Shown here: one piece after another, positions 1-64,000 of the stretch | How positions within the stretch are numbered: position 1 is the stretch's first letter | Layout: each line of letters starts with the position of its first letter | Origin: Alcanivorax sp. DP30 | GTDB taxonomy: Bacteria; Pseudomonadota; Gammaproteobacteria; Pseudomonadales; Alcanivoracaceae | Direction: 5' to 3' | Length of the DNA: 64,000 nucleotides | Assembly: GCF_009882945.1 (NCBI RefSeq) | Contig: NZ_WTUY01000002.1 | Span: 188,927 to 252,926, forward strand | The notes under the pieces: model-generated | Database searches by the model: none | Told to the model about the DNA's origin: nothing | The model's input: only the letters and a program-made list of their open reading frames with translations | Translations under genes and position numbers: made by a program

Positions 1-1
1 C

Positions 2-970
2 GATGAAGCCGCTTTTACCAGTCTTGATGATTTGGCCGGCCGTTCTGTCGCGGTGGGACCGGACAGCGCGTTTCTGGAGACGCTTAAGGATCTCAAGCGT
101 GGCGGGCTTGAATTCGACATCATACCGGTGGATGGAGTGACCACTGAGCAGTTGATCGATGCGGTGGCGAACGGGATTTATGATCTGACCATGGCCGACA
201 GTCATTTGGCTGCCATGGAATCCACCTATCGCGATGATATTGCCGTGCTGTACCAGTATGAGCCGGCACAGGAAATTGCCTGGGGACTGCGGCCGGAACA
301 GGACAAGCTTAAGCAGCAGCTGGATAACTATATTTCCCGCCAGTATCGAGGCCTGTTCTATAACGTGACCTTCAACCGCTACTTTAAGGAAAAGAAAACC
401 ATCGCCAACCACGTGGAATATCGTGTGACTCCTGGCAAGGCGATTTCGCCGTTTGATGGCCTGGTGAAGGATGAATCTCTGAAATACGGACTCGACTGGC
501 GTCTGATTACCTCACAGATGTACCAGGAAAGCCGCTTTAACCCCAAGGCGCGTTCTTTTGCGGGGGCCCAGGGGTTGCTGCAAGTCATGCCCCGAACCGG
601 GCGCCAGTTTGGTTACAGTAATTTGACCAACCCCCAAAATGGTGTCGAGGCCGGGCTCGCCTACATGGACTGGCTGGAGCAGCGTTTTCCCGCGCGGCTA
701 GATTTGGCCGAAAAACTGTATTTCACTTTAGCAGCCTACAACGCCGGGCATGGTCACGTGGAAGACGCCCGGCGCCTGGCTCAACGTATCGGCAAGGACC
801 CGGACAAGTGGTTTGGCAACGTTGAGGAAGCGATGCTGCTGCTATCCAGGCCCCAGTATGCGCGCCAGGCACGCTACGGCTACGTACGTGGCTCCGAACC
901 GGTGAAGTACGTGCGTGAAATCAAGAATCGCTATCTCGGCTATGTCGAAGCCTTGGGAGAAAGCTCATAA
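2..970 (+). CDS. mltF: Lytic murein transglycosylase F (MltF-type), 5' end missing
   Basis: Periplasmic/outer-membrane enzyme that cleaves peptidoglycan between MurNAc and GlcNAc with formation of 1,6-anhydroMurNAc. The frame is open from base 2, so the signal peptide and most of the N-terminal ABC solute-binding-like domain lie outside the window. The remainder of that domain runs to about base 440 and is followed by an SLT (lysozyme-like) domain. The presumed catalytic glutamate is in the YQESRF motif (codon 527-529), followed by GLLQVMP and ALAAYNAGHGHVEDAR, the motif order of MltF. About 320 residues are left of the roughly 480-520 usual for the family. A TTG at 32 is in frame but lies inside the domain, so it is not the start. 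Confidence 0.9.
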   Translation, partial: DEAAFTSLDDLAGRSVAVGPDSAFLETLKDLKRGGLEFDIIPVDGVTTEQLIDAVANGIYDLTMADSHLAAMESTYRDDIAVLYQYEPAQEIAWGLRPEQDKLKQQLDNYISRQYRGLFYNVTFNRYFKEKKTIANHVEYRVTPGKAISPFDGLVKDESLKYGLDWRLITSQMYQESRFNPKARSFAGAQGLLQVMPRTGRQFGYSNLTNPQNGVEAGLAYMDWLEQRFPARLDLAEKLYFTLAAYNAGHGHVEDARRLAQRIGKDPDKWFGNVEEAMLLLSRPQYARQARYGYVRGSEPVKYVREIKNRYLGYVEALGESS

Positions 971-1061
971 TTGGCAAAACGGGTTTTTACATTTGCCCTC
1001 TGGAAAACTTGCCTTAAGCCCCAAGGACTGGGGGTACCCATTCAATGAAAGGAGTTATTTC

Positions 1062-1349
1062 ATGGACAGACAGACTTTTATCGACAAGTTGAAAGGCAAG
1101 CTGGATGAACTGGATAGCGAATTCAACCAGATGCAGGTCAAGGCCGAACAGGCCAGTGAAAATGTCCGCCACCAATGGGAAAGTCGCAAGCTGGAGCTGA
1201 AGGAAAAACGCGCGGAACTACAGGGAAAGCTTGATGAACTGCGCAACGACAGCAGTACCCGCTGGGAAGAAGTGAAGGACAGCGCGGAAAAGACCTGGGA
1301 CAGCACTAAAGCGGGTCTCAAGGATATTCGCGACAGCCTGTTCAAATAA
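1062..1349 (+). CDS. Small coiled-coil protein, stress-protein-like
   Basis: Encodes 95 residues, almost all charged or helix-forming, with heptad-like spacing through roughly residues 5-70 (LKGKLDELDSEFNQM, then ELKEKRAELQGKLDEL). It has no signal peptide or membrane segment, so it should be a cytosolic coiled coil. The ATG at 1062 is preceded by AAAGGAG about seven bases upstream; the frame is open further up into mltF, but that stretch lacks such a site. It resembles the short coiled-coil proteins annotated as sll1863-type stress response proteins, which is a loose similarity. No enzymatic motif is present and the function is unknown. Confidence 0.7.
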   Translation: MDRQTFIDKLKGKLDELDSEFNQMQVKAEQASENVRHQWESRKLELKEKRAELQGKLDELRNDSSTRWEEVKDSAEKTWDSTKAGLKDIRDSLFK

Positions 1350-1356
1350 TCACGAT

Positions 1357-1396
1357 GCCGGCATGGTGATGCATCCCAGTGCATTGCCGTGCCGGC
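1357..1396. terminator. Long hairpin between convergent genes
   Basis: GCCGGCA at 1357-1363 pairs with TGCCGGC at 1390-1396, and the stem continues inward (ATGCA / TGCAT) with a few mismatches around a loop of about six bases. It lies between the convergent coiled-coil gene and the hydrolase gene. No T-run follows on either strand, so a role as a bidirectional terminator is only an inference. Confidence 0.4.
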
Positions 1397-1413
1397 AATC
1401 TTCCTCACCAGGG

Positions 1414-2340
1414 TCAGGAGCCCAGTTGGCGCAGCCAGCGGGAAATCGTGTCCTGAACCTCGTCCCGACATTTATCATTGAGAATTTCGTGACGTCCCTC
1501 CGGCCAGAAGTGGGCTTCCACCGGCTGTTCCATGGCATGCAAGACGCTTTCCAATGCCATCATTCCCTTACCCATGCTGCTCATGGGGTCTGACTCACCA
1601 CCTAACAGAAGTACCGGCAGGGTTTCCGGTAGATCGGAAAGCTGGGCCACGCTGTGAACCTGACGCAGTCCTTGAATCAGTTGCAGCCAGGTTTCTGTGG
1701 TGCAATCGAAACCGCACAGGTCATCATCGATATATTGCTGCACTTGACCGGGATCTGCGCTGAGCCAGTCAAACTCGGTTTTCGGTTCAGGCACCTGTTT
1801 TGCCCAGGCGCCAAACGTCATCTTGTGCAATAAACCACTGGTGCCGCGTTTGCCGTTTTTCATGCGCACCATGCGAATGGGGAACTGCATCATGCGGTAA
1901 TAGACGCCAGGGTGGTAATCGCTGCCACACAGAATCAGCCCGGCCAGGCTGTCCCCGGCCAGCTGAGCTGTTCCCAGTGCGATGAAAGAGCCCATGCTGT
2001 GGCCGCCCAGCACACAGGGCTGGTTCGGATGGCGCGACTGTGCCAGGGCAAGTACTGCCCTGGCATCATTAATGACGCGTTGCCAGCCGTCTGCATCGGC
2101 GAAATGCCCTTTGGGGGCCTGCTCGCTGATGCTCAGGCCGTGTCCGCGGTGATCAGGACAATAAAGATGCCAGCCCTGAGCATTAAGGTGCTCGGCGAGG
2201 GCCCCATAACGCCCACCGTGTTCTGCCATGCCATGCAGCCAGACCAGCACCCCACGGCTATCCTGTTCAGCGGCGGGCCAGTAGTGGATACCGATCTGGT
2301 GTCCGTCGTCGGTGGTGTGATGGAGGCGTTCTTCAGTCAT
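1414..2340 (-). CDS. Alpha/beta hydrolase, monoacylglycerol lipase-like
   Basis: Predicted 308-residue serine hydrolase of the lysophospholipase/monoacylglycerol lipase (Hydrolase_4) group, likely splitting fatty-acyl esters. Visible motifs are the oxyanion-side VWLHGMAEHGGRY near the N-terminus, the nucleophile elbow GGHSMGS, and a C-terminal GRHEILND that supplies the histidine. There is no signal peptide, so it is probably cytosolic. The start at 2340 was chosen because GGGAG stands about six bases upstream on the coding strand; an in-frame extension to 2415 would run into the oppositely transcribed lipoprotein gene. It is a single gene, divergent from the lipoprotein gene, and its natural substrate cannot be read from sequence. 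Confidence 0.85.
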   Translation of the reverse strand: MTEERLHHTTDDGHQIGIHYWPAAEQDSRGVLVWLHGMAEHGGRYGALAEHLNAQGWHLYCPDHRGHGLSISEQAPKGHFADADGWQRVINDARAVLALAQSRHPNQPCVLGGHSMGSFIALGTAQLAGDSLAGLILCGSDYHPGVYYRMMQFPIRMVRMKNGKRGTSGLLHKMTFGAWAKQVPEPKTEFDWLSADPGQVQQYIDDDLCGFDCTTETWLQLIQGLRQVHSVAQLSDLPETLPVLLLGGESDPMSSMGKGMMALESVLHAMEQPVEAHFWPEGRHEILNDKCRDEVQDTISRWLRQLGS

Positions 2341-2405
2341 AATGGTCTCCCGACTGGGTCGCATCTTGCGGCCGCCGAAGCAAGCTGTGTTCAAGAGGAT
2401 GGACA

Positions 2406-3044
2406 ATGATAGCAAGAATAAAACTTATCCTGACGACGTTGGCCTCACTGTTGATGTTGAGCGCCTGTGCCACCAGTCACAATACGGATGTTACCAGCTC
2501 TTCAAGGGTAAAGGGCCATGCGCCTGGAGATCATGTCAACAAGGTAATGGTGATCGCACTGGTTGATGATAAGGATATTCGTAATGCGCTGGAAAGCCGT
2601 GTAGTCAGTGCCTTGCAGGAACGGGAGGTGGAAGCCTCTCCCTCACTGCCGGTGCTGGGGGAAAACTACGGTGAGGGCAAGGCACGTAGTGAAATGGCGG
2701 CGGATATTGCCAGCCGCGGCTATGAGTCTGCACTTGTCATTACCCTGGTGGATGTAAAGGAAGAGATGCATTACACCCAGGGCGGTATGAACTATGCGCC
2801 GGACATTCCCGTCCAGGGCGCCATGGGACAGACCTTTTACGTACGTCAAAGCTCTGTCTATGAACCGGGCTATTTCAGTAACGACAAGAAATACTTCCTG
2901 GAGTCGAACCTGTACCGTCTGCAGCCTGAGGCGCTACTATGGTCGGCCAAGTCCACGACCGTAAACCCGGCGGATGTAGAAGCCGGTACAGCCGGTGTGG
3001 CGGAAGCCGTGGTCGCCCGCATGGCCAAGGATGACATGATCTGA
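2406..3044 (+). CDS. Predicted lipoprotein of unknown function
   Basis: A 212-residue protein with a classic lipoprotein signal: a basic N-terminus, a hydrophobic stretch (LILTTLASLLML) and the lipobox LSAC at about residues 18-21, so it should be lipid-anchored in the envelope. The mature part has an alternating alpha/beta look (NKVMVIALVDDKDIRNALE, then ALVITLVDVKEEMHY), similar to small outer-membrane lipoproteins of the DUF4136 sort, but I do not recognise it with certainty. It is followed by a clear terminator and appears to be monocistronic. Confidence 0.75.
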   Translation: MIARIKLILTTLASLLMLSACATSHNTDVTSSSRVKGHAPGDHVNKVMVIALVDDKDIRNALESRVVSALQEREVEASPSLPVLGENYGEGKARSEMAADIASRGYESALVITLVDVKEEMHYTQGGMNYAPDIPVQGAMGQTFYVRQSSVYEPGYFSNDKKYFLESNLYRLQPEALLWSAKSTTVNPADVEAGTAGVAEAVVARMAKDDMI

Positions 3045-3065
3045 TTATCGGTCAGTGTTGATCCG

Positions 3066-3088
3066 CGGGGGCTGAGGCCCCCGTTTTT
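3066..3088 (+). terminator. Rho-independent terminator after the lipoprotein gene
   Basis: Perfect 7-bp stem CGGGGGC/GCCCCCG with the loop TGAG, followed by TTTTT. Confidence 0.9.
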
Positions 3089-3131
3089 GATTTTGTCCTT
3101 TTCGTTGAAACTGCCTTTCAGGAGTCCCTCC

Positions 3132-4931
3132 ATGATCGAATACCGGATTCGCCCGCTGCGCCCTGAAGCGCATTTGTTTGAAGTCAGTCTCACCGTGGCG
3201 AACCCGACTCCGGAAGGGCAGGCTTTCTCTCTACCGGCCTGGATTCCCGGCAGCTACATGATTCGTGATTTTGCCCGGCATCTGGTGCACATCGAGGCGG
3301 ACAGCCATGGCCAGACTCTGCCGATTGCGAAGATCGACAAACAGACCTGGCAGGTACCGCCCTGTGAAGGGCCGGTGCATATTCAGTATCAGGTCTACGC
3401 CTGGGATCTGTCGGTACGTGGCGCCCATCTGGATACCACCCACGGTTATTTCAACGGCACCTGTGTATTTCTTGCGCCGATGGGGCATGAAGATCTCCCT
3501 TGCGAAGTGGAAGTCGAAGCGCCGGATGGACGGCGTTTTGAGGATTGGCGCGTGGCCACCGGCCTGCAGCGCCTGTCTGGTTCTGATCTTGCCTTTGGCC
3601 GTTTTCGTGCCGATAACTACGATGCCCTGATAGATCATCCTGTCGAGATGGGACCGTTCGATTATGCTCAGTTTGAAGCCTGCGGCGTGCCGCACTGGGT
3701 AATCCTGTCAGGGCGTCATCACACCGACATGGCGCGGCTGTGCCGGGACCTGAAGCCCATCTGTGAGCATCACATCCGCATGTTTGGCCAGCCTGCACCC
3801 ATGGACCGGTATATGTTCATGACCCTGGTGACGGGGAATGGTTACGGTGGTCTGGAGCATCGAAACTCCACCAGTCTGATGTGCGCTCGTGATGACCTGC
3901 CCAAGCGGACGGACGACCCGCTAAAAGTACGCGATGGCTATCGTAATTACCTTGGGCTTTGCAGCCACGAGTACTTCCATACCTGGAACGTGAAACGCAT
4001 AAAGCCCGCAGCGTTCACCCCCTTTGACCTGTCGCAGGAAGTTCACACGGAATTGTTGTGGGCCTTCGAGGGGATAACCAGTTACTACGATGACCTGTCC
4101 CTGGCGCGCACCGGGTTGATTTCGTCGCAGAGCTATCTGGAGCTGCTGGGACAGACCCTGACCCGGGTTTACCGCGGGCAGGGGCGCCACAAGCAGACGG
4201 TCACCGAATCCAGCTTCGATGCCTGGACCCGTTTTTACAAGCAGGATGAAAACGCCCCCAACGCGATCGTCAGCTATTACACCAAAGGTTCTCTGGTGGC
4301 GCTGGCGCTAGACCTCACCCTTCGCAATGTCACTGACGAGAAGCAATCGCTGGATGATCTGATGCGTCTGCTCTGGGAACGGTACGGGCAGACCGGTGAA
4401 GGGGTGCCAGAGCAGGGAATCCAGCCATTGGCCGAAGAGGTGGCGGGCTGTGATCTGTCAGCATTTTTTGAGCAGGCTTTGTACAGTACTGAAGACTTGC
4501 CGCTGGACGAACTGCTGGCTGAACGTGGCGTTGAGCTTAACTGGCGCAGTGCTGCCGGCCATGCCGATAACGGTGGCAAGCCCGGAAAAGAGGGCATTCC
4601 CCACCTCGGTGTGCGTGTCACGGCGGATCCGCTGGGCGCAAAGATTGCGGTAGCCTTCGAGCAGGGAGCGGCCATGTCTGCGGGCCTGTCCGCTGGAGAT
4701 GTCATTATTGCTGTAGACAGCCTGCAGGCGACCGCTGCAAATCTGGATAATCTTCTGGCCAGTTTTCTCCCTGGCGAGACCGTGGAGCTTCATGCGTTCC
4801 GCCGCGATGAACTGATGACCTTCAAGGTGAAGGTAGGGCCGGGCGAGCCCAGCACCGCCTACCTGACCATCGCCAAGGGTGGGCTTACAGAGAAGGGCAA
4901 GGCGTGGCTGCACGCAAAAAGCAATGAATAA
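3132..4931 (+). CDS. M61 family metallopeptidase with PDZ domain
   Basis: A 599-residue predicted zinc aminopeptidase of the M61 (glycyl aminopeptidase) family. It has an N-terminal beta domain to about residue 170, a thermolysin-like catalytic domain containing HEYFH (His279, Glu280, His283) followed by TWNVKRIKP, a downstream WAFEGITSYYDD segment that should carry the third zinc ligand, and a C-terminal PDZ domain around residues 490-580 (AGLSAGDVIIAVDSLQA). No signal peptide is seen. ATG 3132 is chosen for AGGAG seven bases upstream; the frame is open back to 3087 but that would overlap the preceding terminator. The stop codon lies in the first heptads of a repeat element. Confidence 0.9.
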   Translation: MIEYRIRPLRPEAHLFEVSLTVANPTPEGQAFSLPAWIPGSYMIRDFARHLVHIEADSHGQTLPIAKIDKQTWQVPPCEGPVHIQYQVYAWDLSVRGAHLDTTHGYFNGTCVFLAPMGHEDLPCEVEVEAPDGRRFEDWRVATGLQRLSGSDLAFGRFRADNYDALIDHPVEMGPFDYAQFEACGVPHWVILSGRHHTDMARLCRDLKPICEHHIRMFGQPAPMDRYMFMTLVTGNGYGGLEHRNSTSLMCARDDLPKRTDDPLKVRDGYRNYLGLCSHEYFHTWNVKRIKPAAFTPFDLSQEVHTELLWAFEGITSYYDDLSLARTGLISSQSYLELLGQTLTRVYRGQGRHKQTVTESSFDAWTRFYKQDENAPNAIVSYYTKGSLVALALDLTLRNVTDEKQSLDDLMRLLWERYGQTGEGVPEQGIQPLAEEVAGCDLSAFFEQALYSTEDLPLDELLAERGVELNWRSAAGHADNGGKPGKEGIPHLGVRVTADPLGAKIAVAFEQGAAMSAGLSAGDVIIAVDSLQATAANLDNLLASFLPGETVELHAFRRDELMTFKVKVGPGEPSTAYLTIAKGGLTEKGKAWLHAKSNE

Positions 4932-5043
4932 TTAACAGTAATAATTAATAACTAAAACCCTGGGCGCGGGCAGGGTGTCGGAAATTCTGCCCGCGCTTGT
5001 CGTGCGTTATTCACTATTGATTATTCATTATTAATTGTCATTT
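4923..5043. repeat. Inverted AT-rich heptad element with central GC hairpin (copy 1)
   Basis: Left arm 4923-4957 reads as 7-bp units AATGAAT, AATTAAC, AGTAATA, ATTAATA, ACTAAAA. Right arm 5009-5043 reads ATTCACT, ATTGATT, ATTCATT, ATTAATT, GTCATTT, which is the reverse-complement type. Between them is a perfect 10-bp stem GCGCGGGCAG (4964-4973) with CTGCCCGCGC (4987-4996). The left arm contains the stop codon of the M61 gene and the right arm ends three bases before the ATG of hrpA, leaving that gene without a visible ribosome binding site. Related copies lie at 14044, 21535 and 45043. Confidence 0.75.
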
Positions 5044-5045
5044 CA

Positions 5046-8000
5046 ATGTCTCTAAAACCGCTCTACAACGATCTTAAAACCGTTCGCCATGCCGACCGCT
5101 TTTGTCTCAAGAAACGCGTTGATGGCCTGGCGCGACTTCCTGCGGATGAGCGTAATGACAAGGCGGTGCAGAAAGTCATCTCGGCAATTGCGGATTCTAT
5201 TGCCAATCGGCAACAGCGTCTTGCGTCGGTGCCCGTACTGGAATGGCCGGATCTGCCGGTGGTGGCCAGTCGGGAGGAGATCAAGACGGCAATACGTGAC
5301 CACCAGGTGGTGGTGATCGCCGGGGAAACCGGTTCTGGCAAGACCACCCAGCTGCCCAAAATCTGTTTGGAACTGGGGCGCGGTATTGAGGGCACCATTG
5401 GCCATACCCAGCCCCGTCGTCTGGCGGCGCGGGCGGTGGCCAGCCGCGTGGCAGAGGAGCTGCACAGCCCTTTGGGAAGCACCGTGGGCTTCAAGGTGCG
5501 TTTTTCCGAGCAGGTGAGCGAGACCAGTCTGATCAAGGTGCTCACTGATGGCATGCTGCTTAACGAAATTCAGCAGGACCGTTTCCTCAATCAGTACGAC
5601 ACGCTAATCATCGATGAGGCTCACGAGCGAAGTCTCAACATTGATTTTCTGCTCGGGTATCTCAAGCAGCTTCTACCACGGCGTCCTGATCTCAAGGTGA
5701 TTATTACCTCGGCAACCATCGACCATGAGCGATTTGCCGAGCACTTCAACGGCGCGCCAGTGTTGGAGGTATCAGGGCGGACTTATCCGGTTGAAATCCG
5801 CTACCGTCCCGCGGCGGAAGGCCAAGAATTGTCGCGTCAGATCGAAGAGGTGCTACGCGAAATTCAGCGTGATGAACGTCAGCAGGGGCAGCCTGTTGCA
5901 CGGGATGTGCTGGTATTCCTTGCCGGCGAACGAGACATTCGTGATGTTCATCACCATCTCAAGCACTGTGATTTCAAGGATACCGAAATCCTGCCGCTTT
6001 ATGCCCGCCTGAGTCAGGCTGAACAACACCGCATTTTTTCTTCACACCGTGGCCGCCGTGTCGTGTTGAGTACCAATGTGGCTGAGACCTCGCTGACTGT
6101 GCCGGGCATTCGTTATGTGATTGATGCGGGCACGGCACGCATCAGCCGCTATAGCGTGCATTCCAAGGTGCAACGCTTGCCGGTGGAAGCTGTCAGTCAG
6201 GCCAGTGCCAATCAGCGTGCAGGCCGAAGTGGGCGGATCATGCCGGGCATCTGTTTTCGCCTCTATGATGAAGATGATTTCATCAACCGCCCCGCGTTTA
6301 CCGACCCGGAGATACAACGGACCAACCTGGCGGCAGTGATCCTGCAGATGTCTGATCTGCGGCTTGGCAGAGTGGAAGAGTTTCCCTTTATCGAGCCACC
6401 GGACGGCCGGCTAATTCGTGATGGTTATCGGCTGCTGGATGAACTGGGTGCATTGACACAGACCCAGACCCTCACCCAGCTCGGCAGACAGCTGGCGCGC
6501 TTCCCGCTGGACCCGACTCTGGGACGCATGTTGGTGGCTGCTGCGGAAGGGAATGTGCTGCATGAAACCCTGATTGTGGTTTCTGCGCTTGCGGCACAGG
6601 ATCCTCGTGAGCGTCCCCATGACAAGCAGCAGCAGGCGGACCAGGCACACCAGCCCTTTACCGACAAGCAGTCAGATTTCCTGTTTTTTGTGAAGTTGTG
6701 GCACTGGGCAGAGCAACAGCGCGAGGCGCTTAGCCGAAACCAGTATGAAAAACTGCTGAAGAAAACCTTCCTTTCACCCACCCGCATGCGGGAATGGCGC
6801 GACACCCATCGTCAGCTGTTACTGCTAAGCAAGGAGCAGGGCTGGAGCATCAATAAACCGGCCTCCAGGGAGGATGATGTGGAGGCTGGACAGTACACGG
6901 TCTTGCATCAGTGTCTATTGACCGGCTTGGTCACCAATGTCATGCAGCGCACCGAAGAGGGTGAGTGGCTGTCCACCCGTAACCGCAAGCCGTTGGTGTG
7001 GCCGGGATCGAGCCTTTCCAAGACCAAGGCGCGTTGGCTGATGGCTGCTGAGCAGGTGGAAACCAGTCGCCTGTTTGCACGTACGGTGGCGAAAGTCGAA
7101 CCGGAATGGGTGGAGGCAGCCGCAGCTCACCTGATCAAACGCCAGTATTTTGAGCCGCATTGGTCCAGGAAGCGCGGTTGCGCCATGGCGAAAGAGCAGG
7201 TGAATCTATTTGGATTGATTCTGGCCAGCGGCCGACGGGTCAACTACGGCCCCATCAACCCTGTGGAATCCCGCGAATTGATGATCCGAGAAGGCCTGGT
7301 GATGGGGCAGCTTACCCGCGAGCCGCCGTTTGTTAAGGCCAACAGGGAACTGTATCAGTCCCTGGAAGCCATGGAGCACAAGTTACGCCGCCGGGACATT
7401 CTGGTGGATGAAGAGGCAAGGGTCGCCTTTTACGATCAGCGACTGCCGGAGCATTTGAACACCGTGGCCAGCCTGATGAGCTGGTACAACAAGAAAGCGG
7501 GCAAGGCAGAGCAGAAAGCCCTGCTCATGGACAAGGATTTTCTGTTATCACGAAGCCCCGAACTGGCCGGTGGACAATTCCCTGATACCCTGCGGCTTGG
7601 CGACCTGACGCTGCCACTGGAATACAGTTTCGATCCAACGGGGGATCGTGACGGCGTGTCTCTGCTGGTGCCGTTGAGCGTGCTCAATCAGGTGCATGAG
7701 GCCCATCTCGAGTGGCTGGTGCCAGGGTTGCTGAAAGAAAAGCTGGAAGCCCTGATTCGAGCCTTGCCCAAGGCTCGACGTCGTCACTTTGTGCCCGTGC
7801 CGGATTATGTTGCGGCATTGCTGGATACCTTGTCACCGGATCAGCCTTTACTGGCGGCGATGACCCGTGAATTGCAACGCATGACCGGGGTGCGGATTGA
7901 ACGGGAGGAGTGGCAGGATGGTGCTTTGCCGGATCATTTACGCATGAATATCCGGGTGGTGGACCGTCTGGACGGCAAGCCGAAAGTGCTGGCTCAGGCC

Positions 8001-8930
8001 CGAAGTCTGGCCGAGGTTAAGGATTGCCTTGCCGGTGTGCAGGCAGAGGTACAGGAGCCTGCAGAACCGCCACCGACAGTGGAAGGCCAGGAGTGGGTAT
8101 TTGGCGCTCTGCCGCACACTGACGAGCAGGATATTGGCGGTATGCGACTGCGCCGCTATCCCGCGCTGCAAGATAATGGCGACCGGGCAACCCTGGTTTT
8201 CCGGGATGAGGCGCAGGATGCGGAATGGCTTCATCGTTGGGGCACCGCCCGGTTACTGGCCTTCAAACTGTCTGTTCAGCTCAAGGAACTGCGCAAACAG
8301 GCCTCGCAGATGGCCGGGTTCCAGAAACTCAAGAGCGAGAAAGGGGCCATGGCCCGCAACGCGCTGGATTACGCGCTGCTGCGTCTGCTGGCTGAGCATT
8401 TTCGTCTGGGTGAGCCGGTGAGGGATCCGCAGTCATTCAAGGCACGTCTGGATGCTCATCGGGGTGACTTTGTGCCCTGGGCCAGCACGCAACTGAAACA
8501 GATCGCCGACTGGTTCAATCACTACCGGCAATTGATGGGCAAGCTGGAAAAGAACTTCCCGTTAGCCTGGGCGCACACTCACAGGGACCTCAAAGAGCAG
8601 CTTTCTGTTCTTTTTTGTGAAGATTTCCTGCTTCAGGTGCCCTGGGAATGGCTACAGGAGTATCCACGCTATCTGTCAGCCATTGAGCACCGGCTTGACA
8701 AGATTGGTGGCCAGATTGGCAAGGACCGGGCTCTCACGGCGGAGCTGGAGGCCTTTGCCAGGCAGTACACGACCCGGGCTTCCGGGTTGCCGCTATGGCA
8801 ACAGCCTGCGCCTTTACAGGCCTATTTCTGGATGTTGCAGGAGTACCGTGTGAGCCTGTTTGCGCAGCAGTTGGGTACCCGGGTGCCAGTGTCAGCAAAA
8901 CGGCTAAACAAGCAATGGGAGCTATGTTGA
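5046..8930 (+). CDS. hrpA: ATP-dependent RNA helicase HrpA
   Basis: A 1294-residue DEAH-box helicase, the usual length for HrpA; it unwinds RNA using NTP and has been linked to mRNA processing and rescue of stalled ribosomes in other bacteria. Motifs: Walker A GETGSGKT at residues 93-100, DEAH at 191-194, SAT at 223-225, the helicase C-terminal region with QRAGRSGR, then the HA2, OB-fold and DUF3418 regions. ATG 5046 follows a repeat element directly and has no Shine-Dalgarno sequence; translation from a leaderless or weak site is possible. It is likely cytosolic and monocistronic. Confidence 0.96.
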   Translation: MSLKPLYNDLKTVRHADRFCLKKRVDGLARLPADERNDKAVQKVISAIADSIANRQQRLASVPVLEWPDLPVVASREEIKTAIRDHQVVVIAGETGSGKTTQLPKICLELGRGIEGTIGHTQPRRLAARAVASRVAEELHSPLGSTVGFKVRFSEQVSETSLIKVLTDGMLLNEIQQDRFLNQYDTLIIDEAHERSLNIDFLLGYLKQLLPRRPDLKVIITSATIDHERFAEHFNGAPVLEVSGRTYPVEIRYRPAAEGQELSRQIEEVLREIQRDERQQGQPVARDVLVFLAGERDIRDVHHHLKHCDFKDTEILPLYARLSQAEQHRIFSSHRGRRVVLSTNVAETSLTVPGIRYVIDAGTARISRYSVHSKVQRLPVEAVSQASANQRAGRSGRIMPGICFRLYDEDDFINRPAFTDPEIQRTNLAAVILQMSDLRLGRVEEFPFIEPPDGRLIRDGYRLLDELGALTQTQTLTQLGRQLARFPLDPTLGRMLVAAAEGNVLHETLIVVSALAAQDPRERPHDKQQQADQAHQPFTDKQSDFLFFVKLWHWAEQQREALSRNQYEKLLKKTFLSPTRMREWRDTHRQLLLLSKEQGWSINKPASREDDVEAGQYTVLHQCLLTGLVTNVMQRTEEGEWLSTRNRKPLVWPGSSLSKTKARWLMAAEQVETSRLFARTVAKVEPEWVEAAAAHLIKRQYFEPHWSRKRGCAMAKEQVNLFGLILASGRRVNYGPINPVESRELMIREGLVMGQLTREPPFVKANRELYQSLEAMEHKLRRRDILVDEEARVAFYDQRLPEHLNTVASLMSWYNKKAGKAEQKALLMDKDFLLSRSPELAGGQFPDTLRLGDLTLPLEYSFDPTGDRDGVSLLVPLSVLNQVHEAHLEWLVPGLLKEKLEALIRALPKARRRHFVPVPDYVAALLDTLSPDQPLLAAMTRELQRMTGVRIEREEWQDGALPDHLRMNIRVVDRLDGKPKVLAQARSLAEVKDCLAGVQAEVQEPAEPPPTVEGQEWVFGALPHTDEQDIGGMRLRRYPALQDNGDRATLVFRDEAQDAEWLHRWGTARLLAFKLSVQLKELRKQASQMAGFQKLKSEKGAMARNALDYALLRLLAEHFRLGEPVRDPQSFKARLDAHRGDFVPWASTQLKQIADWFNHYRQLMGKLEKNFPLAWAHTHRDLKEQLSVLFCEDFLLQVPWEWLQEYPRYLSAIEHRLDKIGGQIGKDRALTAELEAFARQYTTRASGLPLWQQPAPLQAYFWMLQEYRVSLFAQQLGTRVPVSAKRLNKQWELC

Positions 8931-9055
8931 CCAGATCGGTCAGGCAAAAGGCGGACACCCCCTTTGCGCCAGTGGCCCTGAATCCGGATAATCGCTCCAT
9001 TGACCCTTTTTCTGGGAAGACGCTGTCTTCCTGATTCGAGTGCGAGGACTCGCTT

Positions 9056-10186
9056 GTGACCTATTCTGTTGTTATCTCCGGCACCGGGCTGTGGAATCCG
9101 GAGCAGACTATTACCAATGATGAGCTGGTGGCCTCCTTTAACGAGTATGTCGAGCGCTTTAATGCTGAACATGCAGACGCCATCGCTGCTGGGGAGGTTG
9201 CAGCCCTGGATGCTTCCAATTCCGCTTTCATCGAGAAGGCTTCCGGCATCAAGCAACGCTTTGTGATCAACAAGAGCGGAGTGCTGGACCCTGACCGTCT
9301 GGCGCCCAGTATTCCCGAACGTGGGGACGACGATGTGTCCATTCAGGCGGAAATTGCCGTCAATGCCGCCAAACAGGCGCTGGAAAACGCTAATCTGACC
9401 GCCAATGATCTGGATGCCGTACTTGTGGCCTGTTCTAACATGCAGCGCCCTTATCCCGCCATGGCGGTGGAAGTTCAGGCGGCTCTGGGTATGGAGCATG
9501 GCTGGGGTTACGACATGAACGTGGCCTGTTCCAGTGCGACTTTTGGCATTCAGGCGGGCGTTGATGCCATCCGCAACGGTAGTGCACGCCGCGTACTGAT
9601 GGTGAACCCGGAGATCTGCTCTGCGCACCTGGCCTGGCAGGACCGTGATTGCCACTTTATCTTCGGTGACGTGGCCACTGCAGTTATTCTTGAGCGCAAG
9701 GACGATGCCACTTCTGACAATCAGTGGGAAGTGCTCGGCACTCGCTTGCAGACCAAATTCTCCAGCAATATCCGCAACAACTTCGGTTTCCTTAACCGCT
9801 GTGACGAAAGCGGGATCGGAGCCCGTGACAAGCTGTTTCGTCAGGAAGGTCGCAAGGTGTTCAAGGAAGTCTGCCCAATGGTGGCCGAACAGATTTCCTC
9901 GCATCTGGCGGACACTGAAATCCCTGTAGAGGCGCTTAGCCGCATGTGGCTGCACCAGGCCAACCTGAGCATGAACGAGCTGATTTCCAAGCGGGTATTG
10001 GGTCGTCAGGCGACCCGTGAAGAAGCGCCGGTGATTCTGGATGATTACGCCAACACCAGTTCAGCGGGCTCGATTATCGCGTTTCACAAGTACAATGCCG
10101 ATCTGCCGGCAGGCAGCAACGGTGTGATCTGCTCCTTTGGAGCAGGTTACTCCATTGGTAGCGTTATCGTTAGCCGGATCAAGTAA
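9056..10186 (+). CDS. Beta-ketoacyl-ACP synthase III, long form
   Basis: A 376-residue thiolase-fold condensing enzyme. The KAS III triad is present: Cys158 (NVACSSATFG), His300 (WLHQANLSMNE) and Asn333 (YANTSSAGSI). It is about 55 residues longer than housekeeping FabH, with an N-terminal insertion around residues 28-60. It resembles the long Pseudomonas KAS III (PA3286 type) that primes fatty acid synthesis from medium-chain acyl-CoA taken from beta-oxidation; this substrate is inferred from the family. The start is GTG 9056 with CGAGGA upstream. It is not next to other fab genes. Confidence 0.88.
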   Translation: MTYSVVISGTGLWNPEQTITNDELVASFNEYVERFNAEHADAIAAGEVAALDASNSAFIEKASGIKQRFVINKSGVLDPDRLAPSIPERGDDDVSIQAEIAVNAAKQALENANLTANDLDAVLVACSNMQRPYPAMAVEVQAALGMEHGWGYDMNVACSSATFGIQAGVDAIRNGSARRVLMVNPEICSAHLAWQDRDCHFIFGDVATAVILERKDDATSDNQWEVLGTRLQTKFSSNIRNNFGFLNRCDESGIGARDKLFRQEGRKVFKEVCPMVAEQISSHLADTEIPVEALSRMWLHQANLSMNELISKRVLGRQATREEAPVILDDYANTSSAGSIIAFHKYNADLPAGSNGVICSFGAGYSIGSVIVSRIK

Positions 10187-10318
10187 GAACGCTGTGCCTG
10201 ACGCCGGACAGATCGTCGGGCGTCGGGCGAATTTTGCGCTCTGCCGGAGGCTTGATGCCAGGAGCCAGTAGCGACCACCTCTCCAACGCTCAACGTCATT
10301 TTCTCTTTTTTCGTAACG

Positions 10319-10347
10319 TTTACCTCACACCTGCATCTCTATATTGT
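10319..10347 (+). promoter_or_regulatory. Possible sigma-70 promoter of the hvf operon
   Basis: TTTACC (10319-10324), a 17-bp spacer and TATTGT (10342-10347), each matching four of six consensus bases, about 95 bp before the hvfA start. The rest of the 262-bp gap holds a GACGCC/GGCGTC hairpin just after the KAS III gene and nothing else that I recognise. Copper- or ECF-sigma control, known for some relatives, is not evident from a motif here. Confidence 0.3.
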
Positions 10348-10448
10348 CTATATCAGGTACTTCGTAATAAACGCGGTAACCTGTGCCGTTTTTGCCCATG
10401 TGGCGGGCGGTCTGGACACCCAAATAATGACGTATGGAGACTTACAAC

Positions 10449-10742
10449 ATGGCTAAGCTGACTAAACTGAATCCCCTGGCCGCGACCGTAGGCGCTGCAG
10501 TTGTTGCTTCCGCTCTGGCTGCCCCGGTAGCTAGCGCCGCAGAAAACCCCTTCGCAGCCGCCGACCTGCAGGCTGGCTACCAGCTGGCCGCCCACGCTGA
10601 AGGCAAGTGTGGTGAAGGCAAATGCGGCGACAAGAAAGCCGAGGGCAAGTGTGGCGAAGAGAAAGGTGCCGAAGGCAAGTGCGGTGAAGACAAGAAAGGC
10701 GAAGGGAAATGTGGTGAAGGCAAGTGCGGCGGTGATGCATAA
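10449..10742 (+). CDS. hvfA: HvfA-type RiPP metallophore precursor with six EGKCG motifs
   Basis: A 97-residue secreted precursor peptide. Residues 1-30 form a Sec signal peptide (hydrophobic from residue 10; AxA-type site VASA before AENPF). The C-terminal half is a low-complexity array with EGKCG at 51-55, 56-60, 65-69, 75-79, 85-89 and 90-94, spaced by Lys/Glu/Asp linkers. In the characterised family the cysteines in this motif are converted to oxazolone and thioamide groups that bind copper. Six cysteines (54, 59, 68, 78, 88, 93) are available. ATG 10449 is chosen over 10434 because GGAG at 10436-10439 is properly spaced. It is the first gene of hvfABCX. Confidence 0.88.
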   Translation: MAKLTKLNPLAATVGAAVVASALAAPVASAAENPFAAADLQAGYQLAAHAEGKCGEGKCGDKKAEGKCGEEKGAEGKCGEDKKGEGKCGEGKCGGDA

Positions 10743-10754
10743 GGCTGCGCTGAA

Positions 10755-11597
10755 ATGAACCATAAGACACCAGTGTCCGGTGTGGGCCTGGGTCTTCGGC
10801 GGGCCCTGATGGGCCCGCTTTCCCGCACCGAATCCCCACCTATCGATTTCATGGAAGTGGCTCCGGAAAACTGGATTCCCATGGGCGGACGCCTGGGTAA
10901 GGAATTCAGGAAATTCACGGAGCGGTTTCCGTTTGTGAGCCATGGGCTAAGCCTTTCCCTGGGCGGCCCGGAGCCTTTGGACTTCGAGTTACTGGCGTCC
11001 ATCAAGGCTTTTCTGAGTGAGCACAATATTCGTCGTTACACCGAGCATCTCAGCTACTGTAGCGACCATGGTCACCTCTATGACCTGATGCCGATCCCCT
11101 TTACAGAAGACGCTGTCCATTATGTGGCGGACCGGGTTCGCCAGGTTCAGGATTTTCTCGAACAGCCCATTGGCATTGAGCATGTAAGCTATTATGCCGC
11201 TCCCGGCGCAGAAATGTCCGAGATCGACTTTGTTAACGCGGTGGTCAAGGAAGCGGATTGCGAGTTGTTGCTGGACGTGAACAATGCTTACGTGAACAGC
11301 ATTAATCATGGCTATGATCCCTATGAATTCATCAGCGCGCTACCCGGCGAGCGAATCTGCTATGTCCATATCGCTGGCCATTTTGATGAGGCTGAAGATC
11401 TCAAGGTCGATACCCATGGCAGTGCGGTAATCGATCCTGTCTGGGATCTGCTACAACATGCTTATCAGGAGTTTGGTGAATTGCCTACCTTGCTGGAGCG
11501 TGACTTCAATTTTCCCGGTGAAGATGAACTGTTTGGAGAGCTTCGCCAGATTGCCGCTTACCAGCAAAAATATCAGTCTCGGGTAAAGTTGGGATGA
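10755..11597 (+). CDS. hvfB: HvfB-type MNIO (DUF692) peptide-modifying enzyme
   Basis: A 280-residue TIM-barrel enzyme of the multinuclear non-haem iron oxidase (DUF692) family; in this context it oxidises the Cys residues of HvfA. Likely iron ligands are visible in family order: Glu34 in MEVAPENW, His63 in VSHGLSLSLG, His98 in TEHLSY, Glu142 in IEHVSYY, Asp174/Asn176 in LLDVNNAYVN, His205 and His209 in YVHIAGH, Asp219/His221 in DTHG, and Glu248 in LLERD. It starts 12 bp after hvfA and overlaps hvfC by ATGA, indicating translational coupling. Cytosolic. The assignment of individual ligands is from pattern, not structure. Confidence 0.93.
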   Translation: MNHKTPVSGVGLGLRRALMGPLSRTESPPIDFMEVAPENWIPMGGRLGKEFRKFTERFPFVSHGLSLSLGGPEPLDFELLASIKAFLSEHNIRRYTEHLSYCSDHGHLYDLMPIPFTEDAVHYVADRVRQVQDFLEQPIGIEHVSYYAAPGAEMSEIDFVNAVVKEADCELLLDVNNAYVNSINHGYDPYEFISALPGERICYVHIAGHFDEAEDLKVDTHGSAVIDPVWDLLQHAYQEFGELPTLLERDFNFPGEDELFGELRQIAAYQQKYQSRVKLG

Positions 11598-12361
11598 GTG
11601 ACGCAAACTTTCAGGTGCTGCAGCGCGAGTTTGCCAGTCACCTGCGTAATCCTGATACCCGTTCTTCCCCCGAAGGCATTGAAGAGCGGCGCCTGGAAAT
11701 CTATCGCAGCCTTTTCTTCAACAACGTTAATGGTTTCATCCAGCAGGGCTTCCCGGTTCTGTATTCTATTCTCTCTGCTGAACGTTGGGGCAGGTTGGTC
11801 AGAGCCTTTTACGAACACCACACTTGCACGACTCCCTACTTTCTGGAAATCCCCCAGGAATTTATCTCGTTTCTCGCCAGTGGCAAGGGCAGCGAAGAAG
11901 GTGATCCTCCTTTTCTGCTCGAACTGGCTCACTATGAGTGGATGGAGCTGGTGCTGGATGCCTCCACGCAAACACTTCCTGAAACCGGGTTTCACCCTGA
12001 GGGAGATTTACTGCGCGCCATTCCGCAGCTTAGCCCTCTGCATGCAGTGCTGGCTTATCACTATCCGGTGCAGCAAATTTGTCGTGACTTCCAGCCCGCC
12101 GAACCATTGCCTCAACCGGTATGGTTGTTGGTGTATCGCAATCGCAATGATGAAGTGAGATTCATGGAGATCAATGCGCCCACTGCGCGCTTGCTTCAAC
12201 TGATTGAGGAATATCCGGAGCTGACCGGACGAGAAGTGGTGGGGCTATTAGCCCAGGAAATTAAGTTTGATGTTGATCAGCTGGCAGAATTTTCTCGTGG
12301 CATTCTGCAACAAATGCGCGAGCGCGACATCCTTATAGGAACAACACTGAAAAGCTGTTGA
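11594..12361 (+). CDS. hvfC: HvfC-type (DUF2063) RiPP maturation partner
   Basis: A 255-residue protein with the N-terminal DUF2063 helical domain (LQREFASHLRNPD, RRLEIYRSLFFNNVNGF), the partner that binds the precursor and delivers it to the DUF692 enzyme in related bufferin and HvfA systems. The C-terminal part (about residues 180-250) has a winged-helix-like region, LLQLIEEYPELTGREVV. Its ATG overlaps the hvfB stop (ATGA), so the two are probably made in fixed ratio. No catalytic motif is expected in this family. Confidence 0.9.
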   Translation: MSDANFQVLQREFASHLRNPDTRSSPEGIEERRLEIYRSLFFNNVNGFIQQGFPVLYSILSAERWGRLVRAFYEHHTCTTPYFLEIPQEFISFLASGKGSEEGDPPFLLELAHYEWMELVLDASTQTLPETGFHPEGDLLRAIPQLSPLHAVLAYHYPVQQICRDFQPAEPLPQPVWLLVYRNRNDEVRFMEINAPTARLLQLIEEYPELTGREVVGLLAQEIKFDVDQLAEFSRGILQQMRERDILIGTTLKSC

Positions 12362-12506
12362 TTTCATGGCACCCGAGGCAGGGATAAAACAGTTTCGGGT
12401 TCCGGGGAGTGGGTTTTAAAAGGCAAAACGGGCATAGCGTTTCGCAACGTGCGCCGGGTAACCTGAATCCCGCCTCCTGCCATATCTTTTCCAAGGAGAA
12501 TCGTGC

Positions 12507-13160
12507 ATGCCTGCCCTGTTACATAAAGTCCACCACACCCTTAACACCACCCGCCTGGTGGATTTTCTGGCCCCGCTGGCGCTGAGGCTGTTTCTTGCGC
12601 CAGTGATGATTAGTGCTGGCTACAACAAGGCGATGAGTTTCGAGAGTACAGTGGCCTGGTTTGGCAACCCGGATTGGGGGTTGGGGTTGCCTGCTCCTGC
12701 GCTGTTGGCTTTTGTGGCCACTGCCACCGAGCTGGTGGGTGGGTTTCTGTTGTTGATTGGTCTGTTTACCCGTTACATCAGCATCCCGTTGATGTTCACC
12801 ATGCTGGTGGCCATGGCGACGGTGCATTGGGATAACGGCTGGTTTGCCGTCGCACCGGGTAACCCAGAGACCAGCATGGCGGCCCCACTGGCCAAGGTGG
12901 GCTTCCCGGGAGCCATGGCAAGTCTGGAGAACAGTGAACAAGTGGGTGAGCGCATCCAGCGGGCTCGCGGGATTCTCAAGGAACATGGCCATTATGGCTG
13001 GCTTACGGAAAAGGGGAGTTTTGTTGTCCTCAATAATGGCATCGAATTCGCCATGACGTACTTCATTATGCTGCTGGTGTTGTTCTTCCAGGGGGGAGGG
13101 CGGTATCTAAGCCTTGACTATTGGGTGGCGCGCAAGCTGCTGCTGACTCAAACAGTGTAA
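12507..13160 (+). CDS. hvfX: DoxX-family membrane protein of the hvf operon (HvfX type)
   Basis: A 217-residue membrane protein of the DoxX family with four predicted membrane segments (about residues 24-42, 63-85, 88-105 and 175-195). The conserved DoxX start RLFLAPVMISAGYNKA is followed by a family-typical insertion between helices 3 and 4. AAGGAG lies upstream of ATG 12507. It sits 145 bp after hvfC on the same strand; the fourth gene of hvf operons is usually such a protein and is thought to help copper-linked maturation or protection. The gap could hold its own promoter, since I see no terminator there. Confidence 0.82.
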   Translation: MPALLHKVHHTLNTTRLVDFLAPLALRLFLAPVMISAGYNKAMSFESTVAWFGNPDWGLGLPAPALLAFVATATELVGGFLLLIGLFTRYISIPLMFTMLVAMATVHWDNGWFAVAPGNPETSMAAPLAKVGFPGAMASLENSEQVGERIQRARGILKEHGHYGWLTEKGSFVVLNNGIEFAMTYFIMLLVLFFQGGGRYLSLDYWVARKLLLTQTV

Positions 13161-13224
13161 AAGCCGTTGGAGTTGCGTAAGCTGCCAGCGTTGGGTGTTA
13201 CGCAGCTGTTGTGGCCCCGATATA

Positions 13225-14040
13225 ATGAGCCGTTTTGGACTTGCCGGTTTAGCCGGGGTGACTGTGCGCTACCTGATACTGACATTATTGCTGAGCTTGC
13301 CAATGATCTCCTTGGCGGAAGAGGAAGATTGGGGTGAGGCCACTACGGCGTTTGATGCGCCGTCAGGCGGGGATCAGTACGCTGACCCCTGGCAAGACTT
13401 CAACCGCAAGATGTTTGCCTTCAACGAGTTCATGGATAAATACGGGCTCAAGCCTGTTGCCAAGGGCTATCGCAAGGCAACGCCGCAGTGGATGGATGAC
13501 ACCATCACGCGCTTCTACGAGAACCTGAGGGACTTCCGTAGTGGACTGAACAGCGTGCTGCAATGGCGATGGAACCACGTTGGTCAGAACTGGGGCCGCT
13601 TTGCCGTGAACAGCACCCTGGGTATCGGTGGACTGTTTGATGTGGCCACCAAGGTGAATCTTCGCAAACACAATACGGATCTTGGGCTAACGTTTGCACG
13701 TTGGGGGGTCCCGGAAGGCCCTTATCTGGTGTTGCCATTCTTCGGGCCTTCCACCGGACGGGATGCTGCCGCCATCCTGCCTGAAGATTACATGCGACTG
13801 CGTCACTACATTCAGCACGACCTGACCCGCCATAGTTTCACTGCTGTCTACGTGGTGGATTTACGGGCCGATCTACTCGATCTGGAGCGCAATATCGTCG
13901 GGGATCGCTATACCTTCCTTCGCAATGCCTACCTGCAACGCCGCCGTTTTGAGACTGGCGACATGCCGTCCCTGCGCTTCCCGGATATCGAGTCCAGAGA
14001 CAGTGAGTTGGAGCAGGAGTATGAGGACGAGGGGTGGTGA
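13225..14040 (+). CDS. mlaA: MlaA (VacJ) outer-membrane phospholipid-removal protein
   Basis: MlaA removes misplaced phospholipids from the outer leaflet and passes them to the MlaC/MlaFEDB retrograde path. The core is typical: DPWQDFNRKMFAFNEFMD, TRFYENLRDF, VNSTLGIGGLFDVA, DLGLTFARWGVPEGPYLVLP. The signal peptide LILTLLLSLPMISLA is not followed by a cysteine, so unlike the E. coli protein it is not an obvious lipoprotein. The start is uncertain: TATAAT at 13221-13226 overlaps ATG 13225. If that is a -10 box, the true start is GTG 13264, which would give a compact signal peptide. No other mla gene is nearby. Confidence 0.93.
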   Translation: MSRFGLAGLAGVTVRYLILTLLLSLPMISLAEEEDWGEATTAFDAPSGGDQYADPWQDFNRKMFAFNEFMDKYGLKPVAKGYRKATPQWMDDTITRFYENLRDFRSGLNSVLQWRWNHVGQNWGRFAVNSTLGIGGLFDVATKVNLRKHNTDLGLTFARWGVPEGPYLVLPFFGPSTGRDAAAILPEDYMRLRHYIQHDLTRHSFTAVYVVDLRADLLDLERNIVGDRYTFLRNAYLQRRRFETGDMPSLRFPDIESRDSELEQEYEDEGW

Positions 14041-14043
14041 GGC

Positions 14044-14192
14044 AATTGATAATTGATAGCTGCGCGAACGATCTTACTATCAATATAAAACGCAAGAGAC
14101 CGCGATCAAACCTGAATCGCGGCCTCTTGCGTTGATGATAACCGACAATCTATTCCGCGCCGTTATCAATTATCCATTCTCAATTATCAATT
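14044..14192. repeat. Inverted heptad element with central hairpin (copy 2)
   Basis: Left arm: AATTGAT, AATTGAT, AGCTGCG (14044-14064). Right arm: ATCAATT, ATCCATT, CTCAATT, ATCAATT (14065 phase equivalent, 14165-14192). In between is a long stem CGCAAGAG..CGCGAT / ATCGCG..CTCTTGCG (about 14091-14134). The core GCTGCGCGAA at 14059-14068 is identical to 45072-45081. The element fills the gap between convergent mlaA and the terB-like gene, and the terB stop codon lies within the right arm. Confidence 0.72.
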
Positions 14193-14633
14193 AAATTCAG
14201 TTGCCTTCATCTTCGCCCGAATATAGTCCCCATGTGACACATACAGCAGGTCGCTGACGCGGCGGATCATGTGTTCTTCATGGACGTCCACGGTGCCGTC
14301 GGCGGCGGCCATGGCCCACATGTCCTCGATCAGGGCAACCCGGGTTTCCGGGCCCCAGTGTTCGCGTAGAGGGGCGGTGAATTCGAACAGGTCCGTTGCC
14401 TGATCGAGCCGGTTCTGGAGCTCGCCCAGAATATCCTGCATCTCTGCAGGATCCAGATGCCAACGTGCCTGTACGGTCTCGATCAGATGGCGAGATTCTG
14501 CTTCGTCCACCTCGCCATCGGTTCTTGCGACCTCAAGCAGTAATGCCGCGGCAGCACGGTGAAGATCGTGCTGCGAGGTTGCCGGTGTGTGATCGTCAGT
14601 TCCGAAGAGTTGAGTCAGCCAGCGCAAATCCAA
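14187..14633 (-). CDS. TerB-like protein
   Basis: About 148 residues, cytosolic, all-helical, with two acidic calcium-site-like repeats typical of the TerB/tellurite-resistance fold: EVARTDGEVDEAESRHL and MAAADGTVDVHEEHMI. The molecular function of stand-alone TerB proteins is unclear; metal binding is inferred. It lies 3 bp downstream of the transaldolase stop and probably depends on its translation. The first codon is TTG (14633); a second TTG two codons on (14627) has a better spaced AAGGA and may be the real start. The stop codon falls in a repeat element. Confidence 0.8.
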   Translation of the reverse strand: MDLRWLTQLFGTDDHTPATSQHDLHRAAAALLLEVARTDGEVDEAESRHLIETVQARWHLDPAEMQDILGELQNRLDQATDLFEFTAPLREHWGPETRVALIEDMWAMAAADGTVDVHEEHMIRRVSDLLYVSHGDYIRAKMKATEFN

Positions 14634-14636
14634 TCC

Positions 14637-15596
14637 TTATTTGAGAAGTTCTTCCAGTGCCTGCTGATCCTTGGCAAAACGTCGAATACCGTCAGCCAGA
14701 AGATCGCAGGCCATGGGGTCGTCATTCATCTGCCAGCGAAAGCTGGCTTCGGTGACTGGGTGCCAGGCATCGTCTGGTGTCACGAGTTCCGGATCCAGTC
14801 TGCGGGTAAGACTACCATCCCGGCCGGCAAGTTCCTCAAGCAGGGCAGGGCTGATGGTGAGCTTGTCGCAACCCGCCAGAGCTTCAATCTGGTCTGCGTT
14901 ACGGAAGCTGGCGCCCATGACCACGGTATCGAGCCCGCGGGACTTGAAGGTGTTGAAGATCTCACGCACAGATTGTACGCCCGGGTCGTCATCGGGGTGG
15001 TTGATTTCCATGCCATTATTGCGGTGCCAGTCATGAATTCTGCCCACAAAAGGCGAAATCAGTGTGGCGCCCGCTTCAGCGGCTGCCAGCGCCTGAACCT
15101 GGTTGAATACCAGTGTGACGTTACAGCGGGTGCCTTCTTCTTCCAGAATCTGGGCTGCCTTGATGCCTTCCCAGGTGGCGGCGATCTTGATCAGGATCCG
15201 GGAGGGATCCACCTCCAGCTCCCGGTAGATGCTGATCAGGCGGCGCGCCTTCTCTACGGTGGCGCGGGTATCAAAGGATAATCGCGCATCTACCTCGGTG
15301 GAGACCAGGCCTGGCACCCGATCCAGAATCGCTTGCCCGGCCAGACAGGCACTGGTGTCAGTGAGCCAGTCGATTTTACCGGCATGTCCCAGTGCGGCGG
15401 TGAGATCGACAGCCTGATCGAGTAATTCCCGGTATTGCTCGTTGCGGGCAGCTGCCAGTAGCAGCGAGGGGTTGGTGGTGGCATCCTCTGGCGCCACTGC
15501 CGCAATCATGTCGAGATCGCCGGTATCGGCAACCAGGGAAGTCCATTGGGCAAGCTGTTCGCGTTTATTCACGGTTTCCGTTCCTTGTGTTGTCAT
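14637..15596 (-). CDS. tal: Transaldolase
   Basis: Pentose-phosphate enzyme moving a dihydroxyacetone unit between sedoheptulose 7-phosphate and glyceraldehyde 3-phosphate. Of the TalB type, about 319 residues: DATTNPSL near the N-terminus, the Schiff-base lysine in ILIKIAATWEG, then NVTLVFNQVQA, SPFVGRIHDW and VMGASFRN. ATG 15596 is taken as the start; GTG 15572 with AGGAA eight bases upstream gives a product beginning NKREQL that matches relatives equally well. It is upstream of the terB-like gene in a two-gene unit. Confidence 0.96.
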   Translation of the reverse strand: MTTQGTETVNKREQLAQWTSLVADTGDLDMIAAVAPEDATTNPSLLLAAARNEQYRELLDQAVDLTAALGHAGKIDWLTDTSACLAGQAILDRVPGLVSTEVDARLSFDTRATVEKARRLISIYRELEVDPSRILIKIAATWEGIKAAQILEEEGTRCNVTLVFNQVQALAAAEAGATLISPFVGRIHDWHRNNGMEINHPDDDPGVQSVREIFNTFKSRGLDTVVMGASFRNADQIEALAGCDKLTISPALLEELAGRDGSLTRRLDPELVTPDDAWHPVTEASFRWQMNDDPMACDLLADGIRRFAKDQQALEELLK

Positions 15597-15650
15597 GGCG
15601 GGGAGAGTACATCCGCCATATGACAGGATTCTTGCTTGGTGCCTGGTGGC

Positions 15651-15717
15651 GAGTAACGAGAAGCGAGTTTCGAAAACCAACTATCTTTTGTCTTTCGAAA
15701 CGCGTTACTCGCGACCC
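15651..15717. repeat. Compact inverted heptad element (GAGTAAC type)
   Basis: Left units GAGTAAC, GAGAAGC, GAGTTTC, GAAAACC (15651-15678) face right units GTCTTTC, GAAACGC, GTTACTC, GCGACCC (15690-15717) across an 11-bp centre. GTTACTC is the exact reverse complement of GAGTAAC. It can fold into an imperfect hairpin of about 67 bases. It lies in the gap between dusA and tal, both on the minus strand. Confidence 0.65.
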
Positions 15718-15788
15718 GCAGCACGCTGACTTGTGCTGCACTCATCAGGCTAGCAAGGTTAGTGCCGAAAGGATTGTGTTCCTACAGG

Positions 15789-16781
15789 CTAAGGGAGTTG
15801 CGCCAAAGCGTCCATTAGCACTTGCGGGGTTGTGTCAGGCTTGTGCATGTTTTCGCTCAGGTGACGGCGGAACTTGCGTGCACCTGGCTCGCCCTGAAAC
15901 AGGTTGAGGATGTGCCTGAGGGAGTGTTTGGGGGCATGCCCCAGGGCAAAACGGCGCTCCACATAGGGCAGGAACTGTTCTGCAATCTCTCGCCGGCTGG
16001 CGACCGGACGGGGGTCTCCAAACACGATGCGGTCTGCCTCGGCCAGGAAGTAGGGGTTCTGATACGCCTCACGGCCAATCATGACGCCATCCACTTCGCC
16101 CATATGTTCATGCACTTCCTGCAATGTCTTCACACCACCGTTGAGAATGATTTCGAGGTGCGGGAAGGCTTGCTTGATGGCATAGGCACGTTGGTAGATT
16201 AGCGGTGGGATTTCGCGGTTTTCCTTGGGTGAAAGGCCGGACAGGATGGCTTTGCGGGCATGGATAGTCAGACTGCTGCAACCCGCCTTTTCCACCTGCT
16301 CCACAAAACGGTACAGAAAGTCGTAATCATCCTGGTCATCAATGCCGATGCGGGTTTTCACGGTCACAGGTACAGAGACGGCAGCCTGCATGGCACTAAC
16401 ACACTCCGCCACCTGTTCCGGTTCGGCCATGAGAATGGCGCCGATTTTGCCCTGCTGGACCCGGTCAGACGGGCAGCCCACATTCAGGTTGATCTCGTCG
16501 TAGCCATATTGCTCGCTGATGCGGGATGCTTCCGCCAGCTGCAAAGGGTCACAACCTCCCAACTGCAGGGCCACCGGATGTTCTTCATCATTGAAGGACA
16601 GAAAACGGTCACGGTCGCCGTGGATAATGGCCTGGGCCACCACCATTTCGGTATAGAGCAGGGTGTGTCGGGTAATCAGTCGCGCCAGAAAACGGTAGTC
16701 CCGGGTGGTCCAGTCCATCATCGGCGCCACGCTTAAGCGACGATCAAGGGGCTGCGGAGTGGTTGTCCAGGCGTCTCTCAT
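15789..16781 (-). CDS. dusA: tRNA-dihydrouridine synthase A
   Basis: FMN enzyme that reduces uridine to dihydrouridine in the D-loop of tRNA. About 330 residues; DusA signatures are LSVAPMMDWTTRDYRF at the N-terminus, the catalytic cysteine in NLNVGCPSDRV, KTRIGIDDQDDYDFL, the phosphate-binding LNGGVKTLQEV, and VDGVMIGREAYQNPY. The start at 16781 keeps the family-typical N-terminus; the frame extends further upstream but would overlap the region needed for the divergent sulP promoter. No clear Shine-Dalgarno sequence is seen. Confidence 0.95.
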   Translation of the reverse strand: MRDAWTTTPQPLDRRLSVAPMMDWTTRDYRFLARLITRHTLLYTEMVVAQAIIHGDRDRFLSFNDEEHPVALQLGGCDPLQLAEASRISEQYGYDEINLNVGCPSDRVQQGKIGAILMAEPEQVAECVSAMQAAVSVPVTVKTRIGIDDQDDYDFLYRFVEQVEKAGCSSLTIHARKAILSGLSPKENREIPPLIYQRAYAIKQAFPHLEIILNGGVKTLQEVHEHMGEVDGVMIGREAYQNPYFLAEADRIVFGDPRPVASRREIAEQFLPYVERRFALGHAPKHSLRHILNLFQGEPGARKFRRHLSENMHKPDTTPQVLMDALAQLP

Positions 16782-16948
16782 GCTTCTCAGGGGTCCTGTT
16801 GCAGGGGCGCGCATTGTCGCATGTTGTGGCCTGAGGGCGTAGTCCTGACGACCGGCTGCCTGTTGCCAGCAGGGCCGATCTGCTAGACTCCGCGCCTTTT
16901 CCGCCCATGCAAACCGGGCGTATCGCATCATTTCAGGGTAGTGAATTC

Positions 16949-18430
16949 ATGCTTCGTTCTATTCAGCAGGAATGGTTCAGCAATCTCCGTGGTGATCTGC
17001 TGGCAGGTACCGTTGTCGCTCTGGCGCTGATCCCGGAGGCCATTGCGTTCTCCATCATCGCGGGGGTGGATCCCAAGGTAGGGCTGTACGCCTCATTCTG
17101 TATTGCCGCCGTGACAGCCTTTTTCGGCGGACGCCCAGGTATGATCTCTGCGGCTACTGGCGCCATGGCTCTGGTGATGGTGACCCTGGTCAAGGACCAT
17201 GGTCTCCAGTACCTGCTGGCCGCCACCGTCCTGACCGGGGGACTTCAGGTGATCGCCGGCTTCCTGAAACTGGGCAGCCTGATGCGGTTTGTGTCTCGCT
17301 CGGTGGTGACCGGGTTTGTAAATGCCCTGGCGATTCTGATTTTCATGGCCCAGCTGCCGGAACTTGAAGGTGTGACCTGGCATGTGTATGCCATGGTGGC
17401 CGCTGGGCTGGGCATTATTTATCTGCTGCCGCTACTCACCACGATGGTGCCGTCGCCGTTGGTCTGTATTGTGGTGATAACCGGTGTGGCCATGTATCTG
17501 GGGATTGATGTACCCACCGTGGGTGACAAGGGCGAACTGCCGGACAGCCTGCCGATCTTTCTGTTGCCGGATATTCCCCTGAATCTGGAAACGCTCAAGA
17601 TTATCCTGCCATATTCTCTGGCACTGGCCGTGGTAGGTTTGCTGGAATCCATGATGACCGCCACCATCGTTGATGACCTCACTGATACCGAAAGCGACAA
17701 GAACCGTGAGTGCAAAGGGCAGGGCGTTGCCAATATTGCGTCCGGTTTTCTGGGTGGTATGGCCGGCTGTGCCATGATTGGCCAGTCCGTGATCAACGTG
17801 AAATCCGGTGGTCGCAAGCGCCTGTCCACACTATTCGCTGGCTGTTTCCTGCTGGTGCTGGTGGTGTTTCTGGGCAAGTGGGTATCTCAGATCCCCATGG
17901 CGGCACTGGTCGCGGTCATGGTGATGGTGTCCATCGGCACGTTCAGCTGGGAGTCCATCACCAACATGGCGAAACATCCGCCGAGCAGCAGCGTGGTGAT
18001 GCTGGCCACCGTGATTGCCACGGTTGCCACCCATAACCTGGCCATCGGGGTGGGGATCGGGGTGGTTCTCAGTGCCTTGTTCTATGCCAACAAGGTGGGC
18101 CGTATTTTCTACGTGAGGGTTACCGAGAGCGAACAGGATGGTCACCGGGTGTATGAAGTGGTGGGTCAGGTGTTCTTTACTTCCGCCGAACAATTCGTGG
18201 CATCCTTTGACTTCAAGGAAGCCATCGAAAAGGTCACCATTGATCTGCATCGCGCCCATTTCTGGGATATCACCGCCATTGGTGCGCTGGACAAGGTAGT
18301 GATCAAGTTCCGTCGTGAAGGCACAGAGGTGGATATCATTGGCCTGAACGAAGCCAGTGCAACCCTGGTGGATAAATTCGGTGTGCACAACAAGCCCGCC
18401 GAAGTCGAAAAATTAATGGGTGGCCATTGA
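16949..18430 (+). CDS. SulP family anion transporter with STAS domain
   Basis: A 493-residue inner-membrane transporter. It has about 10-12 membrane segments from residue 15 to about 390, the SulP signature region near residues 25-60 ([19 protein letters not shown]), and a C-terminal STAS domain from about residue 400 ([24 protein letters not shown]). The substrate may be sulfate, bicarbonate or a dicarboxylate and cannot be told from sequence; the pairing with a downstream Usp gene is common for bicarbonate- or sulfate-type SulP proteins. ATG 16949 is preceded by AGGGTA. It is divergent from dusA and 16 bp upstream of the usp gene. Confidence 0.93.
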
Positions 18431-18446
18431 GCCAGGGAGAGTGACG

Positions 18447-19286
18447 ATGAGTAACGTAATCGCGTGTATTGATGGCTCTGCAGCCACTGCGTCCATCTGT
18501 GACTACGCGGCGTGGTCGGCCCAGCGCCTCGATGCGCCTCTGACCCTGCTTCACGTGCTGGATCATTCTCGTTACCCGGTGGCCGCGGATTTTAGTGGCA
18601 GTCTGTCTCTTGGAGGCCGCGAGCACCTGATGCAGGAGCTGGCCGATCTGGATGCCCAGCGTAATCGTGTGGCACTGGAACAGGGCAAGCTGATGCTTGA
18701 AGCCGCCCGTGAGCGGGTTGTCGCGGATGGTATTCATGAGCCGAAAGAGCGCCAGCGCCATGGGGATCTGGTGGATACACTCACTGGCCTTGAAGATGAG
18801 ATGCGCCTGTTGGTGATCGGCAAGCAGGGTGAGGAGCATGAAGGGGTCGGTGCCCAGCTGGGGGATAACGTAGAGCGGGTAATTCGTGCAGTGCATCGCC
18901 CGATTCTGGTGGCGGCGGGTGAGTTCCGTGAGCCGAAAACCATTCTACTGGCCTATGACGGCAGTGAGAGCACTCGCAAGGGAGTGAGCATGCTGGCCGA
19001 TAGCCCGTTATTCAAAGGTCTGGATTGTCATATGGTGACGGTGGGCAGTCGTGAGGTGGATTTGGCCTGGGCGGCAGATAAGCTTGAGGCTGCAGGGCAT
19101 CAAGTCCAGACGGCTGTACTGGACGGTGACGTGGAGCCGGCCCTGCACGAATACCAGCAATCACAAAATGTTGATCTGGTGGTGATGGGAGCCTATGGGC
19201 ATTCCCGAATCCGGGAATTTTTTGTGGGCAGCACCACCAACAAGATGATCCGCGAGGCCAAGGTGCCACACTTGTTGTTACGTTGA
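18447..19286 (+). CDS. Tandem universal stress protein
   Basis: 279 residues made of two Usp domains (about 1-150 and 155-279). The second has the full ATP-binding pattern G-x2-G-x9-G-S (GAYGHSRIREFFVGST). The first has a spoiled version (GKQG..GDN), suggesting only one nucleotide site. It is cytosolic and co-transcribed with the SulP transporter, so it may modulate it or respond to the same stress (inference). GGGAGA precedes ATG 18447. It is followed by a strong terminator. Confidence 0.92.
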   Translation: MSNVIACIDGSAATASICDYAAWSAQRLDAPLTLLHVLDHSRYPVAADFSGSLSLGGREHLMQELADLDAQRNRVALEQGKLMLEAARERVVADGIHEPKERQRHGDLVDTLTGLEDEMRLLVIGKQGEEHEGVGAQLGDNVERVIRAVHRPILVAAGEFREPKTILLAYDGSESTRKGVSMLADSPLFKGLDCHMVTVGSREVDLAWAADKLEAAGHQVQTAVLDGDVEPALHEYQQSQNVDLVVMGAYGHSRIREFFVGSTTNKMIREAKVPHLLLR

Positions 19287-19300
19287 GCGGTTGAGAATGC

Positions 19301-19328
19301 AAAAGGGCCTCGATGAGGCCCTTTTTTT
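19301..19328. terminator. Bidirectional rho-independent terminator
   Basis: AAAAGGGCCTC and GAGGCCCTTTT with a short loop, followed by T residues on the plus strand and by the AAAA complement on the minus strand. It serves the usp gene and the convergent DUF4399 gene. Confidence 0.92.
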
Positions 19329-19336
19329 GGTGTCCG

Positions 19337-19885
19337 TTATTCCACAGTGATAGTGATGGTCTCGGACATGACTGCCGGATCATGGGGGATGTGGCGGTAA
19401 TCTCCCAGCAGTAGCTGCAGGGTATGCTCGCCGGGTTCCAGTTCCAGAGTAGTGGAAGTCTGGCCCTTGCCGAAGTGCACCACATGGTCGTTGGCGGGCA
19501 ACGGCATGCCCATGTCCGGTGCTTCAGACAGATCGATCAACAGATGGTGATGGCCGCTGTTTTCCTGTTCGGTGCCCGCCGGGATCACCTCCATGCCTTC
19601 CAGGCCGAATTCCACTGTCACCGGGCTGGTTACGCTGTCGCCGTTGGCGGGAGTCACGAAAAAGACCTTGGCACCCTCCGGCGCAGCGGAACGGGGGATC
19701 TGTGGTGCTGTCTCTTCGGTCTCAGCGGTTTCCATGGCCGCCATGTCATGGCTGGCTTCTTCAGCGACCGGTGCGGTTTGTCCGGTTTCACTGGCCATGG
19801 GCTCTTTTTCGTCAGAACAGGCCTGCAAAAGGGTGCTGCTGGCTACCAGAGCCACGAGCAGAGAGCGTTGGAAGGAGATGCGCAT
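19337..19885 (-). CDS. DUF4399 lipoprotein
   Basis: 182 residues. A lipoprotein signal (LLVALVASSTLLQAC) is followed by an acidic Glu/Ala/Thr-rich linker to about residue 75 and a C-terminal DUF4399 beta domain with GHHHLLIDL, DHVVHFGKGQT and GEHTLQLLLGDYRHIPH. The histidine-rich loop suggests metal binding, but no function is established. ATG 19885 has AGGAA seven bases upstream. It is divergent from gltX, whose likely -10 box is at 20021. Confidence 0.85.
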   Translation of the reverse strand: MRISFQRSLLVALVASSTLLQACSDEKEPMASETGQTAPVAEEASHDMAAMETAETEETAPQIPRSAAPEGAKVFFVTPANGDSVTSPVTVEFGLEGMEVIPAGTEQENSGHHHLLIDLSEAPDMGMPLPANDHVVHFGKGQTSTTLELEPGEHTLQLLLGDYRHIPHDPAVMSETITITVE

Positions 19886-20055
19886 GCTTGTTTCCTTTGC
19901 TTGGTTATTGCCGATAATGCGCGACTGCAAATAGGGCAGCCGCAACGTAATAATCCTGAAACAGGCCAACAATAGCAGAATCGGACGGGCTGGCGTCTAC
20001 ATGGCGCACGTTTTGACAGGTATAATCCGCGCCAGTTTGCACATATGGAGTCAGC

Positions 20056-21543
20056 ATGACTGTTCGCACCCGCGTTGCCCCGTCCCCCACTGGTGATCCC
20101 CATGTAGGTACCGCCTACATAGCCTTGTTCAATCGCTGCTTTGCGCACCAGCACGGTGGCCAGTTCATTCTGCGCATCGAAGATACCGATCAGACCCGTT
20201 CGACCAATGAGTCCGAGCAGATGATTCTCGATTCTCTCAAGTGGTTGGGGTTGACCTGGGACGAAGGCCCGGACGTGGGTGGTCCCCATGGTCCTTACCG
20301 CCAGAGCGAACGCAAGCACATGTACCGTGAGTATGCTGAAGCACTGATCGAGAAGGGACATGCCTTCAAGTGCTACCGCACCAGCGAAGAACTGGATGTG
20401 CTGCGTACTGAGCTGAAAGAGAAGGGCGAGAATCGTGCGCTCAAGCCGCAGGATCTGGAGCTGCCGGCTGATGAGCAGGCTCGTCGCGAGTCTGAGAATG
20501 CCCCTTACGTAATTCGCATGCGGGTGCCGTTTGATGGGCGCTGTGAGATTGACGACATGCTGCGGGGTACTGTTGAACTGGATTGGGCGCTGGTGGATGC
20601 GCAGATCCTGCTCAAGTCTGACGGCATGCCCACTTATCATCTGGCCAACATCGTGGACGATCACCTGATGGAGATTACCCATGTGATCCGGGGTGAGGAA
20701 TGGCTTAATTCGGCGCCCAAGCACAAGCTGCTATATGAATATTTCGGTTGGGATATGCCCGCGCTGTGCCACATGCCACTGCTTCGCAACCCGGACAAAT
20801 CCAAGCTCAGCAAGCGCAAGAACCCCACCAGTATCCTGTTCTATCAGCGCATGGGCTACATGGCTGAAGCTCTGGTGAATTATCTGGGGCGCATGGGTTG
20901 GTCCATGCCGGATGAAAGCGAGAAGTTTACCCTCGAGCAGATGCAGGCCGCCTTCGATATTCAGCGGGTATCTCTCGGTGGGCCGGTGTTTGATGTGGAA
21001 AAGTTGAGCTGGCTCAACGGCCAGTGGCTGCGCGACCAGACCGATGAGCAGTTCCTGGATTCCCTGCTCAACTGGGCCTACAACCGTGACTATGCAATGA
21101 AGATTATTCCTCATTTGCGCCAGCGGGTTGAGACCCTGTCTGAAGTGGCGGACAAGGCGGCTTTCTGCTTCAACGGCATGCCGGCGATCACACCGGCCAG
21201 TTTCGAGCACAAGCAGTATGGTACGGACGACATGGTCGTCTGGTTGCAATATTTACTGTGGACCTATGAAGCACGTAGTGACTGGAATCGTGATGGCCTG
21301 TTTGTCGATGCCAAGGCCATTGCCGATGCGCTGGAAGTGAAGATCAAGGACTTCCTGCTGCCGGTATTCATTGCCATTGCCGGCACCAGCGCCAGCTTCT
21401 CGGTGGTCGATGCCATGGAAATCATTGGCTCCGATGTTAGTCGCGCCCGTATCCGCCATGCCATCGAGGTATTGGGTGGGGTGTCCAAGAAGCAGATGAA
21501 GAAGCTGGAGAAGGCGTACCGGGATATAGCGGCGAGCTTCTAG
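20056..21543 (+). CDS. gltX: Glutamyl-tRNA synthetase
   Basis: Class I synthetase charging tRNA-Glu; 495 residues. The HIGH-type motif is PHVG (15-18) in [14 protein letters not shown], and the KMSKS-type motif is KLSKR (250-254). The [12 protein letters not shown] segment and the [16 protein letters not shown] region are like the Pseudomonas enzyme. A TATAAT at 20021-20026 gives a good -10 box 35 bp before the start, with no strong -35. The last codons and the TAG stop are part of a heptad repeat element, so the C-terminal residues ASF are set by that element. A tRNA-Glu gene lies 360 bp downstream. Confidence 0.97.
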
Positions 21544-21674
21544 CTACTAGCTGCGAGAAAAAACGTAAATCAGCTGGCAGGCTTGTGCTTGGAAACGAGC
21601 CGAGCATAATCCTGCAAGCTCGAAGCTCGAAGCTCGAAGCTCGAAGCTCGAAGCTCGAAGCTCGAAGCTGATTT
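21535..21674. repeat. Heptad element with seven perfect CGAAGCT copies (copy 3)
   Basis: Left arm AGCTTCT, AGCTACT, AGCTGCG (21535-21555) starts inside the last codons of gltX. The right arm is seven exact tandem copies of CGAAGCT (21621-21669) preceded by one imperfect unit GCAAGCT. The units are reverse complements of the left-arm type. AAATCAGCT (21567-21575) and AGCTGATTT (21666-21674) form a further inverted pair. GCTGCGAGAA at 21550 matches the core of copies 2 and 4 at nine of ten bases. Confidence 0.85.
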
Positions 21675-21749
21675 TCGCCCAGTTTTTCAGCAACTTGCTC
21701 AGGATGTAGTCAAATGGACTTCATTCTGCAAAAAACCTCTGGCTGGTGC

Positions 21750-21777
21750 TTGACAGCTTGGGGGTGGCCGGTAGAAT
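21750..21777 (+). promoter_or_regulatory. Sigma-70 promoter of the tRNA-Ala/tRNA-Glu operon
   Basis: Perfect TTGACA (21750-21755), 16-bp spacer, TAGAAT (21772-21777). A GC-rich stretch follows, as expected for a stringently controlled stable-RNA promoter; the start point should be near 21784. Confidence 0.88.
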
Positions 21778-21819
21778 ACGCCGCACCTACCGGGACGGAA
21801 CACTGTCTCACTGGTATCT

Positions 21820-21895
21820 GGGGCTATAGCTCAGCTGGGAGAGCGCAACACTGGCAGTGTTGAGGTCAGCGGTTCGATCCCGCTTAGCTCCACCA
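21820..21895 (+). tRNA. tRNA-Ala (GGC)
   Basis: 76 bases, complete cloverleaf: acceptor GGGGCTA/TAGCTCC with one G-T pair, D-arm GCTC/GAGC, anticodon stem CAACA/TGTTG with loop CTGGCAG (anticodon GGC), T-loop TTCGATC, CCA encoded. It reads GCC/GCT codons. Confidence 0.97.
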
Positions 21896-21900
21896 AATAC

Positions 21901-21976
21901 GTCCCCTTCGTCTAGTGGCCCAGGACACCGCCCTTTCACGGCGGTAACAGGGGTTCGACTCCCCTAGGGGACGCCA
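21901..21976 (+). tRNA. tRNA-Glu (TTC)
   Basis: 76 bases, acceptor GTCCCCT/AGGGGAC, anticodon stem CCGCC/GGCGG with loop CTTTCAC (anticodon TTC), T-loop TTCGACT, CCA encoded. Only five bases separate it from tRNA-Ala, so both come from one transcript. It is the substrate of the upstream gltX product. Confidence 0.97.
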
Positions 21977-21983
21977 TATAAAG

Positions 21984-22013
21984 AAGCCTCACTCGAAAGA
22001 GTGGGGCTTTTTT
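21984..22013 (+). terminator. Terminator of the tRNA operon
   Basis: 11-bp stem AAGCCTCACTC / GAGTGGGGCTT with one G-U pair, GAAA tetraloop, followed by a T-run. Confidence 0.93.
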
Positions 22014-22048
22014 ATTGCCTGTGTGGCGGCAATTCCCATCATTCCTTG

Positions 22049-22205
22049 CCGTAGGAGCGTCGCTGGCGGCGCGATCCGACCCCTGGAAGCAGAGGGCACA
22101 GCGTTCGCTGATATAAAAACCGGTTTTCTCTGTGCCTCTGTGTGCTCGGTGGTGGAAATGCGTTGATCCCGGTTCTGTATCGCGCCGCCAGCGACGCTCC
22201 TACGG
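22049..22205. repeat. REP-like inverted pair (BIME-type)
   Basis: A 27-bp sequence at 22049-22075 (starting CCGTAGGAGCGTCGC) is repeated exactly in inverse orientation at 22179-22205. GTAGGAGC followed by a GC-rich palindrome is the signature of the Pseudomonas-type REP family. The 103 bp between include CTCTGTGCCTCTGTGTG, a low-complexity motif seen in many intergenic regions. The right unit overlaps the last codons of the HAD pseudogene. Confidence 0.85.
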
Positions 22206-22974
22206 TAGGTGGGTGGTAATGCGTCTTGCCACGGCGAGGATGTCGCTTTCCAGCCAATGCTCGCCGGATATTCTGTCTTCATCTCCCTCCCGGTATTTTC
22301 CCGTTTTCACCAGGCAGGCCTGCATGCCGCTGTTCAAGGCGCCTTCCACGTCGCCGTGGACGTCGTCACCGACCATCAGGGTCGCCTCGGCCCCTGTACC
22401 CAGATTGTCCAGCACCTGTGCAAAGAAGGCCCTTGAGGGTTTGCCGGTGATGATGGCGGTCTGGCTACTGGCATATTCCAGTGCCCGCACAAAGGGGCTG
22501 CGTCCAGGTGCAGTCCGTCATCCAGTTGATAGTAGCGGTTATCACCGATGGCGATTAGCGGTGCGCCTTCCTGTAACAAACGGAAAGCAGCGTCCAGATG
22601 CCGATAGTCGAATTTCTTGCCTGCATCGCCGATCAAGACGGCATTGGGGGGCTGCCGGTCAGGTCGTCAAACTCTTGCTTCAGGTTGGGGTGGATCAGGC
22701 AGTAAGGGGTCAGCGCATGGGCTGACAGGTAATCGTGGGCTGCCTGCGGAGCGGTGAACAGTTCGTCAGCCTTGATGGCAAGTTCAAGGCTTTCCAGATC
22801 CCTGAGGATCTGCGCGCGGCTGCGCTACGAGGTGTTGGTGGCAAAGCGCAAGGGGAGGGCTGTGGCGCGCAGCAGGTTCAATGCCTCCCGTGCACCGGGC
22901 AGGGCTTGTGGCCCCTGGTAGAGAACGCCAGCCAGATCCAGGCAAATGGCGCTGAGTGGCTGCAACGCGATCAT
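22200..22974 (-). pseudogene. Broken HAD-IIA family phosphatase gene
   Basis: Reading from ATG 22974 (perfect AAGGAGG upstream), the protein begins ALQPLSAICLDLAGVLYQG, the HAD motif I region, and is close to the TIGR01458/LHPP-type sugar or phospholysine phosphatases. It carries an in-frame TAG after RFATNTS (near 22828). One base is lost in a C-run near 22648, where the frame must change to continue as NAVLIGDAGKKFDY, and another near 22497 before FVRALEYASSQTA. The last part (TLMVGDDVHGDVEGA, motif IV) is intact to the stop inside the REP unit. Three separate lesions argue for decay, but sequencing error in the homopolymers cannot be excluded. Confidence 0.8.
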
Positions 22975-23017
22975 TCTGGCCTCCTTGAATGCTTCCGGAA
23001 TAGGCCGTTTGCGCGGA

Positions 23018-23722
23018 TCAGCTCAACCCTTGGATGGTGAGCGTGTGGGCGATCTTCTCGCCATCCCAGATGTACTCGTAATGCCGGGTGGGGATGACCG
23101 AGGTGATGACTGCCGGCGTGAGGAGGGCATAGCAATACTGCCCGGCAGCCCGCACGGATTCGTAATGCAGCCCGGTGTGCTGCTCTGTCTTGAGGTGGCT
23201 GCCCAGCTCGCGGGCAGGGCCGTAGTCGCTGGCGGCATGCCAACGAGGATGGTCGCTGGCCGGGGTGATATCCAGCAGGGTGCCGCTGAAATGGGTTTTC
23301 AGGCCGCACATGACAATGCGATCGTATTTGAGGCCTTCCACATTCTGGAAGTATCGCTCTTGATGATAGCGGGTTTCGGCGATGGCCGTGTTGATGTGGT
23401 CGGCGCAGTAGTACACCCCGAAGCTGCCATCCGAGAAGCGAGAGCCGGCCGGGTTGACGTGAACAAAGGGGCCAAGGGCGTAATTGCAGCCGGGGATGCC
23501 CCAGGGACGCTGATCCTCGGGCACCCGGTTTAGCTGGCCTGTCCGTTGCAGCAGACGGGGATTGGTGAGGGCCTGCACGGCAAACAGGGCATCAAAGTCG
23601 GCCTGATCCGCCACATCGTCAAAGATGTGTATTGGGGGGTGCTTGCTGTTGACCAGGCGATAAGCGGCCTGGTCTTGGAACCGCTTGCGCGACAGGGCGT
23701 CGATGGTGGCCTCTATCCCCAT
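23018..23722 (-). CDS. RES-domain toxin
   Basis: A 234-residue RES family protein. Members of this family act as toxins that break down NAD+ when free of their antitoxin. Conserved landmarks are the early Arg in AAYRLVNSK (Arg22), the glycine-rich GSFGVYYCADHINTAIAETRYH with the key glutamate, and the serine in HYESVR. This is the long RES form with an N-terminal extension of about 60 residues. It starts inside the 3' end of the antitoxin gene (10-bp overlap), the standard order for Xre-RES operons. Confidence 0.88.
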   Translation of the reverse strand: MGIEATIDALSRKRFQDQAAYRLVNSKHPPIHIFDDVADQADFDALFAVQALTNPRLLQRTGQLNRVPEDQRPWGIPGCNYALGPFVHVNPAGSRFSDGSFGVYYCADHINTAIAETRYHQERYFQNVEGLKYDRIVMCGLKTHFSGTLLDITPASDHPRWHAASDYGPARELGSHLKTEQHTGLHYESVRAAGQYCYALLTPAVITSVIPTRHYEYIWDGEKIAHTLTIQGLS

Positions 23723-24120
23723 TGTCCGCCTCGCAGGGTGTCCAGCTGGCGGTGTACTTCATAGAGCGCCGCAACTGTACCTCCGGCCATGACGTCCATG
23801 GGGCTGGCGCCGTTGAAGAACGCATTGTGGTTGGCCATGCGCACAAAGCCATAGACGTTTTCCCGGTTGCCGAACAGGGTACGCAGTGCCTGGTGGATAT
23901 TAAGCAGGTAACTCAGCCTTTCCAGCAGGTCCTGGCTAATTCGTGCGCTGTCTGGCTGAGCCTGGTACTTGTGCAGGGTGGAGCGGCCCACGCCGAGAAG
24001 CGCCATCTTTTCCTTTTCGCTACATTCCCAGTGGGAGAGCAGGTTAAGTACAGCACGAAGCGCAGCATGACGAGCGTTATCGTCCAATGGCGCGGCTTGT
24101 GGCTGGTGGGCGGTTTTCAT
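23713..24120 (-). CDS. Xre/MbcA/ParS-type antitoxin
   Basis: 135 residues. An N-terminal helix-turn-helix region (SEKEKMALLGVGRSTLHKYQ, about residues 34-54) is followed by the C-terminal MbcA/ParS toxin-binding (DUF2384) domain with LLNIHQALRTLFGN, YGFVRMANHNAFFNGASPMD and GTVAALYEVHRQLD. The C-terminal tail normally plugs the RES active site. GGAGG five bases before ATG 24120. It probably represses its own promoter at 24148-24176. Confidence 0.9.
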   Translation of the reverse strand: MKTAHQPQAAPLDDNARHAALRAVLNLLSHWECSEKEKMALLGVGRSTLHKYQAQPDSARISQDLLERLSYLLNIHQALRTLFGNRENVYGFVRMANHNAFFNGASPMDVMAGGTVAALYEVHRQLDTLRGGQWG

Positions 24121-24147
24121 GGAGCCTCCCGGATTGATTGGCGTCTA

Positions 24148-24176
24148 ATTATGGGCTTTATTGATAAAAATGTCTA
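24148..24176 (-). promoter_or_regulatory. Promoter and likely operator of the RES/Xre operon
   Basis: On the minus strand: TAGACA (24171-24176), exactly 17 bp, CATAAT (24148-24153), five of six matches in both boxes. The spacer holds the dyad TTTATTGATAAA (24157-24168), well placed for autorepression by the Xre antitoxin. The 220 bp beyond it towards the dehydrogenase gene show no gene or repeat. Confidence 0.7.
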
Positions 24177-24397
24177 TTTAGGGATTCTGTGTCGGGTTTT
24201 AGATAGCGTTTACTGTAATGAGGTTTGTGCACAAAAAAGTGGCGCTGAGCGGATTGAAGGTGGGGTCAAGCGGGCTATGCGCCCAGGTATGGCGCACTTT
24301 GGTAGAAATCGGGTGACGCGATGCAAAAGGGAAAGCACAAGATCGGTTAATGATGAAGCCGGGTACTCATGTTTTGACGCTCGCTGCTTACCGGGTA

Positions 24398-25279
24398 TCA
24401 GTCTTGTTTGCTTTTGAGTCGGCGGAGCAGGGAAGAGGTATCCCAGCGACCACCGTCCATGGCCTGGATGTCACGATAGAAGTCGTTCACCAGGGCGGTG
24501 ACGGGCAGAGGGGTGCCATTCCTGCCGGCTTCATCCAGGCAGATATCCAGATCCTTGCGCATCCAGTCCACAGCGAAGCCATGGTCGAACTGATCTGCCA
24601 GCATGGTCTTGTGCCGGTGGATCATCTGCCAGGAAGATGCCGCGCCCTGACTGATGGTTTCGAACACCTTCGCCGCGTCCAGCCCGGCGTTTTCGGCAAA
24701 GGCCACCCCTTCGGCCAGAGCCTCTACCAGGCCTGCCACGCAGATTTGATTGACCATCTTGGTGAGCTGACCACTGCCGGCGGGACCCAGCAGGTTGGTG
24801 GCCTTGGCGTAATGACTGATGACGGGCAGAGCTCGCTCGTAGGTGGCTGGCTCTCCGCCGCACATGATAGACAGCTGCCCATTCTCTGCACCTTGCTGCC
24901 CCCCTGACACGGGGGCATCCATGAAGTGGGCCTGGCGCTGATGGCAGGCTTGATCCAGCTCCCGGGCCATGGCCGCACTGGCGGTGGTGTGATCGACCAG
25001 AATCGCGCCTGTCGGCAGGGTTTGCATGATGCCGTTCGGGCCCAGGGTGACTTCCCGCAGGTCCTCATCATTACCCACGCAGACAAACACCAGGTCCGCG
25101 CTCTTTGCCGCTGCGGCGGGGGTGTCTGCCAGAGAGCCGGGGTAGGTCTGTTGCCAGTGCTCGGCGCGCTCACGGGTACGGTTATAGACCGTCATGGCGA
25201 TGCCGGCGTTGGCCAGGTGTCCGGCCATGGGATAGCCCATGGTGCCGAGGCCGATAAAAGCGGCGTTTAGCGTTTTCAT
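24398..25279 (-). CDS. Beta-hydroxyacid dehydrogenase (3-hydroxyisobutyrate dehydrogenase family)
   Basis: 293 residues. Rossmann motif GLGTMG at 10-15, substrate signature DAPVSGGQQGAENGQLSIM, and catalytic lysine Lys174 in GSGQLTKMVNQI. The family oxidises 3-hydroxyisobutyrate, tartronate semialdehyde or gamma-hydroxybutyrate; the Gly-rich substrate loop does not decide between them. Its ATG overlaps the stop of the SMP-30-like gene (ATGA), so the two form an operon, although the products have no obvious shared pathway. Cytosolic. Confidence 0.9.
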   Translation of the reverse strand: MKTLNAAFIGLGTMGYPMAGHLANAGIAMTVYNRTRERAEHWQQTYPGSLADTPAAAAKSADLVFVCVGNDEDLREVTLGPNGIMQTLPTGAILVDHTTASAAMARELDQACHQRQAHFMDAPVSGGQQGAENGQLSIMCGGEPATYERALPVISHYAKATNLLGPAGSGQLTKMVNQICVAGLVEALAEGVAFAENAGLDAAKVFETISQGAASSWQMIHRHKTMLADQFDHGFAVDWMRKDLDICLDEAGRNGTPLPVTALVNDFYRDIQAMDGGRWDTSSLLRRLKSKQD

Positions 25280-26361
25280 TGTGGTTTGCCCTGATCGTTT
25301 TCTGGCAGCGTAAAAGCGGCAAAGGTGGGGGCGGTGAGGCTGCCCAGATAGAGCGTGTTGCCGAACTGTTCAATGCTGGTAATGGGGGCGAAGGCACCCT
25401 TGCCAGCGTCCTGGAGGTTGTGGGTGACTTCTCCCTGCTCGTTGAGGCCGAGCACAAAGCCATGATGTGCAGGCTGCGGTTGCAGAAACTGGGGCAGGCG
25501 GAAGGCTACCTTGCGCAGCAGTGGCTTGTCGGACATGTTGTCGAGCATGGCATTACGGGGGCTGAAAAGGGCCACCCAGAAGGTGCCGTCACCGTTGGCG
25601 CTGATGCCGTCAGGGATACCGGGCAGGTTCTCGAAAAAGATATCGTGAGTACCGGCTTTGTCACCTTTTAGCCAGTAGCGAACAATGCTGTAGTTCCCGG
25701 TTTCGGTGACCAGCACAAAGTCCTCGTTTTCTGACAGGGCCACCCCGTTGGCAAACTGCAGTCCATCAAGCAGCACTTCGGTACTGCCGGTGGCTGGATC
25801 GTATTTCAGGAAACGGCCATGGCCGCCATGCTCCAGTACGTCATCGCGGGCCTTCATGGCCGGGCCAAACTTGCTGGAAGCATCGGTGAAATAAGCGATG
25901 CCCTTGCTGTCTACGTCCACGTCGTCGGTGAAGGCGAACGGAATACCTTCTGCTTCAAGGCTGAGGGTCGTAACGGCGCCGCTCTCGGCAATGCTGAGCA
26001 GGCCCTTGTAGCCATCGGCGACGATCAGGTTGCCGAGCGGATCGAAGTCCAGTCCCAGCGGGCGCCCCCCGGTGTTGGCGATCAGGTCCGGGTTTTTGCC
26101 ATTGGCATCAAAGCGCACGATGCGTCCGTCCTCGTAGCCCACATAAAGTTTGCCTTGTCCGTCAACGGCCACATCTTCCGGACCGATGCCTTCTCCCTCG
26201 CCGATACGGCTGACGCTGGCAAGTTTGTCATTCACTGCATAGTCGCCTTCCAGGGCGGGTGCTTCGGGAGCGTCCCAGGCAACGGGCTCGATAGGTACCG
26301 GCCAGAAAAGCAGGTAAGCGACAATGCTGGCGAAAACCAGCAGGGCGAGGATTTTTTTCAT
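25276..26361 (-). CDS. SMP-30/strictosidine-synthase-like beta-propeller protein
   Basis: 361 residues with an N-terminal membrane anchor or signal (ILALLVFASIVAYLLFW, residues 4-20) and a six-bladed propeller. GPEDVAVDGQGKLYVG, GGRPLGLDFD and the strictosidine-synthase-like TETGNYSIVRYWLKGDKAGT and IPDGISANGDGTFWVAL place it with the APMAP/strictosidine-synthase group rather than true gluconolactonases. It is probably a periplasmic, membrane-tethered lactonase/esterase; the substrate is unknown. The start is at 26361, with AAAGGA about 12 bases upstream. Sequence further up the frame is non-coding and contains a heptad repeat. Confidence 0.85.
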   Translation of the reverse strand: MKKILALLVFASIVAYLLFWPVPIEPVAWDAPEAPALEGDYAVNDKLASVSRIGEGEGIGPEDVAVDGQGKLYVGYEDGRIVRFDANGKNPDLIANTGGRPLGLDFDPLGNLIVADGYKGLLSIAESGAVTTLSLEAEGIPFAFTDDVDVDSKGIAYFTDASSKFGPAMKARDDVLEHGGHGRFLKYDPATGSTEVLLDGLQFANGVALSENEDFVLVTETGNYSIVRYWLKGDKAGTHDIFFENLPGIPDGISANGDGTFWVALFSPRNAMLDNMSDKPLLRKVAFRLPQFLQPQPAHHGFVLGLNEQGEVTHNLQDAGKGAFAPITSIEQFGNTLYLGSLTAPTFAAFTLPENDQGKPQ

Positions 26362-26452
26362 GGCGTATTGAATCCTTTGCAAGCGAAAGAGCGATGCTTG
26401 CATGGAGGGGCTGTGATGGCAAACCCTGGCGGGCTGAAGGGTTTCTGATATT

Positions 26453-26480
26453 CGAAACTCGCTTCTCGTAACTCGAAACT
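26453..26480. repeat. Single-orientation heptad run (CGAAACT type)
   Basis: Four consecutive units CGAAACT, CGCTTCT, CGTAACT, CGAAACT. The units match those at 15651-15717 and 47199-47247. No inverted partner is visible nearby, so this may be a decayed element. Confidence 0.6.
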
Positions 26481-26553
26481 CATCCCTTGCTACGGCTCGG
26501 ATCCGCACTTCCCGAGGTGTCCCTGCAGTGGGCAGGTACGTTATATCGGGCAC

Positions 26554-26580
26554 AAAAAAACCGCCCGAAGGCGGTTTTTT
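26554..26580 (-). terminator. Terminator of gltA
   Basis: Stem AACCGCC/GGCGGTT with loop CGAA, A7 on one flank and T6 on the other; on the minus strand it ends in a T-run 19 bp after the gltA stop. Confidence 0.9.
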
Positions 26581-26598
26581 GAGGCGATCTCAAAACGC

Positions 26599-27882
26599 TT
26601 ACTTGCGCTCGTTGACCGGCACGAAGGAGCGCTCGGCTTCGCCGGTGTACAGCTGGCGCGGACGGCCAATCTTGTACGGGTTGGAGATCATTTCGTTCCA
26701 GTGTGCAATCCAGCCCACAGTACGGGACAGGGCGAAGATTACAGTGAACATGGAAGTCGGGATTCCAATGGCTTTCAGGATGATGCCTGAGTAGAAGTCC
26801 ACGTTCGGGAACAGCTTCTTCTCTTTGAAGTAGGGGTCGCTCAGGGCGATCTCTTCCAGCTTCATGGCCAGTTCCAGCTGCGGGTCGTTGACACCCAGTT
26901 CAGCCAGTACTTCGTGGCAGGACTCGCGCATTACAGTCGCACGCGGATCGTAGTTCTTGTAGACACGGTGACCGAAGCCCATCAGCTTGAACGGATCATT
27001 CTTGTCCTTGGCCTTGGCGATGTAGGCATCGATGTTGTCCAGGGAGCCGATCTCGTCGAGCATATTGAGTACGGCTTCGTTGGCGCCGCCATGAGCCGGG
27101 CCCCACAGGGCAGAGATGCCGGCAGCAATACAGGCGAACGGGTTGGCACCGGAGGAGCCAGCCAGACGCACGGTAGAGGTAGAGGCATTCTGCTCGTGAT
27201 CAGCGTGCAGGATGAAGATGCGATCCATGGCCTTGGCCAGGGTCGGGCTGATCTTGGATTCTTCACAGGGGTTGCCAAACATCATGTGCAGGAAGTTTTC
27301 TGCGTAACCCAGGTCGTTGCGTGGGTACATGAAGGGCTGGCCCAGAGCGTACTTGTAGCACATGGCCGCGATGGTGGGCATCTTGGCGATCAGGCGGTAG
27401 GCGGTGATTTCGCGGTGCTGCGGGTTATTGATGTCCAGGGAGTCGTGATAGAAGGCGGACAGAGCGCCAACTACACCACACATGATGGCCATCGGGTGAG
27501 CATCGCGACGGAAGCCATTGAAGAAGTTGCGGATCTGCTCGTGAACCATGGTGTGGTTCTTCACAGTATTGACGAACTCTTCTTTCTGCTCGGCAGTCGG
27601 CAGTTCGCCGTAGAGCAGGGTATAGCATACTTCCAGATAATCGGATTTGCCTGCCAGCTCCTCGATGGAGTAGCCCCGATGCAGCAGCTTGCCCACTTCA
27701 CCGTCGATGAAGGTGATTTTGGATTCGCAGGAAGCGGTGGAGGTAAAGCCTGGGTCAAAAGTGAAGACACCGTTGGCTACCAGTTTGGACACGTCGATAA
27801 CGTCGCGGCCCAGGGTCGGGGTGTAGATAGGAAGGTCTAGATCCTTGCCCTCTACATTCAGAGTGGCTTTCTTCTCGGTCAT
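26599..27882 (-). CDS. gltA: Citrate synthase
   Basis: Condenses oxaloacetate and acetyl-CoA to citrate. 427 residues, type II (hexameric, NADH-sensitive) form of Gram-negative bacteria. Catalytic residues fall at the same numbers as in E. coli: His264 ([10 protein letters not shown]), His305 (GFGHRVYKN) and Asp362 (NVDFYSG). The start at 27882 has GGAGA seven bases upstream. It is transcribed away from sdhCDAB, with a 468-bp shared control region. Alone on its strand, followed by a strong terminator. Confidence 0.98.
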
Positions 27883-28350
27883 GGGAATCTCTCCATTGGC
27901 GGACAGGGAACATTCCTGCGAAGTCGCGATGCAAACTCCATCAAGGCAAGGAAGGTCCTCCAAAGCGCGGTGGAAGGTAAAGTTTTGACACACCTTTGTC
28001 AACGCGAAGGCGGGAACTGACGAGTCAGACTTTTGTAGGGTAAACAGCGTGTTACACTATTGCGCCAGCTTGGTGCGCATTAAATGCTGACGCTCCTTTC
28101 ATGTGCAGCATTATAAAACAAGGCGTTAGGCAAACGGTTGCGGACATAAATGGTGCGCACCGTTTGTTTTGCGCAAGTTGCGGCGATATACTGCCGCCCG
28201 TCAGCGCGCCTGGTGGCGTTCTGACTGGAAGGGCCCACCCCGGCCCGGCAGCTTGTTGAGATCAGAGTCAGCTTTTTGATCTCAGCTACGCTACCAAGTT
28301 CCCGACAACCGCCCCGGCTTTTGATGGGGCCCGGCTATAAGTAGGCTACC
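27883..28350. other. Divergent control region gltA / sdhC
   Basis: 468 bp without a gene. Contains the perfect dyad TTGACA-CACCTT-TGTCAA at 27985-28002 on the gltA side, a possible regulator site or the gltA -35 box. It also holds a long inverted pair AAACGGT/ACCGTTT around 28132-28166, the hairpin TGAGATCA/TGATCTCA at 28257-28284, and a GCCCC/GGGGC hairpin just before sdhC. The last two would be in the sdhC leader. Confidence 0.6.
28164..28192 (+). promoter_or_regulatory. Possible sdhC promoter
   Basis: TTGTTT (28164-28169), 17-bp spacer, TATACT (28187-28192). The -10 box is good and the -35 weak. It would give a leader of about 150 bases. Another -10-like TACACT lies upstream near 28053. 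Confidence 0.4.
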
Positions 28351-28725
28351 GTGAACGACAAGCGACCCGTTAACCTCGATCTGAGCACGATCAAGTTCCC
28401 GGTCACGGCTATAGCATCCATTACCCACCGTGTAACCGGCGTTGCCATTTTCCTGGCGCTGCCGATTCTGCTGTGGATGCTGGATCGCTCCCTGGCGTCT
28501 CCCGAGAGCTTTGCGGACCTGAAAGAACTGATGACCTCCCCGCTGGTGAAGCTAGTGGTATGGGCCATTCTGGCTGTATTGCTGTATCACCTGGTGGCGG
28601 GAATTCGCCACCTTATTATGGATACCGGCGTTGGTGAAACCCTGGAAGGCGGCCGTCGTGGCGCCAAACTGGTCTTCATCATCTCTGCGGTACTGATTCT
28701 GCTGGTAGGAGGCTGGATATGGTAA
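28351..28725 (+). CDS. sdhC: Succinate dehydrogenase cytochrome b556 subunit
   Basis: 124-residue membrane anchor of complex II with three membrane helices. RPVNLDLSTIKFPVTAIASI at the start and SITHRVTG are the family signature; the haem-ligating histidine is His80 in YHLVAGIRH (equivalent to His84 in E. coli). The start is GTG 28351. First gene of sdhCDAB; overlaps sdhD by 7 bp. Confidence 0.96.
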   Translation: MNDKRPVNLDLSTIKFPVTAIASITHRVTGVAIFLALPILLWMLDRSLASPESFADLKELMTSPLVKLVVWAILAVLLYHLVAGIRHLIMDTGVGETLEGGRRGAKLVFIISAVLILLVGGWIW

Positions 28726-29090
28726 CCCCTGTAACGAGTCTGGGCCGTAACGGTCTGTACGACTGGCTCATTCAGCGCGTATCCGCTGTCATCATTGGCG
28801 TATACCTGATCGGTATGCTTGGCTATTTGATGGTCTCTGGCGATCTGGACTACGGCAGCTGGAAATCCTTCATGGGTTCTATCTGCATGCAGATTGCCAA
28901 CACGCTGCTGGTAATCGCTGTTGCCGCACATACCTGGGTGGGTCTGTGGGGCGTAACCACTGACTACCTGACCAGCCTGACCTTTGGTAAAGCTGCTACC
29001 GGTGTCCGCCTGATTGCCCAGGTGGCTATTGCACTGGCTCTGGTGGTGTACCTGTTGTGGGGTCTGGTTCTGATCTGGGGAGGGGCGTAA
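28719..29090 (+). CDS. sdhD: Succinate dehydrogenase membrane anchor subunit
   Basis: 123 residues, three membrane helices. Second anchor of complex II, forming the quinone and haem site with SdhC. His71, Asp82 and Tyr83 (HTWVGLWGVTTDY) fall at the same positions as the haem ligand and quinone-site residues of the E. coli protein. Starts within the sdhC stop region. Confidence 0.95.
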   Translation: MVTPVTSLGRNGLYDWLIQRVSAVIIGVYLIGMLGYLMVSGDLDYGSWKSFMGSICMQIANTLLVIAVAAHTWVGLWGVTTDYLTSLTFGKAATGVRLIAQVAIALALVVYLLWGLVLIWGGA

Positions 29091-29093
29091 TCC

Positions 29094-30869
29094 ATGTCCA
29101 TTCGCACTATTACATTTGACGCTATCGTCGTAGGTGGTGGTGGTGCCGGTATGCGCGCCTCACTGCAGATGGCCCAGTCCGGCTTCAAGACTGCGCTGAT
29201 TTCCAAAGTCTTCCCGACCCGTTCGCATACGGTGTCCGCCCAGGGCGGTATCACCTGTGCGATCGCGTCTGCCGATCCCAACGATGATTGGCGCTGGCAC
29301 ATGTACGATACCGTCAAGGGCTCCGATTACATCGGTGACCAGGACGCTATCGAGTACATGTGTAACGTCGGCCCGGAAGCGGTGTTCGAGCTGGACCACA
29401 TGGGTCTGCCGTTCTCCCGTACCGAAGAAGGCCGTATTTATCAGCGTCCGTTCGGTGGCCAGTCCAAGAACTTCGGTGAAGGTGGCCAGGCGGCCCGTAC
29501 CTGCGCCGCGGCTGACCGTACCGGCCACGCGCTGCTGCACACTCTTTACCAGCAGAACCTGAAAAACGGCACCCAGTTCTACAATGAGTGGTATGCCTCC
29601 GAGCTGGTGAAAGACGACGAAGGTAATGTCTGTGGTGTTATCGCCATCGACATCGAGTCGGGCGAGACCGTGTTCTTCAAAGCCAAGGCAACGGTATTTG
29701 CCACTGGTGGTTCCGGCCGTATCTACGCCTCCACCACCAATGCCCTGATCAACACTGGTGATGGCGTGGGCATGGCCCTGCGTGCTGGTCTGCCGGTGCA
29801 GGACATCGAAATGTGGCAGTTCCACCCGACTGGCATCGCTGGTGCCGGTGTACTGGTAACCGAAGGTTGCCGGGGCGAGGGCGGTTACCTGATCAACAAG
29901 GACGGCGAGCGCTTCATGGAGCGTTACGCGCCTAACGCCAAGGATCTGGCGTCCCGTGACGTTGTTGCCCGTTCCATGATGATGGAAATCCTGGATGGCC
30001 GTGGCGCCGGTCCGGATGGGGATCACGTGTTCCTGAAGCTGGATCACCTGGGCGAAGAGGTGCTGCACAGCCGTCTGCCGGGTATCTGTGAGCTGGCGAT
30101 TACCTTCGCGCAGACCGATCCGGTGAAAGAGCCGATCCCGGTTGTTCCTACCTGTCACTACATGATGGGTGGTATCCCAACCAACGTTCATGGTCAGGCG
30201 ATCAAGCTGTCAGGCGGTCACGAAGGTGAAGACCAGTTCGTTAACGGTCTCTTCGCGGTGGGTGAAGTAGCCTGTGTATCTGTGCATGGTGCGAACCGTC
30301 TGGGCGGTAACTCGCTGCTGGATCTGGTGGTCTTTGGTCGTGCAGCCGGTCTGTTCATCGAAGATCAGCTCCGTCAGGGCATGACCCAGTACGAGCCGAC
30401 CGACGCCAACATCGAAGAAGCCATGGCGCGTTTGAACCGCTGGGAATCTTCTACCGGTGGCGAATCCGTTCCTGCCCTGCGCAAGGAACTGCAGAGTGTG
30501 ATGCAGAACCACTTCGGTGTATTCCGCAAGGGTGACCTGATGGCGGAAGGTGTAGCCAAGCTGGCTGACCTGCGCAAGCGTATCGCCAACGCTCACCTGG
30601 AAGACAAGAGCAAGCCGTTCAACACCGCGCGTATTGAGGCGCTGGAGCTGGACAACCTGCTGGAAGTGGCGGAAGCAACAGCGATTGCTGCAGAAGGTCG
30701 TACCGAGAGTCGTGGTGCCCATTCCCGTTACGACTACCCTGATCGTGACGATGAGAACTGGCTGTGCCACTCCATCTTCGACCCGAAAGCCAAAAAGCTG
30801 GGCAAGCGTGACGTGAACTTCAAGCCGAAGACAGTCGACACCTTCCAGCCCAAGGCTCGGACCTACTAA
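29094..30869 (+). CDS. sdhA: Succinate dehydrogenase flavoprotein subunit
   Basis: 591 residues. Oxidises succinate to fumarate with covalently bound [19 protein letters not shown] is the dinucleotide fold, His45 in [11 protein letters not shown] is the FAD attachment site, and [21 protein letters not shown] and the C-terminal [11 protein letters not shown] are typical. Three bases after sdhD. Cytosolic face of the inner membrane. Confidence 0.98.
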
Positions 30870-30883
30870 CGGAGAGTAATACG

Positions 30884-31600
30884 ATGAAAGTTAGTATCTA
30901 TCGCTACAATCCGGAAACGGACCGCGAGCCGAGCATGAAGGAGTATGAGGTCGATACCCAAGGTAAAGACCTCATGGTGCTGGACATCCTGGCTCTGGTG
31001 AAAGAGCAGGATCAGTCCATGGCCTACCGTCGCTCCTGCCGTGAGGGCGTATGTGGCTCTGACGGCATGAACATGAACGGCAAGAACGGACTGGCCTGTA
31101 TCACTCCGCTGTCCCAGGTGGCGCCGGGTGTACTGGAAGGCAAGAAGCCACTGATCCTGCGCCCGCTGCCGGGTCTGCCGGTCATTCGTGACCTGGTGGT
31201 GGACATGGGTATGTTCTACAACCAGTACGAGAAGGTACAGCCGTACCTGCAGAACAACACGCCGGCTCCGGCCATCGAGCGTCTGCAGTCTCCGGAAGAG
31301 CGTGCCAAGATCGACGGTCTGTACGAATGTATCCTGTGTGCTTGCTGCTCTACCAGCTGCCCGAGCTTCTGGTGGAACCCGGACAAGTTCCTGGGGCCGG
31401 CGGCGCTGTTGCAGAGTTACCGCTTCCTGGCGGATAGCCGCGATAACGCCACTGAAGAACGTCTGTCCAAGCTGGACGACCCCTTCAGCCTGTTCCGCTG
31501 CCACGGCATCATGAACTGTGTCAGCGTTTGCCCCAAGGGTTTGAATCCTACCCGGGCAATCGGTCATATCCGTTCCATGCTGTTGGAACGGGGCATCTGA
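30884..31600 (+). CDS. sdhB: Succinate dehydrogenase iron-sulfur subunit
   Basis: 238 residues carrying the electron path from FAD to quinone. 2Fe-2S motif SCREGVCGSDGMNMNG.. with its fourth cysteine in GLAC, 4Fe-4S motif CILCACCSTSCP, and 3Fe-4S motif CHGIMNCVSVCPKGL. Last gene before a terminator, so sdhCDAB is a unit largely separate from sucAB. Confidence 0.98.
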   Translation: MKVSIYRYNPETDREPSMKEYEVDTQGKDLMVLDILALVKEQDQSMAYRRSCREGVCGSDGMNMNGKNGLACITPLSQVAPGVLEGKKPLILRPLPGLPVIRDLVVDMGMFYNQYEKVQPYLQNNTPAPAIERLQSPEERAKIDGLYECILCACCSTSCPSFWWNPDKFLGPAALLQSYRFLADSRDNATEERLSKLDDPFSLFRCHGIMNCVSVCPKGLNPTRAIGHIRSMLLERGI

Positions 31601-31610
31601 CCCATCAGAA

Positions 31611-31636
31611 AAGGCGGCCAATTGGCCGCCTTTTTT
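31611..31636 (+). terminator. Terminator after sdhB
   Basis: Perfect 9-bp stem AAGGCGGCC/GGCCGCCTT, loop AATT, followed by T residues. Confidence 0.93.
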
Positions 31637-31741
31637 GTTTGTAAATGACAGCGATTTGCCCCTTTTATTCTGTCTATTCGACGTTTTGCCAATTGTGGTC
31701 AGTCTGAAACAGGCGGATAACGTGATTTGTGATTTTGGCGT

Positions 31742-31985
31742 CTAACAAAACCGAAATAAAAGGGCTACACTAGACGCCGTTCGAGGTAATCCCTCGGATT
31801 GAGACAGCGCTTTTGTCAGCACCCTCACCGGGGTTATCGGCACTTGCTGTTCTCACGGGCGGAGCAGGGCTTACAAGGCGTTGCTCCTGACAATCAGAAG
31901 CGTACGGGAACAGGGTCATCACCCCTGTGGTCGCAGTTCACCACCACAGTTGTGTGACGAATTCCCGCCGAAGGAACGAGCTAAA
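31742..31985 (+). promoter_or_regulatory. Promoter and long structured leader of sucA
   Basis: A weak promoter, CTAACA (31742-31747), 18 bp, TACACT (31766-31771), would give a leader of about 208 bases. The leader can fold into several hairpins: GAGG/CCTC near 31783, GGAGCA/TGCTCC (31861-31887), ACAGGG/CCCTGT (31910-31928) and GTGGT/ACCAC. sucA leaders of Pseudomonadales are known to carry conserved RNA structures (sucA-II motif); whether this is one cannot be decided by eye. Confidence 0.4.
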
Positions 31986-34820
31986 ATGCAAGACAGTTCC
32001 ATGCAGCGTCAATGGCAGTCCTCACACATTGGAGGAGCCAATGCTGCCTATGTCGACGAACTGTACGAATCCTATCTGACCGATCCCAATTCCGTGCCGG
32101 AAGACTGGCGCGTTTATTTCGAAAAACTCCCCAGCGTTGATGCCGCCGTCGAATCTGACGTTCCCCATGCGGCTGTTCGTGAATACTTCCTGCTTCAGGC
32201 CAAGAATCGCTCCCGCGTACAGAAGTTTGGTGCCAGTGCTGTCAGCACTGAGCATGAGCGTCGTCAGGTACGTGTACTGCATCTTATTGCGGCCTACCGT
32301 AACCGGGGTCACCAGGTGGCCAGGCTGGATCCGCTGGGTTTGATGGAGCGCGAAGCCGTTCCGGATCTTGAGTTGTCGCATCATGGGTTGAGTCCGGCAG
32401 ATCTGGATACCGTCTTTCAGACCGGTAACCTCTTTATTGGCAAGCCGGAAGCCCCCCTCCGTGAAATCGTAGACTGTCTGCAGAGGACGTATTGTTCCAG
32501 CGTTGGTGCTGAGTACATGCACATCGTCAACACCGCTGAAAAGCGCTGGCTGCAACAACGAATGGAAGGTGTGCGCAGTCATCCCGAGTATGGCAACGAC
32601 ATCAAGACCCATATCCTTGAGCGTCTTTCTGCTGCAGAAGGGCTGGAGAAGTATCTGGGCAGCAAGTATCCGGGTACCAAGCGTTTCGGCCTGGAAGGTG
32701 GTGAGTCACTGATTCCGCTGATGGACGAAATGATCCAGCGGGTCGGCAGTTACGGTGCCAAGGAAATGGTCATTGGCATGGCTCACCGTGGCCGACTCAA
32801 TGTGCTGGTGAACACCCTGGGCAAGAGCCCGAAGGACCTGTTTGAAGAATTCGATGGCAAGAGCTTCATCGAATCCGGCTCCGGTGATGTGAAGTACCAT
32901 CAGGGCTTCTCTTCCAATGTGCTCACCTCCGGTGGTGAAGTGCATCTGGCCATGGCCTTTAACCCTTCCCACCTTGAGATCGTATCCCCGGTAGTTGAGG
33001 GTTCAGTGCGAGCCCGTCAGGACCGCCGTGATGACGCGGCTGGTGAGCAGGTGGTTCCCATCCTGATTCATGGTGATGCAGCCTTTGCCGGGCAGGGCGT
33101 GGTCATGGAGACATTCCAGATGTCCCAGACGCGCGGTTTCTACACCGGCGGTACCCTGCACGTGATCATCAACAACCAGGTGGGCTTTACCACGTCCCGC
33201 CGGGAAGATGCCCGTTCCACTGAATACTGTACTGACGTGGCGAAGATGGTGCAGGCACCCATCTTCCACGTGAATGCGGATGATCCGGAAGCCGTTTACT
33301 TCGTGACGCAGTTGGCGGTGGATTACCGCATGCAGTTCAAGAAAGATGTGGTTATCGATCTGATCTGCTATCGCCGACTGGGCCACAACGAGGCAGATGA
33401 GCCTTCTGGTACCCAGCCGCTGATGTACAAGAAGATCAAGAGTCATCCTACTACTCGTACCCTGTATGCAGAGCGTCTGATCAATGAAGGCGTGGTCAGT
33501 GAACAGGAGGCACAGAAGACCGCCGATAATTACCGCGACATGCTCGATGCCGGTAATCATGTGGTCAAATCTCTGGTTCGCGAGCCCAACAAGGCGTTGT
33601 TCGTGGACTGGTCTCCCTACCTTGGCCACAAGGTGGAAGATGACTGGGATACGGGCTATGCGCTGAAGAAGATCCAGTCTCTGGCAACCACCATGGAGAA
33701 CCTTCCGGAAGGGTTCGTGGCCCAGCGGCAGGTCAAGAAGATCCTGGAAGACCGTCACAAGATGACGGCAGGTGCCATGCCTCTTAACTGGGGCTACGGG
33801 GAAACCCTGGCCTACGCCACGCTGCTGGATCAGGGTTTCAATGTGCGCCTGACCGGCCAGGATTGTGGTCGGGGTACATTCTCCCACCGCCATGCCGTGC
33901 TGCATAACCAGAAGGACGGCGGGCAACATGTTCCTCTGCAACATCTCCATGAGGAGCAGCCCCGTTTCGATCTTTACGATTCCCTGCTGTCTGAAGAGGC
34001 CGTGCTGGGCTTCGAATACGGGTATGCCACTACCACGCCCAAATCGCTGGTGATCTGGGAAGCCCAGTTTGGTGATTTTGCCAACGGGGCCCAGGTGGTG
34101 ATCGACCAGTTTATCTCCTCCGGTGAATCCAAGTGGGGGCGTCTGTGCGGTCTGACCATGCTGCTGCCCCATGGCTATGAGGGGCAGGGTCCGGAACACT
34201 CATCCGCGCGTCTTGAGCGTTTCCTGCAGCTGTGTGCCGAACACAACATGCAGGTCTGTGTGCCCAGCACGCCGGCCCAGATTTTCCATCTGCTGCGCCG
34301 CCAGGCCATTCGGCCGCTGCGTAAGCCGCTGGTGATCATGAGTCCGAAGAGCCTGCTGCGTCACAAGAAAGCGATTTCATCACTGGAAGACCTGGCCACC
34401 GGCAAGTTCGAAACGGTACTGGATGATCCAGCCGTGCAGGACGCCAAAAAGGTGGATCGGGTAGTGATGTGTTCCGGCAAGGTCTACTACGACCTGCTGG
34501 AGCAGCGGGACGCTGATGAACGGAGCGATATTGCCCTGGTGCGTATCGAGCAGTTGTACCCGTTCCCGGAACAGCGTCTGGCGGAAGTCTTGTCCGGTTA
34601 CCCGAATCTGAAACATCTGGTGTGGTGTCAGGAAGAGCCCATGAACCAGGGGGCCTGGTACTGCTCCCAGCACCACATGTACCGGGTGGCCTATCAGATT
34701 GGCGCCGCGCAGGTCCATTACGCAGGCCGTGAAATGGCTGCCGCTCCGGCTGCCGGTTCCATGGGTCTTCATATCGAACAACAGCAGCGTCTGGTTCAGG
34801 ACGCCTTCGAGATCAAGTAA
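31986..34820 (+). CDS. sucA: 2-oxoglutarate dehydrogenase E1 component
   Basis: 944-residue thiamine-diphosphate enzyme that decarboxylates 2-oxoglutarate and passes the succinyl group to SucB. Landmarks: the N-terminal YVDELYESYLTDPNSVPEDW that binds E2/E3, IGMAHRGRLNVLVN, the TPP/Mg segment LIHGDAAFAGQGVV, and GQDCGRGTFSHRHAV in the C-terminal half. The ATG at 31986 has AAGGA upstream; an in-frame extension lies in the leader. First gene of the sucAB-lpdA-sucCD run. Confidence 0.97.
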   Translation: MQDSSMQRQWQSSHIGGANAAYVDELYESYLTDPNSVPEDWRVYFEKLPSVDAAVESDVPHAAVREYFLLQAKNRSRVQKFGASAVSTEHERRQVRVLHLIAAYRNRGHQVARLDPLGLMEREAVPDLELSHHGLSPADLDTVFQTGNLFIGKPEAPLREIVDCLQRTYCSSVGAEYMHIVNTAEKRWLQQRMEGVRSHPEYGNDIKTHILERLSAAEGLEKYLGSKYPGTKRFGLEGGESLIPLMDEMIQRVGSYGAKEMVIGMAHRGRLNVLVNTLGKSPKDLFEEFDGKSFIESGSGDVKYHQGFSSNVLTSGGEVHLAMAFNPSHLEIVSPVVEGSVRARQDRRDDAAGEQVVPILIHGDAAFAGQGVVMETFQMSQTRGFYTGGTLHVIINNQVGFTTSRREDARSTEYCTDVAKMVQAPIFHVNADDPEAVYFVTQLAVDYRMQFKKDVVIDLICYRRLGHNEADEPSGTQPLMYKKIKSHPTTRTLYAERLINEGVVSEQEAQKTADNYRDMLDAGNHVVKSLVREPNKALFVDWSPYLGHKVEDDWDTGYALKKIQSLATTMENLPEGFVAQRQVKKILEDRHKMTAGAMPLNWGYGETLAYATLLDQGFNVRLTGQDCGRGTFSHRHAVLHNQKDGGQHVPLQHLHEEQPRFDLYDSLLSEEAVLGFEYGYATTTPKSLVIWEAQFGDFANGAQVVIDQFISSGESKWGRLCGLTMLLPHGYEGQGPEHSSARLERFLQLCAEHNMQVCVPSTPAQIFHLLRRQAIRPLRKPLVIMSPKSLLRHKKAISSLEDLATGKFETVLDDPAVQDAKKVDRVVMCSGKVYYDLLEQRDADERSDIALVRIEQLYPFPEQRLAEVLSGYPNLKHLVWCQEEPMNQGAWYCSQHHMYRVAYQIGAAQVHYAGREMAAAPAAGSMGLHIEQQQRLVQDAFEIK

Positions 34821-34833
34821 ATAAGGATTAGTC

Positions 34834-37582
<2,749 letters not shown>

Positions 37583-37650
37583 CGACGTAGCACGGTGGCA
37601 AAAAGGGCGCCCAAAAGGCGCCGAATCATTCAACAGATGGAAGTATTGGC

Positions 37651-38820
37651 ATGAATCTCCATGAGTATCAGTCAAAACAGCTCTTTGCTGATTATGGCCT
37701 GCCAGTCTCTACCGGTTTCGCTTGCGACACTCCAGAAGAGGTTGCAGCCAAAACCAAAGAGATCGGCGGCGACAAGTGGGTAGTGAAAGCTCAGGTGCAC
37801 GCTGGCGGCCGTGGTAAGGCGGGTGGCGTGAAGCTGGTGAACAACGCTGAAGAAGCCGCTGCGTTTGCCGAGCAGTGGCTGGGCAAGAACCTGGTCACTT
37901 TCCAGACCGATGAGAAAGGTCAGCCGGTTACCAAGATTCTGGTTGAGACCTGCACCGATATCGCCAAGGAACTGTACCTGAGTGCGGTACTGGACCGTGC
38001 CAGCCGTCGTGTCGTTTTCATGGCCTCCACCGAAGGTGGTATGGACATTGAGACCGTGGCTGAAGAAACCCCGGAAAAGATCCTTCGTGCGGAAATCGAT
38101 CCGCTGGTAGGCGCACAGCCTTATCAGGCCCGTGAGATCGCTTTCAAACTGGGTCTGGAAGGCAAGCAGGTAAACCAGTTTGCCAAAATCTTTGTGGGTC
38201 TGGCGCAGTTGTTCATCGACAAGGATCTTGCCCTGATCGAAGTGAACCCGCTGGTGATCACTGAAGAAGGCAACCTGCATTGTCTGGATGCCAAGATCAA
38301 TGTGGATGGTTCTGCTCTGTATCGTCACCCGGACATCAAGGCGCTGGAAGATCCCTCGCAGGAAGATGCCCGTGAGCGTCGCGCAGCGGAATGGGAACTG
38401 AATTACGTCGCTCTGGATGGCAACATCGGCTGCATGGTGAATGGTGCCGGTCTGGCCATGGGTACCATGGATCTGGTGCAGTTGAAGGGCGGCGCCCCGG
38501 CCAACTTCCTGGACGTGGGCGGTGGTGCAACCAAAGAGCGTGTTACCGAAGCCTTCAAGATCATCCTGTCTGATGACAAGGTGAAAGGGGTTCTGGTTAA
38601 CATCTTCGGCGGCATCGTTCGCTGTGACCTGATCGCTGACGGCATCATCGGTGCCGTGGAAGAGGTGGGTGTGACTGTTCCGGTTGTGGTTCGACTGGAG
38701 GGTAACAATGCCGAACTGGGTGCCAAGAAGCTTGCCGAGAGCGGTATGAACATCATCGCCGCACAAAGTTTTGAAGACGCTGCCGAGCAGGTAGTGAAAG
38801 CTGTTGGAGGTGCCGCATGA
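37651..38820 (+). CDS. sucC: Succinyl-CoA synthetase beta subunit
   Basis: 389 residues. ATP-grasp subunit that binds nucleotide and succinate; [17 protein letters not shown] near residue 50 is the nucleotide loop, with [18 protein letters not shown] and [15 protein letters not shown] in the C-terminal CoA-ligase-like domain. 68 bp after lpdA, overlapping sucD by ATGA. Confidence 0.98.
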
Positions 38821-39692
38821 GCGTACTGATCGACAAGAACACCAAGGTGATCTGCCAGGGTTTCACTGGTAGCCAGGGCACTTTCCACTCCGAGCAAGCT
38901 ATCGAGTATGGGACCCAGATGGTGGGCGGGGTTACTCCGGGCAAGGGTGGCCAGACTCACCTGGGGCTGCCGGTCTTCAATACCGTGGCGGAAGCCGTTG
39001 CCGAAACCGGTGCCACTGCCAGCGTGATCTACGTGCCGGCGGCGTTCTGCAAGGATTCCATCCTGGAAGCCGCTGATGCGGGCATCGAGCTGATCGTCTG
39101 CATCACCGAAGGCATTCCTGCTCTGGACATGCTTTACGTCAAGGAATACATCACTCGCAAGGGCGGTGTGCGTCTGATCGGTCCGAATTGCCCTGGAGTG
39201 ATTACCCCCGGGCAGTGCAAGATCGGCATCATGCCCGGTCACATTCACCAGCCTGGCAAGGTGGGTATCGTGTCACGCTCCGGTACCCTGACCTATGAAG
39301 CGGTAAACCAGACCACCAAGCTGGGCTTCGGTCAGTCTACCTGTATCGGTATCGGTGGAGACCCGATTCCTGGCATGACCTTTATCGATGCGTTGGAACT
39401 GTTCCAGAACGATCCGCAGACCGAAGCTATCATCATGGTGGGTGAGATCGGCGGTACCGCGGAAGATGAGGCGGCTGCTTATATCAAGGCAAACGTGACC
39501 AAACCGGTGGTCAGCTACATTGCTGGCGTAACTGCGCCTCCTGGCAAGCGCATGGGCCATGCTGGTGCCATCATTGCCGGCGGCAAGGGTACTGCAGACG
39601 AGAAGTTTGCGGCTCTGGAAGCGGCGGGTGTGAAGACTACCCGTAACCCGGCCGGCATCGGCCAGGCGCTGAAAGAGCTCACTGGCTGGTAA
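38817..39692 (+). CDS. sucD: Succinyl-CoA synthetase alpha subunit
   Basis: 291 residues. Binds CoA ([10 protein letters not shown]) and carries the phosphorylated histidine His248 in [25 protein letters not shown] and [11 protein letters not shown] are also typical. Last gene of the TCA operon before a strong terminator. Confidence 0.98.
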
Positions 39693-39712
39693 CAGGCAGT
39701 GAGTTGAAAAAT

Positions 39713-39742
39713 AAAAAGGCCGGCTTTAAAGCCGGCCTTTTT
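39713..39742 (+). terminator. Terminator after sucD
   Basis: AAAAAGGCCGGC and GCCGGCCTTTTT around TTTAAA, a near-perfect palindrome with a T-run. The next 130 bp to the acidic-protein gene show nothing further. Confidence 0.93.
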
Positions 39743-39871
39743 ATTGGGCGCCAAACAGCGATGAAAACGGCGATTGCGGCCACGGCCTGCGTTGCATCAG
39801 GGTCCAGTCTGGCTGCATGCCTGTGTCGCGGGACATGGTCACAACGCCGGTGACGTCGATGTTAAGCCGCC

Positions 39872-40108
39872 TCAGTGAAGGACATCGTCGTCCAGCTCAA
39901 AAAACTCGTATTCGTTGAGTTCCTTGCGCAGACGGCGTTCCTCCAGACGATCTTCGATGCGATGACGCATGTCCATGTTGAAAGAACGGCTGCGGGCGTT
40001 GCCAGCTTCCTGTTCATCTTCTTCCATGTCTTCGTCGAGGATATCGAAATCTTCGTTCATCAGCAGATCTTCCGAATCAAGGTCTTGCTCATTACGACGG
40101 TTACTCAT
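39872..40108 (-). CDS. Acidic PA3496-like protein
   Basis: 78 residues, no signal peptide. The first half is very acidic (DLDSEDLLMNEDFDILDEDMEEDE); the second half carries MRHRIEDRLEERRLRKELNEYEFF, which matches the short PA3496 family described as putative envelope-integrity proteins. ATG 40108 has AGGAGG upstream. Function unproven. Confidence 0.82.
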   Translation of the reverse strand: MSNRRNEQDLDSEDLLMNEDFDILDEDMEEDEQEAGNARSRSFNMDMRHRIEDRLEERRLRKELNEYEFFELDDDVLH

Positions 40109-40186
40109 GGTGGCCTCCTGTGTGACCTCCTCAAACAACCTGTGTTCGGTTGCCGAAGCCTTGCGGATCCGGCACGCCAGTCAGAC

Positions 40187-40271
40187 CTGTTGTCACTCCC
40201 ATGAAGAGTATTTCCTCGGGGCAGTGCTTGGCGCGAGGCCCCTTTAACAAGCCCCATGGGAGTGACAACAG
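40187..40271. repeat. Long inverted repeat with inner hairpin
   Basis: Perfect 17-bp arms: CTGTTGTCACTCCCATG (40187-40203) and its reverse complement at 40255-40271, enclosing 51 bases that contain a second dyad CCTCG/CGAGG. The rest of the 481-bp gap (40109-40589) has only small hairpins: CTGATT/AATCAG at 40437-40454 and the palindrome GGCTCGCCATGGTGAGCC at 40512-40529. No gene is seen. Confidence 0.75.
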
Positions 40272-40589
40272 ATCACTACGCCTATATATCGCCTGATTTT
40301 CGTTCGTACAAGGTTTTTTTTTCAAGCCAGGGACCGGCGGTTGTATGGGGGTGAATGGTTGGTCATTGGGAAGGGTTTTCGGGCTAGAGGATCCGGGCCA
40401 ATGGTGACAATTGTGTGAAGCAGATCATGCTGCCCCCTGATTCAGAAAAATCAGTCACTTAAGTGCTGGAATGCCAGACCCGGGCTTTGTAAAGTGAGCC
40501 GGTAGAGGTTCGGCTCGCCATGGTGAGCCCTGAATCACGGCCAGCCGGTAGCCTTGGAGGCGCCGCAAGCAAGCGGAGAGAATAAAAAG

Positions 40590-42209
40590 ATGGCTGAACT
40601 GCTGATCATCATTGGAATAAGCACAATCATCGTGACCACGCTGGGTCTCATGAACGAGGCTGGTCACCGTGGCCATAGTGCACTCTTTTTCATCATTCCT
40701 CTGGCCAGCCTTGGCCAGGTACAACAGGGTTGGGAGTATTATCGCTGGTGGGCGTTGGCTCGGGTGGCCGGTGTACTTTGTGCTGCATTGGGTGTTGCTC
40801 TCTTTGTGATGGCACATTCTCTCTCCACGCCGCCGTCCGGGATTCTGAGTGGGCAAAGTGGTCAGGTGCAACGCGGTGAACAAATGGCGACAACCACCAC
40901 CTTTGTGAGTTCTGAAGAAGCGGCTCTTGCGGTGGTTGCAGGGCAGGGCAAGGCGCTCTCCGGTCGCATTCATGGCCGTAAATTTCACTATCAGCGGGTT
41001 GCCCTGATTGATGGCGTGCTGACTGCCAGCCAGGGTGACGGCTTTCTTCCTGATCTTGAGGTTCGTGTATTGATTGGCTGGAAGCCTGAGGATATTACCG
41101 AGCGCAAGAATCTACTTGTTACCCCCTCCGAGGCGAATCCGCCTGTGGTACATCTATCGTGGAAACCGGAAAACAGGGACTACCCGGAAACACAGATTTT
41201 CAGAGGGGGGTATCGCATGGAACTGGCGCTGGCTCCTCTTGATGACGGCCAACTTTCCGGCTCACTGGTTCTGGTTGTTCCCGACAGTTTCAAGAGCTAT
41301 TTGAGCGGAGATTTTACAGCCTATACAAACCACCTGCGTTATCGTAACGATTCTGTGGATCTGCATTTCGACCATGAAGATACACTGGCCTACGTGGCCC
41401 GGCAGTATCTTCTGACCCAATTTCCGGAAGGCGCTCTGGAGTCTGTCACTCCGCGGCAGGTGGTGTTGCGCCGTTCAGATTCCAGCGGCCAGGTGACGGC
41501 GCAAGTATTGCTGACAAATGGCGCGGAAGAAGAACGCTCCGTTCGTCTTGAAAAAAGTGATGTGGGCTGGTCGGTTGAACCCGGTTCCATGGCAACTCGG
41601 GTAATTCGCGAACCAGAGCAAGGCGGCATGGTTGTCGCCCCGGAACAACAGCAGCAGATGGATGCAGCAGCCGAGTTGGAGCCAATCACTGTGAGCTTTC
41701 CTGAGCTGGTGGGTTTTGTGGATCGGTCTGTGGTGCTGGAAATGACCAGTGGCAGGAAAATTGACGGCATCTTGAGGAAAGTGTCGGTAAAACGATTGTG
41801 GATCGAGATCAATGTGGGCAGTGGGGTTGTTGAGCGCAGCTTCCCGGAAGAAGAGCTTCAGTCTCTGGTGCTGGCTAATGGTCAGAAAGTGATGGTACAG
41901 CACGGTCAAAGCGACGAGGCCCAGATCGATAGTCAGGAACAGATATCACAGCCAGGGCCCGACAGTGTCCAGGACGTCCCTGAGGCTAAGGTTACTTTCT
42001 CGGGAGGCACCGTGAATCCACGGAGTGAGGAATACCGATCCCTGATTGGGCAGTCTGTTACGGTGATTGTCGAAGAGGGAGCTGCACGCACCGGGGTGTT
42101 GCAGGCAGTGGAAACAAACCACATTACCCTCAGCGTTCCAGTGGGGTCAGGAAATATGGAATATTTCTACGACCTGAACAGTATTCAAAGTATTGAGGCG
42201 TCGCGTTGA
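40590..42209 (+). CDS. Uncharacterised membrane protein with two C-terminal barrel-like repeats
   Basis: 539 residues, not recognised. The N-terminus holds two or three membrane segments (about 2-21, 31-44, 55-77). A beta-rich middle part (about 120-335) with VHLSWKPENRDYPETQIFRG follows. The C-terminus has two similar units, about 373-428 (LVGFVDRSVVLEMTSGRKI..) and 484-537 (LIGQSVTVIVEEGAARTGV..), which both read as small SH3/Sm-like barrels and are joined by a Gln/Asp-rich linker. ATG 40590 follows GGAGAG. It overlaps the next gene by 4 bp, so they are coupled. Confidence 0.75.
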   Translation: MAELLIIIGISTIIVTTLGLMNEAGHRGHSALFFIIPLASLGQVQQGWEYYRWWALARVAGVLCAALGVALFVMAHSLSTPPSGILSGQSGQVQRGEQMATTTTFVSSEEAALAVVAGQGKALSGRIHGRKFHYQRVALIDGVLTASQGDGFLPDLEVRVLIGWKPEDITERKNLLVTPSEANPPVVHLSWKPENRDYPETQIFRGGYRMELALAPLDDGQLSGSLVLVVPDSFKSYLSGDFTAYTNHLRYRNDSVDLHFDHEDTLAYVARQYLLTQFPEGALESVTPRQVVLRRSDSSGQVTAQVLLTNGAEEERSVRLEKSDVGWSVEPGSMATRVIREPEQGGMVVAPEQQQQMDAAAELEPITVSFPELVGFVDRSVVLEMTSGRKIDGILRKVSVKRLWIEINVGSGVVERSFPEEELQSLVLANGQKVMVQHGQSDEAQIDSQEQISQPGPDSVQDVPEAKVTFSGGTVNPRSEEYRSLIGQSVTVIVEEGAARTGVLQAVETNHITLSVPVGSGNMEYFYDLNSIQSIEASR

Positions 42210-43105
42210 AAATTCTTGTCACGGGTGGAACCGGCTTTATTGGCCAACATCTTTGCCGCCGTTTGGCGGCCCATGGTCATGAACTAATTGTGCTCAGCCG
42301 GCGTCCGCGCCGCAAAGCCAGATTGCTACCGGAAGATGCCCGTGTCATCGATACACTGGATGTCCTCACAAATGAGGAACATATTGATGGCATCGTGAAT
42401 CTGGCTGGAGAAAGCCTGTTTGCCGGTCGTTGGACCGACCGCCGCAAGAAAGCATTGTTTGAGTCCCGCGTTGGTGTCACTCAGGCCCTTATCAGCCTGG
42501 TGGCGCGACTTGAACGCAAGCCCGCTGTACTGGTTTCTGGCTCCGCTGTGGGCTTTTACGGTGATGCAGAGAATGCGGAACTGACCGAGGATAGCCCGGC
42601 GCGCAAACGGGACTTTGGTTATTTGCTTTGTGATGCCTGGGAGCAGGCGGCCCGCCCGGTCTCCCGTCAGGGCGTTCGACTTTGCCTGATTCGCACCGGT
42701 ATTGTGTTGGGGCGTGACGGAGGCATGTTGGCCAAACTATGGCCGCTCTATCGAGCGGGGCTTGGGGCCATGGTGGGAGAGGGCAACCAGTGGCTCAGCT
42801 GGATTCACATTGATGACATGGTTGCGATCCTGGTACGGGCATTGGAAACCCCCGGTATTGAAGGCGTATTCAATGCCACTGCGCCGGCACCGGTATCTCA
42901 GCGTGAATTTCATCATGCCCTGGCCCGACAGGCCAGACGTCCCGCTTTTCTCAAGATCCCCTCTGTTGCCTTGAAGCTGGGGCTCGGGGAAATGTCCGAC
43001 ATGCTGCTGGGCGGTCAGCGCGTTTATCCGCGGCGCCTGGAGCAGCAGGGCTTTGTTTTCCGTTATCCTGATCTGGAAACGGCGTTATCCCACCTCGGAT
43101 CCTGA
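42206..43105 (+). CDS. TIGR01777 family NAD(P)-binding epimerase-like protein
   Basis: 299 residues of the YfcH/SDR39U1 type. Nucleotide motif VTGGTGFIGQHLC, then NLAGESLFAGRWTDRRKK, VSGSAVGFYGD, RTGIVLGRDGGML and the C-terminal DUF1731 region (LLGGQRVYPRRLEQQGF), all diagnostic. The reaction is unknown for the whole family. The start is TTG 42206, overlapping the upstream stop. Cytosolic. Confidence 0.9.
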   Translation: MKILVTGGTGFIGQHLCRRLAAHGHELIVLSRRPRRKARLLPEDARVIDTLDVLTNEEHIDGIVNLAGESLFAGRWTDRRKKALFESRVGVTQALISLVARLERKPAVLVSGSAVGFYGDAENAELTEDSPARKRDFGYLLCDAWEQAARPVSRQGVRLCLIRTGIVLGRDGGMLAKLWPLYRAGLGAMVGEGNQWLSWIHIDDMVAILVRALETPGIEGVFNATAPAPVSQREFHHALARQARRPAFLKIPSVALKLGLGEMSDMLLGGQRVYPRRLEQQGFVFRYPDLETALSHLGS

Positions 43106-43145
43106 TTCTCGCTTTATTGGAAAGGATAGATATACATTCTGGAGC

Positions 43146-43172
43146 CTTGAAAAGCCGGAAATGACCCCAATT
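43146..43172 (+). promoter_or_regulatory. Sigma-32 heat-shock promoter of htpG
   Basis: CTTGAAA (43146-43152), 12 bp, CCCCAATT (43165-43172). The -35 is identical to the heat-shock consensus and the -10 differs by one or two bases from CCCCATNT. It lies 36 bp before the GTG start of htpG. Confidence 0.8.
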
Positions 43173-43207
43173 TTGTAGCGCAGCAATGATTGATGCAGGA
43201 GCATGTT

Positions 43208-45055
43208 GTGTCTACAGAAAAACAAACTCATGGTTTTCAGGCAGAGGTGTCCCGCCTGCTGCACCTGATGATTCACTCCCTCTATAGTAATCGGGAAATC
43301 TTCCTTCGTGAGCTGATCTCCAACGCTTCAGACGCCTGTGACAAGCTGCGCTTCTCATCGCTGGACAATCCGGCGTTGCTGGAAGCGGCGGGAGAGCTGG
43401 GGATTACAATCCAGCTGGACAACGAATCCGGCACACTTTCCATTACGGATAACGGCATTGGCATGGACGAGACCGAGGTGATTGACAACCTTGGTACCAT
43501 TGCCCGTTCTGGCACTGAAAAGTTTCTGGCGTCGCTGAGCGGTGATCAGAAAAAGGATTCCCAGCTCATCGGGCAATTTGGTGTGGGTTTCTACTCGGCC
43601 TTCATTGTTGCAGACAAGGTGGCGGTAGAAAGCCGCAAGGCAGGAACCGAGGCTGCGGCAGGTGTGCGCTGGGAAAGTGACGGTCAAGGTGAGTTCACCG
43701 TGGAGACTGTAGCGCGTGATCAGCCTGGCACGTCAGTGATCCTGCATCTGCGCGACGATGCCAAAGAGTTCCTTGATCCCTTCAAGCTGCGACAGGTGGT
43801 GAATCAGTACTCGGATCATGTGGCGTTCCCCATTCGCCTGATTGTGCCGGCGGACGGCGATGAAGCCGCTACGGAGGAGACACTCAATTCTGCCACTGCG
43901 TTGTGGCAACGCCCGCGCTCGGAAGTGAGTGATGAGGAATACCAGAACTTCTATAAGCACATCAGTCATGATTTCCAGGATGCGCTGACCTGGAGCCACA
44001 ACAAGGTAGAGGGCAAGCTGGAGTACACCAGCCTGCTATACGTTCCTGCTCGTGCGCCTTTTGACATCTATCACCGTGATGCCAGCCGAGGCCTTAAACT
44101 GTACGTTCAGCGCGTTTTCATCATGGATGAGGCCGAGCAATTCCTGCCGCAGTATCTGCGCTTTATCAAAGGCGTCGTCGACGCGCCGAATCTGCCTCTC
44201 AACGTCAGTCGTGAGTTGTTACAGGATTATGGTCCGGTGAAGAAAATCCGGGCCGCCCTGACCAAGCGCGTTCTGCAGATGTTGAAGAAACTGGGCAACG
44301 ACGACGAGCAGTACCTCTCTTTTTGGTCCCAGTTCGGACAGGTTCTCAAAGAAGGTATCGGCGAAGATCCGGATAACCGTGAAACCATTGCCGGGCTATT
44401 GCGTTTTGCCAGTAGTGTTCAGGATGAAGACCTGGCCAGCCTGGACGAATACCTGGACAGGAAACCCGCGGAACAGGACAAGATCTATTACCTGCTTGCC
44501 GATACCGCCTCTGCTGCCCGCCAGAGTCCCCATCTGGAGGTGTTCCGCAAGAAAGGCATTGAGGTGCTGCTGCTCAGCGACCCGGTTGATGAGTGGATGA
44601 TCAGCTATCTGGACAGCTATAAAGACGTAAAACTGGTCAACGCAGCCCGCGGTGAGTTGGATCTTGATGAGCTGAATGACACCGACCAGGACAGCCCGCT
44701 GGTGGCGCGCCTGAAAAGCAGTCTGGCAGCTGAAGTTGAAACTGTTCGCGCGACCCAGCGTCTGGTGGATTCTCCAAGCTGCCTGGTGCTGGCCAAGGAT
44801 GAGCTCGGGCCGCAGATGCGGCGCATGCTGGAGGCGGCTGGCCAGCCGGTACCGGAGAACAAGCCGGTCCTGGAAGTGAACCTGGACCATGACCTGCTCA
44901 AGGCACTGGACAGCGTGGAGGAGGGTGACAAGTTTAACGATCTTGCCGCTTTGCTTCTGGATCAGGCCATGCTGGCTGAAGGTCAGCTGCCCAAGGATCC
45001 GGCCGCTACTGCACGACGCATGCATCAGATGCTTGTAAATGCAGTGAATAATTAA
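43208..45055 (+). CDS. htpG: Chaperone HtpG (Hsp90)
   Basis: 615-residue cytosolic Hsp90. GHKL ATPase domain: EIFLRELISNASDACDKLRF, DNGIGMDETEV, LIGQFGVGFYSAF; then middle and C-terminal dimerisation domains. GTG 43208 is chosen because CAGGAG stands six bases upstream and the product then begins as other HtpG proteins do; a TTG at 43190 is less likely. Heat-shock promoter upstream. The stop codon lies in the first unit of a heptad element. Confidence 0.97.
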   Translation: MSTEKQTHGFQAEVSRLLHLMIHSLYSNREIFLRELISNASDACDKLRFSSLDNPALLEAAGELGITIQLDNESGTLSITDNGIGMDETEVIDNLGTIARSGTEKFLASLSGDQKKDSQLIGQFGVGFYSAFIVADKVAVESRKAGTEAAAGVRWESDGQGEFTVETVARDQPGTSVILHLRDDAKEFLDPFKLRQVVNQYSDHVAFPIRLIVPADGDEAATEETLNSATALWQRPRSEVSDEEYQNFYKHISHDFQDALTWSHNKVEGKLEYTSLLYVPARAPFDIYHRDASRGLKLYVQRVFIMDEAEQFLPQYLRFIKGVVDAPNLPLNVSRELLQDYGPVKKIRAALTKRVLQMLKKLGNDDEQYLSFWSQFGQVLKEGIGEDPDNRETIAGLLRFASSVQDEDLASLDEYLDRKPAEQDKIYYLLADTASAARQSPHLEVFRKKGIEVLLLSDPVDEWMISYLDSYKDVKLVNAARGELDLDELNDTDQDSPLVARLKSSLAAEVETVRATQRLVDSPSCLVLAKDELGPQMRRMLEAAGQPVPENKPVLEVNLDHDLLKALDSVEEGDKFNDLAALLLDQAMLAEGQLPKDPAATARRMHQMLVNAVNN

Positions 45056-45199
45056 CACTTTATAGTGAATCGCTGCGCGAATCAGAATTATCTCTGAGAC
45101 GCAATTAGAGGCCGCGCCCGGTCCCGGGTGCGGCCTCATTCGTTATTCGAAAGCAAGAAATACACGATGCCGTTAACTGTTCACTATTCACTGTTAACT
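45043..45199. repeat. Inverted heptad element with central hairpin (copy 4)
   Basis: Left units AGTGAAT, AATTAAC, ACTTTAT, AGTGAAT, CGCTGCG (45043-45077); right units GTTAACT, GTTCACT, ATTCACT, GTTAACT (45172-45199). The centre has the hairpin GAGGCCGC/GCGGCCTC (about 45108-45137), probably also the htpG terminator. TGAATAATTAACA at the left edge is shared exactly with copy 1, and GCTGCGCGAA (45072-45081) with copy 2. The right arm ends 38 bp before gpsA. Confidence 0.78.
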
Positions 45200-45237
45200 G
45201 CTTTATGATGCCCGAAAGCAGTAAACAAGGCGTTCAT

Positions 45238-46266
45238 ATGACGCAGAAGAAATATCAGGCCGCCATCCTTGGTGGTGGCAGTTTCGGGACCGCCATGGCC
45301 AGCATTCTCGCTGCCAACGGTCATGGGGTTAACCTGTGGGTGCGCGATCCGGAAACCGCCGCAGCGATCAATCTTGATCGTGAAAACAGCCGATACCTGC
45401 CGGGTAAGGAATTACCGGAAGGCGTTAATGCCACCGACAGCCTTGAGGATGCGCTGGCCCAGGCGTCCATGGTGTTTGTTGCGATACCCAGCAAGGCTTT
45501 CGCAGAGGTGCTGGAACAGGCCCGCCAGTGGGTCCCTGAAGGAACGCTTGTGATCAGCTGCACCAAGGGGATTTATGCAGACGGCTTTTTGCTGATGAGC
45601 GAATTGCTGCATCAATATTGGCCTCATACCCGTATTGGGGTGCTCAGTGGCCCAAATCTGGCCAAGGAAATCGTCGAGCAGAAGTTTACCGGTACCGTGG
45701 TCGCCAGCGCAGACAACGAGCTCTGTCAGACGGTGCAGACGGCGCTTAGCTGTGACTATTTTCGTGTTTATGACAACCCGGATATCTATGGCGTTGAGCT
45801 GGGCGGGGCACTCAAGAACATCTACGCGGTAGCGTCTGGAATGGCCGCAGCGATTGGTGTCGGAGAGAACAGTCGCAGTTTCCTGATTACCCGAGCCCTC
45901 GCCGAGATGAGCCGCTTTGCGGTGGAGCTGGGTGCCAACCCCATGACGTTCCTTGGTCTGTCCGGAGTCGGTGACTTGATTGCGACCTGTACCTCTAATT
46001 TGTCACGCAACTATCAGGTTGGGTTTCAGCTGGGACAGGGCAAGTCACTTGAGGCGGCGGTGGAAGCCTTGGGGCAGACCGCTGAGGGCATCAACACCAT
46101 TAAGCTGGTAGCGGACAAGGCGGCAGAGCTGAATGTCTACATGCCTTTGGCTACGGCCTTGTATCAGGTGGTTTACCACCAGCAGCCACTGGAAATCGTG
46201 ATTCAGCAGCTCATGAGTGGCGAGTACAAGCACGATGTGGAATTCCAGCTCGGGGTCAGCGGATGA
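45238..46266 (+). CDS. gpsA: Glycerol-3-phosphate dehydrogenase [NAD(P)+]
   Basis: 342 residues. Makes sn-glycerol 3-phosphate from dihydroxyacetone phosphate for phospholipid synthesis. GGGSFGTAMASILA is the nucleotide motif, VLSGPNLAKEI and the lysine in GGALKNIYAVASG are the active-site region, and GLSGVGDLIATCTS follows. ATG 45238 is preceded by AAGG; frames upstream fall in the repeat element. Overlaps sixA by ATGA. Confidence 0.96.
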   Translation: MTQKKYQAAILGGGSFGTAMASILAANGHGVNLWVRDPETAAAINLDRENSRYLPGKELPEGVNATDSLEDALAQASMVFVAIPSKAFAEVLEQARQWVPEGTLVISCTKGIYADGFLLMSELLHQYWPHTRIGVLSGPNLAKEIVEQKFTGTVVASADNELCQTVQTALSCDYFRVYDNPDIYGVELGGALKNIYAVASGMAAAIGVGENSRSFLITRALAEMSRFAVELGANPMTFLGLSGVGDLIATCTSNLSRNYQVGFQLGQGKSLEAAVEALGQTAEGINTIKLVADKAAELNVYMPLATALYQVVYHQQPLEIVIQQLMSGEYKHDVEFQLGVSG

Positions 46267-46739
46267 GGCTGTTTATCAGTCGACATGGCGAAGCGGTGGG
46301 GATGGCCCCCACTGATGCGCTTCGCCCACTGACTGAACATGGACGCACAGCGTTGCGCCAACATTGGCAGCAGCTCAAGGAAAGCGGTATCAGCCTTTCG
46401 GAGCTGATTGTCAGCCCTTACGTGAGAGCCCAGCAGACGGCAGACTGTATTGCCCAGGTGTACGGTGACCTGAGACGGGTGGATTGTGACGAGCTGGTGC
46501 CGGAAGCGTCACCGCAGGCGTTACTGAACTGGCTATTGGAAAACCCGGTCAGAGATAACGCTGTGTTGGTGAGTCACATGCCGTTGGTGGCTCAACTCAC
46601 TGGGCTATGGACCGGTAGCCGTGAACGGATTGGTTTTGCGGTTGGCACTGTGGCCTGTCTGGACGTGGATGTGGCGGCTGCGGCAGGGGCTCGTTTACTG
46701 TGGTTATGCAGCCCCGGCGAGAGCCTAACAGGGCGTTAG
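46263..46739 (+). CDS. sixA: Phosphohistidine phosphatase SixA
   Basis: 158 residues of the histidine-phosphatase superfamily. SRHGE with the nucleophile His8, and VSHMPLVAQL with the second histidine. In E. coli, SixA removes phosphate from His of ArcB or of the nitrogen phosphotransferase protein NPr. Coupled to gpsA by a 4-bp overlap, as in many gammaproteobacteria. Confidence 0.92.
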   Translation: MRLFISRHGEAVGMAPTDALRPLTEHGRTALRQHWQQLKESGISLSELIVSPYVRAQQTADCIAQVYGDLRRVDCDELVPEASPQALLNWLLENPVRDNAVLVSHMPLVAQLTGLWTGSRERIGFAVGTVACLDVDVAAAAGARLLWLCSPGESLTGR

Positions 46740-46984
46740 AGTGGCCAGTCAGGATACGCTCTGCCGCTAATCGGCCAAAATCTACCCTCTGGAAACGGAA
46801 TCGTACCGTTCGCCGTTTGCCGCTGGGCAGAGTCAGAGTGCTGTCGTATCTTGAATTCGATGGCGCTAGAACGCATGGCAGACTCCTGACAGCGCTATCA
46901 GCTCCCTGAGGGGGGGATGCGATGTCTCCTTGCATCGTGATTCAGGCAGATTTAAAGCACTAACCTCGGTTAGTGCTTTTTTTA
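46740..46984 (+). other. Gene-free stretch ending in a terminator, possible small RNA
   Basis: About 245 bp after sixA with no convincing coding frame. The hairpin GATGC/GCATC (46916-46936) and the terminator at 46953-46984 are the only structured elements. It could be a long sixA 3' UTR or a small RNA; no promoter of its own was found. Confidence 0.3.
46953..46984 (+). terminator. Terminator downstream of gpsA-sixA
   Basis: AAAGCACTAACC / GGTTAGTGCTTT with a 2-base loop, followed by T residues. Confidence 0.93.
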
Positions 46985-47014
46985 TGGGTGATTTACTGCC
47001 GTAACAGGCTGGGT

Positions 47015-47247
47015 GAAGTGGGAGTTGCGAGAATCAAAAGAAAATGAAGGCCGTCAGGGCATTTCCGGCCAGGTGTTTTCTGCTGCAGGAGCTCTCGGAT
47101 ATGCCTGCAAGGGATTCGGCGACATAGATAATACTGACTTACAGATTTCGGACAGCACGAAAGCCTTGGCTTTGATCGAGGGCTCTGATTATGAGCCTCG
47201 AAATGCGAAACTCGCGATTGAATCCCGAACCTTGCAACTCGAAACTG
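47015..47247. repeat. Wide inverted heptad element (GAGTTGC type)
   Basis: Left units GAAGTGG, GAGTTGC, GAGAATC (47015-47035); right units CGAAATG, CGAAACT, CGCGATT, GAATCCC, GAACCTT, GCAACTC, GAAACTG (47199-47247). GCAACTC is the exact reverse complement of GAGTTGC. The 160 bp between carry no gene. The right arm ends four bases before the kinase stop codon. Confidence 0.55.
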
Positions 47248-47250
47248 CTA

Positions 47251-48471
47251 TCAAGCGTCTTCCTTGCCTGCCTTCTCCGGCTCCAGAACAAATTTCTCGA
47301 TGGGTTCACCGTCGGCAGCGACCAGGTTGACGGAGACAGGGATACGCGACAGGAATTCGAGCCCGTCGCTGCGGCGCAGGTCGCGCAGGTATTCCTTCAC
47401 CCGACCGCTGATCCATGGGTGCAATGTCGCCTTGATGGTGACTGCCTTGCAGCGTGCTCCCCGCTGGGTATGCCAGTCCAGCAGGGCGGAGCGCAGCACC
47501 GGAAAATGAGCCTGAAACTGCTCGAAATCATCTGCCACCAGATAAACATCATACTGGTACAGTTTGCCGCGCCAGCTCAGCCCCAGAGGAGTTTCCTTGA
47601 GGCGCAGACGTGGTGCCAGTGGGCTGTTGTTGCCTTGCTGGTGCGGGCGGTAGCTAGAGCGCTCTTTCTGATAGTGTTGCGGGCTTTCCAGAGAGTCCAG
47701 CATGACGATGACGGCATTACCATTTTCCGGGCGGTCCGCGGGATTTTTGGCAAGCAGGGCACGCAGCAGAGGCTGATAATGTCGCAGGCGAACCGGGAGC
47801 AGGGGAATGGGCTCGCGGATATGTGCTTGCGCCATGGCGACCATGTCCTTGCCCTGAAAAGGCGGGGTGCCGGTGAGCATTTCGTAGAACACGCAGCCCA
47901 GAGCATATAGATCCGATTGCGGGGTAAGTGGCTGGGCGCGGTGCTGTTCCGGACTCATGTACTTGGGCGTGCCCATCTGTCGGCTTTTACTGAGCGTGGA
48001 ATCGTTGAGCATGCTGGAGGCGATACCAAAGTCCATCAGCAGCGCTGAGCCATCGGCGCGGAACAGGATATTGTCCGGTTTTACGTCGCGGTGGATGAAG
48101 TGATGCTCTCCAGCATAGTGCAGGGCGCTAGCCAGCTGGCGAAGGACGGTTTCAGCATCAGCCTCTGTCATCTCATTTCGGATACGCTCTTTGAGGCTGC
48201 CGCCAGTGACGTATTCCATGCTGAGATAGTGGTAGCCTTCATGCTCGCCCACGTCATAGACAGGCACAATATGAGGGTGATTGAGGCTGGCAACGGTTCG
48301 GGCTTCACGCATGAATTGTTCGGCGAAGCGAGGTTCCATGGACAGGGACGGGCTGAGAATCTTGATCGCCACCGGGCGTTCGAAGGAATTCTGGGTAGCC
48401 AGGAACACATGGGCCATGCCGCCTTTGCCAAGGCGTTCGGTGATTCGGTAACCGGGGAGTCTCAATGCCAT
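47251..48471 (-). CDS. Ser/Thr protein kinase with uncharacterised C-terminal domain
   Basis: 406 residues. Hanks-type kinase domain about 1-265: ERLGKGGMAHVF (glycine loop), VAIKIL (Lys37), HRDVKPDN (Asp129), MDFG (147-149), GTPKYMSPEQ and SDLYALGCVFYEML. The remaining 140 residues have no recognised domain and no membrane segment, so it is a soluble kinase. Start at 48471; no clear Shine-Dalgarno. The response regulator gene lies 46 bp upstream on the same strand, suggesting one operon. Confidence 0.92.
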   Translation of the reverse strand: MALRLPGYRITERLGKGGMAHVFLATQNSFERPVAIKILSPSLSMEPRFAEQFMREARTVASLNHPHIVPVYDVGEHEGYHYLSMEYVTGGSLKERIRNEMTEADAETVLRQLASALHYAGEHHFIHRDVKPDNILFRADGSALLMDFGIASSMLNDSTLSKSRQMGTPKYMSPEQHRAQPLTPQSDLYALGCVFYEMLTGTPPFQGKDMVAMAQAHIREPIPLLPVRLRHYQPLLRALLAKNPADRPENGNAVIVMLDSLESPQHYQKERSSYRPHQQGNNSPLAPRLRLKETPLGLSWRGKLYQYDVYLVADDFEQFQAHFPVLRSALLDWHTQRGARCKAVTIKATLHPWISGRVKEYLRDLRRSDGLEFLSRIPVSVNLVAADGEPIEKFVLEPEKAGKEDA

Positions 48472-48517
48472 TTTAGATGTATGCGCCGTCCTGACTATCA
48501 ACGCATTTGTACAGGGT

Positions 48518-49012
48518 TCATTCTTTCCCGTACAGCGCTTTCATTTCCGCTTCGGACCGACGTGCCTGAGCGACCTTGGCTTCCAGGCGTTTCTTCTGGC
48601 GATCGAGCCCCAGGAAGAAGTTGACCTTGCTTTGCAGCAGCATGGGGTCAATGGGCTTGAACAGGTAATCCACCGCACCAGTGCGGTAGCCTTCCTGCAC
48701 AAAGCGGGTTTCCTTGGAAATGGCGGTAACGAAGATAATCGGCACATTCTCGGTGCGTTTGTTGGATCGCATCAACTTGGCGACTTCGAAACCATCCATT
48801 TCCGGCATCTGCACGTCCAGCAGCACCAGTGCATAGTCATGCTTTAGCAGCTTGCCGAGCGCGGCATTGCCGCTGGTGACACTGTCCAGCTCGCAGTCCA
48901 GATCTTCCAGTACCACCTCAAGCGCAACGAGATTCTGTGGTGTATCGTCCACCATCAGGACACGGGACGGGGGCAGTGTCGGTTCGGCGTTGAGTTGTTC
49001 GCTGGGTGACAT
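48518..49012 (-). CDS. Response regulator with C-terminal coiled coil
   Basis: 164 residues. Receiver domain about 16-135 with Asp22/Asp23, phospho-acceptor Asp66 (LLDVQMPEMDG), FVTA and FKPID. The tail (FFLGLDRQKKRLEAKVAQARRSEAEM) is a short coiled coil with no DNA-binding or enzymatic output domain, so it should act through protein contact. No histidine kinase is adjacent; the Ser/Thr kinase downstream is a candidate partner. Confidence 0.92.
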   Translation of the reverse strand: MSPSEQLNAEPTLPPSRVLMVDDTPQNLVALEVVLEDLDCELDSVTSGNAALGKLLKHDYALVLLDVQMPEMDGFEVAKLMRSNKRTENVPIIFVTAISKETRFVQEGYRTGAVDYLFKPIDPMLLQSKVNFFLGLDRQKKRLEAKVAQARRSEAEMKALYGKE

Positions 49013-49079
49013 CGTTGTTATCCGGTCATGAGATTATGGTTGTCTGCTAAACTGTTGGAACTATGGTTCCTCAATAATA

Positions 49080-50111
49080 TCAATATTTGTTCTCAAGGTC
49101 TTGAGCCTGTTCAGCCAATTTCCACTGTTGAACAGACACTTGTTGCTTGATCTGCTCCAGGATGTCGAGAAGGGTATCGCGAAGCAGGTCGTCCAGCCGT
49201 TCGCCATCGCCACGGGCGGCATCCAGTACATCGTGCAGGAGCTGTTCCAGCTGCGGGCGGTTAGCGGATGACGACAGGTCATCCACCAGCTGATCGACGA
49301 AAGCGCTGCCGGTTTCTCGCACCGCGTCACCGAGCAGCGCAATCGCTCTGGGGCCGGCAACGGGAATGGCCGCAAGGCGCTTGCCTGCCTGGGTGCGGGT
49401 AATGGCCTCGTCGGTGAGGTGGGCAAAGTAGCCCGCCAGCTCGTCACGATATTCGCTGTGTGTCTTGCGGGTGGCAGCAGCAATACGCTCTGCCACGAAA
49501 TGCACCAGACTGGCCTGGCGGGGCACCAGCACTTGATTTTCGATGCGGTGCAGCAACGGACTGCCACCATCCACCTCACGCTGGGCGCCATTCAGGACAT
49601 TGATGACAACCCGGTCGGAGACTTCCTCGACAAGGATGTTGTAGTACTTGATCAGGGTCTGGCCCAGCCAGGTCTGGGACAAGTCAATAATCCCCATGCG
49701 CTGCAGGCGGAACAGCAAATTCACGACTCTGAGTATGCGCAACCAGCGGAAGCTGCCCACCGGGATACAACCGAGCAGGTCATACCAGTGCGCGAAGGGG
49801 TAGAAAAACCAGCGATGATAGGTGCCGCGAGCAATGGCGACGATCCAGCGGATGGTGAATTCGGTGAGATAAACCGCCACAAAGCAGAGATCATAGAACA
49901 GAAAATCTGCGTGGATGGTGTCACGGTAGAAGCTGTGGAACGCCGGTGTGTGGGTTGCCAGAAGATTCTCGACGAGCGACACCTGGAAAAGCCAGTCGAA
50001 CAGGATCAGACCCAGGTTGGCAATCACCAGGGTGATCATGAACAGGTCGATCAGGAAACCCAGGGAGTCCAGGTTCGGCTTGAGTTTTTCCGGGTGCAGC
50101 TTGATTTTCAT
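49080..50111 (-). CDS. Membrane protein with voltage-sensor-like helices but no pore
   Basis: 343 residues. Four N-terminal membrane helices resemble the voltage-sensor domain of ion channels: S1 about 17-40; S2 68-93 with Glu84 and Arg88; S3 108-118 with Asp111; S4 with Arg122, Arg125, Arg128, then Arg135 and Arg138 in [17 protein letters not shown]. No pore helices or selectivity filter follow; residues 145-343 are a soluble helical region. Automated annotation would probably say ion transporter. Its ATG overlaps the xthA stop (ATGA), which fixes the start. Confidence 0.75.
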
Positions 50112-50923
50112 GGCTTGAATCGGGCCCAAACCGGGCAGTGGTCAGAGGGCTTTTCCATACCCCGGAGCTCGTAATCCACACCGGTCTGGTCCAGTTTTTC
50201 CATCAACGGCGCTGTCGCTAGCAGGGTGTCGATGCGCAGTCCACGGCGTGGCTCACGCTCAAACCCCTTGGAGCGGTAGTCGAACCAGGAAAAGATGTCA
50301 TCGGTGTCCGGGTTCTGATGGCGGAAGGTGTCGGTCAGGCCCCAGCTCACCAGGCGCTCCCACCATTCCCGTTCCTCCGGAAGGAAACTGGTCTTGCCTT
50401 CTCGCAACCATCGCTTGCGGTTGGCGTCGCCAATGCCGATGTCCAGATCTGTCGAGGAAATATTGAAATCGCCCATTACAACCACCTGCTGGTCGGGCTG
50501 GAGGGATTGCTCGAGATAATCCTGAAGGTCTTCGTAGAACTTCTTTTTTGCAGGGAACTTGGTCGGATGCTCACGGTTCTCGCCCTGGGGGAAATACCCG
50601 TTCAGCACGGTGGTGGTGGAGCCATCCGCATTGCGCAGGGTGCCGATGATCATGCGACGCTGGGCTTCTTCTCCATCGTTGGGGAAGCCGTATTGCACAT
50701 CCTCCAGCGGCTCGCGGGTGATAAGGGCGACCCCGTAGTGCCCTTTCTGGCCGTGGTAGTAGGGGTGGTAACCCATGTCTCGCACTGCCTGCTCCGGGAA
50801 CTCCGGGTCATGGACCTTGGTTTCCTGCAGACCGATCAGTGCCGGCTGATACTTGTCGATGACGGCCTGCAGTTGGTGCAGACGCGCACGAATTCCATTG
50901 ATGTTGAAAGAAATCAGGGTCAT
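50108..50923 (-). CDS. xthA: Exodeoxyribonuclease III
   Basis: 271 residues of the exonuclease III/AP endonuclease family, which cuts at abasic sites and trims 3' ends. Motifs: [19 protein letters not shown] (metal Glu), [26 protein letters not shown], and [23 protein letters not shown] with the catalytic Asp-His. AAGGAGG five bases before ATG 50923. First gene of a pair with the voltage-sensor-like protein. Confidence 0.96.
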
Positions 50924-51064
50924 AGGGCCTCCTTGGTGCCAGCATTGTACACGAACCGATGTCCTTGGCAGGCCCGGATCTGGCGTTATCAGACATGGAT
51001 AGAGGGGAATGGACTTGGCTATGATGTGTCTTTTTGCACGTCTTAAGCCTGTCCGGGAGAGGTC

Positions 51065-51877
51065 ATGTCTGCAGTACCCCGTGAAAAACCGTTTCTAGCC
51101 TTTGCTCATGCCAATGGCATTCCGGGTCATAGCTATGACACCTTTCTTGCTCCGCTGGCGGAGCGCTACCAATTGTTTGTCATTGATCGGGTTGGGCATG
51201 ATCCGGATTATCCTGTTGATGCCCAGTGGCACAGCCTTAGTCTCGAACTGGAAGCCAAGCTTGCCCCCTTGCCCAAGCCGATTGTCGGCATGGGGCATTC
51301 ACTGGGTTCCGTGTTGATGTACCTGGTGGCTCAGCGTCACCCTGAGTGGTTTTCGGCCCTGCTGATGCTGGATCCGCCGATGATGAATGGCTGGCAGGGA
51401 ATGATGATCAATGTGGCCAAGCTGGCCGGGCAGATCGACAGGGTTACCCCTGCGGGCAAGAGCCGTGGCCGACTGGATTTCTGGGCAGATTGGGAGGCGG
51501 TGGAAAGCTATTTCGGCTCCCGGGGATTGTTCCGCGCCTTCGATCCTCGCTGCCTAAAGGACTATCTGAAGGCCGGGCTGGAGCCCTGGGAAGAGGGCTG
51601 GCGTCTGCGCTTCCGTCCCGAGACAGAAGTGGCGATTTTCAGGGAAACACCCACGGCGGCGACCCGGCTTCCACGGCTGAAAGTGCCGGCCGCAGTCGTA
51701 ACCGGCAAACGGTCTCCGTCTCCCTTTCTGCACAGTGCCCGCCGAATCGCCCGGCGTCATCACATGATTCACCGTATCGCCGAAGGCAGTCATATGTATC
51801 CGCTGGAAAAGCCGGAAGCAACACTGGCACTCTGTAATGAACTGCTGGAACTGCTGCTTCGTAAGGAGGCCCCCTGA
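51065..51877 (+). CDS. Alpha/beta hydrolase
   Basis: 270 residues. [15 protein letters not shown] (oxyanion region), nucleophile GMGHSLGS, and C-terminal [11 protein letters not shown] with the histidine. No signal peptide. The substrate is unknown. GGGAGAGG precedes ATG 51065. Overlaps the next hydrolase gene by one base (TGATG), so the two are coupled. Confidence 0.87.
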
Positions 51878-52728
51878 TGAAGGCGAAGGAGCTTAAGTTT
51901 CAGGTTTACGGGCAGCAGCTGTCTGCTTTGCAGTGGGACGGTGACGGTGAGCCGGTGCTGGCACTGCATGGTTGGCTGGACAATGCCGCTTCCTATGCGC
52001 CATTAGCCAACCACCTGGGGCGCCCCATGGTGGCGCTGGACTTCTCCGGGCATGGTCATTCTGATCATCGACCCGGTGAAGTCGCAACTCATCTGGTTGA
52101 TCACGTCCGCGATGTTCTGGCGGTGGCCGATCAACTTGGTTGGGAGCGTTTTACCCTGATGGGGCATTCCATGGGCGCCGGCATTGCCTGCCTGTTTGCT
52201 GCGGCCTGTCCGGACCGGGTGTCGAGACTGGTGCTGATTGAAGGGTTGGGCCCCCCCACCACAAAACCTGAAGACGTTGCCACTACGCTTCGCAAGGCCA
52301 TGGATGACATGGCCGCCCTGTCAGGCAAGAAAAAACCTGTCTATTCGGAGATTGCTGATGCAGTGGAGGCCAGAACACGGGGCTTCGGGGGGCTAAGTCA
52401 CGAGGCCTCTGCCTTGTTGGTTGAGCGGGGGCTGATTCCGGTTGAAGGGGGCTGGACCTGGCGTGCTGACAGTCGCCTGCGCTTGACCTCTTCGTTACGG
52501 CTGACTGAAGAGCAGGTGGAGGGGTTTGTTCGTGCGATAAAGGCTCCGGTATGTCTGGTCATGGGAGAGCAGGGCATGGGAGGCAACGGCATGTTCAGCC
52601 ACCGCCTGGAATGGCTGGGTGATTCAGAGGTGGTGCGTCTTCCGGGTCGCCATCATCTCCATATGGAAGAACCGCAACGGGTTGCACAGGTTATCAACCA
52701 GTTTCTGGCCAAACATTCCTCTCGGTGA
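51877..52728 (+). CDS. Alpha/beta hydrolase
   Basis: 283 residues. LALHGWLDNAASYAPLA, nucleophile MGHSMGAG, acidic residue region KAPVCLVMGEQG, and histidine in RLPGRHHLHMEEP. Belongs to the serine hydrolase-like (SERHL/MEST) group of cytosolic esterases. AAGGAGG upstream. The pairing of two different hydrolases followed by a MaoC protein hints at acyl-ester or acyl-CoA handling (inference). Confidence 0.87.
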   Translation: MKAKELKFQVYGQQLSALQWDGDGEPVLALHGWLDNAASYAPLANHLGRPMVALDFSGHGHSDHRPGEVATHLVDHVRDVLAVADQLGWERFTLMGHSMGAGIACLFAAACPDRVSRLVLIEGLGPPTTKPEDVATTLRKAMDDMAALSGKKKPVYSEIADAVEARTRGFGGLSHEASALLVERGLIPVEGGWTWRADSRLRLTSSLRLTEEQVEGFVRAIKAPVCLVMGEQGMGGNGMFSHRLEWLGDSEVVRLPGRHHLHMEEPQRVAQVINQFLAKHSSR

Positions 52729-52830
52729 CCAAAAGCACCAGCGCTGCAACCTCAGAAGTGCAAAGTGTCATGGTGTCAGGTCGCCTGTCGTCGCTAAGCT
52801 GATTCAAACAGAATTCAAGGAGCTTCAAAG

Positions 52831-53292
52831 ATGAAAGTGGTAGAGGCGGCATCACTGGCCGAGTACGTTGGCAAGGAACTGGGTGCATCTGAATGGTTCG
52901 AGATTAATCAGGACCGGATCAATGCATTCGCCGATGCCACCCTGGATCACCAGTTTATTCATGTGGATCCGGAACAGGCGAAAAGCACACCGTTTGGCTC
53001 CACCATTGCCCACGGGTATCTGACCCTGTCGCTGTTGCCCTATCTACAGAGCACTATTGATGGCTTTCTGATGCCCAAGGGCATGAAGATGGCCATGAAT
53101 TATGGTTTTGACAAGCTCCGTTTCATGGCTCCGGTCAAAGTTGGCAAGCGGGTCCGCGCGGTCGCAACCTTGATGGACGCAACTGAAAAACGTGAAGGTC
53201 AGTGGCTGTTGAAGTTTGCCTTTAATGTGGAAATTGAAGGTGAAGACAAGCCGGCCCTCGCAGCAGAATGGTTGCTGATGTATTTCGTCTGA
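52831..53292 (+). CDS. MaoC-like (R)-specific enoyl-CoA hydratase
   Basis: 153 residues, single hot-dog domain. INAFADATLDHQFIHVDPEQA and FGSTIAHGYLTLSLLP contain the catalytic Asp and His of R-hydratases, which interconvert enoyl-CoA and (R)-3-hydroxyacyl-CoA. AAGGAG precedes ATG 52831. Probably in the same unit as the two hydrolases, or from its own promoter in the 102-bp gap. Confidence 0.92.
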   Translation: MKVVEAASLAEYVGKELGASEWFEINQDRINAFADATLDHQFIHVDPEQAKSTPFGSTIAHGYLTLSLLPYLQSTIDGFLMPKGMKMAMNYGFDKLRFMAPVKVGKRVRAVATLMDATEKREGQWLLKFAFNVEIEGEDKPALAAEWLLMYFV

Positions 53293-53313
53293 TCAGAGGC
53301 AAACCCCTCCTGG

Positions 53314-53352
53314 GCAGGTCTGCTTTTTTTGCATGGCAGACCTGCTTTTTTT
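53314..53352 (+). terminator. Terminator after the MaoC gene
   Basis: GCAGGTCTGC (53314-53323) and GCAGACCTGC (53336-53345), a 10-bp stem followed by T7. Unusually, the loop itself begins with T7. Confidence 0.85.
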
Positions 53353-53646
53353 ACCGTGCTAGCCTGCATGCCACATGCGGCCCGTGAGTTTTCCGGCAGC
53401 CGCCGCTGGTACGTCCTCTTTTTAAGCTTCCGCTAGACGCTGCCGGCCTTAATTCCGGCAATTCCCCAAAGATCAAGTTTTAGCAATTCGTTAATTTCCA
53501 TGCCCAACAGACTGATTTAAAAGCAGTTAATGGCTCATTATGCCGGGTTTTCAGGCTGGTAAATGTTTCGTAATGGTCGTAATGTAAGCCTAATGTCTTA
53601 GGCAGGCAGATTCAGAATTAGCCGGCCCGTTAACCAGGGATAGATC
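53353..53646. other. Gene-free region before the 53.6 kb cluster
   Basis: About 294 bp without a gene. Contains the inverted pair CCGGCAGC (53393-53400) / GCTGCCGG (53439-53446), the hairpin GCCTAATGTCTTAGGC (53588-53603) and two direct copies of TCGTAATG just before it. No confident promoter was recognised. Confidence 0.5.
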
Positions 53647-54600
53647 ATGTGGCACCGAACCCGACAATGGCTGCGCCGTGTAGTCGACAATCGCTCTGCG
53701 ATTCGCCGTGACTTGCGTCTTGGGCTGTACCACGTTGCGGATCTGCCGCGCCTGCTGCTCCCGCTTGGCAATGAGCCGGGGGCGCGATCTGAATTGTCCC
53801 TGTCGTCCTACTCCAGCACCAGCGATGCTTTTGTCTCGTTACTCCAATTGATCGTTCCGGCTACCCGTGAGTCCATCAGTCAGGGCTCGTTGGTCTGCCA
53901 CCCGCCACGGGTGTCAGAACCTTCTGAAAATACCCGTTGGTTCTTTATTAACGGTATGGGGACTGCACCGCCGGTGGCGCTGCTCAATGCCAGTGAAATT
54001 GCCCGGCATTTCCAGCGCCCAGTTACCCTGATTCACACCCCCACCTGGGGCATTGTGCGTGACGTGGCGGAATCCATCACTGCGCGCACGCTGCGCAAGG
54101 ATGGCAAGCTGTCGCGCCCTGCGCTCAATGTGATTATTGACGCGTTGGAGAAACAGGATCAGGTGGTGCTGATCTGCCACTCCCAGGGCACCATTGTGGC
54201 AAGCTACATCGTGCGTAAACTGCTGCGAAATCCATCCGTGCGTCACCTGGTCAGAAAGCTTGAGATTTATTGCATCGGCGGAGTGGCTGACAGTCTGGAG
54301 ATTGATCCTCAGCTGACTCTGGCTGCAGGGCATCCGGTGCCATATGTCGAGCATTTCGCCAACGGTCGCGATTACCTGGCCGAAGTGGGGATTCTCGCAC
54401 ATCTGGATAGCACGGCGGGCACGGTGTATTGCCTGGCGGAACACTCTGGACATTTACTTAATCAACACTACCTGCCGGCTATCGTGCGGGGTGACTTCTG
54501 TCAGCGAAGTTCGCGTCTTTACGGCTATGCGAGAGGGCGCCAACCCGGTCTGAAAGGAGCAATGTCCGTGGCCATTAAACAGATGGGGAAACATGGATAA
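53647..54600 (+). CDS. Lipase-like alpha/beta hydrolase-fold protein
   Basis: 317 residues, not recognised by name. WFFINGMGTAPPVALLNASE, VVLICHSQGTIVASYIV (a Ser-elbow with Cys in place of the first Gly), LEIYCIGGVAD and a C-terminal LAEHSGHLLNQHYLP give a complete candidate Ser-Asp-His set of the DUF676/PGAP1 lipase kind. The basic N-terminus (RQWLRRVVDNRSAIRRDLRL) may bind membranes. Overlaps the next gene by 8 bp. Confidence 0.72.
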   Translation: MWHRTRQWLRRVVDNRSAIRRDLRLGLYHVADLPRLLLPLGNEPGARSELSLSSYSSTSDAFVSLLQLIVPATRESISQGSLVCHPPRVSEPSENTRWFFINGMGTAPPVALLNASEIARHFQRPVTLIHTPTWGIVRDVAESITARTLRKDGKLSRPALNVIIDALEKQDQVVLICHSQGTIVASYIVRKLLRNPSVRHLVRKLEIYCIGGVADSLEIDPQLTLAAGHPVPYVEHFANGRDYLAEVGILAHLDSTAGTVYCLAEHSGHLLNQHYLPAIVRGDFCQRSSRLYGYARGRQPGLKGAMSVAIKQMGKHG

Positions 54601-55678
54601 GCAGATAAAACCTCTACTGCTTTTTGTCGATGATTCCAGAGTCATGCGACTGGCAGCGGAAAAGATGCTGGGCAAGGAGTTTCGAGTCGAGGTGGCGGAA
54701 CATGGCGTCGAGGCCTGGGCCATGATCGGCAATAATCCGGATTACAGCGTGGTCTTTTCCGATTTGGCGATGCCGGAAATGGATGGTTATGCCCTGTTGG
54801 GGAAGATTCGCAACAGCCCGGATGAGGGTGTGGCAAGAATGCCAGTGATCATTGTTACTGGCGCCGAAAATGATGAGGAGGCGCGAAACCGGGCATTGGC
54901 ATCAGGGGCCACTGATTTTATCAGCAAACCCTTCAACTCAACGGATTTGCTGGCCCGGGCCCGGGCCCATGCCAATTATCAGCAAGAACGCAAGGCGCTT
55001 GCCCGACAGGCCATGGTTGATCCGTTGACCGCGTTGGGTAACCACCGCTATCTGACCCACCGGCTTGGTCAGGAGCTCGCCTTGTCTGCCCGGCAGAAGA
55101 GTGCCCTGTCAGTGGTACAACTGGAAATTTACCAATTCAATCAGTTTTTCATACAGCTTGGTAAACGGCGAGCGGATATGGTGTTACTGAAGCTGGCGCA
55201 GTTGCTCCAGGGAGTTGTTCGCAAGGAGGATTCGCTGGCGCGCAGCAAAGTGGACCAGTTTACTGTGTTGCTGCCGTCTGCGGACATTGAGGGCGCACGC
55301 CGCTTTGTCGAGCGCACTTTGAAGGTATGCGAGAAGCTGGCATTTCACCACCGCGGCAAACTGCAGAGGCTACCTGTCAATGTGGTGCTGCACAGCCCGG
55401 ATGCCGACAGCAAAACCAGTCCGGAGGCTTTGCAGAAGATACTGGACGGTTATATGCAACGGGCCAGGGCCGGTGGGGCGGGCACCGTTGTCGGGGATGA
55501 CGACGAGGTGGCTGCGGCCGAAAAACAGGTGCCAGTCATGGGGGTCGAGCAGGCTCTTGGGCTGATTCAGGCAGGCAAACAACGGGTTGTCGTGAACGCG
55601 CTACCGGATTTAAAGCGCCAGCTGATGCCGCTCTTGAAATTGATGCAGCAGGCGTCCTCTGGCCGGGAGATAGTATGA
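54593..55678 (+). CDS. Response regulator with degenerate GGDEF domain
   Basis: 361 residues. Receiver domain 1-125 with Asp13/Asp14, phospho-acceptor Asp57 (SDLAMPEMDG) and Lys112. It is followed by a GGDEF-fold domain starting DPLTALGNHRYLTHRL. The signature loop reads KVDQF (219-223) instead of GGDEF, so it is unlikely to make cyclic-di-GMP. It is probably a phosphorylation-dependent adaptor or a nucleotide sensor. Overlaps both neighbours, so it is tightly co-expressed. Confidence 0.88.
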   Translation: MDKQIKPLLLFVDDSRVMRLAAEKMLGKEFRVEVAEHGVEAWAMIGNNPDYSVVFSDLAMPEMDGYALLGKIRNSPDEGVARMPVIIVTGAENDEEARNRALASGATDFISKPFNSTDLLARARAHANYQQERKALARQAMVDPLTALGNHRYLTHRLGQELALSARQKSALSVVQLEIYQFNQFFIQLGKRRADMVLLKLAQLLQGVVRKEDSLARSKVDQFTVLLPSADIEGARRFVERTLKVCEKLAFHHRGKLQRLPVNVVLHSPDADSKTSPEALQKILDGYMQRARAGGAGTVVGDDDEVAAAEKQVPVMGVEQALGLIQAGKQRVVVNALPDLKRQLMPLLKLMQQASSGREIV

Positions 55679-56184
55679 AAGTGAAGGTCGATCGGGAATA
55701 TCCGATCAACGTGGAAAAGCTCTACCAAATCATGACCAGCAAGGCGTTCTTCGAACAACGCTTTGAGTGGGGCAGGGTAACGGATTACCGCTTTGAGGGA
55801 TTCGAGGAGACTGCAAAAGGGCTGTTACTGAAAATCTTTCAGCCAGTGAAATTCCGGTCCGACAAGATTCCCGGCTTTGCCAGGCGATTCCTTCCTGAGC
55901 AGGCCGAGCTGATGACAGAGTTTCTTTGGACGCCGCTGTCTGAGGGTGCCGGTTATCAAGCAGAATATCGATTCCAGCTCGGGAATGTTCCGGTGAGTGT
56001 CGCGGGTAGCATGATGTTGAGTCGAGACGGCGATGCCCATTCACTTCAGATCACCGAAGTCGAGGTGTCGTCTTCCGTGCCGATTGTAGGGAAGAAATTG
56101 GTGGGGTTGTTGGCCGACAAGGTGGATGACGCCTTGGCCGGGGATTACCGCCAAACACTGCGTTACCTGGAAGAATGCTGCTAA
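55675..56184 (+). CDS. DUF2505 family protein
   Basis: 169 residues of the START/SRPBCC-like DUF2505 family: VDREYPINVEKLYQIMTSKA at the start, WTPLSEGAGYQAEYRF, and the C-terminal amphipathic helix VPIVGKKLVGLLADKVDDAL. Members may bind lipids; no function is proven. ATGA overlap with the response regulator. Confidence 0.82.
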   Translation: MKVKVDREYPINVEKLYQIMTSKAFFEQRFEWGRVTDYRFEGFEETAKGLLLKIFQPVKFRSDKIPGFARRFLPEQAELMTEFLWTPLSEGAGYQAEYRFQLGNVPVSVAGSMMLSRDGDAHSLQITEVEVSSSVPIVGKKLVGLLADKVDDALAGDYRQTLRYLEECC

Positions 56185-56190
56185 ACCGGG

Positions 56191-56991
56191 TTACCGTGGT
56201 CTATAGCGCTTGCCCAGTTGCTTGAGCGCATCTTCCCAGCGGCGGCGGAACCAGCGTTTTTGCCGCCATTGGGTACGAATTTCTGGTGTGGCGATCTGCA
56301 GGCTGCGATCACAATCGATCGCGTTGTAGATTGCTGACGACACTTCATCCAGGCTGGCCGCAGTCTGGTTGGCAAGTCGCCGAAATCGCGTCGCGCTCAG
56401 TGGATCGCTGGCGTCGATATCATCAGCGCACTCAGCGAGAAGTGGAATCGCCACTGCAGAAACGCTTATGCCGCTTTCGTGCATTTCGGCATACAGGCTG
56501 TTGCTCAGTGCCTTTATGGCGGCGCCCATGGCACTTTGACATGCCGTCAGGGGGGAAGGCAGCAGGGCATATTCAATTATCACGTTGAGGATTCTGCCAG
56601 TCTGCTGGTGGCGCAGGGCTGTGAGGCTGCTCTGGCAGAGATGCACCGTGTCCATCAGCTGTGAATGAATTTGCTGTTGCCACTGGCCTGCGGAAGTTGC
56701 CTCAAAGGGGCCCACGCTGATATGACGCGGCAGATTGATCACCACATCCAGTTGCTGCCAGCGCCGCATTATCCGGTCCACGTTTCGGCGGTGATCCTGA
56801 CCTTCTCCCTCACGGGTTTCCAGAAACATGGCTTCCCTACCTGCGGCATGCATCTGTGAACACAGCTGGTTCCCTCTTGCGCTGTCATTCCCAGTGATGG
56901 CCACCCGGTATTTTTCAACAGCAAGGCGAGCCACGGCCTCCCCAAGCGGGGTGTCTCCATGGTTTAGCAACAGGACGGGGGCGTGTTTCAA
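56191..56991 (-). CDS. SDR-family protein lacking catalytic residues
   Basis: About 266 residues. Short-chain dehydrogenase fold: LLLNHGDTPLGEAVARLAV (weakened nucleotide loop), VVINLPRH in place of NNAG, and the helix AMGAAIKALSNSLYAEMHESGI. The YxxxK catalytic pair is missing (the site reads TACQSAMGAA), so oxidoreductase activity is doubtful. The start is proposed at TTG 56991, with GGAG five bases upstream; the frame stays open to 57063 through the operator region. Convergent with the DUF2505 gene. Confidence 0.75.
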   Translation of the reverse strand: MKHAPVLLLNHGDTPLGEAVARLAVEKYRVAITGNDSARGNQLCSQMHAAGREAMFLETREGEGQDHRRNVDRIMRRWQQLDVVINLPRHISVGPFEATSAGQWQQQIHSQLMDTVHLCQSSLTALRHQQTGRILNVIIEYALLPSPLTACQSAMGAAIKALSNSLYAEMHESGISVSAVAIPLLAECADDIDASDPLSATRFRRLANQTAASLDEVSSAIYNAIDCDRSLQIATPEIRTQWRQKRWFRRRWEDALKQLGKRYRPR

Positions 56992-57032
56992 AGCGACTCC
57001 AGAATCCGGCCAGGGGATGACAAAAATATTAA

Positions 57033-57079
57033 GTGAACATGTGTTGACATTAGATATTTGCAAGTTAACATGTGTTCAC
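57033..57079. promoter_or_regulatory. Double dyad operator with promoter for the small membrane protein
   Basis: GTGAACATGTGTTGAC (57033-57048) and GTTAACATGTGTTCAC (57064-57079) are two near-identical quasi-palindromes 31 bp apart, three helical turns. A TTGACA (57044-57049), 16 bp and TAACAT (57066-57071) form a plus-strand promoter overlapped by both sites. The site shape suits a TetR-type repressor; none is encoded nearby. Confidence 0.7.
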
Positions 57080-57103
57080 AACCTAAAGAAAGGAGTCATT
57101 CCA

Positions 57104-57304
57104 ATGGTGTCATACAAGCAGATTTTCAAAGATATTGTTGCGCTGATCGCGGCAGTGCTCTGTGCCATTGTTCTGGTTGCAGGCCTTTCCCAGAACAATG
57201 AAACGCTGTTCGCCGCACTGCTGGCCTTTGCCTTGATGGTGCCTGTAATCGGCAGCAGTGCAGTTAGCCTCAAAAACGACCTCAGCGATCAGTTCAGCGC
57301 TTGA
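57104..57304 (+). CDS. Small two-helix membrane protein
   Basis: 66 residues, unrecognised. Two membrane segments, about 11-29 (ALIAAVLCAIVLVAGLS) and 35-55 (LFAALLAFALMVPVIGSSAV). AAAGGAG about nine bases before ATG 57104. Its end overlaps the convergent symporter gene by 16 bp. Expression is expected to be controlled by the double operator. Confidence 0.75.
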   Translation: MVSYKQIFKDIVALIAAVLCAIVLVAGLSQNNETLFAALLAFALMVPVIGSSAVSLKNDLSDQFSA

Positions 57305-58611
57305 TGGTGTTCACGGGCAGCGTTAGCTGCCCGTGCTTCCATCTCATTCACCGGCAAGGAAAGCACTTGTTCTTCCCCTTCGCTGCGTGCCAGTAATACC
57401 GTCACCACACTATCTCCCCAAATGTTCACTGCGGTGCGGCACATGTCCAGAATCCGGTCTGTTACCAGAATCAGGCCAATGGCTTCCGCCGGCAGGCCGA
57501 TGGCAGCCAGAATGACGGTAATTGCCACCAGTGAAGCAGCGGGAATGCTGGCCACGCCAATGGATGTCAGCAGGGCGGTGATTACAATCATGAACTGCAT
57601 GCCAAATGACAGATCCATGCCGTAGGCCTGGGCAATGAAGATGGCGGCGACGCATTCATACAGGGCGGTACCGTCCATGTTGACCGTGGCACCCAGCGGC
57701 AAGACGAAACTGCTGGTTTTTCGGGAAACCCCGGCCCGGTCCTGAACGCACTCCATGGACAAGGGCAGGGTGGCAGCGGAACTGGCAGAAGAAAAGGCGG
57801 TTAGCAGCGCCGGCATCATGGCCTGGATATGCCGTAGCGGGGAGCGTTTGGCCAGCAGTAAAATCAGCGCGGGCATGAATACAAAGGCATGGGCGAACAG
57901 CGCGAGGACCACCGTCAGGAAGAACCAGGCAAGGGGCTCAATGGCATCCATGCCAGTGCGTGTTACTGTGGCAGCGATCAAGGCAAACACGCCGATGGGG
58001 GTGAAGCGGATGATCAGCATGGTGATGCTGATCATGACCTGGTAGATGCCATCAATCATCTGTCTTACGGTTTCGCCGCCGGTGCTTTTCTCGACTCTCA
58101 GATAGAAACCGAAGAGCAGGGCGAACACGATAAGCCCCAGCATCTGGCCGTTGGCCGCGGCGGCAATCAGATTGGCAGGCAGCATCTGATGCAGAATCTG
58201 GGTGAAGTCCCCGGCGCCCCGACCTTCGATTTTCGCAAGTACGTTGTCTGTCTCAGCCGACAGGCCGAGCAGGCCCCGGGCGGGTTCGCCATCGATAATG
58301 CCTGGTGTCAGCATGTTCACCAGTATCAGGCCAATGAGAATGGCCACCAGCGAGGTGGTCATGTAAAGAAACACGGTTTTAAGGCCCATGCGGCCCAGAT
58401 TGTCGCCGCCACCGACGCCGACCATGCCGGAGATGATGGCGGTAACTATCAACGGAACAACCAGCATTTTCAGGGCATTGATGAAGAGGCTGCCAACCAG
58501 GTCATAGCCTGATAGCACGGATACCCCAAAGAGCGTGCTGGTCTCACCGGTAATGGCGCCAAGCCCGGCGCCGGCCAGCATGGCAATAAAAATCTGGTGG
58601 TGTAGCTTCAT
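57289..58611 (-). CDS. Dicarboxylate/amino acid:cation symporter (DAACS family)
   Basis: 440-residue inner-membrane symporter of the GltP/DctA family for glutamate, aspartate or C4-dicarboxylates with H+ or Na+. Diagnostic motifs: AFSSASSAATLPLSME (serine-rich re-entrant loop), LPLGATVNMDGTALYE and TDRILDMCRTAVNIWGD. Start at 58611 (KLHHQIF); an extension to 58647 is possible. The exact substrate is not deducible. Confidence 0.93.
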   Translation of the reverse strand: MKLHHQIFIAMLAGAGLGAITGETSTLFGVSVLSGYDLVGSLFINALKMLVVPLIVTAIISGMVGVGGGDNLGRMGLKTVFLYMTTSLVAILIGLILVNMLTPGIIDGEPARGLLGLSAETDNVLAKIEGRGAGDFTQILHQMLPANLIAAAANGQMLGLIVFALLFGFYLRVEKSTGGETVRQMIDGIYQVMISITMLIIRFTPIGVFALIAATVTRTGMDAIEPLAWFFLTVVLALFAHAFVFMPALILLLAKRSPLRHIQAMMPALLTAFSSASSAATLPLSMECVQDRAGVSRKTSSFVLPLGATVNMDGTALYECVAAIFIAQAYGMDLSFGMQFMIVITALLTSIGVASIPAASLVAITVILAAIGLPAEAIGLILVTDRILDMCRTAVNIWGDSVVTVLLARSEGEEQVLSLPVNEMEARAANAAREHHQALN

Positions 58612-58792
58612 GGAAACCCCTGTCCCTGGTTTTATTGTTGAGGACACTTTGCGTTTAGCTGTCAGCGGAGCGGCTTAAAACGGCCAGAAGTGGATGCTGA
58701 CCGTGGCGCCGTGAAATGCCTCAGCGATATCGCAACAGGTTACCTTATCTGCGTAACAGGAGCAGGGGCTGTTTTGGATTTTAGTGCGTGTA

Positions 58793-59410
58793 TCACATCA
58801 GCTTTTTCAGGGAAGCTTCCAGTCCCCGTTGACTTCGTGCCCTGGTATAGGCCGATTTCAGGTGGGTGTCTGCTTCCACGGGGCCCAGCCGCTCACACAT
58901 GAGTACATACGCATTGTTGAGCTGCTGGCGCAGCGCCTCAAGAGGAAGGCCTCCCAGGGTGCGGCCCGGTGATTGCAGCCAGTGTTCCACTGTCAGGCGT
59001 ATTTCAGGGGTGATACTGCGCCCGCGCAGCATGCCGATCATGTCCAGCCGAAGCTGTGATGCAACTGAAGCTGGGAGCTCCTCCCACAAAAGCTCCAGAA
59101 GCATCTGGAAGGCCGCAGTGTAGGGGTGGTTTTGCTGGCTTTCGCCGCTGCTCACAGCAATTGGGTCGCTGGCCAGCTCTTGTTCCGACATGGACATGGC
59201 CTGCACAAGGCTCATGTGGATGTGGTGGCGCCTTTCGCCCAGATCAAACAGTTTGCACAGATCGCTGACGTAACCCTGCAGTGAGTAGCGGGGCCGTTCC
59301 GAGTAGTGTTGTTGCCAGTGGCTGATGGCCTCCATCAGCACCGCCTCGTTCATATACGGTGTCAGTCCGGTAACAATAGCCCGACGGCGCCGCTGCAGTT
59401 CCTGAGTCAT
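58793..59410 (-). CDS. Uncharacterised protein coupled to the ammonium transporter
   Basis: 205 residues, mainly helical, cytosolic, not recognised. N-terminal RRRRAIVTGLTPYMNEAVLM, then FDLGERRHHIHMSLVQAM and the C-terminal LNNAYVLMCERLGPVEADTHL. Its ATG overlaps the amt stop (ATGA), so it is made together with the transporter, in the place where glnK often stands, but it is not a PII protein. Confidence 0.72.
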   Translation of the reverse strand: MTQELQRRRRAIVTGLTPYMNEAVLMEAISHWQQHYSERPRYSLQGYVSDLCKLFDLGERRHHIHMSLVQAMSMSEQELASDPIAVSSGESQQNHPYTAAFQMLLELLWEELPASVASQLRLDMIGMLRGRSITPEIRLTVEHWLQSPGRTLGGLPLEALRQQLNNAYVLMCERLGPVEADTHLKSAYTRARSQRGLEASLKKLM

Positions 59411-60702
59411 CGACGTCCCTCCGCCTGGCTGGTCATTTCGGCGTCATACAGGCTGTTCTGGGGAAATTCAGGGTAGCCAGTTTCGTCATGTTCGCTGAGA
59501 TCAAGGCCTCGCTGCTCATGGAGGGCGGGTGCTCGCAAGCCTGTGATGGCTGCAACAGCCAGATACATGATCAGGGCAGCAAAGAATGCCCAGCAGAATG
59601 CCACCACGATACCAAGGAGTTGCACGGTGATACGCTCAGGATTGAACAGATCTCCGTCATAGAACATGCCCGCAGCCAGGGTTCCCCAGGCGCCAGCAAA
59701 GGCATGGACCGGCACAGCGCCAACCACGTCGTCGAGTCGTAGCGACAGCAGCAAACGGGCACCGGCCGCAGCCAGTGCGCCGGCAACCAGGCCGGTGAGA
59801 ATCGCAAAAGCCGGTGTCATGACCGCACAGCCCGCTGTGACCGCAACCAGCCCGGCGAGGCTACCGTTAACGGTCTCGGTGAGCAGCACAGGGCGACGAG
59901 TGCCCAGGCGCAGCAGTGTACTACCTACCGCACCTGCGGCAGCCGCCAACTGGGTGTTCAGGTTCACCTTGGCGATGTCGACGCTGGCGGCAAGGGTGGA
60001 TCCTCCGTTGAAGCCAAACCAGCCAAACCAGAGGATGAAGCCTCCCAGGGCCACATAGGACAGGTTGTGCCCCGGAATACTGCGGGCCTGACCCTGTTTG
60101 TCGAAGCGGCCCAGGCGTGGCCCTACCACCATGATTCCTGCCAGCGCGCACCAGCCGCCGATGCTGTGGACTACGGTGGAGCCAGCAAAATCAATGAATC
60201 CCAGTTGTGCAAGCCAGCCGTTACTGTTCCAGGCCCAGCTGCCGAAAAGCGGATAGATCACCCCGGTGATAACGATGGCGCCGCACAGATACCCTGCGTA
60301 GCGGGTTCGCTCCGCCATGGCGCCCGAAGCGATGGTGGCGGCGGTGGCCGCGAACATGATCTGGAACATGATCATGGCCCAGGTGCTGTGATCGGCCTGG
60401 CTGAGCGCGAAATGATCCTCACCAAACCAGCCTGAGGGGTTGGTGCCGAACATCAGTCCGAAGCCAATAGCCCAGAACACCAGAGTGCCAACGCAGAGGT
60501 CCATGTAGTTCTTCATGACCACATTGAGGGCATTCTTGGCGCGGCTCAGGCCGCTCTCCAGCAAGGCGAAGCCAGCCTGCATGAAGAACACCAGCGCAGC
60601 GGCGATGGCGATCCAGACGGTGTCGGTAGCAGTGAGGGTATCTGCGTGAGCAAAGCCGGGCAGAGCGAGCAATAGAAGGGTGTGTCTGCATTGCAGTTTC
60701 AT
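59407..60702 (-). CDS. amtB: Ammonium transporter
   Basis: 431 residues with a signal peptide (LLLLALPGFAHA) and about eleven membrane helices. Amt signature FDFAGSTVVHSIGGW, AFALLESGLSRAKNALNVVMKN, and the pore histidine region VPVHAFAGAWG. Imports ammonium under nitrogen limitation. A sigma-54 promoter and NtrC-like repeats lie upstream. No glnK is adjacent. Confidence 0.95.
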   Translation of the reverse strand: MKLQCRHTLLLLALPGFAHADTLTATDTVWIAIAAALVFFMQAGFALLESGLSRAKNALNVVMKNYMDLCVGTLVFWAIGFGLMFGTNPSGWFGEDHFALSQADHSTWAMIMFQIMFAATAATIASGAMAERTRYAGYLCGAIVITGVIYPLFGSWAWNSNGWLAQLGFIDFAGSTVVHSIGGWCALAGIMVVGPRLGRFDKQGQARSIPGHNLSYVALGGFILWFGWFGFNGGSTLAASVDIAKVNLNTQLAAAAGAVGSTLLRLGTRRPVLLTETVNGSLAGLVAVTAGCAVMTPAFAILTGLVAGALAAAGARLLLSLRLDDVVGAVPVHAFAGAWGTLAAGMFYDGDLFNPERITVQLLGIVVAFCWAFFAALIMYLAVAAITGLRAPALHEQRGLDLSEHDETGYPEFPQNSLYDAEMTSQAEGRR

Positions 60703-60743
60703 GGACTGAACCCAATTCGTATGAAAGAGACGAGACGGGCTAC

Positions 60744-60760
60744 TGCAACGGCTATGCCAA
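60744..60760 (-). promoter_or_regulatory. Sigma-54 promoter of amtB
   Basis: On the minus strand TTGGCATAGCCGTTGCA: GG at -24 and GC at -12 with exactly ten bases between, close to the consensus TGGCAC-N5-TTGCA. About 42 bp before the amtB ATG. Confidence 0.85.
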
Positions 60761-60821
60761 CAACAAAAAGCCGGCTTTTGTGGGGCGGGTTAGTTCTTTC
60801 TTACTAGCCTTTTGACTCTTA

Positions 60822-60851
60822 TTGGTGCGCAATCCTGTTTTGGTGCGCAAT
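60822..60851. promoter_or_regulatory. Two NtrC-like half-site repeats
   Basis: TTGGTGCGCAAT occurs twice, at 60822-60833 and 60840-60851, 18 bp apart and 60-110 bp upstream of the sigma-54 promoter. GGTGC/GCACC half sites are those of NtrC enhancers. The second copy overlaps the start of the gap before the EVE gene end. Confidence 0.6.
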
Positions 60852-60856
60852 GTGCA

Positions 60857-61339
60857 CTATGCAGAAACATCCATAGGCTGGCACAGGGTCTGGATCAGCT
60901 GATACTGGCGATCGGTCACTCTTTGTACGGAAAGCCGGGGTCTGACGATCAGCTCCATGTCGGCAAACTTGGCATCCTGCTTTAGCCGTTTCAGGGTGAC
61001 GGGATTGGGATAATGGCGGATAAAGCGCACATCAATCTGAAACCACCGAGGGGTTTCCCGGCTACTGCGGGCATCATAGGCCGGATGCTCGGGAAGAAAC
61101 TGGGTCGGGTCGGGGTAGGCGGCCCGGGTGACAAGGGCTTCGCCCACGATGGCAGGTGTGGCACAGCTGGAATGATAAATCAGCACCCGGTCACCTTCCT
61201 GGATATCGTCACGTAGCCGGTTCCGGGCCTGGTAATTGCGAACGCCATCCCAGCCGGCAGTCTGATCCGCAGCATTTTCCAGGTGCTGGATGCTGAAGGC
61301 GTCGGGTTCGGTTTTGAGCAACCAGATGGCGTGTGTCAA
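60857..61339 (-). CDS. EVE domain protein
   Basis: 160 residues covering one EVE (DUF55/THYN1-like) domain: WLLKTEPDAFSI, WDGVRNYQARN, GDRVLIYHS, PAIVGEALV and WFQIDVRF. EVE domains have a PUA-like fold that binds modified nucleobases in DNA or RNA. The start is TTG 61339 with GGAG upstream, overlapping the previous stop (TTGA). Downstream of an unknown gene in the same unit. Confidence 0.9.
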   Translation of the reverse strand: MTHAIWLLKTEPDAFSIQHLENAADQTAGWDGVRNYQARNRLRDDIQEGDRVLIYHSSCATPAIVGEALVTRAAYPDPTQFLPEHPAYDARSSRETPRWFQIDVRFIRHYPNPVTLKRLKQDAKFADMELIVRPRLSVQRVTDRQYQLIQTLCQPMDVSA

Positions 61340-61719
61340 GAATGCTCCGGAGTGTGATTTTTCGTCAGGAGCTGGCGAGCCTGCTGGATGCTGGAGCAAA
61401 TGTAAACCGGGAAACCAGGCTGGTTCATCTTGAGCATGATGTTGGCAAAAGTGCGGTTGAGCAGATTCTCCAGGACCAGCACCTTGGCTTCTGTTATGGC
61501 CGCGAAATCTTCTCCGCAGGCATAACGTGATGCGCCGAAATCCAGGCCACCAATGCGGCCAACATAAATCGCTAGCTGTTTGCGGTGCTGTTGCTGGGTG
61601 AAGATGGCGTGGCGCTGGCGATAAATGGATAATTCCTGCGCCATGTCCACTACGGTGCCATCATTGATGTCGACAATGGTGAAGATGTCTTCCTGATAAA
61701 CCTTGATTGCCGCGCTCAT
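61336..61719 (-). CDS. Conserved-looking hypothetical protein upstream of the EVE gene
   Basis: 127 residues, soluble, not recognised. N-terminal IKVYQEDIFTIVDINDGTVV and IYVGRIGGLDFGASRYACGEDFAAITEAKVLVLEN suggest a small alpha/beta domain. Coupled to the EVE gene by a TTGA overlap. Divergent from prmB. Confidence 0.65.
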   Translation of the reverse strand: MSAAIKVYQEDIFTIVDINDGTVVDMAQELSIYRQRHAIFTQQQHRKQLAIYVGRIGGLDFGASRYACGEDFAAITEAKVLVLENLLNRTFANIMLKMNQPGFPVYICSSIQQARQLLTKNHTPEHS

Positions 61720-61800
61720 GAGGCTCTCTGGAACGTGTAGGACAGGCTTTTATACAGCATTTTGTGCTAACCTTCAGCGCCTGTTGACGGGAGAGTGGCC

Positions 61801-62727
61801 TTGATCACATTGGCAATCAAGAATGAAGCGGTGACGTCGTTGAAAACAGTGCGCGATTGTCTGCGTTTCGGCGAATCCCGCCTGCGCAGTGGCGGTGTAT
61901 TTTTTGGCCACGGCAGCGATGACCCCTGGGACGAAGCGTTGGCGTTGTTGATGCACGTGCTGGTGCTGCCGGTGAACAGTGATCCGCGGATTCTCGATGC
62001 CCGGCTTTTGCCCAGCGAAATCTCAGCCTATGTGGACTTGCTTATGCGGCGTATCAACGACCGTATGCCGGTACCATACCTGACGGGCGAGGCCTGGTTC
62101 TGTGGCTTGCCCTTTACGGTGGATGAGCGGGTGCTGATCCCCCGTTCTCCTCTGGCTGAACTGATCGAGCAATCCTTCACCCCCTGGGTAGACCCGAATC
62201 AGGTGCATGCGGTGCTGGATCTGTGTACCGGGAGTGGCTGTATCGCCATTGCCTGCGCTTACGCCTTTGAGCATGCTCGCGTTGATGGCAGTGACATCAG
62301 CGACGATGCGCTGGCGGTGTTTGCTGCGAATATTGCCCGTCACGGGGTTGAGGACCAGGTGCAGGCGTTGAAGTCTGATGGGCTGGCGACAGTGAATGGC
62401 CCCTATGACCTGATTGTCTCCAATCCCCCCTATGTGGACGCCATGGATATGGCGTCCCTGCCGGATGAATATCGTCATGAGCCAGAGTTGGCTCTGGCCT
62501 CCGGGGATGATGGCCTGGATTTTACCCGTCAGTTGCTTCGTGATGCCCCGGATCAGCTCACTGAGCAGGGTGTATTGATTGTGGAAGTGGGTAACAGCAT
62601 GGAGGCCATGATGCAGGAATGGCCTGAAGTGCCGTTCTTCTGGTTTGAATTCGAGCGTGGTGGGCATGGTGTATTCATGCTTACCCGCCAACAGCTGCTA
62701 GAATACCGCAGCGTGTTTGACGTCTGA
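61801..62727 (+). CDS. prmB: Ribosomal protein uL3 glutamine methyltransferase PrmB
   Basis: 308 residues. S-adenosylmethionine enzyme that methylates a glutamine of ribosomal protein L3. VLDLCTGSGCIAIA (SAM site), VSNPPYVDAMDM (NPPY, glutamine-binding), and the PrmB-type N-terminus FFGHGSDDPWDEALAL. TTG 61801 has GGGAG seven bases upstream; GTG 61795 is too close to that site. Just upstream of aroC, the usual order in gammaproteobacteria. Confidence 0.93.
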   Translation: MITLAIKNEAVTSLKTVRDCLRFGESRLRSGGVFFGHGSDDPWDEALALLMHVLVLPVNSDPRILDARLLPSEISAYVDLLMRRINDRMPVPYLTGEAWFCGLPFTVDERVLIPRSPLAELIEQSFTPWVDPNQVHAVLDLCTGSGCIAIACAYAFEHARVDGSDISDDALAVFAANIARHGVEDQVQALKSDGLATVNGPYDLIVSNPPYVDAMDMASLPDEYRHEPELALASGDDGLDFTRQLLRDAPDQLTEQGVLIVEVGNSMEAMMQEWPEVPFFWFEFERGGHGVFMLTRQQLLEYRSVFDV

Positions 62728-62772
62728 GAATAGTCGAGTAGATCCGGTTAGTCTGACCGGTTGAGGAGTCGC

Positions 62773-63870
62773 ATGTCCGGCAACAGTTTTGGTGAGCGTT
62801 TTCGTATCACTACCTTTGGTGAAAGTCATGGTCTGGCCCTGGGAGCCATCGTCGACGGTTGCCCCCCCGGTCTGGAGATCAGCGAGGAAGATCTGCAGGT
62901 GGAACTGGATCGCCGCAAGCCCGGCACCAGCAAGTACACCACCCAGCGCCGCGAACCGGATCAGGTAAAGATCCTGTCCGGGGTGTTTGAGGGCAAGACC
63001 ACAGGCACCTCCATTGGCTTGCTGATCGAGAACACCGACCAGAAGTCCAAGGATTATTCCAACATTGCCGGAACCTTCCGTCCGGGGCATGCGGACTACA
63101 CTTATACCCAGAAATACGGCTTTCGCGACTATCGCGGCGGTGGCCGTTCTTCTGCACGAGAAACGGCCATGCGTGTGGCCGCCGGTGCCATTGCCCGCAA
63201 GTTTCTGGAAAGCCGTCTGGGCATTCGCATCTACGGTGGCTGTACCCAGATCGGTAATGTGCGTGCTGAACAGTTCGACTGGTCGGTGGTGAACAATAAT
63301 CCGTTCTTTTTCCCGGATGAGGCGAAAGTGCCTGATCTGGAAACGCTGATTAATGCCCTGCGCAAGGACGGCTCGTCCATTGGTGCCCGGGTAGAAGTCT
63401 TCGCCGACGGCGTGCCGCCCGGCTGGGGTGAACCGGTGTTTGACCGTATTGATGCAGATCTGGCCAAGGCCATGATGTCCATTAATGCGGTCAAGGGCGT
63501 GGAAGTGGGTGATGGTTTTGATGTGGTTAACCAGCGTGGTGAGCAGCACCGCGATGAGATGACTCCGCAAGGCTTCCTCAGCAATCATTCCGGTGGTGTG
63601 CTGGGCGGCATCAGCTCAGGCCAGCCTATTCGCGTGGCCATGGCGCTCAAGCCCACATCCAGCATTTTGATTCCGGGCAAGAGCATCAATCTTCAGGGGG
63701 AGGCCTCCGAGGTAGTGACCAAGGGCCGTCATGATCCCTGTGTCGGTGTGCGTGCAACCCCCATCGCTGAAGCCATGCTGGCCCTGGTGCTGATGGATCA
63801 TTATCTGCGCCACCGCGGTCAGAATGCTGATGTGGACGTTCCCTTTCCGCCGATTCCGGGGCAGGCATGA
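62773..63870 (+). CDS. aroC: Chorismate synthase
   Basis: 365 residues. Last step of the shikimate pathway, forming chorismate with reduced [21 protein letters not shown] at the N-terminus, [30 protein letters not shown], and [18 protein letters not shown] are the three family signatures. GAGGAG precedes ATG 62773. Overlaps the following MFS gene by ATGA. Confidence 0.98.
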
Positions 63871-64000
63871 CCGAGCGCCCTCTCACTGAGAGGGCGTCGC
63901 CATTGCCTTACTACTGGCGACTCTCCGGGTTTTACTTCTTCTACTTCGGGCTGCTGGGCACTCTGGTGCCGTATTGGTCCCTGTATCTGAAAGATCTGGG
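63867..64000 (+). CDS. MFS transporter, 3' end missing
   Basis: First 44 codons only, cut by the window edge. After a polar start, [20 protein letters not shown] and [11 protein letters not shown] are like the first helix of MFS_1-like (HcaT/LacY-type) transporters. ATGA overlap with aroC. Substrate unknown. Confidence 0.75.

What the first reader, a model, noticed from the sequence alone, without database searches (positions are those of the whole stretch)
10449..13160. Complete hvfABCX operon: copper-linked RiPP with a six-fold EGKCG precursor
Seen: secreted 97-residue precursor with six EGKCG motifs and one Cys in each, then a DUF692 MNIO enzyme, a DUF2063 partner and a DoxX protein, with hvfB/hvfC overlapping. 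Known: HvfA-type precursors are modified at Cys by DUF692/DUF2063 pairs into oxazolone/thioamide groups that bind copper. Inference: a copper-buffering peptide with up to six sites, in which motif spacing varies (5, 9, 10, 10 and 5 residues between successive motif starts) and could allow binding of more than one metal ion.
Basis: partly seen in the sequence, partly recalled or inferred. Interest (0 to 1): 0.75.

Follow-up and report, generated by a model that had tools for sequence, protein, structure and literature searches.

The report
Copper-binding peptide operon with stress promoter
This is a typical bacterial gene set for making a copper-binding peptide, of a recently described kind; the added point is a conserved stress-type promoter that may tie it to arsenic and thiol-repair genes elsewhere in the genome.

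Summary
hvfA (10449-10742) encodes 97 residues with six EGKCG motifs at spacings 5, 9, 10, 10, 5, followed by hvfB, hvfC (4-nt overlap) and hvfX. It is a new member of a known kind: the EGKCG branch of MNIO-made Cu(I)-binding RiPPs (oxazolin, fontiphorin, gonophorin, bulbicupramide; "captophorins"). Motif number and spacing vary freely in relatives, so the spacing is no sign of designed multi-metal sites.

What I add is regulation. An ECF-type promoter, GTAAC-N15-GCATC, starts 136 nt before hvfA and is kept (at most 1 mismatch) at 36 of 43 family hvfA genes. The motif also precedes unlinked hvfX (10 of 13), arsS (30 of 30), gor (7 of 30) and, from inside the sigma gene, the anti-sigma gene (36 of 36). 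The best candidate reader is an unlinked ECF sigma with a zinc-type anti-sigma. Against a single reader: three genomes without an intact copy keep the arsS motif. Sigma control of hvf genes is already known in Haemophilus and Neisseria. Nothing here shows copper binding or induction.

The parts
10313..10337 (+). predicted ECF-sigma promoter, GTAAC (10313-10317) - 15 nt - GCATC (10333-10337)
   Evidence: At most 1 mismatch in 36 of 43 family hvfA upstream regions, exact in 31; mononucleotide shuffles expect 0.23 and 0.01; spacers of 14 or 16 give 1 and 0 of 43 within 1 mismatch. With the trailing bases ATA or TA it is the only hit in the own genome
10436..10439 (+). GGAG, likely ribosome binding site of hvfA
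   Evidence: read from sequence; conserved in the 17-row genus alignment
10449..10742 (+). hvfA, precursor peptide, 97 aa
   Evidence: NCBIfam KCGExKCG_twice over cut-off, HvfA equivalog below cut-off
10449..10538 (+). Sec-type signal peptide, residues 1-30, cleavage likely after ASA (by eye)
   Evidence: sequence; not run through a predictor
10545..10580 (+). conserved segment NPF...GY (residues 33-44), candidate recognition segment for HvfC
   Evidence: NPF..GY pattern in 36 of 36 family and 65 of 69 wider distinct precursors; role inferred
10599..10730 (+). core with six EGKCG motifs
10755..11597 (+). hvfB, MNIO (DUF692) enzyme, 280 aa
   Evidence: NF003818 433.5 bits; PF05114; PDB 3bww match 1e-80
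11594..12361 (+). hvfC, DUF2063 + RRE-type partner, 255 aa, overlaps hvfB by 4 nt
   Evidence: NF050145 307 bits; PF09836, PF22106; PDB 3dee match 9e-12
12507..13160 (+). hvfX, DoxX-family membrane protein, 217 aa
   Evidence: NF050144 237 bits; PF07681

Best explanation
The operon makes a periplasmic Cu(I)-sequestering captophorin. HvfC is inferred to bind the NPF...GY/signal region of HvfA, and HvfB, an iron enzyme using O2, to turn each of the six EGKCG cysteines into a 5-thiooxazole (4 H lost per Cys) before Sec export. The modified thiols then hold copper, probably several ions per chain in no fixed order. HvfX is a membrane helper of unknown role. Expression is inferred to start at an ECF promoter (GTAAC-N15-GCATC) read by an unlinked ECF sigma factor (own genome C23:76819-77436, minus) held by the small zinc-type anti-sigma encoded next to it. 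The same sigma would then switch on arsS, gor and a redoxin-like gene, so the peptide would belong to a thiol/metal(loid)-stress response. Shown here: genes, family membership, conserved promoter motif, the same motif at other genes. Inferred: modification chemistry, copper binding, export, and which sigma reads the motif. My estimates: captophorin operon 0.95; ECF promoter 0.85; read by this particular sigma 0.6.
For: Family models and gene order. Residues named for FonB (R15, R16, base D249, F250) have counterparts R15, R16, D250, F251 by motif and position, invariant in 13 of 13 aligned HvfB; FonB itself was not aligned. Promoter: 36 of 43 within 1 mismatch. Unlinked hvfX copies: 10 of 13 carry the strict motif 26-133 nt upstream, and 10 of 13 lie within about 0.5 kb of the sigma gene. 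Motif inside the sigma gene, 100-146 nt before the anti-sigma start, in 36 of 36 intact genes (27 exact); its Cys codon is TGT in 36 of 36 and its Ala codon GCA in 31 of 32, against GCA in 121 of 748 Ala codons. arsS 30 of 30 and gor 7 of 30 carry it. The hvfA motif goes with an intact sigma: 35 of 35 with, 1 of 8 without. Precedents: H. influenzae RpoE2 controls hvf genes under HOCl; Neisseria sigmaE lies in an operon with DoxX/DUF692/DUF2063 genes.
Against: No experiment on this peptide. HvfA equivalog model below cut-off. G019, G020 and G026 lack an intact copy of the sigma yet keep the arsS motif exactly, so another sigma may read it; G041 (64% complete) has the hvfA motif without the sigma. 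The sigma/motif association rests on only two clades that lack both. Three of 13 unlinked hvfX copies do not have the motif directly upstream or were not scanned (L189 none; L193 has it before another frame; L204 not scanned). No motif precedes the sigma gene itself, nor the ArsM-like gene behind it in the own genome. Five of the 11 strict motif copies in the own genome lie within other frames with no plausible target. gor lacks it in 23 of 30. In a rough scan of wider loci it appears in 10 of 76, all Alcanivoracaceae by title.
Confidence: 0.78

Rival explanations
1. Captophorin operon as above, but the GTAAC-N15-GCATC promoter is read by a different ECF sigma factor (or by more than one); the candidate sigma only happens to sit beside hvfX.
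For: arsS motif exact in G019, G020, G026 without an intact candidate sigma; these three genomes have other ECF-like matches.
Against: The candidate's own gene holds the motif before its anti-sigma gene with biased codons; unlinked hvfX lies near it and carries the motif in 10 of 13; the hvfA motif is degraded or missing in the two clades lacking an intact copy.
Confidence: 0.3
2. The peptide serves mainly reactive-chlorine, thiol or metalloid stress, with copper binding secondary.
For: Shared motif with arsS (arsenosugar radical SAM), gor (glutathione reductase) and a redoxin-like gene; H. influenzae hvf genes respond to HOCl through RpoE2.
Against: The EGKCG products described in the passages read bind copper; regulation by a stress sigma does not exclude copper as the target.
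Confidence: 0.25
3. Methanobactin-like copper uptake: an exported chalkophore with oxazolone/thioamide groups.
For: Distant MNIO homology to MbnB (34 bits, cut-off 325).
Against: HvfB model far better (433 bits); Sec-type signal rather than a leader; PME1-type partner; related products reassigned to 5-thiooxazole.
Confidence: 0.03
4. hvfA is only partly modified: the two single motifs (residues 65 and 75) are poor substrates compared with the tandem pairs.
For: FonBC modified a two-repeat but not a one-repeat minimal peptide, though length differed too.
Against: All six Cys of MmrA in Microbulbifer and each EGKCG repeat of oxazolin were modified; motifs at spacing 9-10 are common in the family.
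Confidence: 0.15

Closest known systems
Oxazolin (HvfABCX, Haemophilus influenzae)
   Same: Six EGKCG motifs, Sec signal, MNIO plus RRE-domain partner plus DoxX-like HvfX; the NCBIfam models are named after it
   Different: Oxazolin has three AEGKCGEGKCG pairs; here pair, single, single, pair. HvfA equivalog score below cut-off. Its own promoter was not compared
Bulbicupramide (mmrABC, Microbulbifer)
   Same: Marine gammaproteobacteria, EGKCG precursor with 5-8 Cys, MNIO plus DUF2063; binds Cu(I)
   Different: Three two-Cys cassettes; the main text does not mention DoxX (0 occurrences)
Fontiphorin and gonophorin (captophorins)
   Same: EGKCG repeats, 5-thiooxazole chemistry, Cu binding; FonB specificity residues shared by motif
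   Different: Seven sites in FonA; the fon cluster holds only MNIO, PME1 and precursor
H. influenzae RpoE2/HrsE and Neisseria sigmaE/NMB2145 regulons
   Same: ECF sigma with a small ZAS anti-sigma controlling DoxX/DUF692/DUF2063 genes; Neisseria consensus GTMAGBWTT-N12-13-CGTCTAAH has the same -35 to -10 distance as the motif here
   Different: In Neisseria the sigma is in the operon, here it is unlinked; -10 here is GCATC; predicted targets here are arsS, gor, a redoxin-like gene and hvfX (msrAB was not looked for)
Bufferins under sigmaF/NrsF (Caulobacter)
   Same: ECF control of DUF692/DUF2063/DoxX genes; sigmaF site GTAACC-N16-CGAA
   Different: DUF2282 precursor; different -10; NrsF found in only 1 of 46 family genomes, not the own one

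Membership tests
EGKCG captophorin / HvfABCX | Secreted precursor with repeated EGKCG motifs directly before the MNIO gene | tested here: met
   (KCGExKCG_twice 40.4 vs 19.5); signal peptide judged by eye
EGKCG captophorin / HvfABCX | Precursor passes the NCBIfam HvfA equivalog model | tested here: not met
   NF050188 56.3 bits, cut-off 95: a relative of HvfA, not the narrow equivalog; the broader domain model is passed
EGKCG captophorin / HvfABCX | MNIO enzyme of the HvfB family | tested here: met
   NF003818 433.5 vs 360; 3bww; R15, R16, D250, F251 present
EGKCG captophorin / HvfABCX | PME1 partner (DUF2063 + RRE) | tested here: met
   NF050145 307 vs 142; PF09836, PF22106
EGKCG captophorin / HvfABCX | HvfX downstream (not obligatory in the family) | tested here: met
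   NF050144 237 vs 80, 145 nt after hvfC
EGKCG captophorin / HvfABCX | 5-thiooxazole formation and Cu(I) binding | not testable with these tools
   needs mass spectrometry, NMR, metal titration
Methanobactin | MbnB-type MNIO | tested here: not met
   TIGR04159 34.3 bits vs 325
Bufferin Buf1 | DUF2282 precursor and BufB-type MNIO | tested here: not met
   no DUF2282 hit; MNIO_BufB 244.5 vs 310
ECF sigma with ZAS anti-sigma (candidate regulator, outside the window) | ECF sigma with adjacent small anti-sigma bearing C-X23-26-H-X3-C-X2-C | tested here: met
   P0005 hits sigma70-ECF 93.2 vs 42.9; P0008 reads C4-X26-H31-X3-C35-X2-C38; the G001 copy of the anti-sigma hits NF052368 57.7 vs 50
ECF sigma with ZAS anti-sigma (candidate regulator, outside the window) | Orthology to H. 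influenzae RpoE2 or Neisseria sigmaE | not tested
   no sequence of those proteins was fetched
ECF sigma with ZAS anti-sigma (candidate regulator, outside the window) | It recognises GTAAC-N15-GCATC | tested here: inconclusive
   association and shared motif against arsS motif kept without an intact copy in three genomes

The most novel reading that the evidence does not exclude
In Alcanivoracaceae a thiooxazole copper peptide is one output of a dedicated ECF/zinc-anti-sigma regulon, scattered over the genome, that also drives arsenosugar radical-SAM ArsS, the mobile helper HvfX, and in some species an ArsM-like methyltransferase, a small membrane protein of unknown family, glutathione reductase and a redoxin-like protein. 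The sigma gene carries the promoter of its own anti-sigma inside its coding sequence. This would recast captophorins of these marine bacteria as part of a general defence against thiol-reactive metals and oxidants.
Probability: 0.5. Interest if true: 0.55.

Novelty: new member of a known kind. Interest (0 to 1): 0.38.

Why it matters
[quoted passage not shown] The regulatory link matters more. In my judgement the control of EGKCG captophorins is little studied outside Haemophilus and Neisseria; I saw no link to arsenic genes in the passages read, and one search aimed at it found none. Here control becomes directly testable in harmless oil-degrading marine bacteria, with a named sigma factor, a 25-nt promoter and a short list of predicted targets.

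Tried and rejected
Methanobactin-type uptake: rejected on family scores. sigmaF/NrsF control as in Caulobacter bufferins: rejected, NrsF in 1 of 46 genomes (G022), not in the own genome. A dyad reading of the promoter (GTAA-N3-TTAC): exact in 30 of 43, but absent in more distant members that keep GTAAC-N15-GCATC (L032, L034, L037-L042), so the ECF reading is preferred. Sigma-70 promoter-like and terminator-like hits: 3 against 1.6 and 7 against 3.6 in shuffles, not used; a terminator-like hit in the hvfC-hvfX gap is inconclusive. A second promoter in the hvfC-hvfX gap: best hits have 1-4 mismatches, mostly inside hvfC coding sequence, not counted. A second ECF sigma (P0006): strong orthologues in 18 of 46 genomes only, missing from many motif-bearing ones, so the weaker candidate. 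A PDB search of the anti-sigma gave only chance hits. Recent repeat slippage in hvfA: the six repeats use different codons, no sign of it. The Acinetobacter SigAb promoter (GTCAAC, CGTT; PMC12153292, passages) differs. AlphaFold and fold searches were not used.

Rows dropped before counts: L045 (G025) and L046 (second MNIO of G022), 33-35% MNIOs with other precursors, were left out of the promoter and precursor counts; L192 (second sigma copy in G029), L194 (damaged, G026) and L204 (no sigma) were left out of the codon count; L059 has N in hvfA and gave no precursor. arsS and gor motif counts cover the 30 best of 33 strong arsS matches and of 44 gor matches. The wider promoter scan was rough: start codons were picked by rule and some loci without a clear precursor were scanned too. 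The 80 wider loci overlap the 46 family genomes in part. 'Orthologue' of the sigma means E below 1e-60, my threshold.
Full report
1. Observation. The window holds hvfA (10449-10742), hvfB (10755-11597), hvfC (11594-12361) and hvfX (12507-13160), all on the + strand. HvfA is 97 residues: a signal-peptide-like start, a segment ENPFAAADLQAGYQLA, then six EGKCG motifs at residues 51, 56, 65, 75, 85 and 90. Pfam and NCBIfam name the enzymes and HvfX as expected. For the precursor the narrow HvfA equivalog model is missed (56.3 against 95 bits) while the broader repeat-domain model is passed (40.4 against 19.5).

2. Host and relatives. The window lies on an 847-kb contig (C20) of a 3.6-Mb genome. 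Named matches of HvfB include Alcanivorax nanhaiticus 89%, A. hongdengensis 86% and A. jadensis 84%, so the host is taken as an Alcanivorax species. The neighbouring frame 13195-14040 looks like mlaA/vacJ (by eye); a 2009 paper noted an association of the A. borkumensis DUF2063 protein ABO1516 with VacJ (PMC2954202, passage). Of 46 genomes of the family, 43 have an hvf-type hvfB (66-100% identity), one (G025) has only a distant MNIO (35%), and two (G030, G031) have none.

3. Precursor variation. 42 of 43 family loci gave a precursor (L059 holds N), 36 distinct cores, with 3-8 motifs; 70 of 80 wider loci gave 69 distinct cores with 3-13 motifs. The residue before Cys is Lys in 145 of 206 family motifs, else Ser 46, Thr 8, Arg 4, Ala 2, Asn 1. 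Ten of 36 family cores, the window among them, use Lys only. Spacing 5 is commonest in the family, then 10 and 9; no other core shares the window's order. Thus number and spacing drift, and the idea of a designed spacing finds no support. An NPF...GY segment is kept in 36 of 36 and 65 of 69 cores, and is my best guess for HvfC recognition (inference).

4. Chemistry from the literature. For oxazolin, fontiphorin and gonophorin the Cys modification is 5-thiooxazole, not oxazolone/thioamide (PMC13097082, parts 1-4 of 6 read; PMC13419390, passages). Copper binding is reported for fontiphorin and gonophorin, for oxazolin and for Microbulbifer bulbicupramide (PMC12538549, passages). HvfB of the window has R15, R16, D250 and F251, matching by motif the FonB residues R15, R16, D249 (base) and F250, all invariant in 13 of 13 aligned HvfB. 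FonB itself was not aligned.

5. A conserved promoter. GTAAC-N15-GCATC starts 136 nt before hvfA. In 43 family hvfA upstream regions it is exact in 31 and within one mismatch in 36; mononucleotide shuffles expect 0.01 and 0.23; spacers of 14 or 16 give 1 and 0 (genus alignment). The -35/-10 layout fits an ECF sigma. Published relatives: Caulobacter sigmaF GTAACC-N16-CGAA (PMC3511200, passage) and Neisseria sigmaE GTMAGBWTT-N12-13-CGTCTAAH (PMC2893595, passage), the latter with the same distance from its first G to the C of the -10. In a rough scan of 76 wider loci 10 are within one mismatch, all titled Alcanivorax, Alloalcanivorax or Alcanivoracaceae.

6. A candidate sigma. The own genome has an ECF gene at C23:76819-77436 (P0005) followed at once by a 76-residue protein (P0008) with the ZAS pattern C4-X26-H31-X3-C35-X2-C38 (the G001 copy is scored as antisigmaE). 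Its orthologue is in 37 of 46 family genomes, counting the damaged one of G026. Strong hvfX matches are in 29 of 46 genomes: behind hvfC in 16, elsewhere in 13. Of these 13, ten lie within about 0.5 kb of this sigma gene, two within 3.4 kb and one on another contig. Ten of the 13 have the strict motif 26-133 nt before hvfX; L189 has none, L193 has it before another frame, L204 was not scanned. The motif also lies inside the sigma gene, 100 to 146 nt before the anti-sigma start, within one mismatch in 36 of 36 intact genes (27 exact). There its codons are biased: Cys TGT in 36 of 36, where two other conserved Cys prefer TGC (86% and 78%); Ala GCA in 31 of 32, where GCA makes up 121 of 748 Ala codons. 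These genes are related, so the counts are not independent. The bias suggests selection on DNA, perhaps feedback through anti-sigma synthesis (inference).

7. Co-occurrence. With an intact sigma and hvf genes, 35 of 35 genomes have the hvfA motif (at most one mismatch); without an intact sigma, 1 of 8 (G041, 64% complete). In G026 an in-frame deletion fuses sigma and anti-sigma and its hvfA motif has two mismatches. Fisher p = 2.5e-7, not corrected for kinship: on the HvfB tree the motif-less rows form two clades, G019/G020/G026 and G032/G033/G036/G037.

8. Other targets. The own genome has 11 strict copies of the motif, against 1 for the pattern read backwards. Those placed before genes: hvfA; arsS (TIGR04167, 461 bits against 300); glutathione reductase (NF004776, 578 against 480); a redoxin-like membrane protein (model scores below cut-off); a YaeQ-like gene (by eye; no model hit); and the intragenic site. 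The other five lie within other frames. arsS carries the motif in 30 of 30 loci looked at (24 exact). gor carries it in 7 of 30, exactly the clade nearest the window, with diverged spacers. An ArsM-like gene (scores below model cut-offs) carries it in 4 of 15 sigma loci that have one (L171, L176, L183 exact, L203 one mismatch), not in the own genome. Result against the single-sigma model: G019, G020 and G026 keep the arsS motif exactly.

9. Known and new. Control of hvf-type genes by an ECF sigma with a ZAS anti-sigma is known: H. influenzae RpoE2/HrsE under HOCl (PMC7907618, passages) and the Neisseria rpoE operon (PMC2893595 and PMC2954202, passages). The survey PMC12452194 names sigma genes in bufferin clusters; ArsM and arsenite do not occur in its main text. 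Searches with Alcanivorax, copper, sigma-factor, MNIO and arsenosugar terms listed no paper on the regulation of this operon (listings only; the library lacks most subscription journals). So the operon is a new member of a known kind, and the dispersed regulon with arsS is the part that may be new.

Noticed in passing
L063 (G004), hvfB region; rows G004:C1:979368-980141 and 980150-980221: hvfB is read in two pieces, a break near codon 25; assembly error or true break unknown. Not mended.
   Followed up: no
L194 (G026:C21:16621-17163): In-frame deletion joins the end of the ECF sigma gene to the anti-sigma gene, giving one fused frame; the hvfA promoter of this genome has two mismatches.
   Followed up: partly
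L076 (G022), L034 (G044), L068, L069, L072, L074: Precursors with mostly or only EGSCG/EGTCG/EGACG motifs, Lys replaced before Cys; a natural test of whether Lys matters for HvfB.
   Followed up: partly
L110, L131 (Ectothiorhodospiraceae MAGs): EGKCG precursors with an EF-hand-like stretch (DADGDGS) inserted between repeats.
   Followed up: no
L145, L148, L157, L161, L165: hvfX-like gene lies upstream of hvfB and no EGKCG-type precursor was found before hvfB by my rule; possible different gene order or precursor.
   Followed up: no
L046 and G022:C23:110612-111744: G022 has a second, distant MNIO a few kb from a sigma-like match and a NrsF gene, perhaps a separate Caulobacter-type system beside its hvf operon.
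   Followed up: partly
L045, L193 (G025): G025 has no hvf-type hvfB but keeps hvfX within 3.4 kb of the sigma gene, and has a distant MNIO with a Cys-containing precursor.
   Followed up: partly
L176:3857-4255 (G001): Small membrane protein behind the anti-sigma gene, DoxX-like only by eye (no Pfam or NCBIfam hit), with the strict motif 58 nt upstream.
   Followed up: partly
sigma loci L166-L203: Promoter-like motif inside the sigma gene with biased codons; possible intragenic promoter for the anti-sigma gene.
   Followed up: yes
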